Shown here piece after piece: positions 1 to 64,000 of a stretch of DNA of 64,000 nucleotides (within the stretch, counting starts at the first letter, position 1; every line of letters begins with the position of its first letter). This stretch comes from Pseudomonadota bacterium (lineage in GTDB: Bacteria; Myxococcota_A; Bradymonadia; Bradymonadales; GCA-2716585), in the NCBI GenBank assembly GCA_005804885.1, contig SYOX01000333.1, positions 1 to 64,000 on the forward strand, written 5' to 3'. Below the pieces are notes generated by a model that saw only the letters and a program-made list of their open reading frames with translations, had not been told where the DNA came from and did no database searches. Position numbers and translations under genes: made by a program.

Positions 1-328
1 AAAGCGTTTTGACATCGAGAGCATCCTTGATCCTCCGTGATTGTTGCGTTCACGGAGCTTGCACTGCTGGACCCTGCTGAGTCACCCTCTACCCGTCAGA
101 GTTTCCGGAACTGAGCCCGTCAGACTTATTGGAACCTACAATGGCGAAACCCAAGCTCAGCGCTCTGACGTGGGTCTGTGCCCATTTTGTACCAGGCTCA
201 GAGCGCGATGCTTGACGACCGGCGCTTGCCGCGCGGGTCGCAGGCCTGACCGACCCCGCGACAGCCGCCATTGCAGCGCTCATCGGCGCTGGAGGGTGCG
301 ACCTGGGTAGAACAGGACCTTCTCGGGA

Positions 329-572
329 TCAGGATAGGCATCCGGGGTTCACTATCCTGGACATCCAGAGGTGCGCGATGTCGAAGTCCAGGCCTTTGAG
401 GATCTCGCTGCGCGAGCGGAGGATGAGGGCGGTGCGGGCCTCTCGCAAGAAGCGCTCGCGACCCTCCGGGTTGTCGTCGCTGTGGAGGAGATTGAGGGCG
501 ACGGGGGCGTCGATGGCGGTGTGGATGGCCTTTAGACTGCTCCAAAGCCGCCGTTGCCGGGCAGATCGAGAT
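329..572 (-). pseudogene. Ser/Thr protein kinase N-lobe remnant (frameshifted)
   Basis: Read on the minus strand, one frame gives a kinase glycine-rich loop (GNGGFGAV) at about 533-560, which then hits a stop. The next frame continues as KAIHTAIDAPVALNLLH followed by NPEGRERFLREARTAL, the usual N-lobe order of bacterial Pkn kinases, with N in place of the usual VA(L/V)K lysine. Inserting one base in the GTCTAAAG stretch at about 533-536 would restore GAVYKAIHT. Downstream only LDFDIA is still kinase-like; there is no catalytic loop (HRD) and no DFG. I read it as a dead fragment of a Pkn2-type kinase. It has no recognisable start or partner gene. Confidence 0.55.
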
Positions 573-679
573 GATCCCGATGGGAAGATGCCGAACGCGC
601 CCCGACCCACGAGGCCTTTCGGTCGTTGGCATCGACCTTCATCGGCCTCGGTGGAGGGGAGCCGTTGGCTCGTGCTGCT

Positions 680-1444
680 CTACTCACAGGGAAACGTGTC
701 GGTGCATTCCTCCGAGGGTCCTTCTTGGGAAGGAGGGACTCTCTCTTCAGGAGGAACACATCCATAATACCTGGGGTCATAATGTCTGTTATGCCACTCC
801 TCTTCTGAAAAACGATCTCTGGAATTAGTAGGGCATTCAATGGATTCGTTTTCCAGTAAATAGTTGGCCCGAGCAGAGAGTTCTTCAAAGGTGTCGGGAA
901 ATTCTGCCAAGCCTTGCTGGGAAGGGGCGATTCTATCTGTTATGAGTTCTATAGGGGCAGAACCTACGGGGAACCATTGTCCTTCTGATTGACGCAAAGT
1001 GAACATCCAAATCTCACCGGGAACAGGAAGGCGATCCTCCAACCCGCTTCCATATGTAAGGACCACGATGTCCATGCGACTCATCAAGTCTGCGCCCGCG
1101 ACGACGGCCCACACGTTGACGGGGAAGATACCGGCAGAAGTACTGTAAGAGCCAGAACAATCATCTTTCGAATGAATAATTCGCGGTTCGTCAGCAATTT
1201 CGACGATTGCGATTGAGCCAACATTCCGAATGAAGTCGCAAAGGGTGATCACGGGGAGCGCATCGCCGATCTCGTGGGAGGTGACGTCAGGTCCTGGAGT
1301 GTTGAGATAGTGAACGAAGCCAAGGTCTCTGATGCTCGTTCCAGAGGCGATGAGGGTGGGGGAGGGTGTGCTGGTCTCTTGGTCGCATCCGCAGCAGAGG
1401 CTTGCTGTGAAGAGAAGTATTGTTGAAAGTACTCGGGACTTCAT
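680..1444 (-). CDS. Small lipoprotein, unknown function
   Basis: 254 residues. The start at 1444 gives MKSRVLSTILLFTASLCCGC, a short positively charged n-region, hydrophobic core and lipobox ending in Cys20, so it is probably exported and lipidated. Its ATG overlaps the stop of the gene upstream in an ATGA arrangement, implying translational coupling. The mature part has no domain I recognise; the C-terminal third holds several cysteines (ECPTNSRD, YYGCVPPEE, EECTDTFPC). Base composition is clearly more AT-rich than the genes further right, suggesting a separately acquired or fast-evolving segment. Confidence 0.55.
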   Translation of the reverse strand: MKSRVLSTILLFTASLCCGCDQETSTPSPTLIASGTSIRDLGFVHYLNTPGPDVTSHEIGDALPVITLCDFIRNVGSIAIVEIADEPRIIHSKDDCSGSYSTSAGIFPVNVWAVVAGADLMSRMDIVVLTYGSGLEDRLPVPGEIWMFTLRQSEGQWFPVGSAPIELITDRIAPSQQGLAEFPDTFEELSARANYLLENESIECPTNSRDRFSEEEWHNRHYDPRYYGCVPPEERVPPSQEGPSEECTDTFPCE

Positions 1445-1857
1445 TGTTTGCCGGCTTGGACAACTTTTCCAACTTGCTCGTTGGAAATGCCATCGATGTT
1501 GCTTGGGGGTGGAAGACAACTGAAAATCTCATCGCCCATATCGCTTTCTATGCAGACATAGATCGAATCGCCTGGGTTGTCATCCCAGCCGGAGTTCACA
1601 GGTGTGGCACAAACAGTTTGGTTGAAAATGGGTTTAGTCTTTGCTTTTGAGGGGGTGCAGAGGAGGGTTGGCGTTAGACCGTCACGAGTGCCATCTTGTT
1701 GAAGCAGATTCCGTCTGCATCGGGCTCGGTGGTCAGTTTTTGACACACGTTGCTGACCACGACGGTCTAAGGGTGATGTGATAATTAAGCAGGGGGGGTT
1801 GGTAAGGGCAATCTGAAAGTAGGGCTTAGAGAGTCTTGTTGCGATGCGATTTATCAT
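1441..1857 (-). CDS. Hypothetical ORF coupled to the small lipoprotein, possibly degraded
   Basis: 138 residues. The ATG at 1857 has a good ribosome binding site (AGAGGAG, about 8 bases upstream) and the stop overlaps the ATG of the next gene (ATGA), which supports translation. The second half looks like a secreted-type sequence (FNQTVCATPVNSGWDDNPGD, then SIYVCIESDMGDEIFSC). The middle is Arg-rich and unconvincing. In the neighbouring frame 1672-1760 reads VVVSNVCQKLTTEPDADGIC then FNKMALVTV and stop, which is far more protein-like. I suspect one or two frameshifts here, possibly linked to the 7-C run at about 1792-1798. Function unknown. Confidence 0.35.
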   Translation of the reverse strand: MINRIATRLSKPYFQIALTNPPCLIITSPLDRRGQQRVSKTDHRARCRRNLLQQDGTRDGLTPTLLCTPSKAKTKPIFNQTVCATPVNSGWDDNPGDSIYVCIESDMGDEIFSCLPPPSNIDGISNEQVGKVVQAGKQ

Positions 1858-2218
1858 TGCTCACTCCTCTCTATAGTCCGTCTCAGAGCGGTAAGTCTTG
1901 CAACTCTCGGTGTCAAGGCTGAGTTGGATCAGTCATCATTGAGCACAGGGCTTGTTGCGAGGAGCCCAGCGCCAGACGGAGAACCCAGGAGCCAATCTGC
2001 TGGTCGAGTCTTGAGCCTTTTGAGCCTCGTTACAAGCCACTCGATCAATGATCAATGGCTGGCCCAGACCCCTTTGGTCGTCGTCCCTGCACCACCTAAA
2101 TCGTCGCAGAACGCGTCATGCTCGGTAGTGCTGGTCCCGGCTGCGGCGCGCCGACTCATGCGCACCAGATCTTATCAAGTGTTTGAAATTATTGACGATC
2201 CTCGCGGGCGTCGGGCGC
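1858..2218. other. Intergenic stretch without a supported gene
   Basis: About 360 bp between the start of the minus-strand ORF at 1857 and the 3' end of the gene at 2219. It is AT-richer than the main part of the window. The only clear element is the ribosome binding site next to 1857. Open frames here have no signal peptide, ribosome binding site or recognisable motif. Confidence 0.4.
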
Positions 2219-2999
2219 TCAGTAGCCCACCGCGACGAGGTCCTTGTTCTGGGCCAGGGCGCCGGAGGACGCGCGCAGCAGCATCAGCGCGCGGCGCAGC
2301 TGCCAGCCGTCCAGCTCCTCGTCGTCCCAGCTCCCGAAGAGGTCGACGAGCTGGGGATCGGAGAGGGTGTGGGGGCTGCGCAGGAGGATCTCCAGGCCGT
2401 CCCGGGTCAGGCCGGGCGGCTCTTCGAGCGCGCTCTGGCAGCGCAGGAGGTCGTCGATGACCCGCTCTCGCAAGGGGGCGACGAAGCGCCCAAGCTCGTC
2501 GAGGGTCAGGTAGCCGTGGGGCCAGCTCGTCAGGTAGCGCAGCGCGCGCTCGGCGGGCATCGCCATCGGATCGTCGGTGAAGGTGATCCCCCCGAAGGGC
2601 CGGCAGGCCAGCCACCAGCCGAACTCGTAGGGCAGCGGCTCCCAGGAGAGCGTCGCCAGGGTCAGGCGCTGCATCCCGCCCCACTGATCGAACTCGACCT
2701 CCTTGCCGAAGAGCCGCACGACCTGCGCGACGGCGGAGCTGACCCCGCCGAAGACGCGCCAGGGCTCCAGGGCCATCGGCGGCCGATCCCAGGCCAGCGC
2801 GCGGCCGCTGAGCAGGTGCCGGACCCGCTCGCGGGCCTCGGGCTGGATGCGCTCCTCGACCAGGACGTGCATGGCCGGCGAGTAGGCGATGTCTCGCCCT
2901 CGGAGAGCGGCCTCGACGTCCTTGAGGTGGGCCGCGAAGTAGGCGATGGCCTCGGCGATGGTGCACGCTCCTCGGTCAGCGACCGTGAAGAAAGGGGCC
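2219..2999 (-). CDS. C-terminal part of a frameshifted unknown protein
   Basis: This frame reads as ordinary protein from about position 2999 (APFFTVADRGACTIAEAIAY...) to the stop at 2219, about 260 residues. The first in-frame ATG inside it is at 2872 and lacks a ribosome binding site, so independent initiation is doubtful. It reads naturally as the continuation of the gene starting at 3326 if one base is removed in the GGGGCCCCTTTCTTC stretch at about 2988-3001, giving ERGPFFTVADRGACTIAEA across the join. No known domain recognised; it contains aromatic-rich segments (PLPYEFGWWLACRPFGGITF) and an acidic, leucine-rich C-terminus. Could be an inactivated gene, a +1 frameshift product or an assembly error. 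Confidence 0.5.
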
Positions 3000-3326
3000 C
3001 CGCTCCGTCGCGGGTGTGCAGAACTGCTGGAAGCGGAGCTTGTCGATGACGACTCGATCCGCCGGGATATAGTAGACGACATCCTGCTCGCCGATGAGGG
3101 TCAGCCCCTCGGCGGCGATCAGGGCGGCGCAGCGCCGCAGGAACCAGGCCACCTCGTGCTCGGGGCGCCGCTCGGAGGTGTTGATGTCGTGCAGCTCCAG
3201 CACGCGGGCCTGGGCGACGCGGCCGTCCTCGTCCACCGTCAGCTCGACCACGGCGCCGTCGCAGGCGCGGCGGCCCAGCCCGGTCAGCACCCGCTCGGGG
3301 CCGAAGCGCTCGCGCACCTGCTTCAT
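2976..3326 (-). CDS. N-terminal part of the frameshifted unknown protein
   Basis: 116 residues as an open frame, starting MKQVRERFGPERVLTGL. The ATG overlaps the stop of the exonuclease III gene (ATGA at 3323-3326), so the two form an operon. The sequence VVELTVDEDGRVAQARVLEL is followed by a helical segment (EVAWFLRRCAALIAAEGLTL). The frame ends with GPFLHGR and stop, but the next frame carries the protein on to 2219, giving about 370 residues in total. No family recognised. Confidence 0.55.
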   Translation of the reverse strand: MKQVRERFGPERVLTGLGRRACDGAVVELTVDEDGRVAQARVLELHDINTSERRPEHEVAWFLRRCAALIAAEGLTLIGEQDVVYYIPADRVVIDKLRFQQFCTPATERGPFLHGR

Positions 3327-4108
3327 GGGCCCCCCAGGGCGTCGTCGGCCAGCTCAAGCTCGATCGGGCAGTGATCGGAGCCCTCGACCTCGGCGTAGAG
3401 GTTCACGGCGCGGACGGCGGGCAGCAGGTTGGCGGAGATCAGGTGATAGTCGATGCGCCAGCCGATGTTGCGCGCTCTGGCGCCGCTGCGGTTGGACCAC
3501 CAGGTGTACTGCCCCTCGGCGTCGGGGTTGAGCGCCCTGAAGACGTCGACGAGGCCGAGGGCCAGCAGCTCGTCGAACTTGCGCCGCTCCTCGGGGGTGA
3601 AGCCCGAGGTCTTCGCGTTGGCCCCGGGCCGGGCCAGATCGGCGGGCATGTGGGCGGTGTTGAAGTCCCCTGCGACGATGACCCGCTCCCCCGCCTCGAC
3701 GAGCGGCTTGAGCACCGCGATGAGGCGGTCGTAGAAGTCCATCTTGAAGGGGACCCGCTCGCAATCCCGCCCGCCGTTGGGGAAGTAGCCGTTGAAGAGC
3801 CTCACCCCCCCATGCGCGGTCATCACCACCCGGCCCTCGCCGTCCAGGCGAGGGTCGCCCAGGCCGACCTCGACGGCCTCTGGAGGGCGCCTGGAGAGCG
3901 TCATTACGCCGCTGTAGCCCTTCTTGTCGGCCTCGACCCAGGCGACGTGGTAGCCCAGCGCCTCGACCCCGGCCCGATCAAAGTCATCCAGCGGCGATCG
4001 CACCTCCTGAACGCAGAGGACGTCGGGATTGGCGCGCTTGAGCCAGTCAAGGAAGCCCTTGCGGGTCACAGCGCGAATACCGTTGACGTTCCAGGAGTAG
4101 AGCCGCAT
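3323..4108 (-). CDS. xth: Exodeoxyribonuclease III
   Basis: 261 residues, the usual length for ExoIII/ExoA. It is a Mg2+-dependent AP endonuclease and 3'-5' exonuclease/phosphodiesterase of base-excision repair, in the endonuclease/exonuclease/phosphatase fold. Catalytic landmarks are present: Asn7 in WNVNGIR, Glu35 in VQE, Asp148 and Asn150 in AGDFNTAH, Asp220 in WRIDYHL, and the terminal Asp245-His246 in GSDHCPI. The YFPNGG segment of the family is also intact. The start at 4108 places the canonical MRLYSWNVNG N-terminus. It is followed with ATGA overlap by the frameshifted unknown gene. Confidence 0.95.
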   Translation of the reverse strand: MRLYSWNVNGIRAVTRKGFLDWLKRANPDVLCVQEVRSPLDDFDRAGVEALGYHVAWVEADKKGYSGVMTLSRRPPEAVEVGLGDPRLDGEGRVVMTAHGGVRLFNGYFPNGGRDCERVPFKMDFYDRLIAVLKPLVEAGERVIVAGDFNTAHMPADLARPGANAKTSGFTPEERRKFDELLALGLVDVFRALNPDAEGQYTWWSNRSGARARNIGWRIDYHLISANLLPAVRAVNLYAEVEGSDHCPIELELADDALGGP

Positions 4109-4174
4109 GTCACCTTGTCTCAGCGTCTTCCAGTCCAGGGCAGTGAACCACTATAGGGCACACAAGGCAACTGC

Positions 4175-5779
4175 TCAGAAGCGGCCGACGATCTCCAGCC
4201 GGCCTCCGGCGAAGGCGGGGAACTCGCGGCAGACCCCGGAGATGCACTTGATCCCGCCGCGCTGGGTGCCCACGGTCGCGCGCAGGTCCACGCCCTCGAC
4301 GACCTCGTCGCCGATCAGCGCGCCGAGGTCCAGCGCCAGGATGCCCGCGAAGAAGAGGTTGCGGACCTCGGGGCTGGGGTCCTGGGTGTCGTAGCCAAAC
4401 TCGAAGGTCAAGCCGCCGAGGTCCTGAATGTCGCCGCCGAGGAAGGTGCTGCCGCGCAGGAACTTCGTCTCGTCCAGCAGCCGATCCTCGACATTGCTGG
4501 CGATGTGCAGCGAGAAGCCCGCGCCGATGTGCTGCGTCAGGTCGACCTCGACGTGGTTGATGGCCTTGAAGGTGACCTCGTCGCTGACCTCGCGCCGGGC
4601 CCCGGCGCTGATCACGACGCGCGAGATGCCCTCCTGCCAGCCCAGATCAAAGCCGCCGTAGTTGTGGAACATCTCCACCTGGCCCGGCTCGTCGAGGTGG
4701 TTGATGCGCACCATGCTGTTGGCGAAGAAGACCAGCTCCGGGTCCGGGATCGCGTACTCCAGCCGCGCGCGCGCCCCGCGCACGTCGGTGTTGTCAAAGA
4801 CCTCCTGGTCGATCCGCTCCAGCGTCGGGGCGAAGTTGTAATCGAAGCGGCTGCCGAGCGAGGAGTTGCGGCTGCCCTTGACCTCGTAGTCGTCCAGCGC
4901 CAGCGCCTCAAGCAGGAGGATCACGTCGCCGGGGCCGATCTCTGAAAAGTTCATGTCGACGGCCATATAGGCCGCAAAGGCGTTGGCCAGGATCGTGTCC
5001 CCGACGCCTCGACCGGTCGTCACGGCGCCGGCCAGCTGGGTGCGCTGGGCACCAAGCTCGGCGTAGATCGACAGCCAGTCGGTCAGCCCCGGCGACGAGA
5101 GCGTGATCCCCTCGCTGAAGGTGAAGTCGCGCTGGCCGGGCAGCAGGCGCTCGCTGGGGTGGACGAAGACGGCGTAGAGGCCGACGTTGACGATGTCGAG
5201 CCCGAGGTACTCCCAGTCCGATCCGACGACGATGTCGTCGGTGTCCTCGATGAAGCTCTGGCTGATGGTGTCGATGTTGACCGGGTTGGTCAGCCCGGCG
5301 AAGACGCCCAGCCGATGATCGTCGCTCTCCCACTGGAGGTCGCCGCCGCGCAGCGTCACGTCGAGGCCAGCCTCGTCGACCTTGCGGATCGACAGCGCGA
5401 TGCCCCGGCCGACCTGCCGGTAGAAGTCGCCCGCGGTCAGCGTCCAGTCCCCGAGGCTGTAGCGCACCGTCAGGCGCTCCAGGCGCGCGTCGTCGCGGAA
5501 GGTGGGGCTGGGGGGGTTGGGGAAGAAGAGGGTCTCGTCGGGGAAGTAGACCGTGTCCAGGCGCAGCTGGGTGGCGATCTGGCCCGAGGTGCCGCTCAGG
5601 TTCAGGCGGTTGAGCAGCAGGCCGAAGTTGTCGTCCTCGGCTCGCCCGTTCTTGTTGTCGATCCTGAACTCGGCCGTCGTCGTGTTGGTGACGGTGACGG
5701 TGGCCTGATCCTGGGCCAGGGCGGCCCCGCAGGCGCCGACGATCCCGATCAGCGCGGCAAGGGAGAGGGGTCTTCGCAC
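4175..5779 (-). CDS. Outer-membrane beta-barrel protein candidate (DUF6029-like)
   Basis: 534 residues. The N-terminus MRRPLSLAALIGIVGACGAA followed by LAQDQ is a Sec signal peptide, probably cleaved after ALA. The mature protein is made of alternating amphipathic beta-strands with many aromatic residues (for example YSLGDWTLTAGDFYRQVGRG, VGLYAVFVHP) and ends in GGRLEIVGRF, a C-terminal Phe typical of outer-membrane barrels. The SLGDWTLTAGDFYRQVGRGI segment resembles what I know of DUF6029-type proteins. It is the last gene after TlpA-like thioredoxins and only 15 bp downstream of one of them, so a shared transcript is likely. Function unknown. Confidence 0.6.
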   Translation of the reverse strand: MRRPLSLAALIGIVGACGAALAQDQATVTVTNTTTAEFRIDNKNGRAEDDNFGLLLNRLNLSGTSGQIATQLRLDTVYFPDETLFFPNPPSPTFRDDARLERLTVRYSLGDWTLTAGDFYRQVGRGIALSIRKVDEAGLDVTLRGGDLQWESDDHRLGVFAGLTNPVNIDTISQSFIEDTDDIVVGSDWEYLGLDIVNVGLYAVFVHPSERLLPGQRDFTFSEGITLSSPGLTDWLSIYAELGAQRTQLAGAVTTGRGVGDTILANAFAAYMAVDMNFSEIGPGDVILLLEALALDDYEVKGSRNSSLGSRFDYNFAPTLERIDQEVFDNTDVRGARARLEYAIPDPELVFFANSMVRINHLDEPGQVEMFHNYGGFDLGWQEGISRVVISAGARREVSDEVTFKAINHVEVDLTQHIGAGFSLHIASNVEDRLLDETKFLRGSTFLGGDIQDLGGLTFEFGYDTQDPSPEVRNLFFAGILALDLGALIGDEVVEGVDLRATVGTQRGGIKCISGVCREFPAFAGGRLEIVGRF

Positions 5780-5794
5780 ATCACCTCCGAGGCC

Positions 5795-6337
5795 TCAGGG
5801 CTTCTCGGCCAGGAGTTTCTTGATGGTCGTCAGATACTTCGCCTCATCGCCGACGGCGAAGCCCTCGTGCTTGTCGGCCAGCCGACCGGCCCGATCGATG
5901 AAGAGGGAGAAGGGCTGCGAGCCGCGGGGGTTGTGCAGCGCCAGCACGGCGCCCTCGGGGTCGAGCAGGACGGGCATGTTCCAGCGCTTGCGCTTGACGA
6001 GGCTGCGGACCTCCGAGAGGGTCGAGGCGTCGTCGGTGGTGATGGCCAGGACCTCGAAGCCCTCGCCGCCGTGAGCGTCGCGGAACTTCTGCAGGTGGTC
6101 GAGCTCCTGCTTGCAGGGCGCGCACCACGTGGCCCAGAAGCTGACCACGACGACCTTGCCCTTGTAGTCGGAGAGCTGGGCCTTCTTGCCGTCGAGGGTC
6201 TTGAGGGTGAAGTCGGCCATGTCGGCGCGGGCGGCCTGGGCCTCGTCGGCCCTGGAGAAGGCGGGGGAGAAGGCGGCGCCGAGCGCCAGGGCCAGGAGCG
6301 CGGCGGCGATGAAGGTGAGCAGCCTGTTTCGTGTCAT
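5795..6337 (-). CDS. TlpA-like periplasmic thioredoxin
   Basis: 180 residues. The start at 6337 gives MTRNRLLTFIAAALLALALG, a signal peptide ending about AFSRA. The mature part is a TlpA/ResA-like thioredoxin: DFTLKTLDGKKAQLSDYKGK, then VVVSFWATWCAPC with the redox pair Cys72/Cys75, then FEVLAITTDD and the cis-Pro region near GSQPFSLFIDRAG. It would act as a membrane-side or periplasmic thiol-disulfide oxidoreductase, as in cytochrome c maturation or repair of exported Cys proteins. It is the middle gene of a run of three thioredoxin-fold genes plus a barrel protein on the same strand. Confidence 0.88.
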   Translation of the reverse strand: MTRNRLLTFIAAALLALALGAAFSPAFSRADEAQAARADMADFTLKTLDGKKAQLSDYKGKVVVVSFWATWCAPCKQELDHLQKFRDAHGGEGFEVLAITTDDASTLSEVRSLVKRKRWNMPVLLDPEGAVLALHNPRGSQPFSLFIDRAGRLADKHEGFAVGDEAKYLTTIKKLLAEKP

Positions 6338-6369
6338 GGGAGCCTCTGGGTTGAGCGGGTGCTGGGGCG

Positions 6370-6987
6370 CTACAGGAGCGCCCCGACGATGTTCTCCACC
6401 GCGCTGGAGTCCGCGCCGAGGATGATCTTCACGATCTTCATGGACGAGAGGTCGACGATCATGTTCATCGGGGTCTGGCGCGAGTCGTAATAGTCCTTGA
6501 ACTGGAAGGTGGGGTCGGCCACGACGAGGAAGGGCAGGTCGTACTTCTGCTGCCAGCCTTCGGCGAGCCGGGCGTCGGCGGGCAGGAAGTTGGCGTCCTC
6601 GAAGAGCGAGACCATCACGACGAGCCCGCGGGGCGAGTAGCGGTCGTGGAGGTCGGCCAGCGCCGGCTGCTCCTCGATGCAGGCGGTGCACCAGCCCGCC
6701 GAGGTGCTCACGAGCAGCAGGCGGTTGCGGTCGTCGGCCTGGATCTGGGCCAGGTCCAGCGTGCTCCCGTCGGGGTTCACGAAGCTCAAGGGGGCAAGGA
6801 CGGCGCCCTCGCCGGTGCCGTAGGGGCCGGGGGGGTAGTCGCCGCGCGGGCCAGTGTCGAGGTCGGGGGTGGTGCCCTGGACGACGCAGCCGCACAGCAG
6901 CAGCGTCAGCGCGAGCAGAGAGGCCAGCGTCGCCAGCGGGGCGAATCGGGCGCGGGTGTTGGCGGTCGTCAAGGGCATGGGGCTCAC
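6370..6987 (-). CDS. Thioredoxin-fold lipoprotein (WCTAC)
   Basis: 205 residues. A hydrophobic segment ends with the lipobox LCGC (Cys34), so this is a lipid-anchored protein. The thioredoxin-like core carries LLLVSTSAGWCTACIEEQPA with the CxxC pair Cys100/Cys103, then GLVVMVSLFED and PMNMIVDL, a cis-Pro-type loop. It resembles AhpC/TSA or TlpA-family oxidoreductases rather than cytosolic thioredoxin. The start could be 6987 or the ATG at 6978. It lies 32 bp upstream of the TlpA gene, probably in one operon. Confidence 0.82.
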   Translation of the reverse strand: MSPMPLTTANTRARFAPLATLASLLALTLLLCGCVVQGTTPDLDTGPRGDYPPGPYGTGEGAVLAPLSFVNPDGSTLDLAQIQADDRNRLLLVSTSAGWCTACIEEQPALADLHDRYSPRGLVVMVSLFEDANFLPADARLAEGWQQKYDLPFLVVADPTFQFKDYYDSRQTPMNMIVDLSSMKIVKIILGADSSAVENIVGALL

Positions 6988-7060
6988 CTCCTGGCGAGGG
7001 TGCGTGGGCCAGGCCCTTCAGCAATAGCCGGATCGGGGCGCCGCATCAAGGCGCAAGGGG

Positions 7061-8476
7061 CTACTGCTGGGTCAGAGTGAGGGTGTAGGCGGCGCGGGCG
7101 CCTTCGTAGCCGTAGACGCGGACGACGGAGGGGCCGAAGTGGGTGAAGGACTCGTTGTCGTCGCCGGAGTCGCTGCCGACCGGGCGGTTGTTGAAGTCGT
7201 TGACGGGGCCGTTGTTGTTGACGTCCCAGACGAAGACGTCGATGTCGCCCTCGGCGTGGCTGAAGGTCAGGTCCATGCGCCAGAAGCCCTGGACGTTGAC
7301 CTGATAGTAGTCGCTGTCGGAGCCGCAGATGCCGGCGTCGAAGCTGCCGGGCTGGATGGAGGCCGGGGAGGTCGGGGCGTTGTTCGGCTCGCTGGTCTCC
7401 TCGGTGCAAGCGCCGCCGTTGTTGCCGCCGGGCGGGGTGGAGCCGCCGCCGCCGCCGTTGGCGCGGGCCAGAGCAGGGAAGTCGAGCATGAAGTTGCTGC
7501 TGTTCTGATCGGCGACGACCTTCATGTCGCTGCGGCGGATGACGATGGCCTGGGGGTAGGCCTGGATGAGGCTGGAGTTGTAGATGGCGCGGCTGTTGGG
7601 CAGCGTGGCGCCGTCGCCGATGCGGAAGCCGGAGCCGCGCGAGATGTAGTTGCTGATGATCTGGTCGGCGGTGCGGTGGTTGGCCGGCACGTAGCTGGAG
7701 TCCTCGACCTCGACGTAGGCGATGACGCCGCCGGCGGCCTCGATCTGGGAGGCCTGGCTGTTGACGCTGCGGTAGTAGTCGGGGCAGGCGCTGCACCAGC
7801 CGGCGCCGACGACCATGATCAAGATGGAGCTGTCGTCGAACTCGGGCGAGCAGGCGAACTCCTCGAAGGAGAAGTCGCGCGTGGCGCCGGACTTGTCGTA
7901 GATCCCCTGCCAGCGCAGCGCGGGCACGGTCTGGTTGCGCGACAGGCTGCCGCCGGGGCTGAAGGTGCAGGGCTGCTGGGGCTCGGGCTCCGGCTCGGGC
8001 TCCGGCTCCGGCTGGGGATCAGGCTCGGGGTTGCTGATCGGGTCGTCGTCCTGCCAGCCGTCCCCAGGATCGTCCGCGGGGTCGTCCTCGACCGGGGGGG
8101 CGCCGTCATCGCCGGGGCTGGGGGCGCGCTCGTCGTCGGCGGGGGGCCTGTGATCGTCGGCGACGAAGCCGCCATCGTCGAAGGAGCACCACCCCGTCGA
8201 GCTGCCCGGCACCGGGTTGCACAGGTTCGAGCCGCACTCGCTGGAGGACTGGCAGGTCTGGACGCAGACCCGGCTGCTGGTGCTCTGGAGGCAGCGCAGG
8301 CCAAAGTCGCACCCGCTCGTGCTCACGCAGGGGCCGCCGATGCCCGAGAGCCTGCCGGAGTCGCCGTTGGGATCGGCGTCGCCGATGGGCGCCGCGCAGC
8401 CCACCAGCGCCCCGATCGACAAGGCCGCCGTTGCCATCAGGAAGGACCGCACCGCCCTTGTTCCAGTCGACTTCAT
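7061..8476 (-). CDS. Multidomain thioredoxin-fold lipoprotein with Cys-rich and PPC domains
   Basis: 471 residues from the ATG at 8476, which has GAGGCGG just upstream. Order: signal peptide with lipobox LVGC (Cys27); a Cys-rich module at about 50-97 with eight cysteines of the type common in myxobacterial lipoproteins; an acidic Asp/Pro linker and a Pro-Glu repeat at 150-167; a thioredoxin-like domain with GAGWCSACPDYY (Cys228/Cys231) and VIAYVEVED; a Gly/Pro/Asn linker; and a C-terminal PPC-type beta domain starting EPNNAPTSP with SDSDYYQVNV and GDIDVFVWD. It is probably a surface thiol oxidoreductase, but the substrate is unknown. It heads the thioredoxin run after a 313 bp gene-free gap. 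Confidence 0.78.
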   Translation of the reverse strand: MKSTGTRAVRSFLMATAALSIGALVGCAAPIGDADPNGDSGRLSGIGGPCVSTSGCDFGLRCLQSTSSRVCVQTCQSSSECGSNLCNPVPGSSTGWCSFDDGGFVADDHRPPADDERAPSPGDDGAPPVEDDPADDPGDGWQDDDPISNPEPDPQPEPEPEPEPEPQQPCTFSPGGSLSRNQTVPALRWQGIYDKSGATRDFSFEEFACSPEFDDSSILIMVVGAGWCSACPDYYRSVNSQASQIEAAGGVIAYVEVEDSSYVPANHRTADQIISNYISRGSGFRIGDGATLPNSRAIYNSSLIQAYPQAIVIRRSDMKVVADQNSSNFMLDFPALARANGGGGGSTPPGGNNGGACTEETSEPNNAPTSPASIQPGSFDAGICGSDSDYYQVNVQGFWRMDLTFSHAEGDIDVFVWDVNNNGPVNDFNNRPVGSDSGDDNESFTHFGPSVVRVYGYEGARAAYTLTLTQQ

Positions 8477-8616
8477 TGCATTCACCGCCTCTTGGCTTCT
8501 CGCCCTGGGTTCAACCAGGCCGACAAAGAGCAACAAGCAGACCAGATCCTCACAAGGGCCGCGGTGCCCCTGACGGTCGGCCTCCGTGGTCGCTGAAGGG
8601 CTTCGTTGTGCCACCT

Positions 8617-8636
8617 TGTCACAGATCCGCGTGACA
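8617..8636. promoter_or_regulatory. Palindromic operator-like site
   Basis: A perfect dyad, TGTCAC-N8-GTGACA, lies in the 313 bp gene-free region (8477-8789) upstream of the thioredoxin lipoprotein gene. It is the size of a typical dimeric regulator site, about 140 bp before the start codon. I could not read a convincing promoter around it, so the role is an inference. Confidence 0.25.
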
Positions 8637-8789
8637 CCGCGCGCACATCGTGGCTTACGCGCCACATGTCGCCCCACGGGCGCCCTGGCGAGGGTCGGCG
8701 CCCGACAGGTTGACCCGCGTATGTGTTTGATCTTGTTGGGTTGTTGGGGGTTTCGTGGCGCCTTGAGGGCGGGGCGGGGCGGAGCGACG

Positions 8790-9818
8790 CTACTGGGCCT
8801 TGTAGCCGAACCAGGTCAGGCAGGGCAGGTGGCCGCTGGGGTCGGAGACGATGAACTGGCCGGCCTGATCGACGGTGCCGGTGCCGTACTCGTGCCACTC
8901 GGCCTCCTCGACGAGGGTGCCGTCGGCCAGGTGGCAGTCGAGGCCGCCGAGGACGAACATCGAGACCTTGGCGCCGGGCGCCAGCGCGGTCTTGTTGGGG
9001 ACGCGGATGGGGAAGGCGCCGTTGAGGACGTCGCCCTCGGGGGAGAAGGCGTAGAGCGCGTCGACGCTCTGGCCCTCCAGGAAGCACAGCCCCTTGCCGT
9101 TCGGGTCGATCTCGCCGGCAGCGAGCCCCGCGTAGCCCTCGCCGGCGGCGAAGTACTTCGAGGGGGTCACGTCGATCGAGAGGCCGTCCTCGAAGACGAC
9201 GGCGCGGGCGGCGTCGGCGTCGCCCAGCGGGGGGAGGGTCGTGGCGCGCACCGTGGGGTAGAGGACGATGGGCTCGGAGATCGTCAGGACGGCGCTGTCG
9301 TCGGGAGGGAGGCCGACGTGGCAATACTGGGTGCTCTGGTCGGCCAGCGGGACCAGCACGCGGGCCGTGATCAGATCCGCGCAGCGGGCGTTGTCCGGGA
9401 TCACGATGCTGAAGGTGCCGTCTGTGGCGGTGTCCGAGGGGGCCAGGCACAAGAGGTTGCCGGCGGGGTTGAGCCGCAAGCAGGTCTGGGCCTTGGCGCC
9501 CGCGACGGGGCGGCCGCCCTCATCGACGACGTAGCCAGCCACGAAGCCGATCGTGTTGGACGCGCAGCCGGGGTCGGGGGCGGTGTTGACCTCCGGGCCG
9601 GGCGTCGGCAGCGCGATGGCCTGGCAGGCCCCCGCGACGCAGATCTGCAGATCGCCGCATTCGCAGCCGGGCTCGTTGTTGGGGTCGTTGTTGGGCGCGT
9701 TGTTCGGATCGTTGTTGGGCGTGTTGTTCGGGTCGTTGTTGGGGTCGTCGGCGGGGGAGTCGGCGGTTTCGCCGCAGCCGACCGCGGCCAGCGCCAGGAT
9801 GAGGAGGAGGGTTCTCAT
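8790..9818 (-). CDS. Lipoprotein with Asn-rich linker and carboxypeptidase-regulatory-like domain
   Basis: 342 residues. MRTLLLILALAAVGCGE is a compact lipoprotein signal (Cys15). It is followed by a low-complexity DPNN-type repeat linker, encoded by a short tandem DNA repeat around 9670-9748, then a small Cys cluster (PGCECGDLQICVAGACQA). A beta domain follows (GFVAGYVVDEGGRPVAGAKA, then DGTFSIVIPDNA), which looks like the Ig-like carboxypeptidase-regulatory fold. The remainder is beta-rich with no catalytic motif seen. Probably a surface-exposed lipoprotein; function unknown. Confidence 0.72.
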   Translation of the reverse strand: MRTLLLILALAAVGCGETADSPADDPNNDPNNTPNNDPNNAPNNDPNNEPGCECGDLQICVAGACQAIALPTPGPEVNTAPDPGCASNTIGFVAGYVVDEGGRPVAGAKAQTCLRLNPAGNLLCLAPSDTATDGTFSIVIPDNARCADLITARVLVPLADQSTQYCHVGLPPDDSAVLTISEPIVLYPTVRATTLPPLGDADAARAVVFEDGLSIDVTPSKYFAAGEGYAGLAAGEIDPNGKGLCFLEGQSVDALYAFSPEGDVLNGAFPIRVPNKTALAPGAKVSMFVLGGLDCHLADGTLVEEAEWHEYGTGTVDQAGQFIVSDPSGHLPCLTWFGYKAQ

Positions 9819-9914
9819 GGTCTTTCTTGCTTCCGTGTTCAGGTCCAGTCAGGTCGGTTGAGGGTAGCACAACCTCCCGGGCGTTCAAGGGTCTGGAGAG
9901 GGGGCTGAGCGCGG

Positions 9915-10775
9915 TCAGAGGCGCAGGGTGAGGCCGAGGCTGGGGACGAGGATGAGGCCGTCGAGGTCGCGGGGCTCTCCGAGGACATCGGGCTTGAAGA
10001 GGGCTTGGACGGCGGTCAACTCCAGGTTGAGGAAGATGAACTTGTAGCCGAGCATCAGGCCGCCGGTCAGGCCGACGTGGTGGATGGTGTTGTCGATCTT
10101 GATGATCTCGACGTCGGCGGCGGTCTCGATGTCGGGGATGTTGGCGTCCAGCGTGATGAAGGAGGCCAGGTAGCGGGCGCCGCCGTAGAAGATGAGCCAG
10201 TCGTCGAACTCGGCGCTGGTCATCAGGGCGAGGTCGAGGTCGAGGCGAGAGAAGTCGTCGAGCTTGACGAACTCGAGGACCTTGAAGAGGGGCTCAAGGG
10301 CTGAGGCGCCGGGTCCGAAGTGGTGCGCGAGGCCGAGGGTGAGGCTGGCCGCCGAGCGATCCTCGCCGGCCCAGAGTTGCCACTGGGCGTCGGCCTTGAC
10401 GAGCTGCCCGCTCAGGCGAAGGCCGAGGTCGAGGTCGTAGCCGACGCCCACGCGGGCGACGAGCTCGGGCACGAGGGCGGGCTGGAAGAGCGCCAGCGCG
10501 AGGGCGGCGGTGGTCAGGTCGCGCTGATCGTCCTCGGCCAGCGGGGTGTCGGCGGCGGCGGCCGCCTGGGCTTCGTCGACGGCGGCGTCGCCGAGATCGA
10601 TGGCGCCCTCGATCGCGGAGGTGGCGATGGGGACGGCGAGCGCGCCGGTGAACTGGGTCTGGCCGGCGTCCAGGACTCGGGCCGAGTGCATCGCGGTCAG
10701 CGAGGTCGAGCAGGCCGACAAGGCCAGCGCGAGGAGCGCCGCGCCCAGGAGTCGGGCCGTCTGGATCGGTGTCAT
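9915..10775 (-). CDS. Putative outer-membrane lipoprotein/barrel
   Basis: 286 residues. MTPIQTARLLGAALLALALS ends in a lipobox (SAC, Cys22). The mature protein starts TSLTAMHSARVLDAGQTQFT, a pattern seen in small myxobacterial outer-membrane proteins, and continues in beta-strands (VARVGVGYDLDLGLRLSG, LTGGLMLGYKFIFLNLEL) ending SLGLTLRL. I do not recognise a specific family. It lies upstream of the 8790 lipoprotein on the same strand, with about 100 bp between them. Confidence 0.6.
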   Translation of the reverse strand: MTPIQTARLLGAALLALALSACSTSLTAMHSARVLDAGQTQFTGALAVPIATSAIEGAIDLGDAAVDEAQAAAAADTPLAEDDQRDLTTAALALALFQPALVPELVARVGVGYDLDLGLRLSGQLVKADAQWQLWAGEDRSAASLTLGLAHHFGPGASALEPLFKVLEFVKLDDFSRLDLDLALMTSAEFDDWLIFYGGARYLASFITLDANIPDIETAADVEIIKIDNTIHHVGLTGGLMLGYKFIFLNLELTAVQALFKPDVLGEPRDLDGLILVPSLGLTLRL

Positions 10776-11276
10776 GGCGTGGATCTCCGAAGGGTGACGC
10801 GGGCGCCCCGAGGCGCCTTGTTGCAGTGCGCCTCAGGTTATCCTGTCTGCGGTCGAAGGCAAGGCGCGATCGACGGGCGCGGAGGGCGGCGATCGCGGCT
10901 GCGGGTGCGCGCGACGAGGGGGGCGGCGAGGGGGCGGGCCAGGGCGCTTCGGCCGAGGGCGAGGGTGGCAACTGGATCTTCCAGTGGCCAGACCATCAGA
11001 GGGGTCGCTGGTCCCCATTGGGGCCTTGAAGTGGGGATGGATCTCGCCTTGATGGGGTGCGCCGTCATGGCATCGTGCTTGCATGCGCGGGGATGCGGCT
11101 TTGAATTCTTGAATGGTTCGGGGTGGATGTGAAGGTTGGGAGGCTGCGGCGGCGCGATGATGATGGAAGCGCAGCCGTGAACCTGCTAGTGTCGCGAGGG
11201 GTAAAGCCTCTTTCTCAAGTCCTTGCGCGGCGTGTTTTGAGGGGGATTCCCTTGTCGGGGTGGTGAGGTGGTGGAG
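10776..11276. other. Divergent intergenic region
   Basis: About 500 bp between divergent genes (minus start at 10775, plus start at 11277). It must hold the promoters for both directions, but I could not pick a convincing -35/-10 pair. A small hairpin GAGG-loop-CCTC followed by TTT lies at about 11199-11217. Open frames here, including long ones antisense to the 11277 gene, have shadow-type composition. Confidence 0.35.
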
Positions 11277-12905
11277 ATGCGCAAAGTGGTCGTGCTCTTG
11301 GTGATGGCGCTGTTGGCGCTGCAAGCCTGCGGAGATGAGCCGGTGGCGGAGCCCGTGGATGGCGACGGTCCGGGCGGCAAGGCGGACGAGAACGCGTTTA
11401 CGGCGGCGCTGGCGGGTCGTGAGGATCCGATCGGCAAGTGGCTCAGGGACAAGTCGAACGTGGACGAGAAGGGCCAGCTGGAGACGGATTACGTCCAGGT
11501 GGTGCTGGGGATCGCGGAGCAGGAGGGGTGCGCCGTGGATGGCGTCAAGACCTTCCTGATCTCGGACAGCCTCCTGACGGGCGCCGATCCCTTCCCGAGG
11601 ACGGTGACGTCGGTGTGCGCCAGCGATCCGGCGCGGGCTGCGGACGTCTTCTTGAGCGCGCCGGAGGCGACGGAGGACGGCGACATCGAGGAGCGGGTGA
11701 TCGAGATGTTCGCCTGGGATCCGAAGCTGGGCAGCTACCGGTTCTACCGGGTCGATCCGGTCGAGGGCCAGCAGTTCCGGGTCCAGGTGGACGCCGATCC
11801 GAGCGAGTGCCGCAACTGCCACCTGGGGTCGACGCAGATGGACCCGACCTTCATCCCGATGGCGCCGGTGATGAACGAGCTGACGCTGCCCTGGCAGCAC
11901 TGGAACGCGGCGCCGGACTTCGAGAGCGTGGACTTCGAACTGAGCGAGGAGGTCCAGGGCAAGGAGGGCTACAACCGGTCCGTGGCCCCCTGGCTGGGTT
12001 CGGCGCCGAACCTGGAGGCGATCATCCGCAAGGGCTTCGAGCGGGTCAACGGCGAGCGGCTCAAGGCGCGGCGGAACAAGCCGGCCAGCGTGGCCGAGTC
12101 CATGGCGCTGCTGCGGCCGCTCTTCTGCAATGAGCGGATCAACTTCGTGACCGAGGACTCCGGGACGGTAACGACGGCGGTCTACCTCGACGAGGGGATC
12201 ACGAACATGCTCAAGACGCTCGACGGCGGCGTGTGGCCCTGGGCGTGGTACAACGACAAGAAGGTGCGGCTGGGCGAGCCGATCGACGGCAAGCTGCTGA
12301 ACATGGTCGCGATCCGCGGCGCGGCGGACGTCGATTACGAGCAGCGGCTGGTGTCGGTGCGGGGCCTGGAGGCCGGTCAGGTCATGCGGGTCAAGGCGCT
12401 GGACTGGAAGAGGCCGGTCTTCTCGACCTTCCGCTGCGGCCTGTGGGTCGACGCCAACGAGCGCCTGCGCATCCAGCCCCCGGAGGTCAGCTCCGAGGCG
12501 CGCAACCTGAACCTGATGGCGACGCTCTTCGAGGAGATCATGACGGTGGCCAGCGCGGACGGCACCCGCGTGTCGCTGGCGCCCCCCGTGGGCTCGGCGG
12601 TGATCGCAGTGGATCTGGCAGACGAGGTCACCATCAACCTCCTGGCCGAGTCGATCAAGGGGGGGGCGGTGGCCCAGAGCGCGTGCGACGCGCAGACGGG
12701 CGCGGGCTTCTGCGCCGTGGGCCTTCAGGGCTTCGGTGATCTGATCGAGGCCCACATCAAGGTCATCGAGGCCGATCCCGGGGCGCGCGACAAGATGGCG
12801 CAGATCCGCAACGCGCGGGCCTGCATTGCGAAGGAGTTCTACAAGAACTCGCCCGACATCCCCGAGGTCGGGGCATGCGAGGGCGCCGAGGGCTCCAGAG
12901 AGTAG
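11277..12905 (+). CDS. GPGGKAD lipoprotein with single c-type haem motif (copy 1)
   Basis: 542 residues from the ATG at 11277 (GTG at 11268 is an alternative). The signal peptide ends in LQAC (Cys18), followed by an acidic linker with GPGGKAD at 31-37. A CxxCH haem c motif (CRNCH) is at 178-182, followed by PVMNELTLPWQHWN. Further conserved blocks shared with the genes at 12977 and 17356 are SMALLRPLFC and KRPVFSTFRCGLW. It looks like an exported monohaem lipoprotein of a family I cannot name; redox function is inferred from the haem motif only. First of five adjacent lipoproteins sharing the post-lipobox tag. Confidence 0.78.
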   Translation: MRKVVVLLVMALLALQACGDEPVAEPVDGDGPGGKADENAFTAALAGREDPIGKWLRDKSNVDEKGQLETDYVQVVLGIAEQEGCAVDGVKTFLISDSLLTGADPFPRTVTSVCASDPARAADVFLSAPEATEDGDIEERVIEMFAWDPKLGSYRFYRVDPVEGQQFRVQVDADPSECRNCHLGSTQMDPTFIPMAPVMNELTLPWQHWNAAPDFESVDFELSEEVQGKEGYNRSVAPWLGSAPNLEAIIRKGFERVNGERLKARRNKPASVAESMALLRPLFCNERINFVTEDSGTVTTAVYLDEGITNMLKTLDGGVWPWAWYNDKKVRLGEPIDGKLLNMVAIRGAADVDYEQRLVSVRGLEAGQVMRVKALDWKRPVFSTFRCGLWVDANERLRIQPPEVSSEARNLNLMATLFEEIMTVASADGTRVSLAPPVGSAVIAVDLADEVTINLLAESIKGGAVAQSACDAQTGAGFCAVGLQGFGDLIEAHIKVIEADPGARDKMAQIRNARACIAKEFYKNSPDIPEVGACEGAEGSRE

Positions 12906-12976
12906 AGGTTGAGAGAGAAACTTCAATGGTGTGCCGCCTTTGGCGCGGCGCTGATCGAAAAGCGAGGACTTGAGAG

Positions 12977-14572
12977 ATGATGAAGAAGAACCTGACGATG
13001 TTGCTTGCGCTGGGGCTGACGGCCGCGGCGGCCGTGGGCTGCGGGGACGCCACTGAGGAGCCCGGCGAGAACGCGGCCAACAACGGCCCCGGCGGCAAGG
13101 CCGACGAGAACGACGGGCCGGCGCCCTGCACGGTCGTCAGCGAGGAGGGGGCCCAGCTGGATCTGTCCCAGCGCAACGACGTCATCGCCAACACCGTGCT
13201 CAAGAGCGGGGAGGGCTGCCCGACGACCTTCGCCGAGATCATGGACAAGCTGCGCAAGACGGACGCGGACGACTCCTCTTGCAAGGTGGACAACGTCGAG
13301 GGCGGCATCTCCTCGATGATCGTCTCCGAGCGGGCCCAGCTGCTGCAGAAGAGCGAGGGCATGCGCGTCGTGGTCACCCGCCAGTGCAACGGCCGCGACC
13401 GCCACGACCTCTTCTTCTCGCTCTTCGGGGTCAGCAACGGGCGCGACCTGCCTGGCGACGTCGAGGTGATGTCCTTCGACAAGGCGGCGGGGGTCTACAA
13501 CTACTACGCGCTCGAAGGCGGCCAGTGGACCTGGTTCGGCACGAGCCTGGATCTGATCCAGCCCGGCGCCGCGGACAGGAAGCGCTGCGCCGGCTGCCAC
13601 ACCGGCGGCGGGCCGATCATGAAGGAGCTCGACACGCCCTGGAACCACTGGGAGGGCCACGAGGACGTGCCCGGCGCCAGCGAGCTGGTCGACAAGAACG
13701 AGGATCTGGGCTCCAAGAGCAGCGGCTCGACGATGGAGAGCCTGGCCAAGTCCGGCAACAGGGCCTGGAACCCGACGCGCGTCAAGGCGCTGGTGGCCGG
13801 TCGGGATCTGCACCAGCTCCTGCGCCCGCTGGCGTGCACGGTCGAGGTCAACCTCGACAACGGCGCCGACTTCCGCTCCAGCACGATGAGCCGGGTGCCC
13901 TTTGACTTCCTGCTCGACCCGGTCTTCAAGGGCTTCGGCGGCGTCAACGTCAGCGAGGAGGACTACCAGGCCCACCTCGAGGCGCTCGACCAGCGCATGG
14001 TCGACGGCCGCGGCAACGACATCAAGGACGCCCAGGACAAGCTGATCCGCGACACGATCTTCCGCTACATCTTCCCCGAGCGCGCCTTCGGCGACATGAA
14101 CTACGTCGAAGAGCTCAAGAAGGCCGGCGCCATCGACGACAACTTCATCAAGGATTTCCTCATCATCGACTTCGCCCGCCCGATCTACTCCGAGGCCCGC
14201 TGCGGCCTGATCGAGAGCCTGCCCGAGACGATCGAGGGCGACATGACGGTCGAGAACATCCGCAACGCCATCATCGCCAAGCTCGAAGGCGCCGCCGAGG
14301 GCACGGTCGAGGCCGAGCTGCTGGCCAACCTCAAGAACGCCGAGGACGACGCCGCCCACACCGCCAAGGTCGACACCTTCGTCAACGCCTGCAACGCCCG
14401 CGACAAGAAGGCCTTCATGGAGGACGCGCTGATGCTCGCCTTCCAGCGCCGCGCCCAGGCCCGCGAGCACCACGAGCGGGTCTTCGAGTTCCCCGAGACC
14501 ATGCCCGTGGCCGGCATGGAGGTGGGCGCCTCGGCGGGCCTCGATCCCGTCACCTGCGAGCTGGTTGAGTAG
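12977..14572 (+). CDS. GPGGKAD lipoprotein with single c-type haem motif (copy 2, divergent)
   Basis: 531 residues. Signal peptide ends in AVGC (Cys22); GPGGKAD at 37-43 after an Asn/Glu linker. A CxxCH (CAGCH) is at 204-208 followed by GPIMKELDTPWNHWEG, the same local pattern as in the genes at 11277 and 17356. DLHQLLRPLAC and RPIYSEARCGL echo their C-terminal blocks, so it belongs to the same family but is more distant. The C-terminal quarter is helical and rich in charged residues. It starts about 70 bp after the previous gene, consistent with cotranscription. Confidence 0.76.
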   Translation: MMKKNLTMLLALGLTAAAAVGCGDATEEPGENAANNGPGGKADENDGPAPCTVVSEEGAQLDLSQRNDVIANTVLKSGEGCPTTFAEIMDKLRKTDADDSSCKVDNVEGGISSMIVSERAQLLQKSEGMRVVVTRQCNGRDRHDLFFSLFGVSNGRDLPGDVEVMSFDKAAGVYNYYALEGGQWTWFGTSLDLIQPGAADRKRCAGCHTGGGPIMKELDTPWNHWEGHEDVPGASELVDKNEDLGSKSSGSTMESLAKSGNRAWNPTRVKALVAGRDLHQLLRPLACTVEVNLDNGADFRSSTMSRVPFDFLLDPVFKGFGGVNVSEEDYQAHLEALDQRMVDGRGNDIKDAQDKLIRDTIFRYIFPERAFGDMNYVEELKKAGAIDDNFIKDFLIIDFARPIYSEARCGLIESLPETIEGDMTVENIRNAIIAKLEGAAEGTVEAELLANLKNAEDDAAHTAKVDTFVNACNARDKKAFMEDALMLAFQRRAQAREHHERVFEFPETMPVAGMEVGASAGLDPVTCELVE

Positions 14573-14677
14573 CCGCGCCCCAGGCGCCATGATGTACATC
14601 GCGAACACGACGCATCGGATTTGACGGCCGGCCGCCCAGGGAGGCGGCCAGCCCAGAAATCAAGAAAGGGAAAAGCC

Positions 14678-15853
14678 ATGAACCGAAAGCACCTCCTGAT
14701 CCTCTGCGCCTTCGGCCTGCTCGGCGCGGCCGCCTGCGGCGACGCTCCCACGGCCCCGGTCCCGGACGACGACGACGACGACAACAACGGCCCCGGCGGC
14801 AAGACCGACACCCCCGAGGGTGACGCCCCCGCCGAGGAGCAGTGCCTGGATCGCAAGCAGGACGTCCTCAACAGCGCCCAGAAGCACTTCACCCCCACCG
14901 CGATCCGCTGGGCCTGCGCGGACGTGGCCGGCGTCAACACCGTCGGCCGCGACGATCGCGGCCAGGAGTACTGCGAGTACTTCTCCATCATCCAGCCCCC
15001 GCCGCTCAACGGCCAGGAGGGCGGCGAGCTGCCCCCCCCCGTGGCCACGGGCCAGAACCAGAACGGCGGCGGCGTCAGCGCCCTGAAGGTCGACCTGAAC
15101 GAGGACCAGCTCTTCTACCTGGAGGATCACCCCAACGAGGTCGTCGGCCAGTGCGTCTTCACCACCTGGCACGCCGACATCGAGGATCGCTTCGGGATCT
15201 GCGAGGACGACACCTGCGCCAACTCCAAGCTGCTCGGCTTCCCCCTCAACGGGGACAACTTCCGCATGAAGGTCAGCTTCAACTCCAACAGCGCCGCCTC
15301 GGCGCTGGTGCGCGACTGCATGAAGGCCACCATCCCCGCCGGCGACAAGGCCAACCCCGCCGATGACCTGCACAGCGACTTCTACCGCGGCTGCATGGTC
15401 ACCGCCCAGCTCTACGGCACCCAGTGGCGCCGCTCCGATCCCCAGGTGTGCGCCGCGGCCATCCGCCTGGTCGAGTGCGGCTGCTCGCTGCCCGACAACG
15501 CCGACGTCCCCACCGGCCTCGTCCCGCCGCAGCCCCAGAAGGACGCCGACGGCAATGACATCCTGACCCTGCGCGGCTTCCCGCTGGGCACCTGGTCCGG
15601 CGCCGCCGAGCTGCCCCTGGGCTGCCGCTACGTCGAGACGGGCGAGGCGGGCCAGAACCTCGTGGCCTGCGACCTGACCGCCGCCGACCTGCTCGTCTCC
15701 GCGGACGACCCCAAGGGCAAGTGCCGCGAGAAGTACGGCGACAACGTCGTCGTCCACGTCCCCGTCCCTCAGGGCGTGATCTCCTGCAGCCCCCCCACGG
15801 GCGGCGCCTACGCCGACACCTGCTCCAACACGCCCTGGGTTGTCGAGAAGTAG
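14678..15853 (+). CDS. GPGGKTD Cys-rich lipoprotein (pair member 1)
   Basis: 391 residues. The ATG at 14678 is preceded by AAAGGGA. Lipobox AAAC (Cys20), then six consecutive Asp, NN and GPGGKTD at 38-44. There is no CxxCH, but many cysteines are conserved with the next gene (AIRWACADVAGVN, DRGQEYCEYFSI, HPNEVVGQCVFTTWH, VECGCSLPDNADVP, KYGDNVVVHVPVP). The two are clear paralogues along their whole length. No known domain. A strong terminator follows, so its transcription probably ends before the paralogue. Confidence 0.76.
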   Translation: MNRKHLLILCAFGLLGAAACGDAPTAPVPDDDDDDNNGPGGKTDTPEGDAPAEEQCLDRKQDVLNSAQKHFTPTAIRWACADVAGVNTVGRDDRGQEYCEYFSIIQPPPLNGQEGGELPPPVATGQNQNGGGVSALKVDLNEDQLFYLEDHPNEVVGQCVFTTWHADIEDRFGICEDDTCANSKLLGFPLNGDNFRMKVSFNSNSAASALVRDCMKATIPAGDKANPADDLHSDFYRGCMVTAQLYGTQWRRSDPQVCAAAIRLVECGCSLPDNADVPTGLVPPQPQKDADGNDILTLRGFPLGTWSGAAELPLGCRYVETGEAGQNLVACDLTAADLLVSADDPKGKCREKYGDNVVVHVPVPQGVISCSPPTGGAYADTCSNTPWVVEK

Positions 15854-15975
15854 CCCTCGGGCCTCGGCCCACCCCCGCCCCCTCGCGGTCACCCTCGCCT
15901 TTCAGGGCCGCGACCGCAGGGGGCAGCCGCCACCCCCCGCCGACTTGAGGTCGTCGGGGCCGGCGGCCGGACAGC

Positions 15976-16019
15976 GCGCGGCCCGTCTCCTTGCCCTCAA
16001 GGACGGGCCGCGCCTTTTT
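15976..16019 (+). terminator. Strong rho-independent terminator
   Basis: A perfect 12-bp inverted repeat (15976-15987 with 16002-16013), a 14-nt loop, then C and five T. It lies 120 bp after the 14678 gene and only 16 bp before the start of the 16035 gene. It therefore either separates the two transcription units or acts as an attenuator-like leader for the second gene. Confidence 0.85.
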
Positions 16020-16034
16020 GAAGAGAGACCGACG

Positions 16035-17258
16035 ATGATCGCACCCCACATCAGGACACCAACACACGGATTCTTTGTGTCGAGGTCGATGGCCGCAGGG
16101 CTCCTGGCGATCCTCATCGCGCAGGCGGGCTGCGGCGAGGACGCCGCGCAGCCGACCCCCGGCGCCGACAACCCCGACAACCCCGGCGGCAAGACCGACA
16201 CCCCCGACGACGCCTCCGAGGACTCCTGCACGAAGCGCAAGGCCGACGCCCTGGCCGGCAACCAGAAGGTCTTCTCGCCCGAAGCCATCCGCTGGGCCTG
16301 CTCCGACGTCGAGGGGGTCAACAACAACAACCAGGACGACCGGGGCCAGGAGTACTGCGAGTACTTCGCCGTCGTCCAGCTCCCGCCCGAGGCCGAGGGC
16401 GCCGAGGCCCCCGAGCCCGCCACCGTGGGCCGGATCACCGTCGCCGAGCAGGACAACCTCGGGCGCCTGCTCATCGAGACGACCCCGCTGGAGATCGAGC
16501 TGACCGACGATCAGCTCTTCCATCTGGAGGACAACCCCGATGAGGTCGTCGGCCAGTGCGTCTTCACCTCCTGGCACCTCGGCGTGCCCGGGCCAGTGCC
16601 GAGCTGCGAGGACCCCGACGGCGACTGCGCCGACGTCCTCGGGATCCCGCTGACCGAGGAGTACTTCGGCATGAAGCAGCCCACCAACGCCAACGAGGCC
16701 GCCTCCGCCCTCGTCGAGGACTGCATGCTGGCCGACCCCAAGGTCGGCGACCCGGCCAACCCCGCCGACCCCTACCACAGCGACTTCTTCCGAGGCTGCT
16801 TCATCGCCGCCGACATGTACGGCACCGAGTGGCGCCGCTCCGACCCCGCCGTCTGCGCCGCCGCCATGCGCCTGCGCGAGTGCGGCTGCGCGCTGCCCGG
16901 CGGCGCCGACATCCCCACGAGCCTCATCCCCCCTCAACCCCAGATCGACGAGAGCGGCAATGAGGTCGTCACCTTCCGAGGCTTCCCGCTGGGCACCTGG
17001 GTCGGCGCCGATCAGCTCCCTGCCGGCTGCCAGTACGCCGATCTCGGCGAGGACAGCCGCACCGTGGTCACCTGCGACCTGTCGGCCATCGACCTGATCG
17101 ACCACTCCAGCGACCTCAAGCGCCGTTGCGTCGAGAAGTACGGCGACAACGTCGTCGTCCACGTCCCCATCCCCGCCGAGCTGTTGACCTGCACGCCCCC
17201 CGAGGGGCGCGCCTACGCCAACGACTGCGGGGCGACCCCCTGGGTGATCGACAACTGA
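16035..17258 (+). CDS. NPGGKTD Cys-rich lipoprotein (pair member 2)
   Basis: 407 residues from the ATG at 16035. The N-terminus is longer than in its paralogue (MIAPHIRTPTHGFFVSRSM before the hydrophobic core); lipobox QAGC (Cys33) and NPGGKTD at 49-55. It shares the paralogue's landmarks: AIRWACSDVEGVN, DRGQEYCEYFAV, NPDEVVGQCVFTSWH, RECGCALPGGADIP and KYGDNVVVHVPIP. The paralogues differ most in the segment between EYF and the QLF(Y/H)LED block, about residues 115-155. Function unknown. Its initiation codon lies immediately after a strong terminator hairpin. Confidence 0.76.
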   Translation: MIAPHIRTPTHGFFVSRSMAAGLLAILIAQAGCGEDAAQPTPGADNPDNPGGKTDTPDDASEDSCTKRKADALAGNQKVFSPEAIRWACSDVEGVNNNNQDDRGQEYCEYFAVVQLPPEAEGAEAPEPATVGRITVAEQDNLGRLLIETTPLEIELTDDQLFHLEDNPDEVVGQCVFTSWHLGVPGPVPSCEDPDGDCADVLGIPLTEEYFGMKQPTNANEAASALVEDCMLADPKVGDPANPADPYHSDFFRGCFIAADMYGTEWRRSDPAVCAAAMRLRECGCALPGGADIPTSLIPPQPQIDESGNEVVTFRGFPLGTWVGADQLPAGCQYADLGEDSRTVVTCDLSAIDLIDHSSDLKRRCVEKYGDNVVVHVPIPAELLTCTPPEGRAYANDCGATPWVIDN

Positions 17259-17277
17259 CCTTATGTTTTGCAAGGTC
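17257..17277 (+). terminator. Weak hairpin after the Cys-rich lipoprotein
   Basis: GACCTT-N9-AAGGTC, a 6-bp stem overlapping the stop codon of the 16035 gene and followed by a T-rich stretch (GCTTGTTTC, then GGTTTTTC). The stem is short, so termination would be partial at best. Confidence 0.3.
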
Positions 17278-17355
17278 GCTTGTTTCATGGGTTTTTCTAT
17301 TTAGTGTCGAGTCCACCCGGCCCTCGTCGGGCGGGATCAGAAGGCGGATCGGACG

Positions 17356-18957
17356 ATGAAAGCACGCACCACGACTCTGATCATGACCGCGACCCTGCTG
17401 GCGCTGGCCGGCTGCGGCGACGCGGCCGGGCCTGCCGCTGAAGCGGGCGGCGATGGCCCCGGCGGCAAGGCCGACGCGGTGGGCAACAGCGGCCTGCGGG
17501 CCGCGCTGGAGGGCCGCGACGACGTCGTCGCCCGGTGGCTGCGCGAGGTGGGCAACGACAAGGGGGAGGTGCCGGGGACCTACCGCGAGCTGCTCACGGG
17601 GGTGGCCGAGCAGATGGGGTGCGATCTGATCACGCAGCGCACCTTCGTGATCCTGCTGACGCGGGCGGACTACTTCCCGCGCAACATCATGACGCTGTGC
17701 TCGGACGACCCGCTCAAGGCCAGCCAGTTCTTCATCTCGACCCAGTCGGACTTCGGGGATCTGGTCGACATCGACCCGCGCGACATCAAGATGTACGCCT
17801 GGGACAACAAGGCGCGGACCTACCGGCTCTACGAGCTCAAGGGAATTGACGGCCAGCAAGAGGGGATGAAGCTGTCGATCGAGCCGGGCGAGTGCCGCAC
17901 GTGCCACACCGGGCCGGCGGACATGAACAACGCCCTGATGCCCTTCACGCCGATCATGAACGAGCTGGTCAACCCCTGGACGCTGTGGAACGCCGAGCCG
18001 GACTTCCGCTCCCACCAGTTCGAGGACACGATCAACGACGCCATCGCCGAGGCCCCCGTCTACAAGGAGATGACCGAGGCCGGGATCATGGACTCGGCCT
18101 CCAACTTCGAAAAGCACATCCGCGCCGCCATGGATCGCGTCACCAACGCCCGGATGCTCAAGCGCCGCGATCCGGCCAGCGTCCCCGAGTCCATGGCGCT
18201 GCTGCGGCCGATGTTCTGCGACGAGACGCTCAACTATGTCTCGGAGAACCACTTCACCGGCGAGACGCACGCCAGCGTGGCCATCGACGACGCCATCCGC
18301 CGCCTCTTCCTCACGATCCGGCCCGACAACTGGCCCTGGGACTGGCTCAACGACGGGCGGCTGCGCCTGAGCATCCCCGGCCCCGGCGAGGAGCCGCTGG
18401 CGGTGATGCCCGTGCGCGGCGAGTCGACGGTCCAGGTCGAGGTGGCGCTGGTCAAGCGCCGCGTCTTGAGCGCCAACCAGGCCCTGCGCGTGCGCGCCCT
18501 GGACTGGCAGCGGCCCGTCATGAGCCAGTTCCGCTGCGGCCTCTTCAAGGACGCCGAGGCGCGCCTGCTGACCAGCCCCCCGGACCTGTCCGCCTTCAAG
18601 CGCAACATCGACCTGATCCCTTATTTGTACAACGAGATCATGACCTTGCACACGACCGATCCCGTCTCGGGGCAGCCCCGGACGATCCCGCTGGCGCCGA
18701 CGACCGAGGGGGCGGCGTTGATCGCGGTGGCCGACGCGCAGGAGGCCGAGGCCGCCTACGCGCTCTCGTCGGGCGACTTCAAGGATTACGAGGTGAGCGT
18801 CGACGCCTTCGGCGACGCGCTGGAGGCCCACTTCCAGTCGCTCCAGGAGCCCGGCCAGCGCCCCCTGCTCGACGCCGAGCGGATCGCCCGAGGATGCGTC
18901 GCTCGCCTCCTGCACCCCGCCTCACCGCGCATCCCCGGCGCCGACGACTGCCGCTGA
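17356..18957 (+). CDS. GPGGKAD lipoprotein with single c-type haem motif (copy 3)
   Basis: 533 residues. Lipobox LAGC (Cys20); GPGGKAD at 34-40. CxxCH (CRTCH) at 180-184 followed by PIMNELVNPWTLWN. It is the close paralogue of the 11277 gene: RRDPASVPESMALLRPMFC, WPWDWLNDGRLRL and RPVMSQFRCGLF match block by block, and total lengths are similar (542 and 533). It probably encodes an exported, lipid-anchored monohaem protein. The five-gene lipoprotein run ends here; the next gene is convergent. Confidence 0.78.
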   Translation: MKARTTTLIMTATLLALAGCGDAAGPAAEAGGDGPGGKADAVGNSGLRAALEGRDDVVARWLREVGNDKGEVPGTYRELLTGVAEQMGCDLITQRTFVILLTRADYFPRNIMTLCSDDPLKASQFFISTQSDFGDLVDIDPRDIKMYAWDNKARTYRLYELKGIDGQQEGMKLSIEPGECRTCHTGPADMNNALMPFTPIMNELVNPWTLWNAEPDFRSHQFEDTINDAIAEAPVYKEMTEAGIMDSASNFEKHIRAAMDRVTNARMLKRRDPASVPESMALLRPMFCDETLNYVSENHFTGETHASVAIDDAIRRLFLTIRPDNWPWDWLNDGRLRLSIPGPGEEPLAVMPVRGESTVQVEVALVKRRVLSANQALRVRALDWQRPVMSQFRCGLFKDAEARLLTSPPDLSAFKRNIDLIPYLYNEIMTLHTTDPVSGQPRTIPLAPTTEGAALIAVADAQEAEAAYALSSGDFKDYEVSVDAFGDALEAHFQSLQEPGQRPLLDAERIARGCVARLLHPASPRIPGADDCR

Positions 18958-19078
18958 GCCGCCTTGAGGCGGGCGGGAGCGCCTGGCGTCTGGCGGCGCT
19001 CGACGACGTGTTGCCGATGTCTTGAGCGCTTGTCGAGCCCGTGATCCCTCGCTGGGTCGCCGACCTTGCAGGCGGGCT

Positions 19079-19771
19079 TCACTGGAGCGCCTTGACGACC
19101 CCGTCGACGGGCTGGCCCAGCCCTTCGGTCTGGTGGGAGACGGCGCCGGCCGGATCGAGCACCGTGAGCACATTGCTGTGCTTGAACTCGCCGTCGGAGG
19201 TTTGGCGGTATCGGACGCCGAGGGCCGCGGCCAGCTCGCGGATCTGCCCGTCCTCGCCGTGGAGGAAGGTCCAGCGGCTCGTGTCGATCTCGTGGCTTCG
19301 AGCCAGCTCAAGGAGCGCCGCCGGGGTGTCCCGCTCGGGATCGATGGTGATCAGCACCATCCGGGTGCGGGCGCGGACCTCAGGGTCGAGCGCGGCGTCG
19401 ACGCGCTTGAGGTCGTTGATGAGGATGGGGCAGGCGTGCTGGCAGGTGCCGTAGAACATCAGCAGCACGGCGGGGTGGCCGCGAAGCGCGTCGAGTCGGA
19501 AGGCGGCGCCGTCCTGTGTGGTCCACGGGCTGTCGAGTTGGTAGAGCGAGAGCCCCTGGGCCGCCGGGCTGGCGGCCATCTCGTCAGGGGCCGAGGCGGG
19601 CGCGGAGCCCGGGGCGGAGGCGGGGCCCAAGTCAGCGGTCGAGGCGGGCGAGGAGCCCGGGGACGAGGTGGGCGCGAGGTCGGGCTGCGCCGAGGGGGTC
19701 GGGGCGTCGGTGCAGCCCGAGGCGGCCACCAGCAGGGCGCAGAAGGCGAGGGATTTCAAGGCGTTGCTCAT
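19079..19771 (-). CDS. SCO1/SenC family copper chaperone lipoprotein
   Basis: 230 residues. Lipobox AASGC (Cys20), then a Ser/Pro/Ala-rich linker to about residue 70. The thioredoxin-like SCO domain has the copper-binding CxxxC (GTCQHACPI, Cys110 and Cys114) and the distal histidine in GEFKHSNVL (His198), with LITIDPERDTP between, so all three Cu ligands are present. SCO proteins deliver copper to cytochrome oxidase CuA or related cuproenzymes. The start overlaps the stop of the NirV-like gene (ATGA), placing it in the nirK operon. It may therefore serve the copper nitrite reductase, which is an inference. Confidence 0.9.
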   Translation of the reverse strand: MSNALKSLAFCALLVAASGCTDAPTPSAQPDLAPTSSPGSSPASTADLGPASAPGSAPASAPDEMAASPAAQGLSLYQLDSPWTTQDGAAFRLDALRGHPAVLLMFYGTCQHACPILINDLKRVDAALDPEVRARTRMVLITIDPERDTPAALLELARSHEIDTSRWTFLHGEDGQIRELAAALGVRYRQTSDGEFKHSNVLTVLDPAGAVSHQTEGLGQPVDGVVKALQ

Positions 19772-20565
19772 GGTGATTCCGCGTCGTCGGCGCATCGAAA
19801 GCCGAGGCTCCGCACCGTGTAGGCGGCCTGGAGGCTGGATCGGAAGGCGAAGCGCATGAAGGTGGCGTAGTCGCGGACGTTCTCGGCGCCCAGCGCCGCC
19901 CCACCGCAGAAGCGCTGGAGCTGTTTGTCGCCCTCCTGGCGGTTGTCGCCGCTCAAGAATGAGGCGTTGAAGTCCTCGACCCACTCCCAGACCAGGCCGT
20001 GCATGTCGTACGCGCCCCAGGCGTTGGGGGCGCTGGAGGCGACCGGAGCCAGCGGGCCCGTGCGCGGCCTGGAGTAGAAGTCCAGGATGCGGCGCAAGAA
20101 GTCGGGGTCATCGCTGGCGTCCAGGTGGGCCTCGTCGGCGCGTGCGACGAACTCCCATTCGTGCTCGCCGGGAAGTCGCCGGCCATGAGCGCCGCAGTAG
20201 GCCCTGGCGGCAAACCAGGACACGTTGATCACGGGCTGGTGGGGTTCCACGCCGGGGCCGAGGGTCAGGGGGCCGGCCCAGTGGCGAAGGTATCCGGCGT
20301 CGGCCAGCAGCGGCGTGGCGGTCCCGCGACGCCACCGCGGCGCGGCGTTGACGAAGGCGAGGAACTGGGCGTTGGTGACCGGGCGGTCGTCGAGCTTGAA
20401 GGGCTCCACGCGCGTCAGCGGCTCAAGGGTGAGGTCCGCCTCCTGCTGCGGGTAGAAGGCGCGGTACTCACCCCCCGAGATGAGGATCTGGGGTGAGGGC
20501 TCCTGGGCCGAGGCGGAGGCGGCCAGGAGGATCGAAGAGAGCAGCGCGAGGGGGTTGGGCTTCAT
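19768..20565 (-). CDS. nirV: NirV-like formylglycine-generating-enzyme family protein
   Basis: 265 residues with a Sec signal peptide (MKPNPLALLSSILLAASASA). The body is an FGE-sulfatase (SUMF1-like) fold: EPFKLDDRPVTNAQFLAFVN, PVINVSWFAARAYCGAHGRR, LPGEHEWEFVARA, AYDMHGLVWEWVEDF and SLGFRC. The start codon is one base after the nirK stop. NirV proteins are FGE relatives classically found next to nirK; the exact role is not established. The gene symbol rests on fold plus position. It overlaps the SCO1 gene by 4 bases. Confidence 0.82.
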   Translation of the reverse strand: MKPNPLALLSSILLAASASAQEPSPQILISGGEYRAFYPQQEADLTLEPLTRVEPFKLDDRPVTNAQFLAFVNAAPRWRRGTATPLLADAGYLRHWAGPLTLGPGVEPHQPVINVSWFAARAYCGAHGRRLPGEHEWEFVARADEAHLDASDDPDFLRRILDFYSRPRTGPLAPVASSAPNAWGAYDMHGLVWEWVEDFNASFLSGDNRQEGDKQLQRFCGGAALGAENVRDYATFMRFAFRSSLQAAYTVRSLGFRCADDAESP

Positions 20566-20566
20566 C

Positions 20567-22114
20567 TCAAGGGTGTCCGAGGTTGGCGGGCTTCTGGATG
20601 GAGGCGCGCACCGCGCCGACTTCGGTCGCCGCGATGGGATCGCCCTTGTTTCCGAAGCTGTTCCTCACGAAGGTCAGCGCGTCGGCGATCTCGTGGTCTG
20701 TCATGTTGGCGAGGCCAGGCATGGTCCCGTTGTACTTGACGCCGTTGACCTCGATGGGACCTGCGAGCCCCTCGAGCACCACCCGGATCGAGCGCTCCTT
20801 GTCGGCCATCAGGTAGTCCGAGCTGGCCAGCGGCGGGAAGATGCCGGCCAGCCCCGTGGCGTCTTTCTGGTGGCAGGCCGAGCAGGTCCCGAGGAAGGTG
20901 GCCTGTCCGCGCAACATGCGGGCCTCGATCGAGTCACCCTGGGCCGAGGGTTGCTCGCGCAGGGCGACCCCCTCGTCGGTCTTCTCCCCGAGGTAGACCT
21001 CGTCGACCTCCTGACCCGAGTAGATGATCTTGTCTTCGGGGCCATCGGCCTTGAGCATGCCCAGGGCGCCCTTGTTGAAGGCGCGGAAGATGGCGTGGTC
21101 CACGAGGATGAAGGTCCCGGGCACGTCCATCTTGAAGTCCACGATGGTCGCGCCGCCAGCGGGTATCAGCGTGGTCTGGACGTTGGCCGAGGCTTCGGTG
21201 GCGCCCTCCTTGTAGACGCGGTCGAAGATCTCGCCGATGACGTGGAACGAGCTGACGAGGTTCGGGCCTCCATTGCCGACGAAGAGGCGGACGGTCTCGC
21301 CGACCTTGGCCTTGAGCGCCCGGTCGCCGGTCAGCGCCTCGTCGCGGCCGTTGAACACGACGTAGGCGGGGTCTTCCTTGATCGCCCGATCCATGGCGAA
21401 GGGTTGGAGGCCAGGCTCGCGGAAGTCGCCCTGGGTGTAGAACTCGCTCTGGACGACGTAGTACTCGCGGTCGACCTTCGGGAAGCCGCCCTCGGGCTCG
21501 ACCACGATCAGCCCGTACATCCCGTTGGCGAAGTGCATGCCGACCGGCGCCGTGGCGCAGTGGTAGACGTAGACGCCCGGGTTCAGGGCGCGGAAGGAGA
21601 ACTGGGTCTGGTGCCCCGGCGCGGTGAAGGTGCTCGTGGCGCCGCCGCCAGGCCCCGTCACGGCGTGCAGGTCGATGTTGTGGGGCATGGTGTTGTTGGG
21701 GTGGTTCATCAGGTGAAATTCGACGAAGTCCCCCTCTCGCACGCGGACCATCGGCCCAGGGACGGTGCCACCGAAGGTCCAGAAGGTGTAGGTGACGCCG
21801 TCGGCCAGAGTCATCTCCTTCTCAAGCACCTCCATCTTCACCACCACCTTGGCGGGCGTATCGCGGTTGATGGGCGGTGGGGCGGCTGGCGGCGCCAGCA
21901 GGGCGGCGTTCTCGACAGAGAGCGTCGCAGGATCGATGGGCGCGAGGGTCTTTGGCCACGATGGCGCCTCCTTCGGGGCCTCTTCGGCCGGCTTGACCTC
22001 AGCTGGCCTGGCCTCGGGAGGGGGGGCGGAGGGCGCGGTCGGTGGCGGCGGGTTGTTGCAACCGAGGAGGGTGAAGATCAGGGTGACGCTCGCAGCCAGG
22101 GTGGATCTTTGCAT
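20567..22114 (-). CDS. nirK: Lipoprotein copper nitrite reductase fused to cytochrome c
   Basis: 515 residues from the ATG at 22114, preceded by GGAG at proper spacing. Lipobox LLGC (Cys19) and a Pro/Glu/Ala-rich tether to about 60. Two cupredoxin domains carry the NirK ligands: His145 (MPHNIDLH), His150, His185-Cys186 (VYHCATAP), His194 and Met199, plus His340 of the second domain ([10 protein letters not shown]). A C-terminal cytochrome c domain has CSACH at 411-415 and a Met-containing PGLANM segment. It reduces nitrite to NO, taking electrons through the fused haem. Membrane anchoring plus an in-cis cytochrome would let it dock to the respiratory chain. First gene of nirK-nirV-SCO1. Confidence 0.92.
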
Positions 22115-22397
22115 GGGAGACTCCGTCGCGTTCATGTGCTCGTGAGGCGTTGGGATGGCCGAGCCACGACGGCGGCTTGAGCAATGCACATGCCAGCGCC
22201 CTGAGTGACTTTGGAGGTCGATGCTGACGGGATCCGTTCGATGCTCCGAGCGCAGCCCGTCCTGAACTCGGGGCGATCTCACGCATCTCCTGCGCGGTTT
22301 CGTCGGGTGCCGAAATTCTTGCGGCGGCGCCGGATCGAGGACGGTCGCTTGCGCGTGCGTCAGCCCAGGCGTCCACGTCCTGGCCCGAGCGGAAGCC

Positions 22398-22922
22398 TCA
22401 GACCCTTTCGTCGTTCAACATCTCGACCATGCGCTGGAGCGCCGATCGGATCGAACCTCGGCAGCGCTCCACGGTGAAGCTCTCGGCGACGCACTCGAAG
22501 GTGGAGTCGTGGAAGGCGAAGATGAAGTGCTTGTACCTCGCGAAGTGCTCCGGGCGATGGAAAGGATGGACGGCGTTCATGCGCTCTAGCGCGTGGATCC
22601 ACGAGGAGTCGGCGATCTCGCTGACCGCGTAGGGGCGCAGGCCGCGAGACGCCAGCGGGTGGCCCTCGAAGGCCTCGTCGTTGGGCCTCCCGAGCATGTG
22701 GGCGCAGACGCGCGAGAAGCGGACGATCGCGATCGGCTCGTCTGCCGAGTCCGGCGACACGACCTTGGCCCAGGTGCCATCCCAGCTCGGATCGGGCTCC
22801 GAGGTGATGTAGGCCAGCAGCACCGTGCCCTCGTCCGCGACGAGCACCGGGATCGGCGCCCCTATGTCCGGCCTGGGCGCTGTATCAAGCTCAACCACGC
22901 GATCTTTATCGACTTTGTACAT
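22398..22922 (-). CDS. Conserved hypothetical protein
   Basis: 174 residues from the ATG at 22922, which overlaps the methyltransferase stop (TGATG), so the two are coupled. No signal peptide. It contains [19 protein letters not shown] and [18 protein letters not shown], blocks I remember from widespread uncharacterised bacterial proteins of this size. The invariant-looking Cys and His residues (FHDSTFEC) could form a site, but no function is known to me. Confidence 0.75.
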
Positions 22923-23656
22923 CACCGCCCTCCACCCTTCGCTCCCGTCGAGGCCCTCGCCAGATAGAGGCCGCGCCCGCTCAAGCCCACGGGGTCGTAA
23001 GCGGCTTCCAGGCCGGCCTCTCGAAAGCAACTCAGCATCTCGGCGCTCGTCAACAACCCGAGCGTGTGAACCTCTCGCGCCGCCCGCACGCCAGCGGCGT
23101 CCTCGATCAGATAGTCAAAGGTCAGCGTCGACAGTCGGCCCTCCACGGCCACACGGCTCGTGCGCTCGATCCGCACTCCGTCGGACTCGCCGTGTTTTAC
23201 GGACAGGCGCCCCGCCTGAAGCACGCCCGGCTCGAACCACGGCTCGACGATGACCGCGCCGCCCCCCTTCAAGTGCGCTCGAAAGCAACGCAGCGCGGCG
23301 GCGACACGATCGAGGGTCTTGAGGTAGCCGATCGAGCTGAACAGGCACATCACGACGTCGTAGCGGCGCCCCAAGGCGAAGTCGCTCATGTCGGCCTCGA
23401 AAAATTGCGCCGTCGGCAGTTTTTGTCGAGCGACGGCGAGCAGGCCAGGGTCGAGATCAAGGCCGTCGACCGCGAGGCCGTGGGACACCCTCAGGTGTCT
23501 GGCGTGCTCTCCGGTGCCGCAGGCCACGTCGAGGCCGCTCAGGCCCTCGCGCTCGTCGATCTCTCGCACCAGGGCGGCGACGCGCGCCGACTCCGCCGCG
23601 TAGTCCTTGAAGGCGCCATAGATGGCGTCGTAGTGCTGGGCGGACTCGGAGAACAT
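22922..23656 (-). CDS. Class I SAM-dependent methyltransferase
   Basis: 244 residues from the ATG at 23656, chosen because GGAGGGG lies about 7 bases upstream (an ATG-like start 30 bases earlier lacks it). MFSESAQHYDAIYGAFKDYA is followed by SAM motif I GLDVACGTGEHARHL at about 42-56, acidic motif II VDGLDLDPGLLAVAR, and VVMCLFSSIGYLKT, then GGGAVIVEPWFEPG. The pattern is close to DesVI/TylM1-type aminosugar N,N-dimethyltransferases, but that family label is also carried by many unrelated small-molecule methyltransferases, so the substrate is open. Confidence 0.85.
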   Translation of the reverse strand: MFSESAQHYDAIYGAFKDYAAESARVAALVREIDEREGLSGLDVACGTGEHARHLRVSHGLAVDGLDLDPGLLAVARQKLPTAQFFEADMSDFALGRRYDVVMCLFSSIGYLKTLDRVAAALRCFRAHLKGGGAVIVEPWFEPGVLQAGRLSVKHGESDGVRIERTSRVAVEGRLSTLTFDYLIEDAAGVRAAREVHTLGLLTSAEMLSCFREAGLEAAYDPVGLSGRGLYLARASTGAKGGGR

Positions 23657-23748
23657 CGACGCCCCTCCGCGTATCAAGCGACACACCTCGACTGTCTTTC
23701 AACCGCCTTCATCCTGGCCTCTCGATGTCATGGGGTCAATCCACCTGC

Positions 23749-24121
23749 CAGGTTTGCTCAGTGAAGGTTCCAAGGCCCGCGACGCCACTGCATCCCACGC
23801 CACGATCGTGCCGACGGCGTATCGCCCCACGCTCCTCGCACCGCCCCTGTCGGGGACGGGCTCGTCGGGTGGGGCTAGAATCTCAGGGTGGGCTGCGCCC
23901 TCTCGGTCGCAGGCCCGCGCACGACCCAGGTCGACACCAGGGGGCGTGAAAACCCCAATCCACAGGCCCACTTCGACGTGCTGATCCGCCCCTGCGATCC
24001 GCCCTGGCCCGCCCGGGCATCCAAGCCCCACCCGACGAGCCCGTCCCCAACGGGGGCGGTGCGAGGAGCGTGGGGCGATCGGCGGGCGCGGCAGGACTTC
24101 AGGCTTCACTGAGCAAACCTG
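23749..24121. repeat. Nested inverted-repeat element, copy A
   Basis: Outer arms: 18-bp perfect inverted repeat at 23749-23766 and 24104-24121. Inner arms: 56 bp at 23821-23876 and 24024-24079 with two mismatches. The unique centre between them (about 23877-24023) is nearly identical, in reverse orientation, to the centre of the element at 56.8 kb. The centre includes a BsrGI-free, GC-rich stretch ending in CCACAGGCCCACTTCGACG. Open frames within it have no start signals. No transposase is present, so a non-autonomous mobile or recombination-prone dispersed repeat is the likeliest reading. It fills most of the 650 bp between 23656 and 24310. Confidence 0.8.
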
Positions 24122-24309
24122 TCCACCTGCGGCTGTCCAGGGTTTGTCTTGTGGAGGTCCGCGGGGTGCAATAAGGTGGTGGTTCGTGTGCGTCGGTTGC
24201 GTCTGCGCAGGCTGCTGAAGTCAAGGCAGGCCCTCCAGCGCGCCTCGTGGTCAGCGTCGGCGCGGCGCTGGACCCGCTCCGATCACCCACAACGCTCGGT
24301 GAGACACCC

Positions 24310-27300
24310 ATGCACCCTGAGCACTCATCCCCTTGGATCATCCTCATCTTCATGGTCATCCTGTGCGCGTGTCGCGCCGAGCAGCCCTCGCCCGGTGCCG
24401 CGAAGGCCGACGCCGGTGTGGCTGAGGGCACGGCGAGGTCGGGTGTCGCGGGTGACGCGGGCGGCGCGCCGCAGGGTGAGGTTGGCAAGGCGGCAGATGT
24501 GGGGGCCGCGCAAGGGGACGTCGGGGAGCCGACCGGGCACGCGGCCAGCGCGCGGCGGATCGTGGCCGCGATCAAGGCGCTGGAGACGACCCGCGACGTG
24601 ACCTGCTGGACGAGCTTCCGGCAGCTGGACGCCTTCGTGGCGACGAAAGAGGTCAGTGATTACGCCACCTTGACCAAGATCGCCGCGATCAAGTCCCTCG
24701 CTCGCGCGCTGTGGACCAGAGCCTCCGAGGCGGCGCCCGGCGCGCTGATCGACGCGAAGTCCGTGCAGGCCGTCGCGTCGCTGGAGGCCGTGGCGCTGCC
24801 CGAGGAGCGCCGCGCTGCGCTGGGGTCGCTGGCCGGCGAGCTGGGGTTGAAGGCCTTTTCGGACTACCGCAAGACGAGCGAGCACTGGCGGGTGGTCCTG
24901 GCGCTGGTGCAGGACGAGCTGCGCCAGCCTGGCGGGCTCAAGCCGCTGGGGGCCGAGGCCGAGGAGGCGCTGGCCGACATGGTCACGGCCTTGTCGCTGG
25001 AGCTGCTCGTGGTCGCCGGAGAGCGGGCCACGATCGGCAAGAGCCCCTTCATCGAGGCCGAGCACGTGCGCCAGAGCTACGAGCAGCTCGCCGACAAGTA
25101 CAAGCTGCGCTCCCCCGCGCCCGCGACGCCCGCGCCGACCTCCAAGGAGGGCCTTGCGGCCATCGAGCCGGTGACGGGCGCGCTGATCGAGGCCAAGATC
25201 GCCGCGCTGCTGCATTACAACAAGTCCGAGGGCTCCGTGCGCGGCGATCTCCAGCGCATCAGCCAGATCCCGATCGACGAGGCCGCCGTCGAGCCGCTCG
25301 TCGCGATGGTGCGCGACCTGGGCCGCGTCGTCGCGCGCGGGATTGAGCCCATGCGCGCGGACAACTACCTGGCCGGCGCCGTCGCGGACGAGGGCCCCAA
25401 GGGCGGCCTCGTCGATCGCAAAGGCGGCGCAGGTGGGGGCGCAGGCGGCGCGGACCCCGCGCGCGAGGGCCTCGATTACATCGACCCGGTAACGGTCGAG
25501 AACATCACGGGGCAGCTCTTCCCTCACCTGATGATGGCCAACGGCGACATCTTGCTGCGCTTTGAGCCCAACCCCGGGATGGTCACCTCGGCGGACCTGA
25601 AGCCGCAAGAAGTCCGGCTGCTGGATCACCAGATGAACGCCGTGCGCGACACCGCGATCCACTGGCTCGTGATGCGCGAGCTCTTCCAGGAGCGGCCCTT
25701 CGCCATGGACCCCTTCGCCGCCGAGATCCTCTCCGAGGTCCTGTCGATGGCGATGACGCTCCACTTCAGGCGGGCGCAGACGCTGGCGCGGCAGCTTGGC
25801 AAGGCGGCGATCGATCAGGACGTGGTGTCGCGCGTGCAGGCGCGCTCCTACGTCATGGTGCCGCCGGTCGAGGCCGCGCCGCCGACCTGGGATGCGGCGA
25901 AGGTCAAGAAGAAGGCCGAGGTGATGGGCCGGCTGCCCGAGGCGCTCTTCGAGGACGTCACGGCGGCCGCGGGGCTGCCCGTCAAGCTCGATCTCGAGGG
26001 CGCGAAGGCCGGCCTCGGGGATATCCAGACCGTGATGGGCGCGGGGATCGCGGCGGGGGATCTGAACGGGGACGGCCATCCGGATCTCTTCATCGGCGGC
26101 GAGGGGCTCGGCAGGCTCTATGTCAACCGGGGGGCGGCGGCGCCGGGGCAGTTCGAGGACGCGACGGCGGCCTGGGGGGTCCCGCCGGGGCTGAAGGACG
26201 CGAGGGCGGCGCTCTTCTTCGACCGCGAGGGCGACGGGGATCTCGATCTGCTGATCCTGCGCAGCCGGGAGCCCTCGCTCTTGCTGGAGCAGCGCGAGGG
26301 GCGCTTCGTGGACGTGGCCGCGGGGCTGGGCTTCGTCCCGGGGCGGGGGGCGCACGCGGCGTCGATCTTCGACTTTGACGGCGACGGGTGGCTGGACATC
26401 TATGTGGGCTTCTACGGCAGCGCGGAGTGCAACCGGGGGAGCTGCGCGGGGCACAACCTGCCGAGCCTGGACGGGCTCAACGGGACGCCCAACCAGCTCT
26501 GGCGCCAGAAGCCCGGCGGGGCGGGCTTCGAGGAGGTCGGCGGTGTGGCCGGGGTCGACAGCCGGGGCTGGACGCTGGCCTCGCTGGCCTTTGACCACGA
26601 CGGGGACGGGGATCTGGACCTGCACATCGCCAACGACTTCGGCGCCAACTTCTTCTACGAGAACAAGGGCGGGGGGCGCTTCGAGGACATCAGCGCGCTG
26701 ACGGGCACCGGCGATCGAGGCAGCGGCATGAACGTGAGCGTCACGGACGTCAACACGGACGGCCAGTGGGACTTCTACATCACGAACATCGATATGTTCT
26801 CCAAGAACATCAAGGTCGTCTTCCCCACCGACGAGAAGACGATCAACATCGACGACGCGACGCTGCGCTCCTTCCGCTACATCTCGGGCAACAAGCTCTA
26901 CGTGCGCCAGAGCGGGGGCCGCTACGCCTCCGAGGAGCAGGCGCGCTTTGAGCCCGGCGACAGGGGGTGGTCCTGGGCCGGGATCTTCTTCGATCTGGAG
27001 AACGACGGCGACGAGGACCTCTACCTCTCCAACGGCTGGATCGAGGGCAGCTACGCGCACGGCCAGCAGAATCAGCTCTTCATCCACGACGCCGGGACCT
27101 TCTACTTGCGGCCGCCGGCCTCGGAGATCCCTGGCGCGCCGGGCCGCCCGGAGTCCTTCCCGGGCAACAGCCGCAGCGTCGTGGCCGCAGACATCGATCT
27201 GGACGGCGACCTCGATCTGGTCGTCAACAACTTCCGGCAGCCGCCCGTGGTGCTGCGCAACCTCCAGCCGGGCAAGAACCGCTGGCTCGGCCTGCGGCTG

Positions 27301-27543
27301 GTCGGCGAGCCCCCCAACACGCAGGCCGTCGGCGCCGAGATCACGATCGAGGCCGGCGGCCGCAAGCTCCGCCGTCAGATCTCCTGCGGCGGCGACTACC
27401 TCGGCCAGCAGTCGTGGCCGGTGATCGTCGGCCTTGGGTCGGCGACCTCGGCGTCGGTGGAGGTGCGCTGGCCGAACGGGGCGACGCGGCGATGGCCGAA
27501 GGTGGCCCTCGATCGCGTCGAGGTCTTCTCACAGGCGCCCTGA
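24310..27543 (+). CDS. CRTAC1-like FG-GAP/VCBS and ASPIC/UnbV lipoprotein
   Basis: 1077 residues from the ATG at 24310. Lipobox LCAC (Cys21) and an Ala/Gly linker. Residues 70-520 are largely helical with no known domain. From about 550 there are FG-GAP/VCBS repeats with calcium-type loops (AAGDLNGDGHPDLFIGG, DREGDGDLDLLILR, FDFDGDGWLDIYVG, DHDGDGDLDLHIAND, DIDLDGDLDLVVNN), forming a beta-propeller. The C-terminal 90 residues are an ASPIC/UnbV domain (NRWLGLRLVGEPP ... VGLGSATSASVEVRWPNG). Such proteins are surface or secreted adhesion or binding proteins. The long helical N-terminal half is unusual and could be a separate binding module. Confidence 0.86.
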   Translation: MHPEHSSPWIILIFMVILCACRAEQPSPGAAKADAGVAEGTARSGVAGDAGGAPQGEVGKAADVGAAQGDVGEPTGHAASARRIVAAIKALETTRDVTCWTSFRQLDAFVATKEVSDYATLTKIAAIKSLARALWTRASEAAPGALIDAKSVQAVASLEAVALPEERRAALGSLAGELGLKAFSDYRKTSEHWRVVLALVQDELRQPGGLKPLGAEAEEALADMVTALSLELLVVAGERATIGKSPFIEAEHVRQSYEQLADKYKLRSPAPATPAPTSKEGLAAIEPVTGALIEAKIAALLHYNKSEGSVRGDLQRISQIPIDEAAVEPLVAMVRDLGRVVARGIEPMRADNYLAGAVADEGPKGGLVDRKGGAGGGAGGADPAREGLDYIDPVTVENITGQLFPHLMMANGDILLRFEPNPGMVTSADLKPQEVRLLDHQMNAVRDTAIHWLVMRELFQERPFAMDPFAAEILSEVLSMAMTLHFRRAQTLARQLGKAAIDQDVVSRVQARSYVMVPPVEAAPPTWDAAKVKKKAEVMGRLPEALFEDVTAAAGLPVKLDLEGAKAGLGDIQTVMGAGIAAGDLNGDGHPDLFIGGEGLGRLYVNRGAAAPGQFEDATAAWGVPPGLKDARAALFFDREGDGDLDLLILRSREPSLLLEQREGRFVDVAAGLGFVPGRGAHAASIFDFDGDGWLDIYVGFYGSAECNRGSCAGHNLPSLDGLNGTPNQLWRQKPGGAGFEEVGGVAGVDSRGWTLASLAFDHDGDGDLDLHIANDFGANFFYENKGGGRFEDISALTGTGDRGSGMNVSVTDVNTDGQWDFYITNIDMFSKNIKVVFPTDEKTINIDDATLRSFRYISGNKLYVRQSGGRYASEEQARFEPGDRGWSWAGIFFDLENDGDEDLYLSNGWIEGSYAHGQQNQLFIHDAGTFYLRPPASEIPGAPGRPESFPGNSRSVVAADIDLDGDLDLVVNNFRQPPVVLRNLQPGKNRWLGLRLVGEPPNTQAVGAEITIEAGGRKLRRQISCGGDYLGQQSWPVIVGLGSATSASVEVRWPNGATRRWPKVALDRVEVFSQAP

Positions 27544-27713
27544 GCGTGGCGCGGGCTCGCGTCACCTTGACTGGATCGCCGGGTTGCTTGAAAAGGGGGG
27601 GGGGACTTGAGGGTGCGCCGTGGCCTCGCGCTCTGGTCGTGTCGGCCGCGAGAGGGTTCTTGTCAGTAACTCGGCGTATTGTTTGCGTAATATCATCATC
27701 ATGGGGGGGCTGG

Positions 27714-28337
27714 ATGAGCTCACGGCGGGCGCTTCTTATTTCCTGGGTTTGTCTCTCGATGGTCGCGGTCGGCTGCGTCCACCCAGGTCGCAACAGCCTG
27801 GTCTTCCCGGGAGGCCCCAGCGCGGGCGAGTCCGGGGCCAGCAAGAGCGACAGCGGCGACTCGGGCAGCGGCCAGCAGAGCGACGACAGCAGCAAGAGCG
27901 ACAGCAGCAAGAGCGACAGCGGCCAGAGCGAGAACATCCTGAGCACGACCGTCGTCGTGTCGGTGCTGGCCCTCGGGGCGCTGATCGTCGTCGGCGTGCT
28001 TGCGATCAGCGACACGAGCCAGCAGAGCACGCGCCAAAGGGCGCAGCAGTACCTCCAGGAGCACCGCCGCACGGTCCAGATGGCGCTCAGCCAGGGGTCG
28101 GGGCCGATGATCGACGACATCGCCATGAGCCTGTCGCTGCCCGCCGAGCACCTGCCGCGCCTCGGGGCGGCGGTCCAGCGCCAGCGGCCCGGGCTGAGCG
28201 CGTACTTGAGCGACGGCGTGGTGACGATCGAGGAGGCCGAGGGCTTCTGCGCGGCGCTGGTGAAGGCCATCGACGCCGATCCGGTGCTGTCGCCCTACGT
28301 GGTCGCCTTGAGCGACAAGCTGGTCGAGTCCCTCTGA
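27714..28337 (+). CDS. DUF3015-like small lipoprotein
   Basis: 207 residues. MSSRRALLISWVCLSMVAVG ends in lipobox Cys21, followed by a Ser/Asp/Lys/Gly low-complexity stretch (repeated SKSDS) and a second hydrophobic segment at about 80-98 (STTVVVSVLALGALIVVGVL). The C-terminal half (QQYLQEHRRTVQMALSQGSG, SLSLPAEHLPRLGAAVQ, VTIEEAEGFCAALVKAI) resembles what I know of DUF3015. The stop is 8 bases before the DUF4105 gene, a pairing seen elsewhere, which supports the assignment. A run of ten G lies upstream at 27595-27604. Confidence 0.7.
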   Translation: MSSRRALLISWVCLSMVAVGCVHPGRNSLVFPGGPSAGESGASKSDSGDSGSGQQSDDSSKSDSSKSDSGQSENILSTTVVVSVLALGALIVVGVLAISDTSQQSTRQRAQQYLQEHRRTVQMALSQGSGPMIDDIAMSLSLPAEHLPRLGAAVQRQRPGLSAYLSDGVVTIEEAEGFCAALVKAIDADPVLSPYVVALSDKLVESL

Positions 28338-28345
28338 GACCGCCG

Positions 28346-30493
28346 ATGCGTCTGTGCGCGTGGTTGCTCCCGCTGGCCGCTCTGATCGCCTCGGAGGCCC
28401 GCGCCGCCGATCCGCTGGCCGAGATGGAGGCGCGCCTGCCCAGGTCGCTGCGCGCCATGGCCCAGCCGCCGCCAGACCTTTCCCGCTTCGAGGCCGATGA
28501 TCCCAGGCGAGCCCAGGGCTTCCTGGTGGTGCTGGCCCAGCGCCTCGACGCCATCGAAGGTTACAGCCGCGACCCTGCGTGGCTGGCGATCATGGGGTGG
28601 GGGAGTCCGGGGGAGACGGGCCTGACGTGGTCGAGCGCCGCGCTTGAGGAGGCCGCCGGGCGCTACCCGACGTCCGGCGGGAAGGCCGATCCCAGGGCGG
28701 ACTTCGCCGCCTCGGTCGCGCTGGCGTGGAGCGCGCCGGACTTCAGCTGCCGCTTCCCGCTGCGCGCCCGCTTCCTGTCCGAGCGCGGCCTCATCCCCGC
28801 CCCGCTGCCTCTGGACACGGGCGGCTGCCCGAGCTTCGAAGCCTGGGCCGCGCTGGACGCCATCGAGGGCGTCGAGCTCATCTTCACCACCCCGAGCTGG
28901 AGCGATCCGGCGGCCACCGCAGGCCACGTCCTCCTGCGCCTGCGCGCCCGCCAGGATCTCGGCGTCGTCAGCCCGACGACCGAGCGCGTGCTGAGCTACG
29001 CCGTCGACCTGAGCCTCCCCGAGAACAACGAGTGGCGCCTCTTCAAGGGCCTCGTCGGGATCCACAAGGGCCAGCTCCTCTTCAACGAGGGCTGGGAGGT
29101 CGCCCACCGCTACAACACCCTTGAGCAGCGCGACACCCTCATCTACGACCTGAGGCTCTCCAGGCGCGAGCTGCGCGATCTGATGGCGCAGCTCTGGGTC
29201 CAGCGCGAGGCCGAGAGCCGCATCCCCTATTACTTTTTCTCCATCAACTGCGCCAGGATGACCTACGACGCGCTGCGCGCCGTGCTCCCCGAGTTGAGGC
29301 GGCGTCCGGCGTGGTTCGCCCACCCCCATGAGGTCATCAGCGCGCTGATGGCCGCCGGGCGCCTCACCCCGCGCGGCGTCCACCGATCGCGCCGCAGCAA
29401 GGCGCTGATCGCCGAGGGCGCCCGCGAGCGGCTGGCCGAGGCCCTGATCCCGGTTGTGGGCTTCGCCGCGCTCTACGAGGCGCGCTGGGAGCCCGTCGAG
29501 GTCCGCGAGGCGGCCCTGAGGCGCTTTGCGTCCGTGGCGCGGCTCGACGCCCTGACGCCCGCCCGCCGCGCGGCGCTGACCGAGTACCTCGACGCGCTCA
29601 TCGACATCGAGAACCACGCGCTCGACGCCGATCTGGGGGTCTTCAACGACGCGCTCACCAGCGGCGCGCTCGACGCCGCGCTCGAGCTGCGGGCGCAGCT
29701 CCCGATCCAGCTCGCGCGGCGCGAGGACCCCTTCCCCGAGGGCGCGATCAAGGTCAGCGGCTCCCGTCGGGCCAGGGCGCGCGCTGGCGTCAACCAGGAT
29801 CTCCAGCCCGTCGCGCGGCTGCGCCTGAGCGTGGTGGACGAGCAGCCCGGCGAGCCTCGGCAGGTCGATCTCAGGCGCAGCTCGCGCTTCGAGTTCTTGA
29901 GCTCGGAGACGGCGATCCGCTGGGACGGCGCCGAGGCCAGGCTCGACGAGGCTCGCCTGACGCTGCTGTCCACGGCCAACTACGGCACCCACGTGCGGAC
30001 GACCGAGGGCTGGCTCTCCAGCAGGACGGGCTTCGCCCTGGATCTCAGCGTCCAGTCCCTCCCGAGCCAGGGCGTCCCCTTCGGGCTCTGGCTGCGCGTC
30101 GGCGAGAGCCTGACGCTGGCCCACAGCGACGACGACACGGCGGTGCTCGCGGTCGGCCTGGACCTCGCCCTGGCCTCCTTTGCCCACCAGGGCGCAGGCC
30201 CGCGCGGCGCCCAAGGCCCCGTCGGGCAAGTCGACGCCATCAGGGCGGGGGTCGGCGCGTGGGCGGAGCTGGCGCTGCCGCTCTCGGCCGAGGGCCTCCA
30301 CCCGCTGCGCCTCTGGGGTCGGGCGACGCCCTCGCTCAACCTCGCCGGGCCGCTCTTCGAGCTTGAGCTGCGCGCCAGCCTCGATCTGCTCCTCTCGCGC
30401 GATCGCGGGTGGATGGCGGGGCCCTTCTTCCAGCTCAACAGCGGCCTCGTGGCTGCGGACGGCTGGATCGGTGGCTTGTCCCTGAGCTATTGA
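28346..30493 (+). CDS. DUF4105 (Lnb N-terminal periplasmic domain) protein
   Basis: 715 residues. MRLCAWLLPLAALIASEARA is a cleavable signal peptide. The central region has the DUF4105 signature: TPSWSDPAATAGHVLLRLRA (conserved His), LFKGLVGIHKGQLLFNEGWE, RYNTLEQRDTLIYDLRLS and YYFFSINCARMTYDAL (conserved Cys), which together suggest a Cys/His papain-like (NlpC/P60-type) site. The C-terminal 250 residues are beta-strand rich (TRTGFALDLSVQ, LRLWGRATPSLNL) and may form a barrel. Directly follows the DUF3015-like gene. Likely cell-envelope located; substrate unknown. Confidence 0.82.
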   Translation: MRLCAWLLPLAALIASEARAADPLAEMEARLPRSLRAMAQPPPDLSRFEADDPRRAQGFLVVLAQRLDAIEGYSRDPAWLAIMGWGSPGETGLTWSSAALEEAAGRYPTSGGKADPRADFAASVALAWSAPDFSCRFPLRARFLSERGLIPAPLPLDTGGCPSFEAWAALDAIEGVELIFTTPSWSDPAATAGHVLLRLRARQDLGVVSPTTERVLSYAVDLSLPENNEWRLFKGLVGIHKGQLLFNEGWEVAHRYNTLEQRDTLIYDLRLSRRELRDLMAQLWVQREAESRIPYYFFSINCARMTYDALRAVLPELRRRPAWFAHPHEVISALMAAGRLTPRGVHRSRRSKALIAEGARERLAEALIPVVGFAALYEARWEPVEVREAALRRFASVARLDALTPARRAALTEYLDALIDIENHALDADLGVFNDALTSGALDAALELRAQLPIQLARREDPFPEGAIKVSGSRRARARAGVNQDLQPVARLRLSVVDEQPGEPRQVDLRRSSRFEFLSSETAIRWDGAEARLDEARLTLLSTANYGTHVRTTEGWLSSRTGFALDLSVQSLPSQGVPFGLWLRVGESLTLAHSDDDTAVLAVGLDLALASFAHQGAGPRGAQGPVGQVDAIRAGVGAWAELALPLSAEGLHPLRLWGRATPSLNLAGPLFELELRASLDLLLSRDRGWMAGPFFQLNSGLVAADGWIGGLSLSY

Positions 30494-30558
30494 GGGCGCG
30501 CCGGAGGGGGCCATGATCGCGTAATTACAGCACAACTGGCCGCATGGAGCGGCGGGTC

Positions 30559-30587
30559 TTGACAGGAGCGCGGCGCTCTTCTGTTAT
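30559..30587 (+). promoter_or_regulatory. Sigma-70-type promoter for the PPC-repeat lipoprotein
   Basis: TTGACA at 30559-30564, exactly 17 bases of spacing, then TGTTAT at 30582-30587. The -35 is perfect and the -10 matches four of six positions. The predicted transcription start is about 30594, giving a leader of roughly 120 bases before the ATG at 30717. It is the clearest promoter in the window. Confidence 0.6.
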
Positions 30588-30716
30588 GGGGGTGTATGAG
30601 CGCCAGCACGGGCGGCGCCGCGCCTGGGCGCGGGGTGCCAGCGGACAGCCGACGATCTCCAAGGGCGAAGATGGGGTGGCCTCAAGGGGCCATGGACAGT
30701 ATCGAGGGTGAAGAGA

Positions 30717-33272
30717 ATGCGAGCGGTCAAGGTGGGATGGGGCGTGAGGCCGGCGGGCTTGTGGTGCGCGCTGGCGCTGGTCGGGGCCTTCTGGGCCGCG
30801 TGCGGGGACGAGGCGGTCAACACGGCGCCGCAGTTCATCGGGATCGAGCCGGAGTATCGGATCAGCGTCGGTGAGACGCTGACGATCAACGTCTCGGCCA
30901 AGGACGCCGAGGGGGACAACTTCACGCTGGCGATGGAGAGCGGCCCGCCGGGCTCGGACTTCGTCGTCAGCGGCTTCGGGCGCTTCGTGTGGACGCCGCA
31001 GGCCCAGGACGGCGAGTCGGGCGGCAAGCCCTTCGACGTGGTCTTCTCGGCGGTGGACGCCAAGGGCGCGCGCGGGACCTTCCGGGCGACGATCCTGGTG
31101 TCGCCCAGCGAGGGCGAGATCCGCTTCACGACGAGCAACAGCCGGGTGCTGGACCTGACGCGCAATGACACGCTGGTGGCGCGCGTCTCGGTGCAGCGCG
31201 AGGACGTCACGGAGGTCAACTTCGGCCTGGAGAACATGCCGGCGGGGATGACCTTGACGCAGGCCGGCGGCAAGTCTGCCGAGCTGCGCTGGACGCCGGA
31301 GCAGGACCAGATCGCCAGCAAGCTGATCTGGGGCGCGACGATCACGGCCGCGGCGGGCGATGGCATAAAAGCCTTGCAAAACATGACCTTGACGCTCGTG
31401 GCCAAGAACTGCGGCGAGGGCGCCACGCAGGTCCAGCACACGCCGATGGGGGATCAGCGCGGCGCGGGGGATTACGCCATCGAGGCCCAGATCGTCACCC
31501 CGGACGGCTCGCCGGCCAGAGCGACGCTCTTCTCAAGGCTGGGCGGCGACCCGAACGACTCGGGCGGCTTCGACGGCACGCCGATGGAGAACACGGGCGG
31601 CGACACCTGGCGGGCGATCATCCGCAACCCGGGCGCCGTGGCCGGCCAGCCCAAGGACATCTACTACTTCGTCGTGGCCCACAGCGACTCGGATCGCAAC
31701 CTCGGGTGTCTGGCCAGGGCGCCGGCCCAGGGCCTCAACAGCTTCGCGGCCTTCGCGGCCGGCGACGAGTCCTGCCGCTCGGACGCCTTCGAGCCCAACG
31801 ACAGCTCGGGCGCGGCCGCCGTGCTGACCTCCGACACCCAGGGCGTCAGCCTGGCCAGCGGTCAGCTTGAGGCTTACGGGCTGGCCATCTGCGAGGGCGA
31901 CAAGGACCTCTTCGCCGTCGATCTGGAGCCCAACCAGGGGGCAAGCGTCCTGATCACCTACAACTCGGAGGTCGGGAACATGCACCTGCGGGGCTTCGAC
32001 AAGGACGGCCAGACGGTGCTGCTGGAGTCCACGGACATGTTCGCCAACGAGTCCTCGATCCTGCTGCCCGCGGCCACCGCGGGGCGCTACTTCATCGAGG
32101 TCAGCGGCGACCCCCAGGGCTATCGCCTCTACCTGAGCCTGCGCGAGGGCGTCGACCCGAACTGCATCGACAACCAGTTCGAGCCCAACGAGTTCGCCAC
32201 CTCCGCGCCCGTCCTGCCGCCGGGCACCTACGACGACCTCCAGATCTGCCCCGGCGACAAGGACTACTTCGGCGTCACGATCCCCCCGAGCCACACGCTG
32301 ACGGCCCGCATCCTCTTCCGACACGCCGACGGCGACCTCGACTTCTTCCTGCGAGATCGCGACGAGCGCCCCGTGGCCTCCTCGGGCAGCAGCTCGGACA
32401 ACGAGCAGGTCGTCTTCCACAACGACGGCATGAGCGGCCTCGGGTCGAGCTTCACCCTGGAGGTGCGCCCCGTCAACGGCGCGGCCGCCCCCTACGTGTT
32501 GGAGATCGAGCTGGTCGAGCAGGAGGAGGGCGCCTGCCAGCCCGACTTCTTCGAGCCCAACAACACCGCCGACGAGGCCGACGACGTCCCCATCGACGGG
32601 GGCATCAACAACTCGAACGTCTCGATGTGCAGCGACGAGGACTTCTACGCCATCGCCCTCCAGGCTGGCGACCCGCTCAGCGCCACGATCCGCTTCGAAC
32701 ACGCCACCTCGGACCTCGACATGGAGATCCTCGGTCCCAACCGCGAGCGCCTGGCCGCCTCGGAGGGCGTCGAGGACCAGGAGCAGATCGAGTTGACGGC
32801 TTCGACCGCTGGCAACCACTACGTCCACGTCTACCGCTACAGCCCGATGGGCGATCAGGACTACAACCTGACCGTCCGCGTCGGCGAGGAGGGCGGCAAC
32901 AACCGCCCCACCGACTGCGAGGCCGACACCAACGAGGAGAACGGCGCCCGCGCCCTGGCCCAGCCCGTCGACGAGGCCCAGACCACCAACGTCGGCCTGT
33001 GCGGCGCCGACACCGACTGGTTCGTCATCTTCCCCAGCGCCAACGACACCGTCCTGGGCACCCTGACCATCGTCCCGTTGAACGGCGGCAACCTCGCCGA
33101 CGTCCGCTTCGAACTGGTCAACAACAGCGACTCGGTCCTGGCCACCGGCCAGCTCTCCGGCAGCACCTCCGAGCTTGAGTTCCGCGTCCCCAGCGGCGGC
33201 CCCCACTTCCTGCGCATCACCAACACCGGCAGCAGCGGCTTCATCTACGACCTCGAAGCCATCAGCCTCTGA
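30717..33272 (+). CDS. Lipoprotein with Ig-like and multiple PPC domains
   Basis: 851 residues from the ATG at 30717 (GAGGG upstream; GTG at 30708 is an alternative). The signal ends in WAAC (lipobox). N-terminal residues 20-220 contain two cadherin/Ig-like segments (NTAPQFIGIEPEYRISVGET, DGESGGKPFDVVFSAVDAKG). From about 350 there are four PPC-type modules, each with FEPNDSS/FEPNEFA/FEPNNTA-type starts, CxGDKD(L/Y)F or CSDEDFY and GDLDFFL or SDLDMEI blocks. No catalytic domain is present, so a surface scaffold or binding role is most likely; PPC domains usually sit on secreted peptidases. Confidence 0.83.
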   Translation: MRAVKVGWGVRPAGLWCALALVGAFWAACGDEAVNTAPQFIGIEPEYRISVGETLTINVSAKDAEGDNFTLAMESGPPGSDFVVSGFGRFVWTPQAQDGESGGKPFDVVFSAVDAKGARGTFRATILVSPSEGEIRFTTSNSRVLDLTRNDTLVARVSVQREDVTEVNFGLENMPAGMTLTQAGGKSAELRWTPEQDQIASKLIWGATITAAAGDGIKALQNMTLTLVAKNCGEGATQVQHTPMGDQRGAGDYAIEAQIVTPDGSPARATLFSRLGGDPNDSGGFDGTPMENTGGDTWRAIIRNPGAVAGQPKDIYYFVVAHSDSDRNLGCLARAPAQGLNSFAAFAAGDESCRSDAFEPNDSSGAAAVLTSDTQGVSLASGQLEAYGLAICEGDKDLFAVDLEPNQGASVLITYNSEVGNMHLRGFDKDGQTVLLESTDMFANESSILLPAATAGRYFIEVSGDPQGYRLYLSLREGVDPNCIDNQFEPNEFATSAPVLPPGTYDDLQICPGDKDYFGVTIPPSHTLTARILFRHADGDLDFFLRDRDERPVASSGSSSDNEQVVFHNDGMSGLGSSFTLEVRPVNGAAAPYVLEIELVEQEEGACQPDFFEPNNTADEADDVPIDGGINNSNVSMCSDEDFYAIALQAGDPLSATIRFEHATSDLDMEILGPNRERLAASEGVEDQEQIELTASTAGNHYVHVYRYSPMGDQDYNLTVRVGEEGGNNRPTDCEADTNEENGARALAQPVDEAQTTNVGLCGADTDWFVIFPSANDTVLGTLTIVPLNGGNLADVRFELVNNSDSVLATGQLSGSTSELEFRVPSGGPHFLRITNTGSSGFIYDLEAISL

Positions 33273-33501
33273 TCCTCCCCCTCGCCCCCTCCTGCCGGAG
33301 ATCGCCATCAGGCGGCGGGGCTGGAGCGAAGATCATTGCCGGAGCTGTCGTTGCTCTTGACCTGGCAAGAGGCTTCAGCGATGTGGCGCGTTCTCCCTCT
33401 GTATCTGTTATGATTTTTAACCCTGATGCTTTCAATTCATCGGTAAATCTGAAGCTGGGTAGCGGCGGCTGTTCTGGTGGAGAGGCTGAGGTGGGGTGGG
33501 A

Positions 33502-35559
33502 TTACCGAACGTCCACTGTGAAGGTGTGGAGCGTCGTGCCGTTGGGGCGATCCTTGACGACCCCAGCCTTGCGCCCCACCTCGAACCGAGGTGTGCATTG
33601 GAAACGATGGTGGGTCGTGTCGTCCCCATCGATGTCCACCAGATCAGCGCACTGTTCAATGAAGAAGGCTAGCGAATTCGGCAGGTTGCAGCCGATAACT
33701 GTGAAGGTTGTGCTCTGGTTCAACGAGGCGCTCAGTGGCAAGACGCTATGGACATTGACCCCATTGCAGTGGACATCGACCTCGAAGGTGAAGAGCGTCG
33801 TGCCGTTGGGGCGATCCTTGACGACCCCAGCCTTGCGCCCCACCTCGAACCGAGGCGTGCACTGGAACTGCCGTTGCGTGCTGTCGCCGTCGAGGGAGAC
33901 GAGGTCGGCGCACTGATCGATGAAGAAGGCCAGGGTGCTGGGCAGCTCGGTGCCGCGCACGGTGAAGATCGTCTCCCGCCCCAGTTCGACGCGGGTGGGC
34001 GAGACGCTGGTGACCGACACTGACATGGGCACGTCACAGATCCCCCACTGGCAGCGGTCGTTGCAATTGCGCGTCCCACCCTCGCCGCAGGCCTCAGAAC
34101 TCCCCGGCTGGCAGCCTGACTCCCCCGAGCAGGTTGACCAGTCCGACCAGACCCCGTCGTTGCAGCTGCGCGTGCGGGTCCCCGAGTTACAGGACCCGCA
34201 CGCCTGGCTGGAAGGCCCTTCGCACATCGCAGGCGCGCAGTCGTCCGAGACTTCGAAGAGGCCAGGGGCCGTCCCTCGGCGCGAGTCGGAGTTGGCGTAG
34301 GTCACCGCCCGGGGGCCAGGCGAGGCGCCGTCCAGAACCCGCGCCAACACGGACACCTCGGAGTCGCTGATGACGAGGCGGTTGGTCAACTCGATGTCGT
34401 CCATATGCACCCTGACGCCTTGGACGGGGTCCTCCTTGAGGCAGGTACCCCGGATGGTCATCTGGCTCGTCTCCCCCGGACAGAGGCTGCCGGGAGAGAT
34501 GCTGGTGACTTGGGGATCACACGGCTGGCCCGTGATGCAGATGCCAGCGTCGCAGGACTCCTCATCATCACACTGGGAGTCCAGGACGCACTCCAGCGTC
34601 GAGTTGGGGACCCGCAACCAGCCCAGCACCGGATAAGCCCCATTGCTCGCCAGCGGGTTCACCCGGTAGCCCCCCCCTGTCTGGCTCATGTTGATTCGGT
34701 GGTTGCCGTCCGCGTCGTTGTGGAAATAGTTCTGCTGGATGATCTGGATATGATCCTCCGACACGGCCCGCACGATCGCCACATGGCCCACCCCTGGGCT
34801 GTCGAAGACGATGATGTCGCCGGGCTGAGGCGGCGTCGAGCTGCCGTTGGGGTAGCGCTCCAGCGTCCGCCCAGCAGGTAACGCGGGGTCGAGCCAATAG
34901 TACTTGGCGCTCCCATTGCCGTTGAGCGAGTCATAGCCCAGCGCCTCGGCATAGAAACGCACGACGTACTCCACGCACTGAAAGTGAAAGCCATAGGTTC
35001 CGATGCTGCGCCCGTTGTCCACCCCATACCAGCACTCGGGCGCAGGCTCGCAGGACACATAGTTCGAGTAGGCCTTCACTCCCCGATACTCACCCACGAC
35101 CGCCCCATAGGGCTTGCGGGAAGGGTCGCTTCCACCAACCTCGCGCACGGACTCAAAGTTCGGGTCCTGGTCAAAGGGGCTGTCCGAGGACTGATCGCCC
35201 TCATGGTCGCAGTCCTGGCAAACCTCCACACAGTGATCCTCGACAGCAGGCTCACAGACACGGATATCATCGTTGTTGACTTCATTGTTGAGATCATCAT
35301 TGTTGGGCGCGCCATCATCCTCGCACCGGCACTCCCCCCAGGCCGCGCCCCCATCGACGCACACCTGCACGCCCTCCAGGGCGCTGCTGCACAGGCAGCC
35401 TTGCGTCTCCCCAGGCACGCAGACCCCCACCCCGTCTCCTGGAGAGTCATCGCCGCACCCGACCAGCACCCCCGCCGACCACAGCACCCCCGCCAGCACG
35501 AGCCCCCGCTTCCAGCGGCCCCACCGGTAGATCAATAAATCCGATGAGTTGGTGAACAT
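33502..35559 (-). CDS. CHAP-domain lipoprotein with duplicated C-terminal domain
   Basis: 685 residues. Hydrophobic segment then LVGC (Cys35); the start at 35559 gives a long n-region. A Cys-rich module follows at 47-79 and an Asn/Asp linker at 85-98. The CHAP amidase/peptidase domain spans about 150-290, with Cys195 in GFHFQCVEYVVRF and His259 in PGVGHVAIVRAV, and STPPQPGDIIVFDS between them. Then a small Cys module, an IPT/TIG-like domain, a thrombospondin-like Cys stretch (WSDWSTCSG), and two near-identical TIG-like C-terminal repeats (IDQCADLV / IEQCADLV). Probably a surface peptidoglycan hydrolase or adhesin. Confidence 0.85.
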   Translation of the reverse strand: MFTNSSDLLIYRWGRWKRGLVLAGVLWSAGVLVGCGDDSPGDGVGVCVPGETQGCLCSSALEGVQVCVDGGAAWGECRCEDDGAPNNDDLNNEVNNDDIRVCEPAVEDHCVEVCQDCDHEGDQSSDSPFDQDPNFESVREVGGSDPSRKPYGAVVGEYRGVKAYSNYVSCEPAPECWYGVDNGRSIGTYGFHFQCVEYVVRFYAEALGYDSLNGNGSAKYYWLDPALPAGRTLERYPNGSSTPPQPGDIIVFDSPGVGHVAIVRAVSEDHIQIIQQNYFHNDADGNHRINMSQTGGGYRVNPLASNGAYPVLGWLRVPNSTLECVLDSQCDDEESCDAGICITGQPCDPQVTSISPGSLCPGETSQMTIRGTCLKEDPVQGVRVHMDDIELTNRLVISDSEVSVLARVLDGASPGPRAVTYANSDSRRGTAPGLFEVSDDCAPAMCEGPSSQACGSCNSGTRTRSCNDGVWSDWSTCSGESGCQPGSSEACGEGGTRNCNDRCQWGICDVPMSVSVTSVSPTRVELGRETIFTVRGTELPSTLAFFIDQCADLVSLDGDSTQRQFQCTPRFEVGRKAGVVKDRPNGTTLFTFEVDVHCNGVNVHSVLPLSASLNQSTTFTVIGCNLPNSLAFFIEQCADLVDIDGDDTTHHRFQCTPRFEVGRKAGVVKDRPNGTTLHTFTVDVR
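33529..33855. repeat. 63-bp perfect direct duplication inside the CHAP lipoprotein gene
   Basis: Positions 33529-33591 and 33793-33855 are identical over 63 bases, offset 264 bases (88 codons), in frame. They encode the end of the duplicated TIG-like domain (PRFEVGRKAGVVKDRPNGTT). The flanking parts of the two domain copies have diverged, so this segment is either very recently copied or homogenised by gene conversion. Confidence 0.9.
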
Positions 35560-35685
35560 TTCTTAAACCTCGATGTGGGTGGTTGAGGAGATCACGGAGA
35601 CCTCCTGGCTCAAGATTGAGGAAGGGCGGCGAGGTGAAGGATCAAAAAAGGCCTGCCGCCCCGTCAGAAACACGGCGATGGAGCA

Positions 35686-38151
35686 TCAGTCGCAGACCTT
35701 TCGGAAGATGATCCCCTCAGGCTGGAAGAAGCTGGGCTCGTCAGGGGCAATGTTGCTTCCTGTAACCAAGAGGAACTTCTTGGTTTCCCCCGCTTGGGCC
35801 TGATCGAACCCGCGCTGGCCCTCGATGTCGTTCGGACCCCACACGTGGAAGTTCGCGGAGAGCACGCTCTGACCCTGGCGCCAGGTCAAAGGACCGTGTC
35901 TGACCCGGTAGAAGGCCCTGGCGCCGGTGCAGACGGGCTCCACATCCTCGTCGACGACCGTCACCCAGGCGCTAATGTCGGCGGAGGGGCCTTGGAGGGG
36001 CCCCCCCGCCTTGGAGAAGGCCACACTTGCGGTGTGTCCGTTGATCCCGGTGACCATACCCCTGTAGAGCGAGTGACACAGAGGCAGGTTATCGGAACAC
36101 TCACAGTCGGTCTGGGGCACGAAGTCCGAGGTCCACGTCTGAAGCGAGGTGGGCGAGACCAACTCGGTGCGACAGTTCTGGGGAGGGGCGACAGGCTGAC
36201 ACGTGGGATACCCCTCATAGCCCTCCGCACACTGATTACATGACGGGCCTTCATAGCCCCGATTACACTGACAGAGCCCCCCCTGACAGGATCCGTGCTG
36301 GTTGCAGTCCACTCCCATGCACGGATCCTCCTCGACCACGACGCACTCGTTGGCTGAGCAGGCAAGTTGTGGGTTGGAGCACTCGCACTGGCACCCCTCG
36401 ATGACTCCACAGTTATCTCCGGTGCAGACCTGCTGGCAATCCACCGGGTTATCGCATGGACGACAGTCCTGGGGGCAAGTCTCGCAGGTCTCCCCTTGAT
36501 CGCAAGACCCATCCCCGCATGTGGGCGAGCAGGCCCCGCAGTCCTCGGGGCAGGTCTCGCAGGTCTCCCCGGCCCCTTCATCACACTGTCCATCATCGCA
36601 CCGAGGGTAACACCGACCGCAATCCTCGTAGCACAGGAAGTCCCGTTGTCCCACTCTCGCCGAGACATCCAGAATCTCGGCAGAGTAGCGCAGGCCGTCC
36701 AGGAAGGGGATATCCAACTCCGCAACCCCGTCAATCTGGACACCCGCGAAGAACTCCACGGAAGCCGCCGAACAGGCGTCGGGATCACTGATTGGAATGG
36801 TCACTTCGGCAGATGTCCCCACATAGGGGCTCAACTTAATGCTCGGACCTGCCAGGCTTATATACTTCAGCGAGAGCGCCATCGGGAACTCGATCTTGAA
36901 TTCAACTTGGCCCGAAGCCTGGACATCCACACCTCCCATCCGCTCCCAATCCGGCAACAGTTGCGGGTCGCCGGAACGGGGGAACGTCGTCTCCCCGTTT
37001 TCGTGTCGGATACCGAGGGACCCTTCGAAGACAAAGAGCCTTTGATCGATCAGGCGGGACCTGATCGTCGCCGATGCGTTGGCCTTCAACTTCGCGTCGG
37101 CGGTGATGACGACGTCGATGTAGCCGATAGGGAGCGGGATCGGCGTCAGGTGCACTTTCAGGTGTCCGGGGAGCGTGCGCTCGAGCCGACCTTCCAACTC
37201 CATGACGACATCGACGTTCAGGTGCGTGTCCAGGTAAAGCTCTGGAACGAAGATGAACGTGAGGGGGGCTCCCCTTCGGATGTCGATATCTGGAGACACA
37301 GACCCTCGGAGCGTGACCCCGGCCTGTCCACGGACGGACCAGCGGCCCTCTGAGGCGCTCAAGTCAACCGAACTCTCCGCCTCAAGGGCATACTCCCTGC
37401 CATCCTTGTTGTCCCTCGCGAAGCAGTCAGCAGAGTTCATCCGCAGGGTCTGGAACACCTCGCTCAGCGACGCGTCCCGCGTCTGGACCACCCACGCCTC
37501 CCCGTCCGGGGTCACGGACTGGACGTAGCGCGCAAAGGGATTCGTGGTGGAGTCCCCCACCACCACGGAGCCAGGGCTGATGTCGTAGCGTCCCCAGATC
37601 CCAGCATCGAAGCGGAGGCTGCCCTCTACTACCATTACCGTCTCAGCGTCCCCCTCGGCGATGACCACCGCCTCGGGGGCGACCTCGTACCAGCACTCTT
37701 TCTGGGGGAGTTCGCCAGTGTCCTCCTGGACATCCTCGGTGGCGTTGGGGCCTGCGTCGGGAAGCTCGGGTCGTGCCTCCGGGACACAGAAACCAGCCTC
37801 GCAGATCGACCCCGGCTCGCACTGGTCGTAGAACTCGGTCCCGGTGCCGGCCTCGTTGCAGATCAGGACGAGGGTGCGCCCGTCGCACAGGCGCTCCTTG
37901 GGGGTGCAGATCCCCCCGACAGGCTCATCGACCTCATCAATGAGCCCGTCGCAGTCGTCGTCGATGCCGTTGGACACCTCCTGAGCGCCGGGGAAGACCC
38001 CAGCGTTGCGGTCATCGCAGTCTCCCTCGTCGAAGGCCACGCCATCGAGGTCGCTGTCCTTGAAGTCGGCGAGGTTGTTGCAAGCAGCGCACGACAGCGA
38101 CGCTGCGGCCAGCATGGCCAGCCAAGGACGTCTGTGCGAAGGGATCACCAT
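35686..38151 (-). CDS. Lipoprotein with MopE-like, Cys-rich and EGF-like modules
   Basis: 821 residues. The ATG at 38151 has AAGGAGG upstream and gives MVIPSHRRPWLAMLAAASLS with lipobox CAAC. Residues 32-73 hold a MopE/thrombospondin-3-like Asp-rich loop (DGVAFDEGDCDDRNAG, NGIDDDCDGLIDE). Middle 150-500: a beta-rich region without known domain. Then GDGSCDQGETCETCPQDC-type repeats, an EGF-like module (CNQHGSCQGGLCQCNRGYEG) and a C-terminal domain ending RKVCD. Likely surface exposed with calcium or other metal bound by the Asp loops; function unknown. Middle gene of a three-gene minus-strand group. Confidence 0.82.
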   Translation of the reverse strand: MVIPSHRRPWLAMLAAASLSCAACNNLADFKDSDLDGVAFDEGDCDDRNAGVFPGAQEVSNGIDDDCDGLIDEVDEPVGGICTPKERLCDGRTLVLICNEAGTGTEFYDQCEPGSICEAGFCVPEARPELPDAGPNATEDVQEDTGELPQKECWYEVAPEAVVIAEGDAETVMVVEGSLRFDAGIWGRYDISPGSVVVGDSTTNPFARYVQSVTPDGEAWVVQTRDASLSEVFQTLRMNSADCFARDNKDGREYALEAESSVDLSASEGRWSVRGQAGVTLRGSVSPDIDIRRGAPLTFIFVPELYLDTHLNVDVVMELEGRLERTLPGHLKVHLTPIPLPIGYIDVVITADAKLKANASATIRSRLIDQRLFVFEGSLGIRHENGETTFPRSGDPQLLPDWERMGGVDVQASGQVEFKIEFPMALSLKYISLAGPSIKLSPYVGTSAEVTIPISDPDACSAASVEFFAGVQIDGVAELDIPFLDGLRYSAEILDVSARVGQRDFLCYEDCGRCYPRCDDGQCDEGAGETCETCPEDCGACSPTCGDGSCDQGETCETCPQDCRPCDNPVDCQQVCTGDNCGVIEGCQCECSNPQLACSANECVVVEEDPCMGVDCNQHGSCQGGLCQCNRGYEGPSCNQCAEGYEGYPTCQPVAPPQNCRTELVSPTSLQTWTSDFVPQTDCECSDNLPLCHSLYRGMVTGINGHTASVAFSKAGGPLQGPSADISAWVTVVDEDVEPVCTGARAFYRVRHGPLTWRQGQSVLSANFHVWGPNDIEGQRGFDQAQAGETKKFLLVTGSNIAPDEPSFFQPEGIIFRKVCD

Positions 38152-38217
38152 GGTCTGGTCCTCCTTGTGAGGGTTGAACGAAATAATCGAGATAATCGTG
38201 AACACTGCTGCCATCGC

Positions 38218-40065
38218 TCAGAAACGCCGCCCCAGGCCCAGGTGGAAGGTCCAGACATCCCCCTCGACGACATCTCTCCAGGCGGTCGGCTCAATCATCG
38301 CCGTGCTACTCAGATCGAAGCGGGCCGGGAGTTTGAACGAGAGTCTGACCCCCGCCAGCCCCGAAAGGGCGTTGAGCGGTGCCAGGACCCCTACCCCCAG
38401 CAGAGCACCGAAACGCAGATGTCCCCCCTCCAAGCCCCAGCTGCCCTGGAGACGCAACCTGGACACCAGGTCATCGACCACTGAGTCGGTCAGCCTGTAG
38501 AAGCGGTCCCCCCCATAGAGTCCCAGCCCCAGCCCCACCGACACCACCTGCCCCACCCCCTCCTGGTCCCAGGGCAGCACCAGGGCCTCGACCTCGAAGG
38601 CCCCTCCCAGGTGATCGGCGTTGATGGCGTGGTGGATCCCGGCCTCGAAACGCAGGATCACCCCCTCTTCTTCGAACCGTTCCAAATGGGCCATGGCCAC
38701 GGCGCGACCGCGTGGCGGAGTCAGTGCCTCGAACCCTCCCAGTCCCAGGTGTCTGGCCGAGAAGTCCACGACCAGCGTGCTGGGCGTCGTGATGTAGCGG
38801 ATGAACTCGCCATACTCGGAGCCGGGCACCACCCTCAGCACATGCAGACCATGATGGAACCCGTCGACGGCGTGAAGCCCAGGGGCCTCCAGCACCACCT
38901 GGCGCTTCCCATCGATCTCCACCGTCATGTTGGGAAGATCAGTTCGCACGAGGATCGTAGCCGGGGCCGACTGCAGCTTGATGTGCTCCTCCAACACCTC
39001 CCCAGGCGCGATCTGCACATCGACGACCCGGCTGCTGTAGCCCTGGCGCGTGATCTGCAACCGCGCCAACGACCGCCCGTCGTGCGGCACGAACACCTTC
39101 TCGAAGGGCGTCACACCCACCAGGCGCTCATTGCACCGCACCTCGGCCCCGGTCGGCTCTGAGGTCATCGAGAGCGTGATGCCTAGCGGCACCAAGTGCG
39201 GCGTCCAGACATCCGGCGGGGCTCCATCCCCCAACTCGAACGTCCGCACCTCGGTCTTGTAGCCCTGCATCGAGAGCAACACCTCATGGCGCCCGTGCCC
39301 CAGGCTCTGGCGCAACGGCGTCGTCCCCACCAACTCCCCATCGACCCTGACCTCCGCTCCGGGGGGGTAGGAGTGGAGCAGCACATCCCCTGCGAGCGCC
39401 CTCTGGGCGCTGTCGTAGGTCCACTGGAACACGGGGATCGGATCGTCGATGCGCAGCAACAACCGCTCCACCACATCCGAGACGTGCTCGCGCAGCGACT
39501 GGGGCGTCTTGATCGAGGGAATCTCCTTGCCTTCCAGCAGTGAGGCCCCCGAAGCCAACTGCGGCCCATATATTTCGACTTGGAGCCAGAACCCCCTGAC
39601 GTGGCCCAGGTGCACCAGCCGAGGGCAGACGATGAAGTCCACCCCCAACCTCCCATCGAATCTCGTCCCTGCGTTTCGGTTAACACATAAGTCAATTATT
39701 CCTCGATAGAATCGCTCGTCTGGCGTGGCCTGGTTCGAAGGCTCGTCCTGCTGGTCCAGCCTCACCACCCGCTCCCTGAAGGTCGGCCCATCCAGCGCAT
39801 CGAACCGAAAGGAAGGCCGCGTCGGAACGAACGCATTCACTGCCTCGATGATGGCCTTGCCCAACTCCTCCTGGATCTCCCGCTCGGTGGTGGGCGAGCG
39901 TATCTGGCTGGCCTCGATGGATTCCACCGGAACCACCGCCACCGACACCCCTTGGACATCCTGTGCCATGGTCTCCGCGCCAACCAGCCACACCAAGGCC
40001 AGGGCCAGCAAACCCAATGGCCCCCCCGCCCTGCTGCATCTCCCTCTCTCCCACCACCGTCCCAT
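38218..40065 (-). CDS. PEGA-domain outer-envelope protein
   Basis: 615 residues. N-terminal signal-type hydrophobic segment (LGLLALALVWLVGAETMAQD). Residues 35-220: an N-terminal domain (SVAVVPVESIEA ... DFIVCPRLVHLGHV) resembling TolB-N-type amino-terminal folds. Then PEGA modules at about 240-280 (SYPPGAEVRVDGELVGTTPL), 305-345 (SEPTGAEVRCNERLVGVTPF) and a weaker third at about 385-425. The C-terminal 170 residues are beta-rich and end LGLGRRF, as in an outer-membrane barrel. Starts the group 40065-33502. Confidence 0.8.
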   Translation of the reverse strand: MGRWWERGRCSRAGGPLGLLALALVWLVGAETMAQDVQGVSVAVVPVESIEASQIRSPTTEREIQEELGKAIIEAVNAFVPTRPSFRFDALDGPTFRERVVRLDQQDEPSNQATPDERFYRGIIDLCVNRNAGTRFDGRLGVDFIVCPRLVHLGHVRGFWLQVEIYGPQLASGASLLEGKEIPSIKTPQSLREHVSDVVERLLLRIDDPIPVFQWTYDSAQRALAGDVLLHSYPPGAEVRVDGELVGTTPLRQSLGHGRHEVLLSMQGYKTEVRTFELGDGAPPDVWTPHLVPLGITLSMTSEPTGAEVRCNERLVGVTPFEKVFVPHDGRSLARLQITRQGYSSRVVDVQIAPGEVLEEHIKLQSAPATILVRTDLPNMTVEIDGKRQVVLEAPGLHAVDGFHHGLHVLRVVPGSEYGEFIRYITTPSTLVVDFSARHLGLGGFEALTPPRGRAVAMAHLERFEEEGVILRFEAGIHHAINADHLGGAFEVEALVLPWDQEGVGQVVSVGLGLGLYGGDRFYRLTDSVVDDLVSRLRLQGSWGLEGGHLRFGALLGVGVLAPLNALSGLAGVRLSFKLPARFDLSSTAMIEPTAWRDVVEGDVWTFHLGLGRRF

Positions 40066-40251
40066 GGCGCAAAGCCCCTTTGTTTAGGGTTTCGTTATGT
40101 GATTGAATTCATGGAAGAATTTTTCATGATTAGTAAATAATAGACTTATTGTCGTACCATCTTTCATCTTCTGAGCAGGCTTCCAAGTCCTTCAGCAAGG
40201 GGACAGTGGCATGAGGGAGCGTTCACGGTCAACACGGTTTTGAAATCATCA

Positions 40252-40269
40252 TTTACACGGTCTTGTAAA
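40252..40269. promoter_or_regulatory. Dyad operator candidate upstream of TIGR02147 regulator
   Basis: TTTACA-N6-TGTAAA, a perfect dyad in the AT-rich 290-bp divergent gap between 40065 and 40359. A further half-site (TTTACA) lies at 40327-40332. TIGR02147 proteins contain a winged-helix-like half and could be autoregulatory, which is inference only. Confidence 0.35.
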
Positions 40270-40358
40270 CGGGTTATCCATCCGTAGATGACCGTTGATA
40301 CGGCGTTGATGTGGCATGAGTTATCGTTTACAGTTTCAGGTGTAGTGAAGGGGTGGGG

Positions 40359-41252
40359 ATGAACACTAGATCAGGCCCAGACATCTTCGGCTTTACGGAT
40401 TACAGGGGCTTCTTGCTGGCGGTCTATGAGGCGCGCAAGGAGGCGGACCCGTCCTTCTCGTACGCTCGGTTCGCCACGAGGGCCGGCTACAAGACGCCTG
40501 CGGCCATGCACATGATCTGCACTGGGCGGGACGACAGGCACATCTCGGAGGCCGCGGCGCGGCGGCTGGCCGACTGGATGGAGCTGGGCGAGGAGGAGCG
40601 GCGCCACTTCAACGCCATGATCGGGCTGGCCAGGGCAAAGACCGACGGACAAAAACAGAAGATCATTGACAGGATGCAGGCATTTCGTAGATTCAGGGAC
40701 GCCGTCAAGGTCCAGGATTTACGGTTGTTGTATTTTTCACGGTGGTTCTATACCGTGATCCGCGAGATGGCCATGCATCCTGATTTTGTCAATGATTCCA
40801 AATGGATATCAAGGCACATCCGCTTCCGGGTGGATGTGGGTCAGGTTGAGGGTGCCGTGGAGCGGCTCGTCGAGCTTGGGGTGCTCAAGCGAGAGTCGGG
40901 GCGGCTGGTTGACGCGATGACCAGCGGGTTGCTGGCGGTGGGGCACAAGGCTTCGGGCGTGGCTGAGGCGTCCAAGCTGGTCTACAGGGGCTGGTACAAG
41001 GAGATGCTCCATCGGGCCGCCGAGGCGCTGGACATCGTGCCGGTGGAGGAGCGCCACAGCAACAGCCTGACGATCCGGATGTCGGCCGAGCAGTTTGAGG
41101 CGGTCAAGCCCCTGATCAACGGGCTGATCGAGGAAGTCAACGACATCATTGCCAGCGATTATGACAAGGGCAAGCCGAACAATGGCGAGGTGTACAGGCT
41201 CGACGTGTTGCTCTTCCCCTTGACGAAGATCCACGATAAGGAAGGCGCATGA
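40359..41252 (+). CDS. TIGR02147 / DUF4423 family regulator
   Basis: 297 residues from the ATG at 40359, preceded by AAGGGG. TIGR02147 hallmarks are present: DIFGFTDYRGFLLAVYEARK near the start, FSYARFATRAGYKTPAAMHM (a helix-turn-helix-like segment), LGEEERRHFNAMIGLARAKT, and the C-terminal SNSLTIRMSAEQFEAVKPLI. These are cytosolic, presumed DNA-binding proteins of Fibrobacter/myxobacterial/bdellovibrio-type bacteria, typically next to a surface or lipoprotein gene. The stop overlaps the next ATG (ATGA), coupling it to the beta-helix lipoprotein. Confidence 0.88.
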   Translation: MNTRSGPDIFGFTDYRGFLLAVYEARKEADPSFSYARFATRAGYKTPAAMHMICTGRDDRHISEAAARRLADWMELGEEERRHFNAMIGLARAKTDGQKQKIIDRMQAFRRFRDAVKVQDLRLLYFSRWFYTVIREMAMHPDFVNDSKWISRHIRFRVDVGQVEGAVERLVELGVLKRESGRLVDAMTSGLLAVGHKASGVAEASKLVYRGWYKEMLHRAAEALDIVPVEERHSNSLTIRMSAEQFEAVKPLINGLIEEVNDIIASDYDKGKPNNGEVYRLDVLLFPLTKIHDKEGA

Positions 41253-42898
41253 GCTTGATGAGGTTGGTCCTGGCCGTCGCGGCGTGCGCGGCGTCGTGTG
41301 CAGCGTGTGGCCAGCGCGGCGAAGATGAAGGGCCAGGGGGGACGCAGGGCGGGCCGCCGCCGCTGCACTGCCTGTGGGTCTATGGGGCGATCGACCCGAG
41401 CCCGCCGTGCGCGTCGTCGGATCGGGTCGAGGCGTCGGACTCGGAGGCGCTGGTCAGGGCGCTGGCGGCGGCGTGTGCGGGCGACGAGGTCGTCTTGACC
41501 GGGGAGCGCTACGAGGGGACCTTCGTGCTGCGCGCCGGGGTGACGCTCCGGGGGCAGGGGGCGACGCTGGTCGGGGAGCTGACCCGACGCCCGGCGCTGG
41601 CGACGATCTGTCTGGAGGGCGGTGTTGGCGGAGAGGAGCCCGTCGCGCCGACGGTGATCGAGGGCGTGACGGTGGTCAACGAGGGCGTGGGGGTGCTGGC
41701 CGCGGGCGGTCGCGTGGTGATGCGCGACGTCCAGGTCGAGGTCTCAAGGGGGGTGGGCGTCGTCGTTGACGGGGTCGAGAGCATGGAGATGGGCTCGGTC
41801 GTGATCCGCGGGCCCGTGAACCGGGAGAACCTCTTGGTGCTGGGTTCGACGCTCGATCCGCAGGAGACGGCCATCGCGGGCCTGTTGATGGCGCGCAGCG
41901 GGGCATCGCTGGGATCGGTCGAGGTCGAGGGCTTCGCGGGCTTCGGGGCGGTGTTCTTCGACAGCGCCGTGGACTGGCAGGGCGGGCAGGTGCGCGGAGT
42001 CGTGGGCACCTCGGTGCTGGTCGAGGGCAGCCAGGTCTCGCTGGGATCTGTGCAGATCTCGGAGGGCCTCAGAGGTGTTCAGGCCAACTTCTCCATTGTC
42101 TCCAGCGGGTTGCTTATCTCATCGGGCGCGCTGGTGCGCAGCGAGGATCTCTCGATCGAAGGCATGGACGGACTTGGGATCTTGCAGGACGGCGCCGTCA
42201 GCGCGCACGCGGGCTTGAGGATCAGCGGGACGACGGACCCTGGCGTGTGGGTTCAGAACGTGCTCACGGGTCCAGGCGGGGTCGAGATCCCAGGCCAGGT
42301 CGACGCCGCGACGCCCGCCCTGAGCCTCGCCGGGGCGACGATCACAGGTTCGCGCGGCGCGGGCCTCCTGGTGCAGAACGCCACGGGGGTCGCGCTGGTC
42401 GACGCGGTGATCGAGGGCACGCAGTTGAGGCTCCAGCCGAGCCAGACCTTCGACTTCATCGACGTCGGCGATGGCATCCAGCTCTCGGGCGTGTCCAGGG
42501 CCGTGGCCTTGAGGCGAGTGGCGCTCAGGGACAACGGCCGGGTGGGGCTGGTGGTGGACGGCTCGCCTGGAGACGAGGGGTCGGAGGCCCTGTTCGACTT
42601 TGAGGCCGTGACCATCAGCGGCGATCCAGAGAGCTCCTTCGGCCTGATCGCCCAGAACCTCGAGGCCTTCGATGCCGAGGGGATCTCGGTGGAGCCGGCG
42701 TTGTTGGCCGAGCGCGACGCGCAGGCGGCGCTCGACGGGGTGACGCTGGATCTGACGAGGCGGTTTTCGTCCTTCGCGGGGGTTGGTGCGGTGGCCGAGG
42801 GCGGCCTGGTCGGGAGCGCGGGGATCGTGGTCCAGGGCGGGCAGCTCAACACCGGGGTCGTCGTCGACGGCGAGGGGCAACTGGAGGTCGAGCGGTGA
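41249..42898 (+). CDS. Right-handed beta-helix lipoprotein
   Basis: 549 residues. MSLMRLVLAVAACAASCAAC is a lipoprotein signal; the next residues are GQRGEDEGPGGTQGG. From about 60 it is a parallel beta-helix of the DUF1565/pectate-lyase-like type: LVRALAAACAGDEVVLTGER, GVTLRGQGATL, and many short IEGVTVVNEG / LISSGALVRSED strand repeats up to the C-terminus. No catalytic residues are identifiable. Surface adhesin or carbohydrate-binding role is likely. Translationally coupled to the TIGR02147 regulator. Confidence 0.8.
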   Translation: MSLMRLVLAVAACAASCAACGQRGEDEGPGGTQGGPPPLHCLWVYGAIDPSPPCASSDRVEASDSEALVRALAAACAGDEVVLTGERYEGTFVLRAGVTLRGQGATLVGELTRRPALATICLEGGVGGEEPVAPTVIEGVTVVNEGVGVLAAGGRVVMRDVQVEVSRGVGVVVDGVESMEMGSVVIRGPVNRENLLVLGSTLDPQETAIAGLLMARSGASLGSVEVEGFAGFGAVFFDSAVDWQGGQVRGVVGTSVLVEGSQVSLGSVQISEGLRGVQANFSIVSSGLLISSGALVRSEDLSIEGMDGLGILQDGAVSAHAGLRISGTTDPGVWVQNVLTGPGGVEIPGQVDAATPALSLAGATITGSRGAGLLVQNATGVALVDAVIEGTQLRLQPSQTFDFIDVGDGIQLSGVSRAVALRRVALRDNGRVGLVVDGSPGDEGSEALFDFEAVTISGDPESSFGLIAQNLEAFDAEGISVEPALLAERDAQAALDGVTLDLTRRFSSFAGVGAVAEGGLVGSAGIVVQGGQLNTGVVVDGEGQLEVER

Positions 42899-42968
42899 GG
42901 CGTCCGGCCCTGCTCTGCCGCCCCATCACCGGGGCGCGTCAGCGAGGTCGGGCCTTTGAGGAGGGGAG

Positions 42969-45542
42969 ATGTCAGGAGCGCGCACGGCTGGTCGAGCGCC
43001 GAGGATGCGGTCGAGCTTATGGGTTCTGGGGCTCATGGTGGGGTGCGGCGAGGCGCCAGAGCCGCGAGCCCCGGCGTCGGAGTTCGGCGCGGACGGCTTC
43101 GTAGGTGGGGTCGATCCTGAGCCCGAGGCGGCAGACGGCTGCCCGCTCTTGTCCGAGGAGGATGGGTTCATCGCGGTGGAGGCGCCCAGGCCCGCGACGG
43201 CCGCCGAGTGCCCGAGCGGCCGTTGGCTCGATGGGCTGGTGTGCGCCCCCCAACGGCTCCGCTTCGAGGCATGGGCGTGCGCGCCGGGGTGGGATTCTGT
43301 CGCCTATCCAGTTGAAGTTGCTGAGGATTTGATTGAGGAGCCGAGGCACCTTGAGGCCTGCCGCGCGCCGGCCTTGCCGCAGTGTGAGCCGGGCACTCTG
43401 GCGCTGCCCGGCCGAGGCCAGTGTGTCCAGCAGGGGCCGCGCTGCCCTGAGGGAGAGGGCTGGCACGACGAGGCGGCGATCCGGGCGCTGGCGCCTGGCT
43501 TTGAGGGCCGGGTGCTCTATGCGGCGGCCAGCGCGGCACCGGGCGGTGAGGGGTCGAGGCGGTCGCCGTGGGCGCTGGCCGAGGCCGTGTCGGTGGCCGA
43601 GGCCGGGGACATCGTGGCGGTGGGCGTCGGCAGCCACGACGCGCTCATCTGGCTGGACAAGCCCGTGGCCCTCGTCGGCGCATGCGTGGCGGGGACCACG
43701 CTGAGGGCGGAGGCGCCGCAGGGCGAGGACGCCATCGTCAACATCCAGGGTGAGGCCGGGGTCCGGCTGACCGCCTTGACGCTTCAGGGTCCGCTGAGCG
43801 GCCTTCGGGTTCATTCCCCCGTGCAGCCAGTCTCCATCGTGGACGTCAGCGTTCGCGAGGTGTCCACAGTGGGGATACGGATCAACGGCGCGGGGGAGCT
43901 CGTGTCGATGGAGCGCGTCGACATCCAGCGTGTCGAGCCGGGTGGTGGGGCCGGCCACGGGCTGCTCGTGAGAGAAGGCGCGCTGGTCCAGGCGAGAGAC
44001 TGTCTCGTGGTCGGGACGGCGGGCGTGGGTGTTCTTGTGACGGGCCAGGGGTCGACGCTGGACTTGAGCGACAGCCTCGTCCGCACCGCCGCCGATTCAG
44101 GGCTCGTCGCACAATCCGGCGCCCGAGCGGCTGTGGCGCGTGTCCTCGTCGAGGACACCCTGGACATGGCCGTGTTCGTGTTCGGTGGTGGGTCGATTCT
44201 GGAGGCCGAGGATCTGGAAATCTCGGGCACCAGGCCCTCGAACGCCGACTCCTTCATGGGTTACGGGCTCATCGTCCAGGAGGGACACGCGCGGCTCAAG
44301 CGCGCCACGCTGCGCCACAACACCAACGGGATCTACGTTCAGGCTGCGGGCTCGGTGGTGGAGCTTGAGGACGTCTGGATTCTGGATACCGAGCGGCCCC
44401 TGCAGCCGCACTGGAAGCTCGGGTGGGGGATCAACGCCAACTCCTGGGCCAGCGTCCAACTCAAGCGCGTCGCGGTGAACAACAGTCAGTTCGTGGGGAT
44501 CCATGCGGCGGGCCTGAGCTCCTTTGACGCCGAGGACGTCCTCATCACCGAGACTGGAGGTCGAGGCCTTGAGTTCTCCTCGTCGTCCTCCCCCAACGTC
44601 AACCTGGACTCGCGCGGCCAAGTGCGCCGAGCGGTCATCTCTGGCGCTTTGGAGGTCGGCGTGATCGTGCTTGAGGAGGGCAGCGCGCTCGACATGCAGG
44701 ACGTCGTGATCGAGCGTACCGACCGCCGGAGGGTTCGTGAGGAGCGGGGCGCGGCGGGGATCGTGGTGGAGAGCGACGCGCAGCTCCAGGCGCGTCGGAT
44801 CTTGTTGAGGGACTTGAAGGACATTGGCGTCCGCGTCAACGCTGGCGGCGTCATGGAGGCTGAAGATCTGGCGTTGATCGGGGTGACGGGCCGACCCGCG
44901 CCTGAGTTCTTCAACTCGGGTGTGTTGGTGTTTGAGGTCGGCACGCTGTCCATATCACGGGGCCTTTTGAAAGACGCCGACACGTTCGGCGTGGTCGCGG
45001 CGGGCCCTGGAACGAGGCTCGACCTTCGGGACTTTCGCGTTCGAGACACTCACCCAGAATCCGGCGTGGGCGCCCTCGGTCGAGGGCTTCAAGCCCAGGA
45101 GCTCGCCCTGGTGAAGCTGGAGCGGGTGGAGGTCGTTGATAACTATGACACGGGGGTCTTTTCTTCGTTCGGGGCCATCCTGGAGGCCAGGGACCTCTTG
45201 GTTCATGGAACCATGAAGGCCAGGTGCCACACCGAACCCGAGGGGTGCGTCGGGAATGCGCCGCTCGGAGTCGGGCTCGCGGTCCTTGACGAGGGTCGCG
45301 CCCAGCTCGAGCGGTTCTTGCTGACCAACAACGCAGAGGTGGGTTTGTTCATCGCGGTCAATGGGGATGTTTCGGCGTCATGTGGAGCGATCATGGGTCA
45401 CGAAATCGGGGTGGTCCTTCAGGACGCCGAAGTGAACATCGAGGAGGCCCTGCAGCACACCTTCATCCTCGACAATGGCCAGAGCGTCTCCTTCGAAGAT
45501 CAACCCCTCCCCGACTCCCGCGTTCTTCTTCCATCTCCCTGA
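42969..45542 (+). CDS. Second beta-helix lipoprotein, larger
   Basis: 857 residues. The ATG at 42969 has GAGGAGGGG in front; the alternative at 43005 also gives a signal. Lipobox MVGC (Cys26). Residues 55-165: a Cys-containing lead-in (ECPSGRWLDGLVC, QRLRFEAWACAPGW). From about 175 to the end: beta-helix with DUF1565-like start (RVLYAAASAAPGGEGSRRSP, AGDIVAVGVGSHDALI) and short strand repeats (GVGVLVTGQGSTLDLSDSLV, GLIVQEGHARLKRATLRHN). Related in design to the gene upstream, 70 bp away, so both probably share the transcript from the regulator. Confidence 0.8.
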   Translation: MSGARTAGRAPRMRSSLWVLGLMVGCGEAPEPRAPASEFGADGFVGGVDPEPEAADGCPLLSEEDGFIAVEAPRPATAAECPSGRWLDGLVCAPQRLRFEAWACAPGWDSVAYPVEVAEDLIEEPRHLEACRAPALPQCEPGTLALPGRGQCVQQGPRCPEGEGWHDEAAIRALAPGFEGRVLYAAASAAPGGEGSRRSPWALAEAVSVAEAGDIVAVGVGSHDALIWLDKPVALVGACVAGTTLRAEAPQGEDAIVNIQGEAGVRLTALTLQGPLSGLRVHSPVQPVSIVDVSVREVSTVGIRINGAGELVSMERVDIQRVEPGGGAGHGLLVREGALVQARDCLVVGTAGVGVLVTGQGSTLDLSDSLVRTAADSGLVAQSGARAAVARVLVEDTLDMAVFVFGGGSILEAEDLEISGTRPSNADSFMGYGLIVQEGHARLKRATLRHNTNGIYVQAAGSVVELEDVWILDTERPLQPHWKLGWGINANSWASVQLKRVAVNNSQFVGIHAAGLSSFDAEDVLITETGGRGLEFSSSSSPNVNLDSRGQVRRAVISGALEVGVIVLEEGSALDMQDVVIERTDRRRVREERGAAGIVVESDAQLQARRILLRDLKDIGVRVNAGGVMEAEDLALIGVTGRPAPEFFNSGVLVFEVGTLSISRGLLKDADTFGVVAAGPGTRLDLRDFRVRDTHPESGVGALGRGLQAQELALVKLERVEVVDNYDTGVFSSFGAILEARDLLVHGTMKARCHTEPEGCVGNAPLGVGLAVLDEGRAQLERFLLTNNAEVGLFIAVNGDVSASCGAIMGHEIGVVLQDAEVNIEEALQHTFILDNGQSVSFEDQPLPDSRVLLPSP

Positions 45543-45752
45543 TCGCCCCTTCCTGTCTTCCCTATCCCGCTCATCATGCTGACTGGAGCGCCTTGGTGGG
45601 GGTTCATCTGGCCCTCGCTGATCTCCCCTCCAGAAAATTTGCCCGCCCTCCAGTTTTCGACGCAACACCTCCGCTCCCTCGCCCGAGAACCCTCCCGACA
45701 GCGCCGCTTCAGGCGCCTTGTGCCACGCGACACACAAGACGGGAGAGGAACC

Positions 45753-48587
45753 ATGACGCACGCGACGACGAAGAAGACCCTTCTGACCATGATGCTCATC
45801 GCGCTGGCCGGCGCCGGCCTCACGGGCTGCGGCGGCGACGACGAGGTCGGCGGGCGGAACGCCCAGGGCGACGACGACCTGGAGGCCCAGCCCGAGCCCG
45901 CCCCTGAGCCGACCCCCGCCCTTGAGCCTGAGCCCGACCCCGAACCGGAGGAGCCCTCCGAGCCCGAGCCCGCCCCGATCGTCGAGGACGAGCCCGAGGC
46001 CGAGCCCGAAGCCGAGCCCGAGCCCCAACCGGAGCCCGAGCCCGTGGTCGAGCCCGAGCCCCAACCGGAGCCCGAGCCCGTGGTCGAGCCCGAGCCTGAG
46101 GGCCAGCCGGAGCCCCAACCGGAGCCCGAGCTGACCTGTCCCGAGGGCGAAATCCTGTGTGATGACGGGTGCTTCGATCCCCAGAGCGACGCCGAGCACT
46201 GCGGCGGCTGCGCGCCCTGCGCGCCGGTCGACGGGGCGGCGTCGATCTGCGTCGAGGGGGTGTGCCGCTTCGAATGCGAGGTGGGCTTCCGCGATCTCGA
46301 CCGCGCGGCGATCAACGGCTGTGAGTGCCAGATCACCAACGGCGGCCAGGACACCTGCGATGGCATCGACAACAACTGCGATGGGGGCGTGGACAACGGC
46401 TTCCACGGGTGTGAGGCGGTCGAAGGGGCCTTGACCTACTGCTTCCGGGGGGCGTGCGAATTCAGCTGCACTGCCGGCTTCGTGAATCTGGATCAGGACG
46501 CGGCCAACGGCTGTGAGTGCCAGATCACCAACGGCCGCCAGGACGTCTGTGACGGCATCGACAACGACTGCGACGGGATCGTGGACAACCCCGAGACCGC
46601 CTGCGACTCGCCCTACGGTGGCTTCTCGACGTGCGTGCAGGGGGCCTGCGATCTGCGGTGCGCGCCAAGCTTCGTCGACGTCGACGGGCAGGCGGCCAAC
46701 GGCTGCGAGTGTCACATCACCAACGGCGGTCGGGAGGTGTGCGACGGTCGGGACAACGACTGTGACGGCCAGATCGATGAGGGCGGCGACGTCTGCGAGC
46801 GGCTGCCTGGCGCCGACGTGAGCTGCGTGGACGGCGCGTGCGAGTTCGACTGCGTCGGGAGCTTCGTGGACATCGACGGGGAGGATTTCAACGGCTGCGA
46901 GTGCCAGATCACCAACGGCGGCCGGGACCTGTGCGACGGCGTCGACAACGACTGCGATGGGATCGTGGACAACGCGATCGAGCCTTGCGCGGCGCTGGCC
47001 GGGGCCACGGTGAGCTGCGTGGCGGGGGCGTGCCAGTTCAACTGCATCAGGGGCTTCGTGAACGTCGATCGTCTGGCGGTCAACGGGTGCGAGTGCGGGA
47101 TCAGCAACAGCGGTCAGGAGATCTGCGACGGGGCAGACAACGACTGCGACGGCTTCCTGGACAACAACGATTCCGACTACCTGCCGACGCTCTGCAGCGA
47201 GCAGGAGGGCGTGTGCGAGGGTTCGGAGGCCGAGTGCGAGGCCGGCGTCGTGCTGGAGTGCCCGCTGGAGACCTATGAGGCGCTGGCTTCGATCGAGGGC
47301 GTGCGCTTTGACGGCCTGCGGGATGACGCCGAGCTGACCTGCGACGGGCTGGACAACAACTGCGACGGCGCCGAGGACGAGAATTGCTGCGGCGGTGGCG
47401 AGGGGGTCGTGGAGGTGGCGCTGGACCTGCCCTTTACGCAGCGGCAGGTGCGGCCGACGACGGCGACGAGCGCCGATGGGTCCTTGACCTTCTTCGCGTG
47501 GCAGCACACCCAGGACGCGACCGGCGTGACGCCTGAGACCGGCGAGGTGCGCTGGGTGGTGGTGGATCGGAGCTTGCGGGCGGTGGGGTCGATCGGGCGG
47601 CTCTTCGCGACTGGGGCCGAGACGATCGACCCGGCGGCGGCCTGGGATGGCAGCGGCTTCGTGATGGTGGCCGTGCACCGCAGCCAGGAGGAGCGGATCG
47701 CCATCGTGCGGGTGAGCCCGCAGGGGGCGGCTCAGGAGAGCCGGATCCTGGTGACGGACGCGCGGCGCGGGTTCAACTTCGCCGACCCTGCCATCGCGAT
47801 GCGCGCCAACGGCACCGGCGTGGTGACCTGGACGCAGAGCGCGGGCGACGTGGTGATTCCTTGCATCAACGAGACGGCGACCTCGTGCGTCAAGGCGACG
47901 CGGGTCAACGCGCAGCTCGGCGCCAGCACGATCGATGAGGTTTCGGTGCAGCCTGAGCTGCGCTTCGAGGCCAGCCGCTCGGCCGTGGCGCTCAACCAGG
48001 CCGGCGGGATGGTGACGTGGTTCAAGAAGAAGGGCGACGTGGGGACCTTGCAGTGGAAGTCGTTGACGGTGGAGGGTTTTCCGGTCGGCGACGTGCTGGA
48101 GCAGCGGCTCTTCAGCCGGATCGCGACGAACGTGCGGCCCTCGATGGTGGCTTCGGACAGGTCCTTCCATATCGCGTCCTTGACGGAGGGCAGCAACACC
48201 CAGCTCGCGGTGCGCGTCATGGGGCTCAACGCCAACGGGAGTCGCTTCGGCAACCGGGTCTTCGCCGAGACGAACTCGCCGCGGGAGTCGGTGGTGATCG
48301 GTGCGATGGGGCAAGGGTTCGCGGTGGCGTGGCTCGACAAGGGCTTCCGCAATTTCGTGCGGGTTCAGCCCGTCCTGTCTGACGGGCTCCCGGTTGGGCA
48401 GCCGGTGGACGTGATCGAGGAGGCCAGCAATGGTCGGATCTTCACGGACAGGCTCTTGAACTTCTCGGAGCTTGAGGGGGTCGGGGCGGTGCTGACCTAC
48501 GCCGATCCGCGCAGCGCCAGCCTCTTCGGCAAGCTCAACGCGGTGGTCCTGAACGCCGATCTGGACAAGCTCTGCTTCGAGCGCTGA
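45753..48587 (+). CDS. Large lipoprotein with Pro-Glu linker and MopE-like repeats
   Basis: 944 residues from the ATG at 45753 (AGAGGAA upstream). Lipobox TGC (Cys26). Residues 45-130: Pro-Glu/Pro-Gln repeats, a rigid charged tether. Residues 130-550: a Cys-rich array with six DNDCDG-type loops ([73 protein letters not shown]), five preceded by NGCEC(Q/H/G)I(T/S)N. These resemble MopE/thrombospondin-3-type metal-binding modules. The last 400 residues look like a beta-propeller ([33 protein letters not shown]). Probably a metal-loaded surface protein; ligand unknown. Confidence 0.82.
46020..46091 (+). repeat. 36-bp perfect tandem repeat coding a Pro-Glu tether
   Basis: Two identical 36-base units (46020-46055 and 46056-46091), each encoding [12 protein letters not shown], inside the lipoprotein gene at 45753. 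The unit is in frame, so copy-number change would only alter tether length. Confidence 0.85.
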
Positions 48588-48639
48588 TCGTCGAGCGCCG
48601 ATCGTCGAGCGCTGATCGTCGAGCGCTGATCGTCGAGCG
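48586..48639 (+). repeat. Short tandem repeat, GATCGTCGAGCG x4
   Basis: Four copies of GATCGTCGAGCG with a 14-base period (starts 48586, 48600, 48614, 48628), beginning inside the stop codon of the 45753 gene. The same 12-mer occurs twice more at 57063 and 57081 at the edge of the dispersed repeat. Its function is unknown. Confidence 0.75.
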
Positions 48640-48673
48640 GGCCGAGGTTCGAGGGGCCGATCAGGGGCCGAGG

Positions 48674-48702
48674 GGGGTCAGATCCGTGGAGGGTCTGGCC
48701 CC
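48674..48702. terminator. Imperfect hairpin between convergent genes
   Basis: GGGGTCAGATCC-GTGGA-GGGTCTGGCCCC: a 12-bp stem that is complete if two G-U pairs are allowed, with a 5-nt loop. It is followed by a pyrimidine-rich stretch on the plus strand but no T-run, so it is a plausible weak terminator for the 45753 gene rather than a textbook one. Confidence 0.4.
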
Positions 48703-48755
48703 TTCGCCGTTCTTGTCGGCGGGGTGGCGGTCGAGGGGGCCGGGCCGAGGGGGTG

Positions 48756-48836
48756 ATACGGAACCACGCTCAAGCCACTTACAATCTGGGCCACCAGGAA
48801 GCCCAAGATGAAAGTGCTTCAAACGTGGTTCCGTAT
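48756..48836. repeat. 81-bp inverted-repeat element between convergent genes
   Basis: Ends are a perfect 13-bp inverted repeat (ATACGGAACCACG at 48756-48768, complement at 48824-48836), extended inwards by an imperfect match (AAGCCACTT against AAGTGCTT). The centre of about 30 bases is unique. It lies between the end of the plus-strand gene (48587) and the end of the minus-strand gene (48841). It could be a bidirectional terminator without a T-tract, or a remnant of a small inverted-repeat element. Confidence 0.6.
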
Positions 48837-48840
48837 GAGA

Positions 48841-50763
48841 TCAGGGCAAGGGCAGGATCATCTGGAGATACGCGGAGTTGCGCTCGTTGAAGTGGGGCTT
48901 GGGGGCGTCGCCGAACTCGACGCGCTCCTCGAAGGGGCGGTTCTGGCCGGCGTCCATGATGGAGCCCTCCTCGTCGAAGTCGTTGTGGAAGCGCATCGAG
49001 TCGGTGAAGAGGTCCTCCTGGAAGAAGCTCATGCCGAGGGAGTGGCCGATCTCGTGGGTGATGGTGCCGCCGATCAGGTTGCCCATGGAGAAGATGGCCA
49101 GCTCGATGTCGGCGACGCGGGGGCCGTCGGGCCACTCGGCGGCGTCGATGGGGATGCCGCCGAGCGCGGGCATGAAGGGTCGGAAGATCTGGTCGAAGTT
49201 GCCCGAGGCGATCGTGCTGCCGGGGTCGAGCGAGGGGCTGAAGGTGCGAAAGGACTCGATGAAGACGCCGCCGAAGACGTAGAAGCCCAGATCGCCGCTC
49301 TCGGCGTTCTGGCTGCCGACGATGTCGTTGAGGCGGATGTTGCCGGTGTCCTTGCCCGCGGAGTTGTCCAGCCCGAAGAGGCCCGCGCCGTTGGGGTCGG
49401 GGCCGCCGACCTCGATGATGGTGTACTCCACGAAGTCGTCCGGGCGGATGTCCGAGAACTCGATGTTGACCCCGGCGTAGTCGCGCTCAAGGACCGCGAA
49501 GATCCGGGCCCGGATCTCGGGCTCGACGTTGCGCATCCCGAAGGAGTCCAGCGCCTCGCTGAAGTTGGGCAAGAAGCGCACGAAGACGCGCTGGAGGGTC
49601 GGGGCGACCTCCAGCGTCCCCTGGAAGGGGCGCCCGAAGACGGTGTTGTTGCCCTGGACCAGCACGGGGGTGATGGTGCCCTGGAAGCTGCCCGGGGCCG
49701 CCGTCAGCCCCACGAGGGTCAACACCCCGCCGCGATCCTCGACCGTCGAGCGCAGCACGAGCTGGGCCTCGGTGTGCGAGGGCACGGCCTCGGGCGCCAC
49801 CTGGATCGCCTTTGGCCCCGAGAAGTCGATCACCGTCCCGCCCCGGGTGCGGAAGCTGCCGTCGAGCGTGAAGAACATCGACTGGCCCAGGTTCGCGTCG
49901 GCGCTGATGAAGCCGCGCCCCAGCGCGCGCATGATCTGCCCCCGGCTGGCCGCGGGCGGGTCGAAGCCGTCGATCTCCGAGGGCAGGAGCGCGATGGTCG
50001 CGTTGAGCGTGTCGCCCTCCAACCGGCCGCCCAGCTCGTGGTTGTTGACCGGCCTGAGCGTCCCCGAGAACGAGCCCGGCTTGATCCCGAAGACCACCAC
50101 CGACCAGTGCACCACCGCGTCCTGGCGGCTTGCCCCGACGGCCACCGGCAACACGGCCGAGACGAGCGTCGCCGCGCTGCCGTCCGTCGGCGAGAAGGTC
50201 CCGTCCACCAGCAGGTCCGTCGTCCCCTCGCCTGGCCTCAAGAGGCCCTCGGCCGGGAAGCGGAGCTGATCGTCGGCGAAGATCTCCAGCTGCGAGGGCA
50301 GATCCAGCCCCGGCCTGAGCGACTCCCTGAAGAAGATGATGGCCGTGGGCAGCTCGTCGATCCCCTTGAGCCCTCCGCCCAGATCGTCGATCTCCACCCT
50401 CAAAGACCCCTGAAACTCCGCCTCGCCCGAGATCGCCAGGATGTTGACGAGCTTGTCCCAGCCCACGCTGACGTCCAGCCCCTGGCTCGTCTCGACGAAG
50501 TCCGCCCCGATCGACGCCTCCACGGGCCGACCGTCTATCGCCCCGTTCAGCACCACCCGCGCCGCCGCAGGCACGATCGCCCCGGCCCCCTCCACCTTGC
50601 ACAGCAGAGAGCCACCCAGGACGATCGTCTCGTCCACCAGGGTCAACTGAATGTCCAGGATCTGCTCGGCGGGCGCTCCGGGCGGGACCGGCACCTCGTC
50701 GCCGCACCCCGACGACGCCAGACACGCGAGGACCAGCACACACCACCGCCAACCGCTTCTCAT
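48841..50763 (-). CDS. Metzincin-like metalloprotease lipoprotein
   Basis: 640 residues from the ATG at 50763 (GAGGGTGG upstream; GTG at 50772 is an alternative). Lipobox SSGC (Cys20). Residues 30-400: repetitive beta-rich region of unknown family. C-terminal domain: zinc motif THEIGHSLGMSFF with His570, Glu571 and His574, then GSIMDAGQN, a Met-turn as in metzincins, about 35 residues later. The position that should carry the third ligand (HExxHxxGxxH/D) is Phe580, so the third zinc ligand, if any, is elsewhere (His593 in MRFHNDFD is a candidate). Likely a surface protease; substrate unknown. Confidence 0.8.
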   Translation of the reverse strand: MRSGWRWCVLVLACLASSGCGDEVPVPPGAPAEQILDIQLTLVDETIVLGGSLLCKVEGAGAIVPAAARVVLNGAIDGRPVEASIGADFVETSQGLDVSVGWDKLVNILAISGEAEFQGSLRVEIDDLGGGLKGIDELPTAIIFFRESLRPGLDLPSQLEIFADDQLRFPAEGLLRPGEGTTDLLVDGTFSPTDGSAATLVSAVLPVAVGASRQDAVVHWSVVVFGIKPGSFSGTLRPVNNHELGGRLEGDTLNATIALLPSEIDGFDPPAASRGQIMRALGRGFISADANLGQSMFFTLDGSFRTRGGTVIDFSGPKAIQVAPEAVPSHTEAQLVLRSTVEDRGGVLTLVGLTAAPGSFQGTITPVLVQGNNTVFGRPFQGTLEVAPTLQRVFVRFLPNFSEALDSFGMRNVEPEIRARIFAVLERDYAGVNIEFSDIRPDDFVEYTIIEVGGPDPNGAGLFGLDNSAGKDTGNIRLNDIVGSQNAESGDLGFYVFGGVFIESFRTFSPSLDPGSTIASGNFDQIFRPFMPALGGIPIDAAEWPDGPRVADIELAIFSMGNLIGGTITHEIGHSLGMSFFQEDLFTDSMRFHNDFDEEGSIMDAGQNRPFEERVEFGDAPKPHFNERNSAYLQMILPLP

Positions 50764-50861
50764 CGCATCCACCCTCTGCTCGCCACGGGCGCCGGGCGCC
50801 GGATCTCTCCGGTCAGCCTAGCGAAGATGCCCCGAGGCGTCAATCTCGACCCTGACGGGCT

Positions 50862-52088
50862 CTATGGCTCATCGTCGAGCCGCGCCGCCCAGAGATCCAG
50901 CAGCGCGCCGCGCTCGACAGGCCGCTGCTCCTGGGGGTCCAGGGCCAGGTCGTAGAGCGCCAGCCGCCGCTCCTCGTAGCGCTCCTCGATGATCTTGTGG
51001 CGGCCGTCCGTGAGCCCGCGGATCACCTGCCCCTCCTGCTCCCTCGGCGTCAGATAACCCGCCCGCGCGCTGTGGAAGCTGAAGATCCGCGCCCCGCGCC
51101 CCTCCAGCGCCTTCGGATCCCCGAAGATCGCCGGGCTCAGGTCCAGGCTCTCGCCCGGCGCCTCGGCCGGGCAGCCCGCCAGAGACAGCAGCGTGGCGTG
51201 GAGGTCGAGCCCCTGCGCCGGGGTGTCGACGCGCCGGAAGCCCTCGACGCGAGGATCGATGACGATCAGCGGGATGCGCAGCACCTCCTCGAAGAGCGTC
51301 CCGTGGTGCGCCGTCGAGGCGTGGCCGACGTGCCCGTGCTCCAGCAGCTCGTCGCCGTGATCGGCGCTCAACACCACGCAGGTCCGCTCCCGCGACGGGC
51401 TGGCCTGCACGGCCTCCAGCACGCCGTCGAGCCAGACGCCCATCCGGCGCACGCACGCCGCGTACATCCTCACCACGTCCGGCCGATCCCCCGGCTCCAG
51501 CGAGAACTGCCCGCGCGGCACCACGAACTGCGAGCCCACCGAGGCCCGCACCCGCTCCGGGAGCGCCCCCTCGTCGACCCCGAGCGCCGCTTGGCTCTCC
51601 GCGTCGGCCCAGTAGGGCAGGTGGACCCACTTGTAATGAAACCACAGGAAATACGGGTGTTTGCTTGATCCGTGGTGTCGGATTGCCTCGATCAGCGAGG
51701 GGTCCTCGGGGTTCTTGGGGTAGTCCGGGGCGTCTTCTGCGCGGTAGCCGAGGTTGGCGTAGTTGTCCAGGCGATTGAGGTAGACCAGGTTCGGGCACCG
51801 CCAGCCCGCCGCGCCGAGCGCCTGGGCCACGGAGGGGCCGCCCTGCGGCGGGGTCGACCAGGCGTAGTGGGCGCCGTGGCGCTCGGGGCGCTGGCCGGTG
51901 AGCATCGAGACGATCGCCGGGGTGGTCCAGGGCGCATTGCTCCAGACGCGATCGAAGCGCGCGGTCATCGGCGCGAGGCGGTCGAGCGCCGGGACGAGCG
52001 GCACCCCTTCGAAGGACCCCGTGAAGTCCGCCCTCCAGGCGTCGACCGTGATGAAGATGACGTTGTGTGGGGCGTCGCGCGCGGTCAT
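50862..52088 (-). CDS. Sulfatase-fold hydrolase with Thr at the nucleophile position
   Basis: 408 residues, no signal peptide, so cytosolic as read. Alkaline-phosphatase superfamily: metal ligand Asp16 in ITVDAWRAD, the SNAPWTTPAIVSMLTG element, and ADHGDEL with Asp243 and His244. Where true sulfatases have Cys/Ser-x-Pro-x-Arg, this protein has Thr55-Thr-Pro-Ala-Ile, so neither formylglycine conversion nor the Arg is possible. Thr nucleophiles occur in phospho- and phosphoglycerol transferases of the fold, so a transferase or phosphodiesterase role is plausible. The ATG overlaps the stop of the nucleotidyltransferase gene. Confidence 0.82.
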   Translation of the reverse strand: MTARDAPHNVIFITVDAWRADFTGSFEGVPLVPALDRLAPMTARFDRVWSNAPWTTPAIVSMLTGQRPERHGAHYAWSTPPQGGPSVAQALGAAGWRCPNLVYLNRLDNYANLGYRAEDAPDYPKNPEDPSLIEAIRHHGSSKHPYFLWFHYKWVHLPYWADAESQAALGVDEGALPERVRASVGSQFVVPRGQFSLEPGDRPDVVRMYAACVRRMGVWLDGVLEAVQASPSRERTCVVLSADHGDELLEHGHVGHASTAHHGTLFEEVLRIPLIVIDPRVEGFRRVDTPAQGLDLHATLLSLAGCPAEAPGESLDLSPAIFGDPKALEGRGARIFSFHSARAGYLTPREQEGQVIRGLTDGRHKIIEERYEERRLALYDLALDPQEQRPVERGALLDLWAARLDDEP

Positions 52089-52903
52089 GAGCTCTCCCTC
52101 GGATCGGCCCTCCAGCGCGCGGCCCCGGCCTCGAAGCGGCGCGCGGCGTCCTCGTAGCCGGCCATGACGCCCAGATCGAGGATATCACCGTCGAGCATGA
52201 CGCCAAAGAGCAGCCCGCGCCGCGCCAGCTCCCCCAGCACCTCCAGGTGCACCCCGTCGCGCGGCGAGGCGCCGTGGAGGGTCCGGTCCAGCGCGGCGGC
52301 GTAGCAGGGGCCGCGCAGCTCGGCGAAGGTCGTGTGCACCGCGCCGGGTTCGAGCGCCCCGGTCGCCTCCAGCGCCACGATCCGCCGCAGCGGCCCGGCC
52401 AGGGGCGCCGTGATGGCGCGGGCGGTCAGGCCAGAGCGGGCGGCGCTGGCCTCGGTGACCTCGGTGAGCCCGAAGACCACGGCGTCGCCCTCGGGGGCGT
52501 GGAGGGCGAGCTGGCTCAGGGCGCGCTGATCGGGCAGGTGCAGGTAGTCGGGGTAGAGGACAGCGAAAGCCTCGGGATCATTGAGCAATGCGAGCCCGCG
52601 CGCCACCGCGTCGAGGACGCCGAGCGGCTCGGGCTGGAGCGCGATGTGGATCTCCAGCGCCCCGAAGGGGCCAGACTCCAGCCACGCGCGCAGCGCCTCC
52701 TTCCGCGGGCTGATGACGACGGCCACGCGCTCGATCCCCGCCGCTTGCGCCTCCAGCAGCGCGCCGGCGATCGCGGGCAGCGCCCCCGCGTCGCCCTGGG
52801 CGTGGCTCGCGCCCAGCGGGAGCAGCTCCTTCGGGGTCGTCGCCGTCAGCGGGCGCAGCCGCGTGCCCAGGCCAGCGGCGGGGATGACGGCGCAGGTGAT
52901 CAT
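52085..52903 (-). CDS. Nucleotidyltransferase (GalU/RfbA-like)
   Basis: 272 residues. N-terminal signature CAVIPAAGLGTRLRPLTATT then PKELLPLG, the nucleotide-binding loop of NTP_transferase enzymes; LYPDYLHLPDQ is the region of the metal-binding Asp. These enzymes make NDP-sugars from sugar-1-phosphates. It is flanked with 4-base overlaps by the glycosidase-like gene upstream and the sulfatase-fold gene downstream, so it belongs to a carbohydrate-handling operon. The substrate (glucose, mannose or other sugar) cannot be decided from the sequence. Confidence 0.85.
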   Translation of the reverse strand: MITCAVIPAAGLGTRLRPLTATTPKELLPLGASHAQGDAGALPAIAGALLEAQAAGIERVAVVISPRKEALRAWLESGPFGALEIHIALQPEPLGVLDAVARGLALLNDPEAFAVLYPDYLHLPDQRALSQLALHAPEGDAVVFGLTEVTEASAARSGLTARAITAPLAGPLRRIVALEATGALEPGAVHTTFAELRGPCYAAALDRTLHGASPRDGVHLEVLGELARRGLLFGVMLDGDILDLGVMAGYEDAARRFEAGAARWRADPRESS

Positions 52904-55900
52904 GGCGCGTCGATCCAGAGGCGGTGGCGGCCAGGGGGCAGCGCGACGAGGCCGCGCGCGTCGGGCCTCAGCACCTCGCCGGACTTGCTCGCGCGGCCGG
53001 CGGCGGCCGGCAGCTGGAGCTCGATGGCCTCGGCGTCGACCGCGTCGATCAAGACCTCGAAGCCCCCGCCGCGCGGTGTGACCTCGATCGAGGCGAGGCC
53101 GCCGAGGGTGGGCGCCGCGATCAACCGCAGCGGGCCTGCGAGCCAGCCGGGCAGGGGGGCGGCCAGGAAGCGCAGGCGTCGCCCCGGCTGGCCGTCGGCC
53201 TCGGGCAGCTCCGTGACGAGCGCGTGCCGGATGAGCTGGAGCGCGACCCCGATCCCGCCCACGCAAGGCTCGCTGCGGCCCAGCCGGCGCCCCGGCAGGT
53301 GGGCGTCGTGGCCCCAGGCGGCCGCCTCGCGCTGGATCGGGCTGACCTCCCGGAAGGTGCAGACCTCCGGGTCCATCGCGCTGGCGATCAGCCCGCAGAG
53401 CCCCGTCCAGAAGACCTCCCTTCGCCCCGCCCGCAGCGCGCGGATCAGGTAGCCGACGCAGTAATGGGCGTCGACGCCATGGCCCGGGTTGCCCCAGTCG
53501 TCAAAGCGCGGCAGCCCGAAGTAGAGCCGGTCGTCGCGCTCCATGAAGGCGTCGATGGCGTCAGCGCGGGGGTCGCCGGGGGAGAAGAAGTCCATCGGGT
53601 CGAGGATGCCCGCGGCCATGAGCTGGTAGTAGCTGCCCGCGTCGCCGCCCCCCGTGTCCAGAGGGTAGAAGTCCCCGTAATCGTTGGTGATCTTGACCGC
53701 GTCGAGGGCGCCCAGGATCGCGCGCCGGAAGTCGTCGACCTCCTCGCGCCAGGGCGAGCCTGGGCCCTCGGCCCTCGCCAGCGCCCGCAGGCCGACCCAG
53801 TTGGCGACGTTGCCGAAGAGGCTCTGGGTCGGGAAGCTCAGGTCGCCGCCGTAGCGAAAGGCCGGCAGCAGCCCCGGGAAGGTCCGCCAGCCGCCGGCCT
53901 CGATCGCTCCGGTGGCCTCGGCGGTCCGCGCCCGCTGCTCGACCACCCAGGCGCCCAGGGATCGCAGCAGCGCCCGCTGCTCCGCATCGAAGGCCTCGGC
54001 CCAGCCCACCCCGACCAGCGCGCAGAGCCGCTCGGCCTGCCAGGGCGTCAGCCCATTGCGAAGGTCGTGCAGGTAGTGATCCTTGGACAGGTGCTCGGCC
54101 TGGAGGTAGGTGGCCTTGAAGGACGTCAGCGCCTGCCTCCCCAGGCCCCACTGCGCCCAGGCGCAGAAGAGCCAGTCCTCCTCCAGCCCGAAGAAGTCCC
54201 GGTCGTAGACCGAGGGGGCGATCCCGTAGGGCACCCGCTCGTCCTCAAGGATGAAGAGCGACGACTGCACCAGGAGGCGCTTGACGAGCGCGCCCCACGC
54301 CGGGTCGGGCAGGTCGACCTCGATCGCGCCGTCGAGCGCGGCCCTCACAGCCCCTCGGAGGCGATCCAGGCCGGCCTCCATGCTCTCTTCTGGGGCCGGC
54401 AGCGCCTCGGGGGCCGGCAGCGCCGCGCCGCTCGTCAGCGGGAAGCGCAGGCCGCGCCGGACGCGCGCCCCCGGCGCCAGCACCTCGCGGGTCGTCAACA
54501 CCCACTCCGAGCGCGGATCGGGCGGGATCGTCAGGCCCCAGGGGCCTTCGGCGGCCAGCGCCGCCGCCCCATCCTCCCAACGGAGCGTCAGCGTGCCGCC
54601 CCCCGAGGTGGCCAGCAGCCGCAGAGGGAGCGCCCAGAGGTAATCCCGCAGCGCAGCGCCGACCTCGATCGCGACCTTTGCCTCGTCCCCCGAGCGGTTC
54701 TCGACCTCGATCCACCACTGGAGCGTCGGCGCCCCGTCGGCGGGATCGACGAAGAGGGTCTGGCGGGCCCTCACCGGGCCGTGGTCGCGCTCGAAGGTCA
54801 GCGCGGGGGCGTCGGGCGCGAGGCTCCGGCGCGTCGGCCCGGTGGGGGGCGTCGACAGGCGCGCGCCGAGCGTCAGGCATTGCGCGTGGCCTACGCCGTG
54901 GGGCGCGCTGCCGCCCGGCTGGAGCTGGACGTGCCCGTCGGCGTCCACGCCGACGCGGGGCGCCGTGTGTGGGACGCCCAGCGACGCCGCCATCCTCAGC
55001 GGCGTGCAGTAACTGGCCGCCGTATCAAGAGAAAATATACCCCTTGCGATGAATTCGGGCGAGGGGTCGTCACGGCGCTCGGGGCGCTTGGGGGTCGCGG
55101 CGGGGGGGAGGGTGCGCCAGCCGGGTGCGTCGGGGAGGCGGTCGATGAGGGCGGCGCTGGAGATCGCCAGGAGGGCGCTTCGGGGCAGGGGCATGGAGAG
55201 TCGGAGGCCGTCGAGGGTGTCGGCCGCGGGCATCATGAGGGCGGCGCGCACGACCCCGGCGACGACGCCGGCGTCGTCGGTGTTGATGGCGCGGGCGTCG
55301 ATCTCGACGGGGCGCCAGCCGCCCAGGCCGTCTGGCGCGCGGGCGGTGGCGGCGGCGATCCAGGCGCTCAGGTCCGCGGGGCGCCCGAAGCTCCCGAGGC
55401 GGACGAGATCGAGCGCGAGGCCGCGCGCGGGGGTGTCGTGGGGAAGCCGCAGCTCGATCTCGGGCAGGTCGCTCAGGTCGAGGCAGGTCCAGGGGTCGCC
55501 GTCCGTGGCCAGGGGCATGGCGGGCGAGTGGGCGCGGCCTTCGGCGTCGACGGCCAGGATTTCGAGGTCAGGCGAGGCGCTCGAGAGGATCGAGAGCGCG
55601 GCGATGCGCATGACGCCGGGGTGGCCTGGGGCGCCTGAGCCGGGGGCCTGTTCGACGATGAGGGCCTGGATGGCGGCGTCGACGGGCAGCTCGACGAGGG
55701 CCGAGGAGGCGCGGGCCAGCTCGGTCAGGGCGACCTCGGCGCCGTCGATCACGACGAGGACGCGGAAGGCGAGGGGCTCGTAGCCGGAGGGCCAGCGCAG
55801 GCGCAGGGCGGCGACCTGGACGGGCGACCTCCAGCGGACGCCGGCGCGGTGGAGGAGGGCGGGGTCGTCCTGGGAGCGGTACTCCTTGAAGGCCAGCTCG

Positions 55901-56004
55901 CGGTTGGGGGGCCAGCCGGCGCAGAAGAGGGCGGGGAGGTTGCAGCCGTAGCCGGCGTCGTCGGCGAAGAGCTGGGGGTCGCGGGGGAAGGGGTCGGTGT
56001 TCAT
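52900..56004 (-). CDS. Large alpha/alpha-barrel glycosidase-like protein
   Basis: 1034 residues from the ATG at 56004; no signal peptide. Residues 30-170 look like beta-sandwich (carbohydrate-binding-like) parts. The region 600-930 is helical with aromatic/acidic clusters typical of six-hairpin glycosidases: SVYDRDFFGLEEDWLFCAWA, HLSKDHYLHDLRNGLTPWQA, GDLSFPTQSLFGNVANWVGL and YFGLPRFDDWGNPGHGVDAH. Candidate catalytic acids lie among these Asp/Glu residues, but I cannot assign a GH family. It ends with a beta domain. Stop overlaps the nucleotidyltransferase start; starts 4 bp after the Cys-rich gene. Confidence 0.7.
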   Translation of the reverse strand: MNTDPFPRDPQLFADDAGYGCNLPALFCAGWPPNRELAFKEYRSQDDPALLHRAGVRWRSPVQVAALRLRWPSGYEPLAFRVLVVIDGAEVALTELARASSALVELPVDAAIQALIVEQAPGSGAPGHPGVMRIAALSILSSASPDLEILAVDAEGRAHSPAMPLATDGDPWTCLDLSDLPEIELRLPHDTPARGLALDLVRLGSFGRPADLSAWIAAATARAPDGLGGWRPVEIDARAINTDDAGVVAGVVRAALMMPAADTLDGLRLSMPLPRSALLAISSAALIDRLPDAPGWRTLPPAATPKRPERRDDPSPEFIARGIFSLDTAASYCTPLRMAASLGVPHTAPRVGVDADGHVQLQPGGSAPHGVGHAQCLTLGARLSTPPTGPTRRSLAPDAPALTFERDHGPVRARQTLFVDPADGAPTLQWWIEVENRSGDEAKVAIEVGAALRDYLWALPLRLLATSGGGTLTLRWEDGAAALAAEGPWGLTIPPDPRSEWVLTTREVLAPGARVRRGLRFPLTSGAALPAPEALPAPEESMEAGLDRLRGAVRAALDGAIEVDLPDPAWGALVKRLLVQSSLFILEDERVPYGIAPSVYDRDFFGLEEDWLFCAWAQWGLGRQALTSFKATYLQAEHLSKDHYLHDLRNGLTPWQAERLCALVGVGWAEAFDAEQRALLRSLGAWVVEQRARTAEATGAIEAGGWRTFPGLLPAFRYGGDLSFPTQSLFGNVANWVGLRALARAEGPGSPWREEVDDFRRAILGALDAVKITNDYGDFYPLDTGGGDAGSYYQLMAAGILDPMDFFSPGDPRADAIDAFMERDDRLYFGLPRFDDWGNPGHGVDAHYCVGYLIRALRAGRREVFWTGLCGLIASAMDPEVCTFREVSPIQREAAAWGHDAHLPGRRLGRSEPCVGGIGVALQLIRHALVTELPEADGQPGRRLRFLAAPLPGWLAGPLRLIAAPTLGGLASIEVTPRGGGFEVLIDAVDAEAIELQLPAAAGRASKSGEVLRPDARGLVALPPGRHRLWIDAP

Positions 56005-56008
56005 GGCC

Positions 56009-56665
56009 TCAGTCGCAGCGCTCGGTGTAGAGCTTCCCCTTGCAGATCCGTCGGTTGGCCAGCGCGTCGAGCACGACCAGGCCGACGCAGGAGATCGAGG
56101 CGTCGTCGGGGCAGGGCGTGGGCGTCTGGCAGAGGCCATCGGCGCAGATTTGATCGGCGGGGCAGCGGGCGGGGCAGGCGCACTCGTCGGTGACGTTGAC
56201 ACAGGGGTCGACGAAGAAGGTGTCGCGGCAGACGCGCTTGTTGTCCAGCGGCTCCAGGCGGACATTGCCGAGGCAGAGGCGGTTGATGTCGTCGGCGCAG
56301 GCTTCGGCGACGAGGCACTCGCCGTCGACGCAGATCTGCTTGTCTTCGGCGTTGCAGACCGGGTTGCAGAGGCACTCGACGCAGACCTGGGTGGCCTCGG
56401 CGGTCCGTCCCGAGTCGGAGGTGCACTGGTTGTCCGTGTTCTTCTTGCAGGGCCGGCACAGGCGGTCGCCCTGGCAGCCGGGGTCGTCGGGCAGGCAATC
56501 GGCCTTGCAGAAGCCGCGGAAGCAGTGGCCCGAGGTGCAGGGGACGTTCTCGTCGCACTCGGTGATCTCGACGAGGCAGGAGGGCGCCGGCCATACGAGC
56601 GCGATCAGGCCGAGCAGGCCGAGCCACCTCGCGTTGACGCGTTGAAGGCCAAGATCATGATCCAC
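56009..56665 (-). CDS. Cys-rich exported protein
   Basis: 218 residues from a GTG at 56665, with GGAG about 10 bases upstream. N-terminal VDHDLGLQRVNARWLGLLGL leads into a hydrophobic core ending PAPSC, a probable signal (lipoprotein or cleaved; the lipobox is imperfect). The mature part carries about 29 cysteines in short-spaced pairs (CDENVPCTSGHCFRGFC, CRPCKKNTDNQC, CACPARCPADQICADGLC), like the small Cys-rich modules of other lipoproteins here. First gene of the glycan operon; role unknown. Confidence 0.65.
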   Translation of the reverse strand: MDHDLGLQRVNARWLGLLGLIALVWPAPSCLVEITECDENVPCTSGHCFRGFCKADCLPDDPGCQGDRLCRPCKKNTDNQCTSDSGRTAEATQVCVECLCNPVCNAEDKQICVDGECLVAEACADDINRLCLGNVRLEPLDNKRVCRDTFFVDPCVNVTDECACPARCPADQICADGLCQTPTPCPDDASISCVGLVVLDALANRRICKGKLYTERCD

Positions 56666-56755
56666 GGCGCCTTTTTCTCCTTCGGGCCGCGCCAGGCGGC
56701 CTGCGCCAGGGTAGAGCAGGCGCGCGCCAAAAGTAAACTCTCGCGGCTGGACGAG

Positions 56756-57092
56756 CGCCCCACGCTCCTCGCACCGCCCCACGCTCCTCGCACCGCCCCC
56801 GTTGGGGGCGGGCTCGTCGGGTGGGGCTTGGATGCGCGGGGTGGGCTGCGCCCTGTCGGTCGCAGGCCGGCGGGCGGACGGGAGCGGATCGCAGGGGCGG
56901 CTCAGCGCGTCGAAGTGGGCCTGTGGATTGGGGTTTTCATGCCCCCTGGTGTCGACCTGGGTCGTGCGCTGGCCTGCGACCGACAGGGCGCAGCCCACCC
57001 TGAGCTTCTAGCCCCACCCGACGAGCCCGTCCCCAACGGGGGCGGTGCGAGGAGCGTGGGGCGATCGTCGAGCGTGGGGCGATCGTCGAGCG
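56756..57092. repeat. Nested inverted-repeat element, copy B
   Basis: Outer arms: 56775-56828 against 57010-57065, with one mismatch over 54 bases, the same arms as copy A. Inner arms: a perfect 30-bp inverted repeat at 56839-56868 and 56971-57000. Copy A keeps only one of the inner arms. The centre matches copy A in reverse orientation. Left edge: a 19-base unit beginning CGCCCCACGCTCC is tandemly doubled (56756-56774, 56775-56793). Right edge: two GATCGTCGAGCG copies (57063, 57081). Together with the flanks it fills the 590 bp between 56665 and 57256; no gene is supported in it. Confidence 0.8.
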
Positions 57093-57255
57093 TGGAGCGC
57101 TCGTGGTGCGAACCTCGCGTGGCGCGGTGCGTGGGGCGCGGGCGCGGCGCCTTGACAGCGGGCTGTCGTGCGTAGGACACAGGCCGATGGGGAGGCCGGC
57201 CTCTTCAGGATCCTTCGAAACTCAGGTGGAGCGGCGTCGGGCCGCGGAGCGAGGC

Positions 57256-57636
57256 ATGGGCGATCTTCACCCCTTGAGGGCCTCCTTGCTGGTCGGCGTC
57301 GGCGGCAGCCTCGGGGCGCTGGCGCGCTTCTATGTGGGCGTGGCCGCGAAGCGCTGGCTGGGCGAAGGCTGGCCCTTCGGGACGCTGATCGCGAACCTGC
57401 TGGGCTGCCTGATGCTGGGCCTGATGACCGGGATGGCGGCGCAGGGGGAGATCTCGGCGTCGACGCGCGCGGCCCTGATGGTCGGCTTCCTGGGCGCCTT
57501 TACGACCTTCTCGACCTTCTGCCTGGAGGCCACGGCGCTCTCGCGCGGCTCGGCGGCCTCCAGCGGGCTCTATGTGGCCGTCAGCGTCGTGGGCGGCGTG
57601 GCGCTGGTCTGGCTGGGCCATCGGCTCGGATCGTGA
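57256..57636 (+). CDS. crcB: Fluoride ion channel CrcB
   Basis: 126 residues, normal Fluc/CrcB size. The ATG at 57256 gives MGDLHPLRASLLVGVGGSLG. Four membrane segments are visible. Conserved landmarks are GGSLGALARFYVG, GTLIANLLGC (pore Asn), and GFLGAFTTFSTFCLE (the Thr/Phe fluoride track). It exports fluoride as a dual-topology dimer. GGAG lies upstream at about 57246. A convincing fluoride riboswitch was not found. It stands alone beside the dispersed repeat. Confidence 0.93.
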   Translation: MGDLHPLRASLLVGVGGSLGALARFYVGVAAKRWLGEGWPFGTLIANLLGCLMLGLMTGMAAQGEISASTRAALMVGFLGAFTTFSTFCLEATALSRGSAASSGLYVAVSVVGGVALVWLGHRLGS

Positions 57637-57709
57637 TCGCGGGGCGCCTCGGGCTTGCATGTGGCGCGGGTTGGTCGGATCTTGAGCGGGGTGATTGCCT
57701 GAGGCCGCG

Positions 57710-59107
57710 ATGTCTGAATCAGAGGGCTTGAAATCTTCAATGCAGGGCGATCCGGAGGCCGAGGGGTTGTCTCTGAGCCCCGAGGAGCGCCCGGCGGCCT
57801 TGGGCGCGGCGCTCACGCCGACGCTTTCGGCCGAGGATCTGGGCGTGGCGCTGCCCAGCGATGCGATGTGGACCCCTGAGGGGCAGGCGCGCTCAAGGGC
57901 GCTGTCCGCGGCCAGGCCCGCCGAGGCGTCGGGGTCGCGCGCGCTGACCGCGGCGAGGTCCGGCGCGGCGCCGCGCGCCGTGGCCATCGGCGGGGTCGGG
58001 TGCGGCGGGTGCGGCGCGGCGATCCCGCCGGGGATGACCTTCTGCCCTTCTTGCGGGGGCGCCGCGCGGTGGGCGACCCAGGCGCAGCAGCGCGGCCTGT
58101 TGATCGCGCGCTTTGGCGACGAGGCCAGGCGCGGGCGCTTCGTCCGCTGGGTGGTTCAGGCGCACCCGCACCTGGATCGGGCCGAGGTCATCGCGGCGTC
58201 GACGCGGGAGCCGGCCCTGTACCCGATCCGGGTCAGCGCGGATCAAGGGCATGCGCTGGAGCAGGGGCTTCGGTCGCTGGGGATCGACGCGCAGGTGCTG
58301 GAGCCGGGCCAGATCCCCGCGGCGTGGTTGCGCGAGGCGCTGTGGCCGTGGTGGTCGAGCCCCTTGGCGCGCTTCGTGGGCATCGGGGTCGCGGGCGCGA
58401 TCATCCTGGTCTTCTTCGCGCTCGGGCCGCTCTTCCTGCTCGGGGGGGTCTTCGCGCTGGTCGTGGCGCTGGGGGTGGCGCTGCGGCAGATGGGGCGGCG
58501 CTCGGGGCTGTCGCCCGACTTCCTGCTCGACAGCATCGCGGGGCTCGACGCGGCGCTGGTCGCGTCGCTGCGCGGGCTCTTGAGCGACCTCCGCGACGAG
58601 GAGCTGCGCGACTGCCTGACGGTCTGCATCCTGGAGTACCGGGCGCTGAGCGATCACCTGCGGGACGTGGCGCCGTCGGTGGGCGGGCTGATGGGCGAGT
58701 CGCAGGAGATGTTGCGGCGGCTGATCGAGCAGTGGGCGGCGGCGGGGCAGCGCTTCCTGGCGCTGGAGCGCTACACGACGACGGTGGATCGCGCGCGGCT
58801 TGAGGCGACGGTGGCGCGCGGCCAGGCGCAGGTCGAGGGCGACGCGGCGCAGCGCGAGCGCCAGCAGAAGGTCGTCGATCAGGTGCGGACCCAGCTCCAG
58901 GCCGTTGACGCGCTCGAGCGCGACGCGGCCAGGCTCAAGGCGCAGCTCGTCCACCTGACCTCGACGGTCGAGGCCTTCAGGGCCAGGGCGCTGGCCGCGA
59001 CGATGGGGGCCAGCGGCGGGGCTTCGAGCCTCGACGAGATCATCCAGGAGATCGACCAGGAGATGGACGTGCTGGAGGAGACCGTGCGAGAGGTCAAGGC
59101 GCTCTGA
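57710..59107 (+). CDS. Zinc-ribbon, two-helix membrane, coiled-coil protein
   Basis: 465 residues from the ATG at 57710 (GAGG upstream; TTG at 57695 is an alternative). Residues 1-90: low-complexity Ala/Pro/Ser. Residues about 97-115: a zinc-ribbon CGGCGAAIPPGMTFCPSCGG with four cysteines. Residues 225-262: two adjacent membrane segments (FVGIGVAGAIILVFFALG, LFLLGGVFALVVALGVAL). From about 355 to the end: a long coiled coil (RQQKVVDQVRTQLQAVDALE ... EEIDQEMDVLEETVREV). Architecture suggests a membrane-associated scaffold; no family recognised. Confidence 0.72.
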   Translation: MSESEGLKSSMQGDPEAEGLSLSPEERPAALGAALTPTLSAEDLGVALPSDAMWTPEGQARSRALSAARPAEASGSRALTAARSGAAPRAVAIGGVGCGGCGAAIPPGMTFCPSCGGAARWATQAQQRGLLIARFGDEARRGRFVRWVVQAHPHLDRAEVIAASTREPALYPIRVSADQGHALEQGLRSLGIDAQVLEPGQIPAAWLREALWPWWSSPLARFVGIGVAGAIILVFFALGPLFLLGGVFALVVALGVALRQMGRRSGLSPDFLLDSIAGLDAALVASLRGLLSDLRDEELRDCLTVCILEYRALSDHLRDVAPSVGGLMGESQEMLRRLIEQWAAAGQRFLALERYTTTVDRARLEATVARGQAQVEGDAAQRERQQKVVDQVRTQLQAVDALERDAARLKAQLVHLTSTVEAFRARALAATMGASGGASSLDEIIQEIDQEMDVLEETVREVKAL

Positions 59108-59118
59108 GCGGCCCGGAT

Positions 59119-59218
59119 CTCATCGGAAACACTGGCCGAGGGCAGCGCAGCCGGAGTTGACCGCGCAGGTCATTGGAAGCACTGGCCGAGGGCGGCGCAG
59201 CCGGAGTTGACCGCGCAG
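59119..59218 (-). repeat. 50-bp tandem duplication at the 3' end of the Cys-rich lipoprotein gene
   Basis: Two adjacent 50-bp copies (59119-59168, 59169-59218) differing at a few positions. The inner copy encodes the gene's last residues (CAVNSGCAALGQCF). The outer copy, beyond the stop, still reads as TCAVNSGCAALGQCFR in another frame. A length of 50 is not a multiple of three, so the duplication shifted the frame and probably changed the original stop. Confidence 0.75.
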
Positions 59219-60474
59219 TCGCGCAGGCCGTCCATGCGTCCGGGGTCGACGGCGGCCAGGTAGGAGCAGCCCTGCGGGCAGTCCTGGACCTCGGCGCCGC
59301 AGGCCTCCAGGGCGCCGCAGATCTCGCCGCACCCCTCGTAGTCGGGCAGGATGCACAAGAAGACCCCGTCGCCGACGCACTCCGAGGACTGGCTGATGCA
59401 CTCGGCGCCGCCGGGCAGGTCGCTGCCGGGCAGGGCCTGGAAGATGCCGGCGCAGACGGCCGGGCAGGCCTCGGGGGGCAGGGCGCCGGGGCACTTGTCC
59501 AGCAGCGCGCGGCAGAAGGGCGCGCAGTCCGGGTTGATGACCTCGACGGGCGGGAAGCAGCGCTCGAAGAGGTCGCACCCGGCCGTGTCGACGCAGGTGT
59601 TGGCGATGACCTGCTTCTGGAGGTCCAAGGCCCGGCAGCCCTCAAGGCACTCGCTGGCGGTGGTGAAGACGGGGCCGGGGATGCCCCTGCACTCGCTGAT
59701 GAGCTTGCCGCACATCCCGGCGCAGATGTCGTCGGGGCCGAGATCGACCTGACACTGGCCGACGTTGTCGAGCTGGCAGTCGTTGCGCGCCAGGCTGTAG
59801 TAGCAGCCCAGCTCGGACTGGCGGCTGTCGGGGCGCGCGTGGACGTAGCCGCTGCAGGTGCTGGTGCAGGTGGCCTCGTCGGGGCCGAAGAACTCGCTGG
59901 GGAAGGCGTCGCAGCCGTCGACGCGGGCGCACAGCTCCCGGCAGTCGCGGTCGTCGGCGAAGCCGCCGCCCTGGCAGCGCTCCAGCGCGTCGCACTCCGA
60001 GGCCATCGCGCAATGGGCCTCGGCCTGCACCTCGGGGTCTTCGATCGCCTCAAGGCACTCGGCGATGCAGCCGCCGTCGCCCTGGCCGCAGAGGGTCAGC
60101 TGGCCGCAGTAGCCCTCGCAGGTCTGCTGCAGGAAGGCCTCGTTGACATCGACGGGCTCCTCGGTGGGGAACTGATCGTTGTTGGTCGATGGCAAGTTGT
60201 TGATATCGTTGTTGATATCGTTGTTGTCTTCTTCCGCCGGGGCGACCTCGGGCGCTGGGTCGTCGCCGCAGGCGGCCAGCGGCGCCAGCGCCAGCGCAGC
60301 CAGCGCAACCAGCGCGCCGGGCGGCAGCGCGCGGCGTCGAGGCGCGCGGGCCTCCGGTGTTTGCGTCACGGTCGCGTCGGGCGGCAGCGCGCAAGAGAGC
60401 GGCGCGAGCGCCGGTCGTGGTGGGCTCCCCGCCAGCGCGGGCGGCCAGAGAGCCTTTGGGGCGTGCCGTCTCAT
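59170..60474 (-). CDS. Cys-rich lipoprotein
   Basis: 434 residues if the start is at 60474, supported by ATGA overlap with the upstream gene; a GTG at 60369 gives a shorter n-region and is an alternative. Hydrophobic core LVALAALALAPLAAC gives lipobox Cys, followed by an acidic NNDINND-type linker. The mature part has about 45 cysteines in repeats such as CEGYCGQLTLCGQGDGGC, CRELCARVDGC, CAGMCGKLISEC, CAPFCRALLDKC, CGEICGALEACG. Several units share the CxxxCxxxxxC spacing, so the protein is a string of related small disulfide modules. Surface-exposed; function unknown. Confidence 0.75.
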   Translation of the reverse strand: MRRHAPKALWPPALAGSPPRPALAPLSCALPPDATVTQTPEARAPRRRALPPGALVALAALALAPLAACGDDPAPEVAPAEEDNNDINNDINNLPSTNNDQFPTEEPVDVNEAFLQQTCEGYCGQLTLCGQGDGGCIAECLEAIEDPEVQAEAHCAMASECDALERCQGGGFADDRDCRELCARVDGCDAFPSEFFGPDEATCTSTCSGYVHARPDSRQSELGCYYSLARNDCQLDNVGQCQVDLGPDDICAGMCGKLISECRGIPGPVFTTASECLEGCRALDLQKQVIANTCVDTAGCDLFERCFPPVEVINPDCAPFCRALLDKCPGALPPEACPAVCAGIFQALPGSDLPGGAECISQSSECVGDGVFLCILPDYEGCGEICGALEACGAEVQDCPQGCSYLAAVDPGRMDGLRDCAVNSGCAALGQCFQ

Positions 60475-61391
60475 TGTCCGTCCTCCGTGGCTTCGGGCAG
60501 GTCCAGCGAGCCAGTCTCGATGACGGCGCGGGCGGCCTCGCACGCGTCGTAGCGGATCGGGTCGTCCTCGGAGGGGTCGTCGTCGAGCGTCTCGATCCAG
60601 CAGATGAAGGCCAGGTGCTCGGCGTCGCTCAAGGGCTGGTTGGCCAGCGGCATCCGGGTGCCGGAGACGATCCCGAGCGTGCGAGAGAGCAGGTAGCTGC
60701 GCTCGGGCTCGCTGGGCCAGATCTGGACGCCCGGGGCCTCGTCGGCGCCCAGGACGCCGTTGCCGTTCGGGTCGCCCCTCCGGATGCGGTTGCCGATCCC
60801 GGCGACGACCTCGGGGCCGAGCACGGCGATGTTGCCGACCCTGACCTCGGGCGAGCCGCAGGCGACGAAGAGGGCCTGGTTGGGGGCCTCGATGATCACC
60901 TCCCCGGTGCCGCCCCCGTCGGTGATGGTGAAGGCGGCCCGGTGCGCCTCGCAGCCCTCGATGGGGGCGGCGAGCTGGATGATCCAGTCGCCGTCGACGA
61001 TCGCGTGGGTGGCGATCCGCGCGGAGAAGCCGCGCGCGGGGCCGGAGTCGATGGTGAGGAGGTCGCCGGGCGGCTCGCACATGTCGTCGACGTTCTCGGG
61101 CTCCTCGGCCAGGTTGCAGGGCTTGCCGATGGCGTCGAGCAGGTTGCCCGGCGTGTGCAAGTCCGGGAACTCCTTGGTGTTGTGGCACACGCCCGAGTCC
61201 GGGCTGCACGTGCGCTTGAAGATCTGCGTGTGCATCGCGGTCATCGTCGGCATCTGCGCGCGGGCCTCGTCGACCAGGGTCTGCTCGACCTCCGGGGTCG
61301 GCTCTGGCGCGGGCTTCGCGGCCTCGTCCCCGCAGCCCGCGCCGGCCAGCAGCGCCAGAGCGGTCATGGACGCGATCGTCATCCTTCGCAT
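60471..61391 (-). CDS. Lipoprotein with cytochrome-like CxxxxxxCH segment
   Basis: 306 residues from the ATG at 61391 (AAGGGG about 8 bases upstream). Signal MRRMTIASMTALALLAGAGC. Near residue 60 TCSPDSGVCHN gives Cys-x6-Cys-His, an expanded haem-like site of the kind found in planctomycete and myxobacterial cytochrome-like domains, but not a true CxxCH; haem binding is uncertain. DPNGNGVLGADEAPG looks like a calcium loop. ISGTRMPL-type sequence (GTRMPLANQPLSDAEH) is the C-terminal cytochrome c Met-ligand region, which strengthens the link. Cotranscribed with the DUF1501 gene (4 bases apart). Confidence 0.68.
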   Translation of the reverse strand: MRRMTIASMTALALLAGAGCGDEAAKPAPEPTPEVEQTLVDEARAQMPTMTAMHTQIFKRTCSPDSGVCHNTKEFPDLHTPGNLLDAIGKPCNLAEEPENVDDMCEPPGDLLTIDSGPARGFSARIATHAIVDGDWIIQLAAPIEGCEAHRAAFTITDGGGTGEVIIEAPNQALFVACGSPEVRVGNIAVLGPEVVAGIGNRIRRGDPNGNGVLGADEAPGVQIWPSEPERSYLLSRTLGIVSGTRMPLANQPLSDAEHLAFICWIETLDDDPSEDDPIRYDACEAARAVIETGSLDLPEATEDGQ

Positions 61392-61395
61392 GGCG

Positions 61396-62832
61396 CTACC
61401 CCTTGTACATGGTGGTGACGGGGGCCTCATCGAAGAAGCGGCCCGGATCGACGCCGACGGCGTCAGCCAGCGTGGACAGGATCCCCTGGGAGTGGAAGAC
61501 CTCCTCGCGGTTCAGGGCGGCCATCGTCGTCGGGTCGGTGCGCCCGAACATCTTGCCGCCCGGGATGGCCCCGCCGAGGAAGGGGATCGCCTGGTGTCGG
61601 CTGCCGTTGAGCCCCTGGTGATCGGAGCCCTGGGCGCTGTTGTAGCCCGTCAGCCGCTCGGTGTTGTCCCGCGAGAACTCGCTGAGCACCGTCACGATCG
61701 TGTGGTCCCAGAAGGTCCCCCCCTCCGGGTGCGGCAGCCTCGGCAGCACGTGGATGAGCGCCGCGAGCTGTCGGCCCAGATCCTGGGCCAGGGGCGGGAA
61801 GTCCACCATCTCGTTGCTGTGCGTGTCGTAGCCGCCAACCCCGACGGCCACCGCCGGGCTGCCGAGCTGGAGCATGCGCACCGCCAGCGCCACCTGCGCC
61901 CCCCACGGCCCCGCCCCGAAGGCCTCCCGCATCATCTGGTTCGTCCCCAGCTCCCGATCCACCGCGCCGTCCTCCAGGAGGTTGAGCATCGGCAGCCCCA
62001 GGATGTCCCGGAAGCGACCCTTGTTCGCCTTGCTGTCGAGGTAGAGCGACACCCGCGCGGCGTTGTCCAGCGCGAGCCTCTGGCTGAAGCGCTGGTCGAG
62101 CTTCTGGCCGAGCTGCTGGCTCCAGTCCGCCTGAGGGATCTGGAAGGACCTGATCCCCCGGCGCTGGAAGTCCTGCGGGCCGTTGAAGAAGAGCGCACGG
62201 AAGAGGCCGTCCTGGCCCGTGGCCTCCCCGTAGAGCCGCGCGCCGCCCCCGATGACCACCGGCGGGAAGGCCTCGAAGCGCTTCTGCCCTTCGTACATCG
62301 GGTGGAACTTGGAGATCTGGGCCAGAAAGCCCATCCGGCCGTCAAAGCGCCCCGTCGTCATGCGCTGCCTGGCCGTCTGGTGGTTCGCGTCGCTGGTCTC
62401 CTCGAAGGGCTGGTGGTCGACCGTCCCGAGCACCGTCACCTTGTCCGAGACCGCCGGCAGCGGCCTGAGCACCTCCCCTTGCCCCCAGCTCGGCAGCGCG
62501 ATCGGCGCGTTGTCCAGCACCGCGCCCACGTCCCACTCCGTGCCCCGCGCCCCCGGCTGCGTCGGGCGGCCCTCGCCGTCCACGTGCGGGTTCCACTGCA
62601 AGGACAGGTTGGCGTTGAAGATCGCGGGGCTCCGCATGCCCCCGTCCGCGTACAGGATCAGCATGTGCTTCGCTGAAGCGTGGTGCTCCGAGATCGCCGC
62701 CCAGCTCGCGCGCGGGGTCCAGATCCACGGCGCCGCCGTGCCCGCCGCCGCCACGCCGATGCCCGCCGCCGCCGCCTTGATGAACCCTCGCCGGTTCAAG
62801 CCTTTGCGGCCCATGTCTTTGTTATTGCTCAT
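61396..62832 (-). CDS. DUF1501 family protein, Tat-exported
   Basis: 478 residues from the ATG at 62832. Twin-arginine signal LNRRGFIKAAAAGIGVAAAG at 12-31. The alkaline-phosphatase-like DUF1501 body shows HMLILYADGGMRSPAIFNAN, VGVGGYDTHSNEM (Asp/His ligands) and TVLSEFSRDNT, and ends near GRTDPTTMAALNREEVF. DUF1501 genes are normally paired with a large cytochrome/PSD1 protein, as here with the partial gene upstream. Role in envelope phosphoester or sulfate metabolism is inferred from the fold; substrate unknown. Confidence 0.9.
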   Translation of the reverse strand: MSNNKDMGRKGLNRRGFIKAAAAGIGVAAAGTAAPWIWTPRASWAAISEHHASAKHMLILYADGGMRSPAIFNANLSLQWNPHVDGEGRPTQPGARGTEWDVGAVLDNAPIALPSWGQGEVLRPLPAVSDKVTVLGTVDHQPFEETSDANHQTARQRMTTGRFDGRMGFLAQISKFHPMYEGQKRFEAFPPVVIGGGARLYGEATGQDGLFRALFFNGPQDFQRRGIRSFQIPQADWSQQLGQKLDQRFSQRLALDNAARVSLYLDSKANKGRFRDILGLPMLNLLEDGAVDRELGTNQMMREAFGAGPWGAQVALAVRMLQLGSPAVAVGVGGYDTHSNEMVDFPPLAQDLGRQLAALIHVLPRLPHPEGGTFWDHTIVTVLSEFSRDNTERLTGYNSAQGSDHQGLNGSRHQAIPFLGGAIPGGKMFGRTDPTTMAALNREEVFHSQGILSTLADAVGVDPGRFFDEAPVTTMYKG

Positions 62833-62889
62833 GATTTTCAATCTCCGTCTGAGGCCCCCGCGCGTCGGCGCGATCCGGGCCGCGGTGCG

Positions 62890-64000
62890 TCAGTAATGGA
62901 GGAACTCGGCCCCGGCCACCAGCGTCGTGCAGAGCTGCGCGGGGATCGTGCGGGGATCGCACTGGCCCGCGTCCAGGCAGGGCTGCGTCAGCGCGATGAA
63001 CTCATCGATCTCGTCTTCATCGGGCTCCCTGCTGTAGAAGGCGCGCACCTGGTGCGTGTAGAGCGCCCGCCGGCTGGCCTCCGAGCCGTCCGAGTTGAAG
63101 TCCTCGCCGAAGGCCCCGCCCGGCACGATCCCGGTCGACTCAGGCAGGTTGCACAGGAACTGGAGCACCGCCTCCTGATCCAGCGCGTGGATCACGCCCG
63201 TGCCCGTAAAGCGGTAGGCCTCCAGTCGATCCGGGCAGCCGCCCAGCGCCCGCGCCACCGCCGTGTAGGTCATGTCCGGCTCTCCCGTCTCGACGTTGCC
63301 GATCGGGTAGGCGTGCGGCGCGAAGGTCTCCCGGTTGAGCGTCGGGTTGAAGCCACCGCGAACGTAGGGGAAGCGGTGATCGCAGCGCCCGAAGTCCCGC
63401 TGGACCGTCTGCATGATCGAGTCGAGCCAGGGCTCCACCTCCATCAGCTTGACCCGGCTGAAGCGCCAGGGCGCCGCCTGCCCCGTCGCCTCGTCCACCT
63501 CACCCTCAGGAGCCTCCGTCCGCTGCAGATACAGGCTGCTGGTCAGGATCTCCCGCTCCAGCGCCCGCACGCTCAGCTGCCCCTCGCCCTCGAAGAAGTC
63601 CAGCAGCGCCGATCGCACCTCCGGCAGCGCCCGCGAGGCCTCCCAGCCCAGCAGCCGGTTCATCGCCTCGACCACCGCGTGCTCGCGATAGAAGGGCAGG
63701 CTCGTGATCACATAGCCCGGCGTGCGCAGCACCTCCCACTCCTCCTCCGTCAGATCCTCGGCGCGGATAAAGTTCACAAAGTCGTTCTGGTTCGCGGGGT
63801 TGCGCAGCGGCAGCGTCACCGTGTGGTCGCCGTAGAGCCCGCTGTGGCACAAAAGCTCGTCCAGCGGCGCCTGGCAGAAGACCGGGTAGACCCGCGTCTC
63901 GAGGTACTCAAAGTAATAGTCCGTGTCGAACTCCTGCAGCGGTATCCACATCATCCACAGGCCCACCATGTCCTCGCGCTCGACCCGGTGCGCGTCGCGC
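62890..64000 (-). CDS. Partner of DUF1501 protein (PSD1/DUF1592-1588-like), 5' end outside the window
   Basis: The open frame continues without a stop to the window edge (RDAHRVEREDMVGLWMMW precedes the ATG at 63969), so the true start is outside. At least 370 residues. It contains EEEWEVLRTPGYVITSLPFY, AVVEAMNRLLGWE and a C-terminal cytochrome-like end (FIALTQPCLDAGQCDPRTIP, AEFLHY) of the type seen in DUF1588/DUF1592 proteins that accompany DUF1501. No complete CxxCH lies in the visible part. The stop is about 57 bp before the DUF1501 start, consistent with an operon. Confidence 0.7.
   Translation of the reverse strand, partial: RDAHRVEREDMVGLWMMWIPLQEFDTDYYFEYLETRVYPVFCQAPLDELLCHSGLYGDHTVTLPLRNPANQNDFVNFIRAEDLTEEEWEVLRTPGYVITSLPFYREHAVVEAMNRLLGWEASRALPEVRSALLDFFEGEGQLSVRALEREILTSSLYLQRTEAPEGEVDEATGQAAPWRFSRVKLMEVEPWLDSIMQTVQRDFGRCDHRFPYVRGGFNPTLNRETFAPHAYPIGNVETGEPDMTYTAVARALGGCPDRLEAYRFTGTGVIHALDQEAVLQFLCNLPESTGIVPGGAFGEDFNSDGSEASRRALYTHQVRAFYSREPDEDEIDEFIALTQPCLDAGQCDPRTIPAQLCTTLVAGAEFLHY

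Follow-up and report, generated by a model that had tools for sequence, protein, structure and literature searches.

In Bradymonadia and related Myxococcota, a small and varied set of lipoproteins has a short element, GGK-A/T/G/S/C-D, at the end of the tether. This suggests an address label that has not been described before. It was noticed in a window of 64,000 nucleotides, the whole stretch of DNA that was analysed (contig SYOX01000333.1). We consider it probable that this tag is a functional signal. Judged from sequence and by analogy, it may be a clade-specific short linear sorting signal for surface or matrix delivery, and we hold this reading tentatively. How lipoproteins are chosen for the surface or the extracellular matrix in Gram-negatives outside Bacteroidota is a largely open question. 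As the tag can be searched for and is switched on or off among close homologues, it makes the sorting question directly testable. The tag occurs in Bradymonas sediminis (on a matrixin in strain FA350, G005:C1:2249994) and probably in Persicimonas caeni, both cultured predators, and would help to predict secreted predation enzymes.

Five neighbouring lipoproteins carry the tag

According to the preliminary description, five neighbouring lipoproteins share a post-lipobox (G/N)PGGK(A/T)D sequence, in which the lipobox Cys is followed by Gly, Asp/Glu and a linker of 10-20 residues. All five starts, lipoboxes and tags were verified in the sequence (Table 1). The gene starts of P1 to P5 agree with the positions given there, the post-cleavage starts read CGD, CGD, CGD, CGE and CGD, and the linkers between lipobox and tag are 12, 14, 17, 15 and 13 residues long. 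With a basic n-region, a hydrophobic core and the lipobox Cys, P1 to P5 are Lgt/LspA-type lipoproteins. A strict lipoprotein scan recovered four of the five; in P4, whose n-region is longer, these elements are present as well.

Table 1. Tagged lipoproteins of the window and positions of their tags
Feature	Position	Strand	Evidence
P1, lipoprotein with one CxxCH haem motif, homologue of P5 and P2	11277..12905	+	ORF, lipobox (Cys codon 11328), alignment; no Pfam match
Tag GPGGKAD of P1	11367..11387	+	pattern search
P2, lipoprotein with CxxCH, remote homologue of P1/P5	12977..14572	+	ORF, lipobox Cys 13040, alignment
Tag GPGGKAD of P2	13085..13105	+	pattern search
P3, Cys-rich lipoprotein	14678..15853	+	ORF, lipobox Cys 14735; AF2 mean pLDDT 86
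Tag GPGGKTD of P3, residues 38-44, tether/domain border	14789..14809	+	pattern search, AF2 model
P4, Cys-rich lipoprotein, 55% identity to P3	16035..17258	+	ORF, lipobox Cys 16131, alignment
Tag NPGGKTD of P4	16179..16199	+	pattern search
P5, CxxCH lipoprotein, 43% identity to P1	17356..18957	+	ORF, lipobox Cys 17413, alignment; AF2 mean pLDDT 86
Tag GPGGKAD of P5, residues 34-40, end of disordered 1-38	17455..17475	+	pattern search, AF2 model

By alignment, the five proteins fall into two homology groups. P1, P2 and P5 form the first (P5 and P2 with 43% and 25% identity to P1), each with a single CxxCH haem-binding motif, and the Cys-rich P3 and P4 form the second. When a profile of P1/P2/P5 was compared with P3, the match was confined to positions 1-59, and by this comparison P1/P2/P5 and P3/P4 show no relationship past their N-termini. 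Neither family was matched in a Pfam search of P1 to P5, and the confident AF2 models of P3 and P5 gave no match to PDB folds at E below 0.001. With two homology groups, the window alone represents two independent families, not five.

Directly adjoining the cluster, on the minus strand (19079-22282), are genes for a lipoprotein of the SCO1/SenC type, for a protein with an FGE-sulfatase domain and for a multicopper-oxidase protein that has a cytochrome c domain at its C-terminus. The last of these looks like a copper nitrite reductase.

The tag is enriched behind lipoboxes

In the window, GGK[AT]D occurs six times against 0.13 expected from dinucleotide shuffles; the sixth occurrence, at 28676, has no lipobox ahead of it. 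A search of the 9.86-Mb genome with PGGK[AT]D returned six forward-pattern matches, five of which are P1 to P5, and the reversed control returned none. Across 57 genomes of the class the pattern was found 21 times, five times in the window and 16 times elsewhere. In nine of these 16, a lipobox Cys precedes the match by no more than 45 residues (L037, L039, L040, L042, L043, L044, L045, L047 and L048). Such post-lipobox stretches make up 1.5% of coding residues (800 kb sampled, half from the same genome as the window and half from another genome of the order, G005), which gives a binomial p of about 4e-13, with an independent number slightly below nine since L037 and L045 are one orthologous pair. 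None of the remaining matches outside the window resembles a signal-peptide protein without lipobox. The tag is rare away from lipoboxes.

A further lipoprotein of the window, at 27714, has a tether of repeated SKSDS (SKSDSGDSGSG...SSKSDSSKSDSG). This sequence is tag-like but has no Gly before Lys, and it was excluded from the counts.

Structure of the tag

The make-up of the tag was analyzed in 83 unique tagged N-termini, in which Lys and Asp are fixed partly because the collecting motif required them. The residue before Lys is Gly in 70 and Ala in 9 of the sequences, and the position before that is Gly in 57. Between Lys and Asp we found Cys (31), Ala (22), Gly (16), Thr (12) or Ser (2). Cys stands there exactly when a second Cys lies at most six residues upstream (31/31 versus 0/52 of the others, a count that is inflated by relatedness of the sequences). 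The same switch is seen between orthologous proteases, with GNGGKGD in one (L209) and CNGGKCD in the other (L231), and inside the cluster of one genome, where GKGD, GGKSD and CTGKCD stand together (L112). We infer from these sequences that the paired Cys would form a small disulfide loop, as a second version of the same element. PGGK[AT]D, the motif in its original wording, was too narrow: its core is [G/A]-K-[A/G/T/S/C]-D, together with the Cys-paired C-x-x-G-K-C-D. The KCD pattern was left out of the counting because phylum-wide it is swamped by Cys-rich repeats (CGNGKCD).

The distance from the lipobox Cys to the tag Lys ranges from 8 to 42 residues with a median of 18, a spread that rules out a fixed-distance sorting rule. 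In the AF2 model of P3, residues 19-39 are disordered, which places the tag at the boundary between tether and folded domain; the tag of P5 likewise begins within the disordered segment and ends just behind it. All four Gly codons, both Lys codons and both Asp codons are used in the tags. This synonymous variation argues for a constraint at the protein level.

Unrelated lipoproteins carry the tag

A tagged set was collected by a lipobox-anchored pattern search and joined with the loci from the other searches. The 66 tagged proteins fall into 17 BLAST clusters by their post-tag domain, with the window families in one and 16 others, two of which consist of short or possibly truncated ORFs (L040, L048). 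About 15 unrelated tagged lipoproteins are found beyond the window families, across Bradymonadia. Their domains include Trypsin_2, matrixin/astacin with helix-hairpin-helix, alpha-amylase, 5'-nucleotidase and CotH; others have no identified domain. The tag thus extends past the two families of the window, and descent within these two does not account for it. Two outcomes that would have spoken against a signal, a similar frequency of the tag away from lipoboxes and its restriction to these two families by descent, did not appear in the computed data.

The genome of the window itself holds at least two additional carriers, a 5'-nucleotidase (L017, SGGKTD) and the L077 protein (PPGKAD). None of the 32 lipoproteins in a 400 kb sample of this genome is tagged. 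Extrapolated from this sample, the genome would have roughly 800 lipoproteins, of which the at least 7 tagged ones make up about 1%.

The Bradymonas sediminis sample also contains long lipoproteins that recur as close pairs and have tethers rich in Asp, Thr and Asn (L158-L177; for example L166 2120/7251 and 4103/9051). These pairs look like recent tandem duplications.

Gain and loss of the tag within families

Two families were gathered by their domain alone, so that members were not selected on the tag and circularity was avoided. Among 30 N-termini of trypsin-like lipoproteins, GK[AGTC]D stands directly ahead of the domain start in eight and is absent in 22. Seven of the 13 matrixin-like lipoproteins are tagged, and the six untagged ones all have a lipobox, including a homologue from the same genome as the window (L368). 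Tethers are longer in tagged members of both families (p 6e-4 for the trypsin-like and 1e-3 for the matrixin-like), a difference that in the trypsin-like family is accounted for by the length of the tag itself. The presence of tagged and untagged members within each family indicates that the tag was gained and lost. Since untagged homologues still have the lipobox, the tag is dispensable for anchoring and perhaps also for surface location. Furthermore, a role as structural part of one fold is ruled out by the unrelated folds that carry the tag and by the homologues that do without it.

Tag types differ between clades

The P2-P3-P4-P5 gene cluster is kept in Bradymonadia, Nannocystaceae and Kofleriaceae, and a diverged form is present in Polyangiaceae (L110, L112, L114, L118 and others). 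Cluster members of Bradymonadia have K[AGST]D or KCD tags, and those of Nannocystaceae and Kofleriaceae have C-x(2-4)-K-C-D. Three homologues of the Nannocystaceae type (L119, L124, L125) have kept the Cys pair and lost the Lys. In Polyangiaceae-type members of all cluster families, a GD[DE]Q[DE]-like sequence is found in the same place (L127-L136, L088-L091). That two unrelated families switch their tag type together points to one common, putative reader, with the reservation that the parallel switch from GGKxD to GDDQE may have happened only once or twice in evolution and that the clades were assigned by MAG taxonomy.

The GDDQE pattern was also searched in six Polyangia genomes, where it gave mostly out-of-frame chance matches. 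Outside the cluster families, only three lipoproteins of these genomes carry GD[DE]Q[DE] (L262, L299, L316), and one such lipoprotein has what we take to be a chagasin-like sequence. With so few carriers, the Polyangiaceae tag is less well established.

Comparison with known sorting signals

The nearest likeness is to the lipoprotein export signal (LES) of Bacteroidota, K-(D/E)2, Q-A-(D/E)2 or SDDDD, which is required at +2 to +6 after the Cys (PMC5080379). Both are short charged N-terminal signals with Lys and acidic residues on a subset of lipoproteins, both have a clade-dependent consensus, and LES carriers are often surface hydrolases. Unlike LES, the tag has its Lys far beyond +6, beside the folded domain, and has a Gly-rich core with a small residue between K and D ([G/A]-K-x-D) and a Cys-paired form.

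In M. xanthus, the signal for extracellular-matrix lipoproteins is Ala at +7 (FibA), and the mechanism of the matrix route is described as unknown (PMC3222651). As proposed for the tag, this signal acts through post-lipobox residues to sort lipoproteins of Myxococcota outward. That signal is a single residue at a fixed position, with no GGKxD motif described (PMC3222651). The mature starts of P1 to P5 (CGDEPVA, CGDATEE, CGDAPTA, CGEDAAQ, CGDAAGP) have A, E, A, Q and P at +7. Because neither the position and sequence of LES nor Ala at +7 describes the tag, we did not class it under either signal.

Lol-avoidance, with Asp at +2 in E. coli and Lys at +2 in M. xanthus (PMC3222651), likewise makes post-lipobox sequence a determinant of location. 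It is read right beside the lipidated Cys, whereas in the present set a start of the CG[D/E] type is common to proteins with and without the tag. The MYXO-CTERM/myxosortase system, a lineage-specific sorting tag of the phylum, consists of a C-terminal Cys, a transmembrane helix and a basic Arg-rich tail (PMC11980579). As with this and other CTERM tags, GGKxD is a short lineage-specific sequence common to unrelated extracellular proteins of Myxococcota; in contrast to MYXO-CTERM it stands near the N-terminus, brings no transmembrane helix with it and is found on ordinary lipoproteins. P1 to P5 gave no NCBIfam or Pfam CTERM match, and their C-termini are soluble sequence.

No curated NCBIfam model explains the tag in the N-termini of P1 to P5, where weak matches to LptM, CglD and SCO4651 fell below cut-off. 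A search of the openly accessible literature for GPGGKAD or PGGKAD found no mention.

Possible functions of the tag

The original claim of a lipoprotein signal is supported in part, in that the tag is linked to the lipobox, rare elsewhere, carried by unrelated proteins, gained and lost, and different between clades in parallel; the dedicated machine that would read it is putative. For the sorting signal that we tentatively favour, the following route can be proposed. Judging from the lipobox, Sec export and LspA processing would leave the protein anchored by its lipid, on a tether that is flexible and acidic. In sequences and models, the tether ends with [G/A]-K-[A/G/T/S]-D or C-x-x-G-K-C-D directly ahead of the folded domain. 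A putative envelope factor would bind this element and sort the carrier, with the cell surface or the extracellular matrix as its most likely destination. Other Myxococcota would use different tags, as species of Bacteroidota differ in their LES consensus. Surface or matrix delivery is favoured on indirect grounds: the identifiable carriers are mostly hydrolases expected to act outside the cell, LES is a precedent with a clade-dependent consensus (PMC5080379), and in M. xanthus a post-lipobox signal serves the matrix lipoproteins (PMC3222651). The distance of 8-42 residues between Cys and Lys counts against sorting, since known Lol-avoidance and LES signals are read close to the Cys; such variation, which sets the tag apart from both LES and the M. 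xanthus signal, would suit a factor that attaches to the tether next to the domain. A more far-reaching version, which we regard as rather doubtful, is a sorting code of Myxococcota, in which a clade-specific factor would read the tether-distal motif and not the lipidated Cys, with GGKxD or C-x-x-G-K-C-D in Bradymonadia, Nannocystaceae and Kofleriaceae and GD[DE]Q[DE] in Polyangiaceae. It would be a separate route for selected enzymes to the surface or matrix.

The main rival, which we consider unlikely, is a shedding site, where a protease would cut in or just after the tag, so that the folded enzyme would leave its lipid tether and reach the surroundings or prey. In unrelated proteins the tag marks precisely the border of disordered tether and domain, a place where a cut would release an intact domain; several carriers are hydrolases, and there is no conservation after the Asp. 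However, if K and C in C-x-x-G-K-C-D were separated by a cut, a disulfide would still join the two parts; cleavage would therefore have to occur outside the loop, and the acidic GD[DE]Q[DE] of Polyangiaceae would require another protease.

Modification is a still weaker candidate. An exposed Lys (or Asp) would accept a glycan, a lipid or a covalent cross-link, with peptidoglycan or a surface polymer as possible partners of the link. In its favour are the fixed Lys and Asp with small neighbours, as expected of an accessible acceptor (an invariance only partly independent, since most rows were collected by a motif that required both residues), and the Cys-paired form, which would present the Lys on a loop. 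Against it, the Polyangiaceae tag stands in the same place without a Lys, and the three Nannocystaceae-type homologues have the Cys pair without the Lys.

That the tag is a docking peptide, by which the cluster lipoproteins would gather on a shared partner (for instance an outer-membrane scaffold from the same cluster), appears very improbable: P2 to P5 remain linked even in distant Myxococcota and switch their tag type jointly, but outside the cluster the tag is also on proteases, a nucleotidase, an amylase and CotH-like proteins, and it occurs in genomes where no homologues of the cluster were detected. Least probable of all is that there is no signal and the tag is a composition-driven tether end, spread via reuse of leader segments among paralogues, as the short tethers of low complexity and the almost identical DNA of the five window tags might suggest, since the carriers have different signal peptides and linkers, the tags vary in their synonymous codons, the post-lipobox occurrence is far above chance, and the Cys pair is present or absent as a unit.
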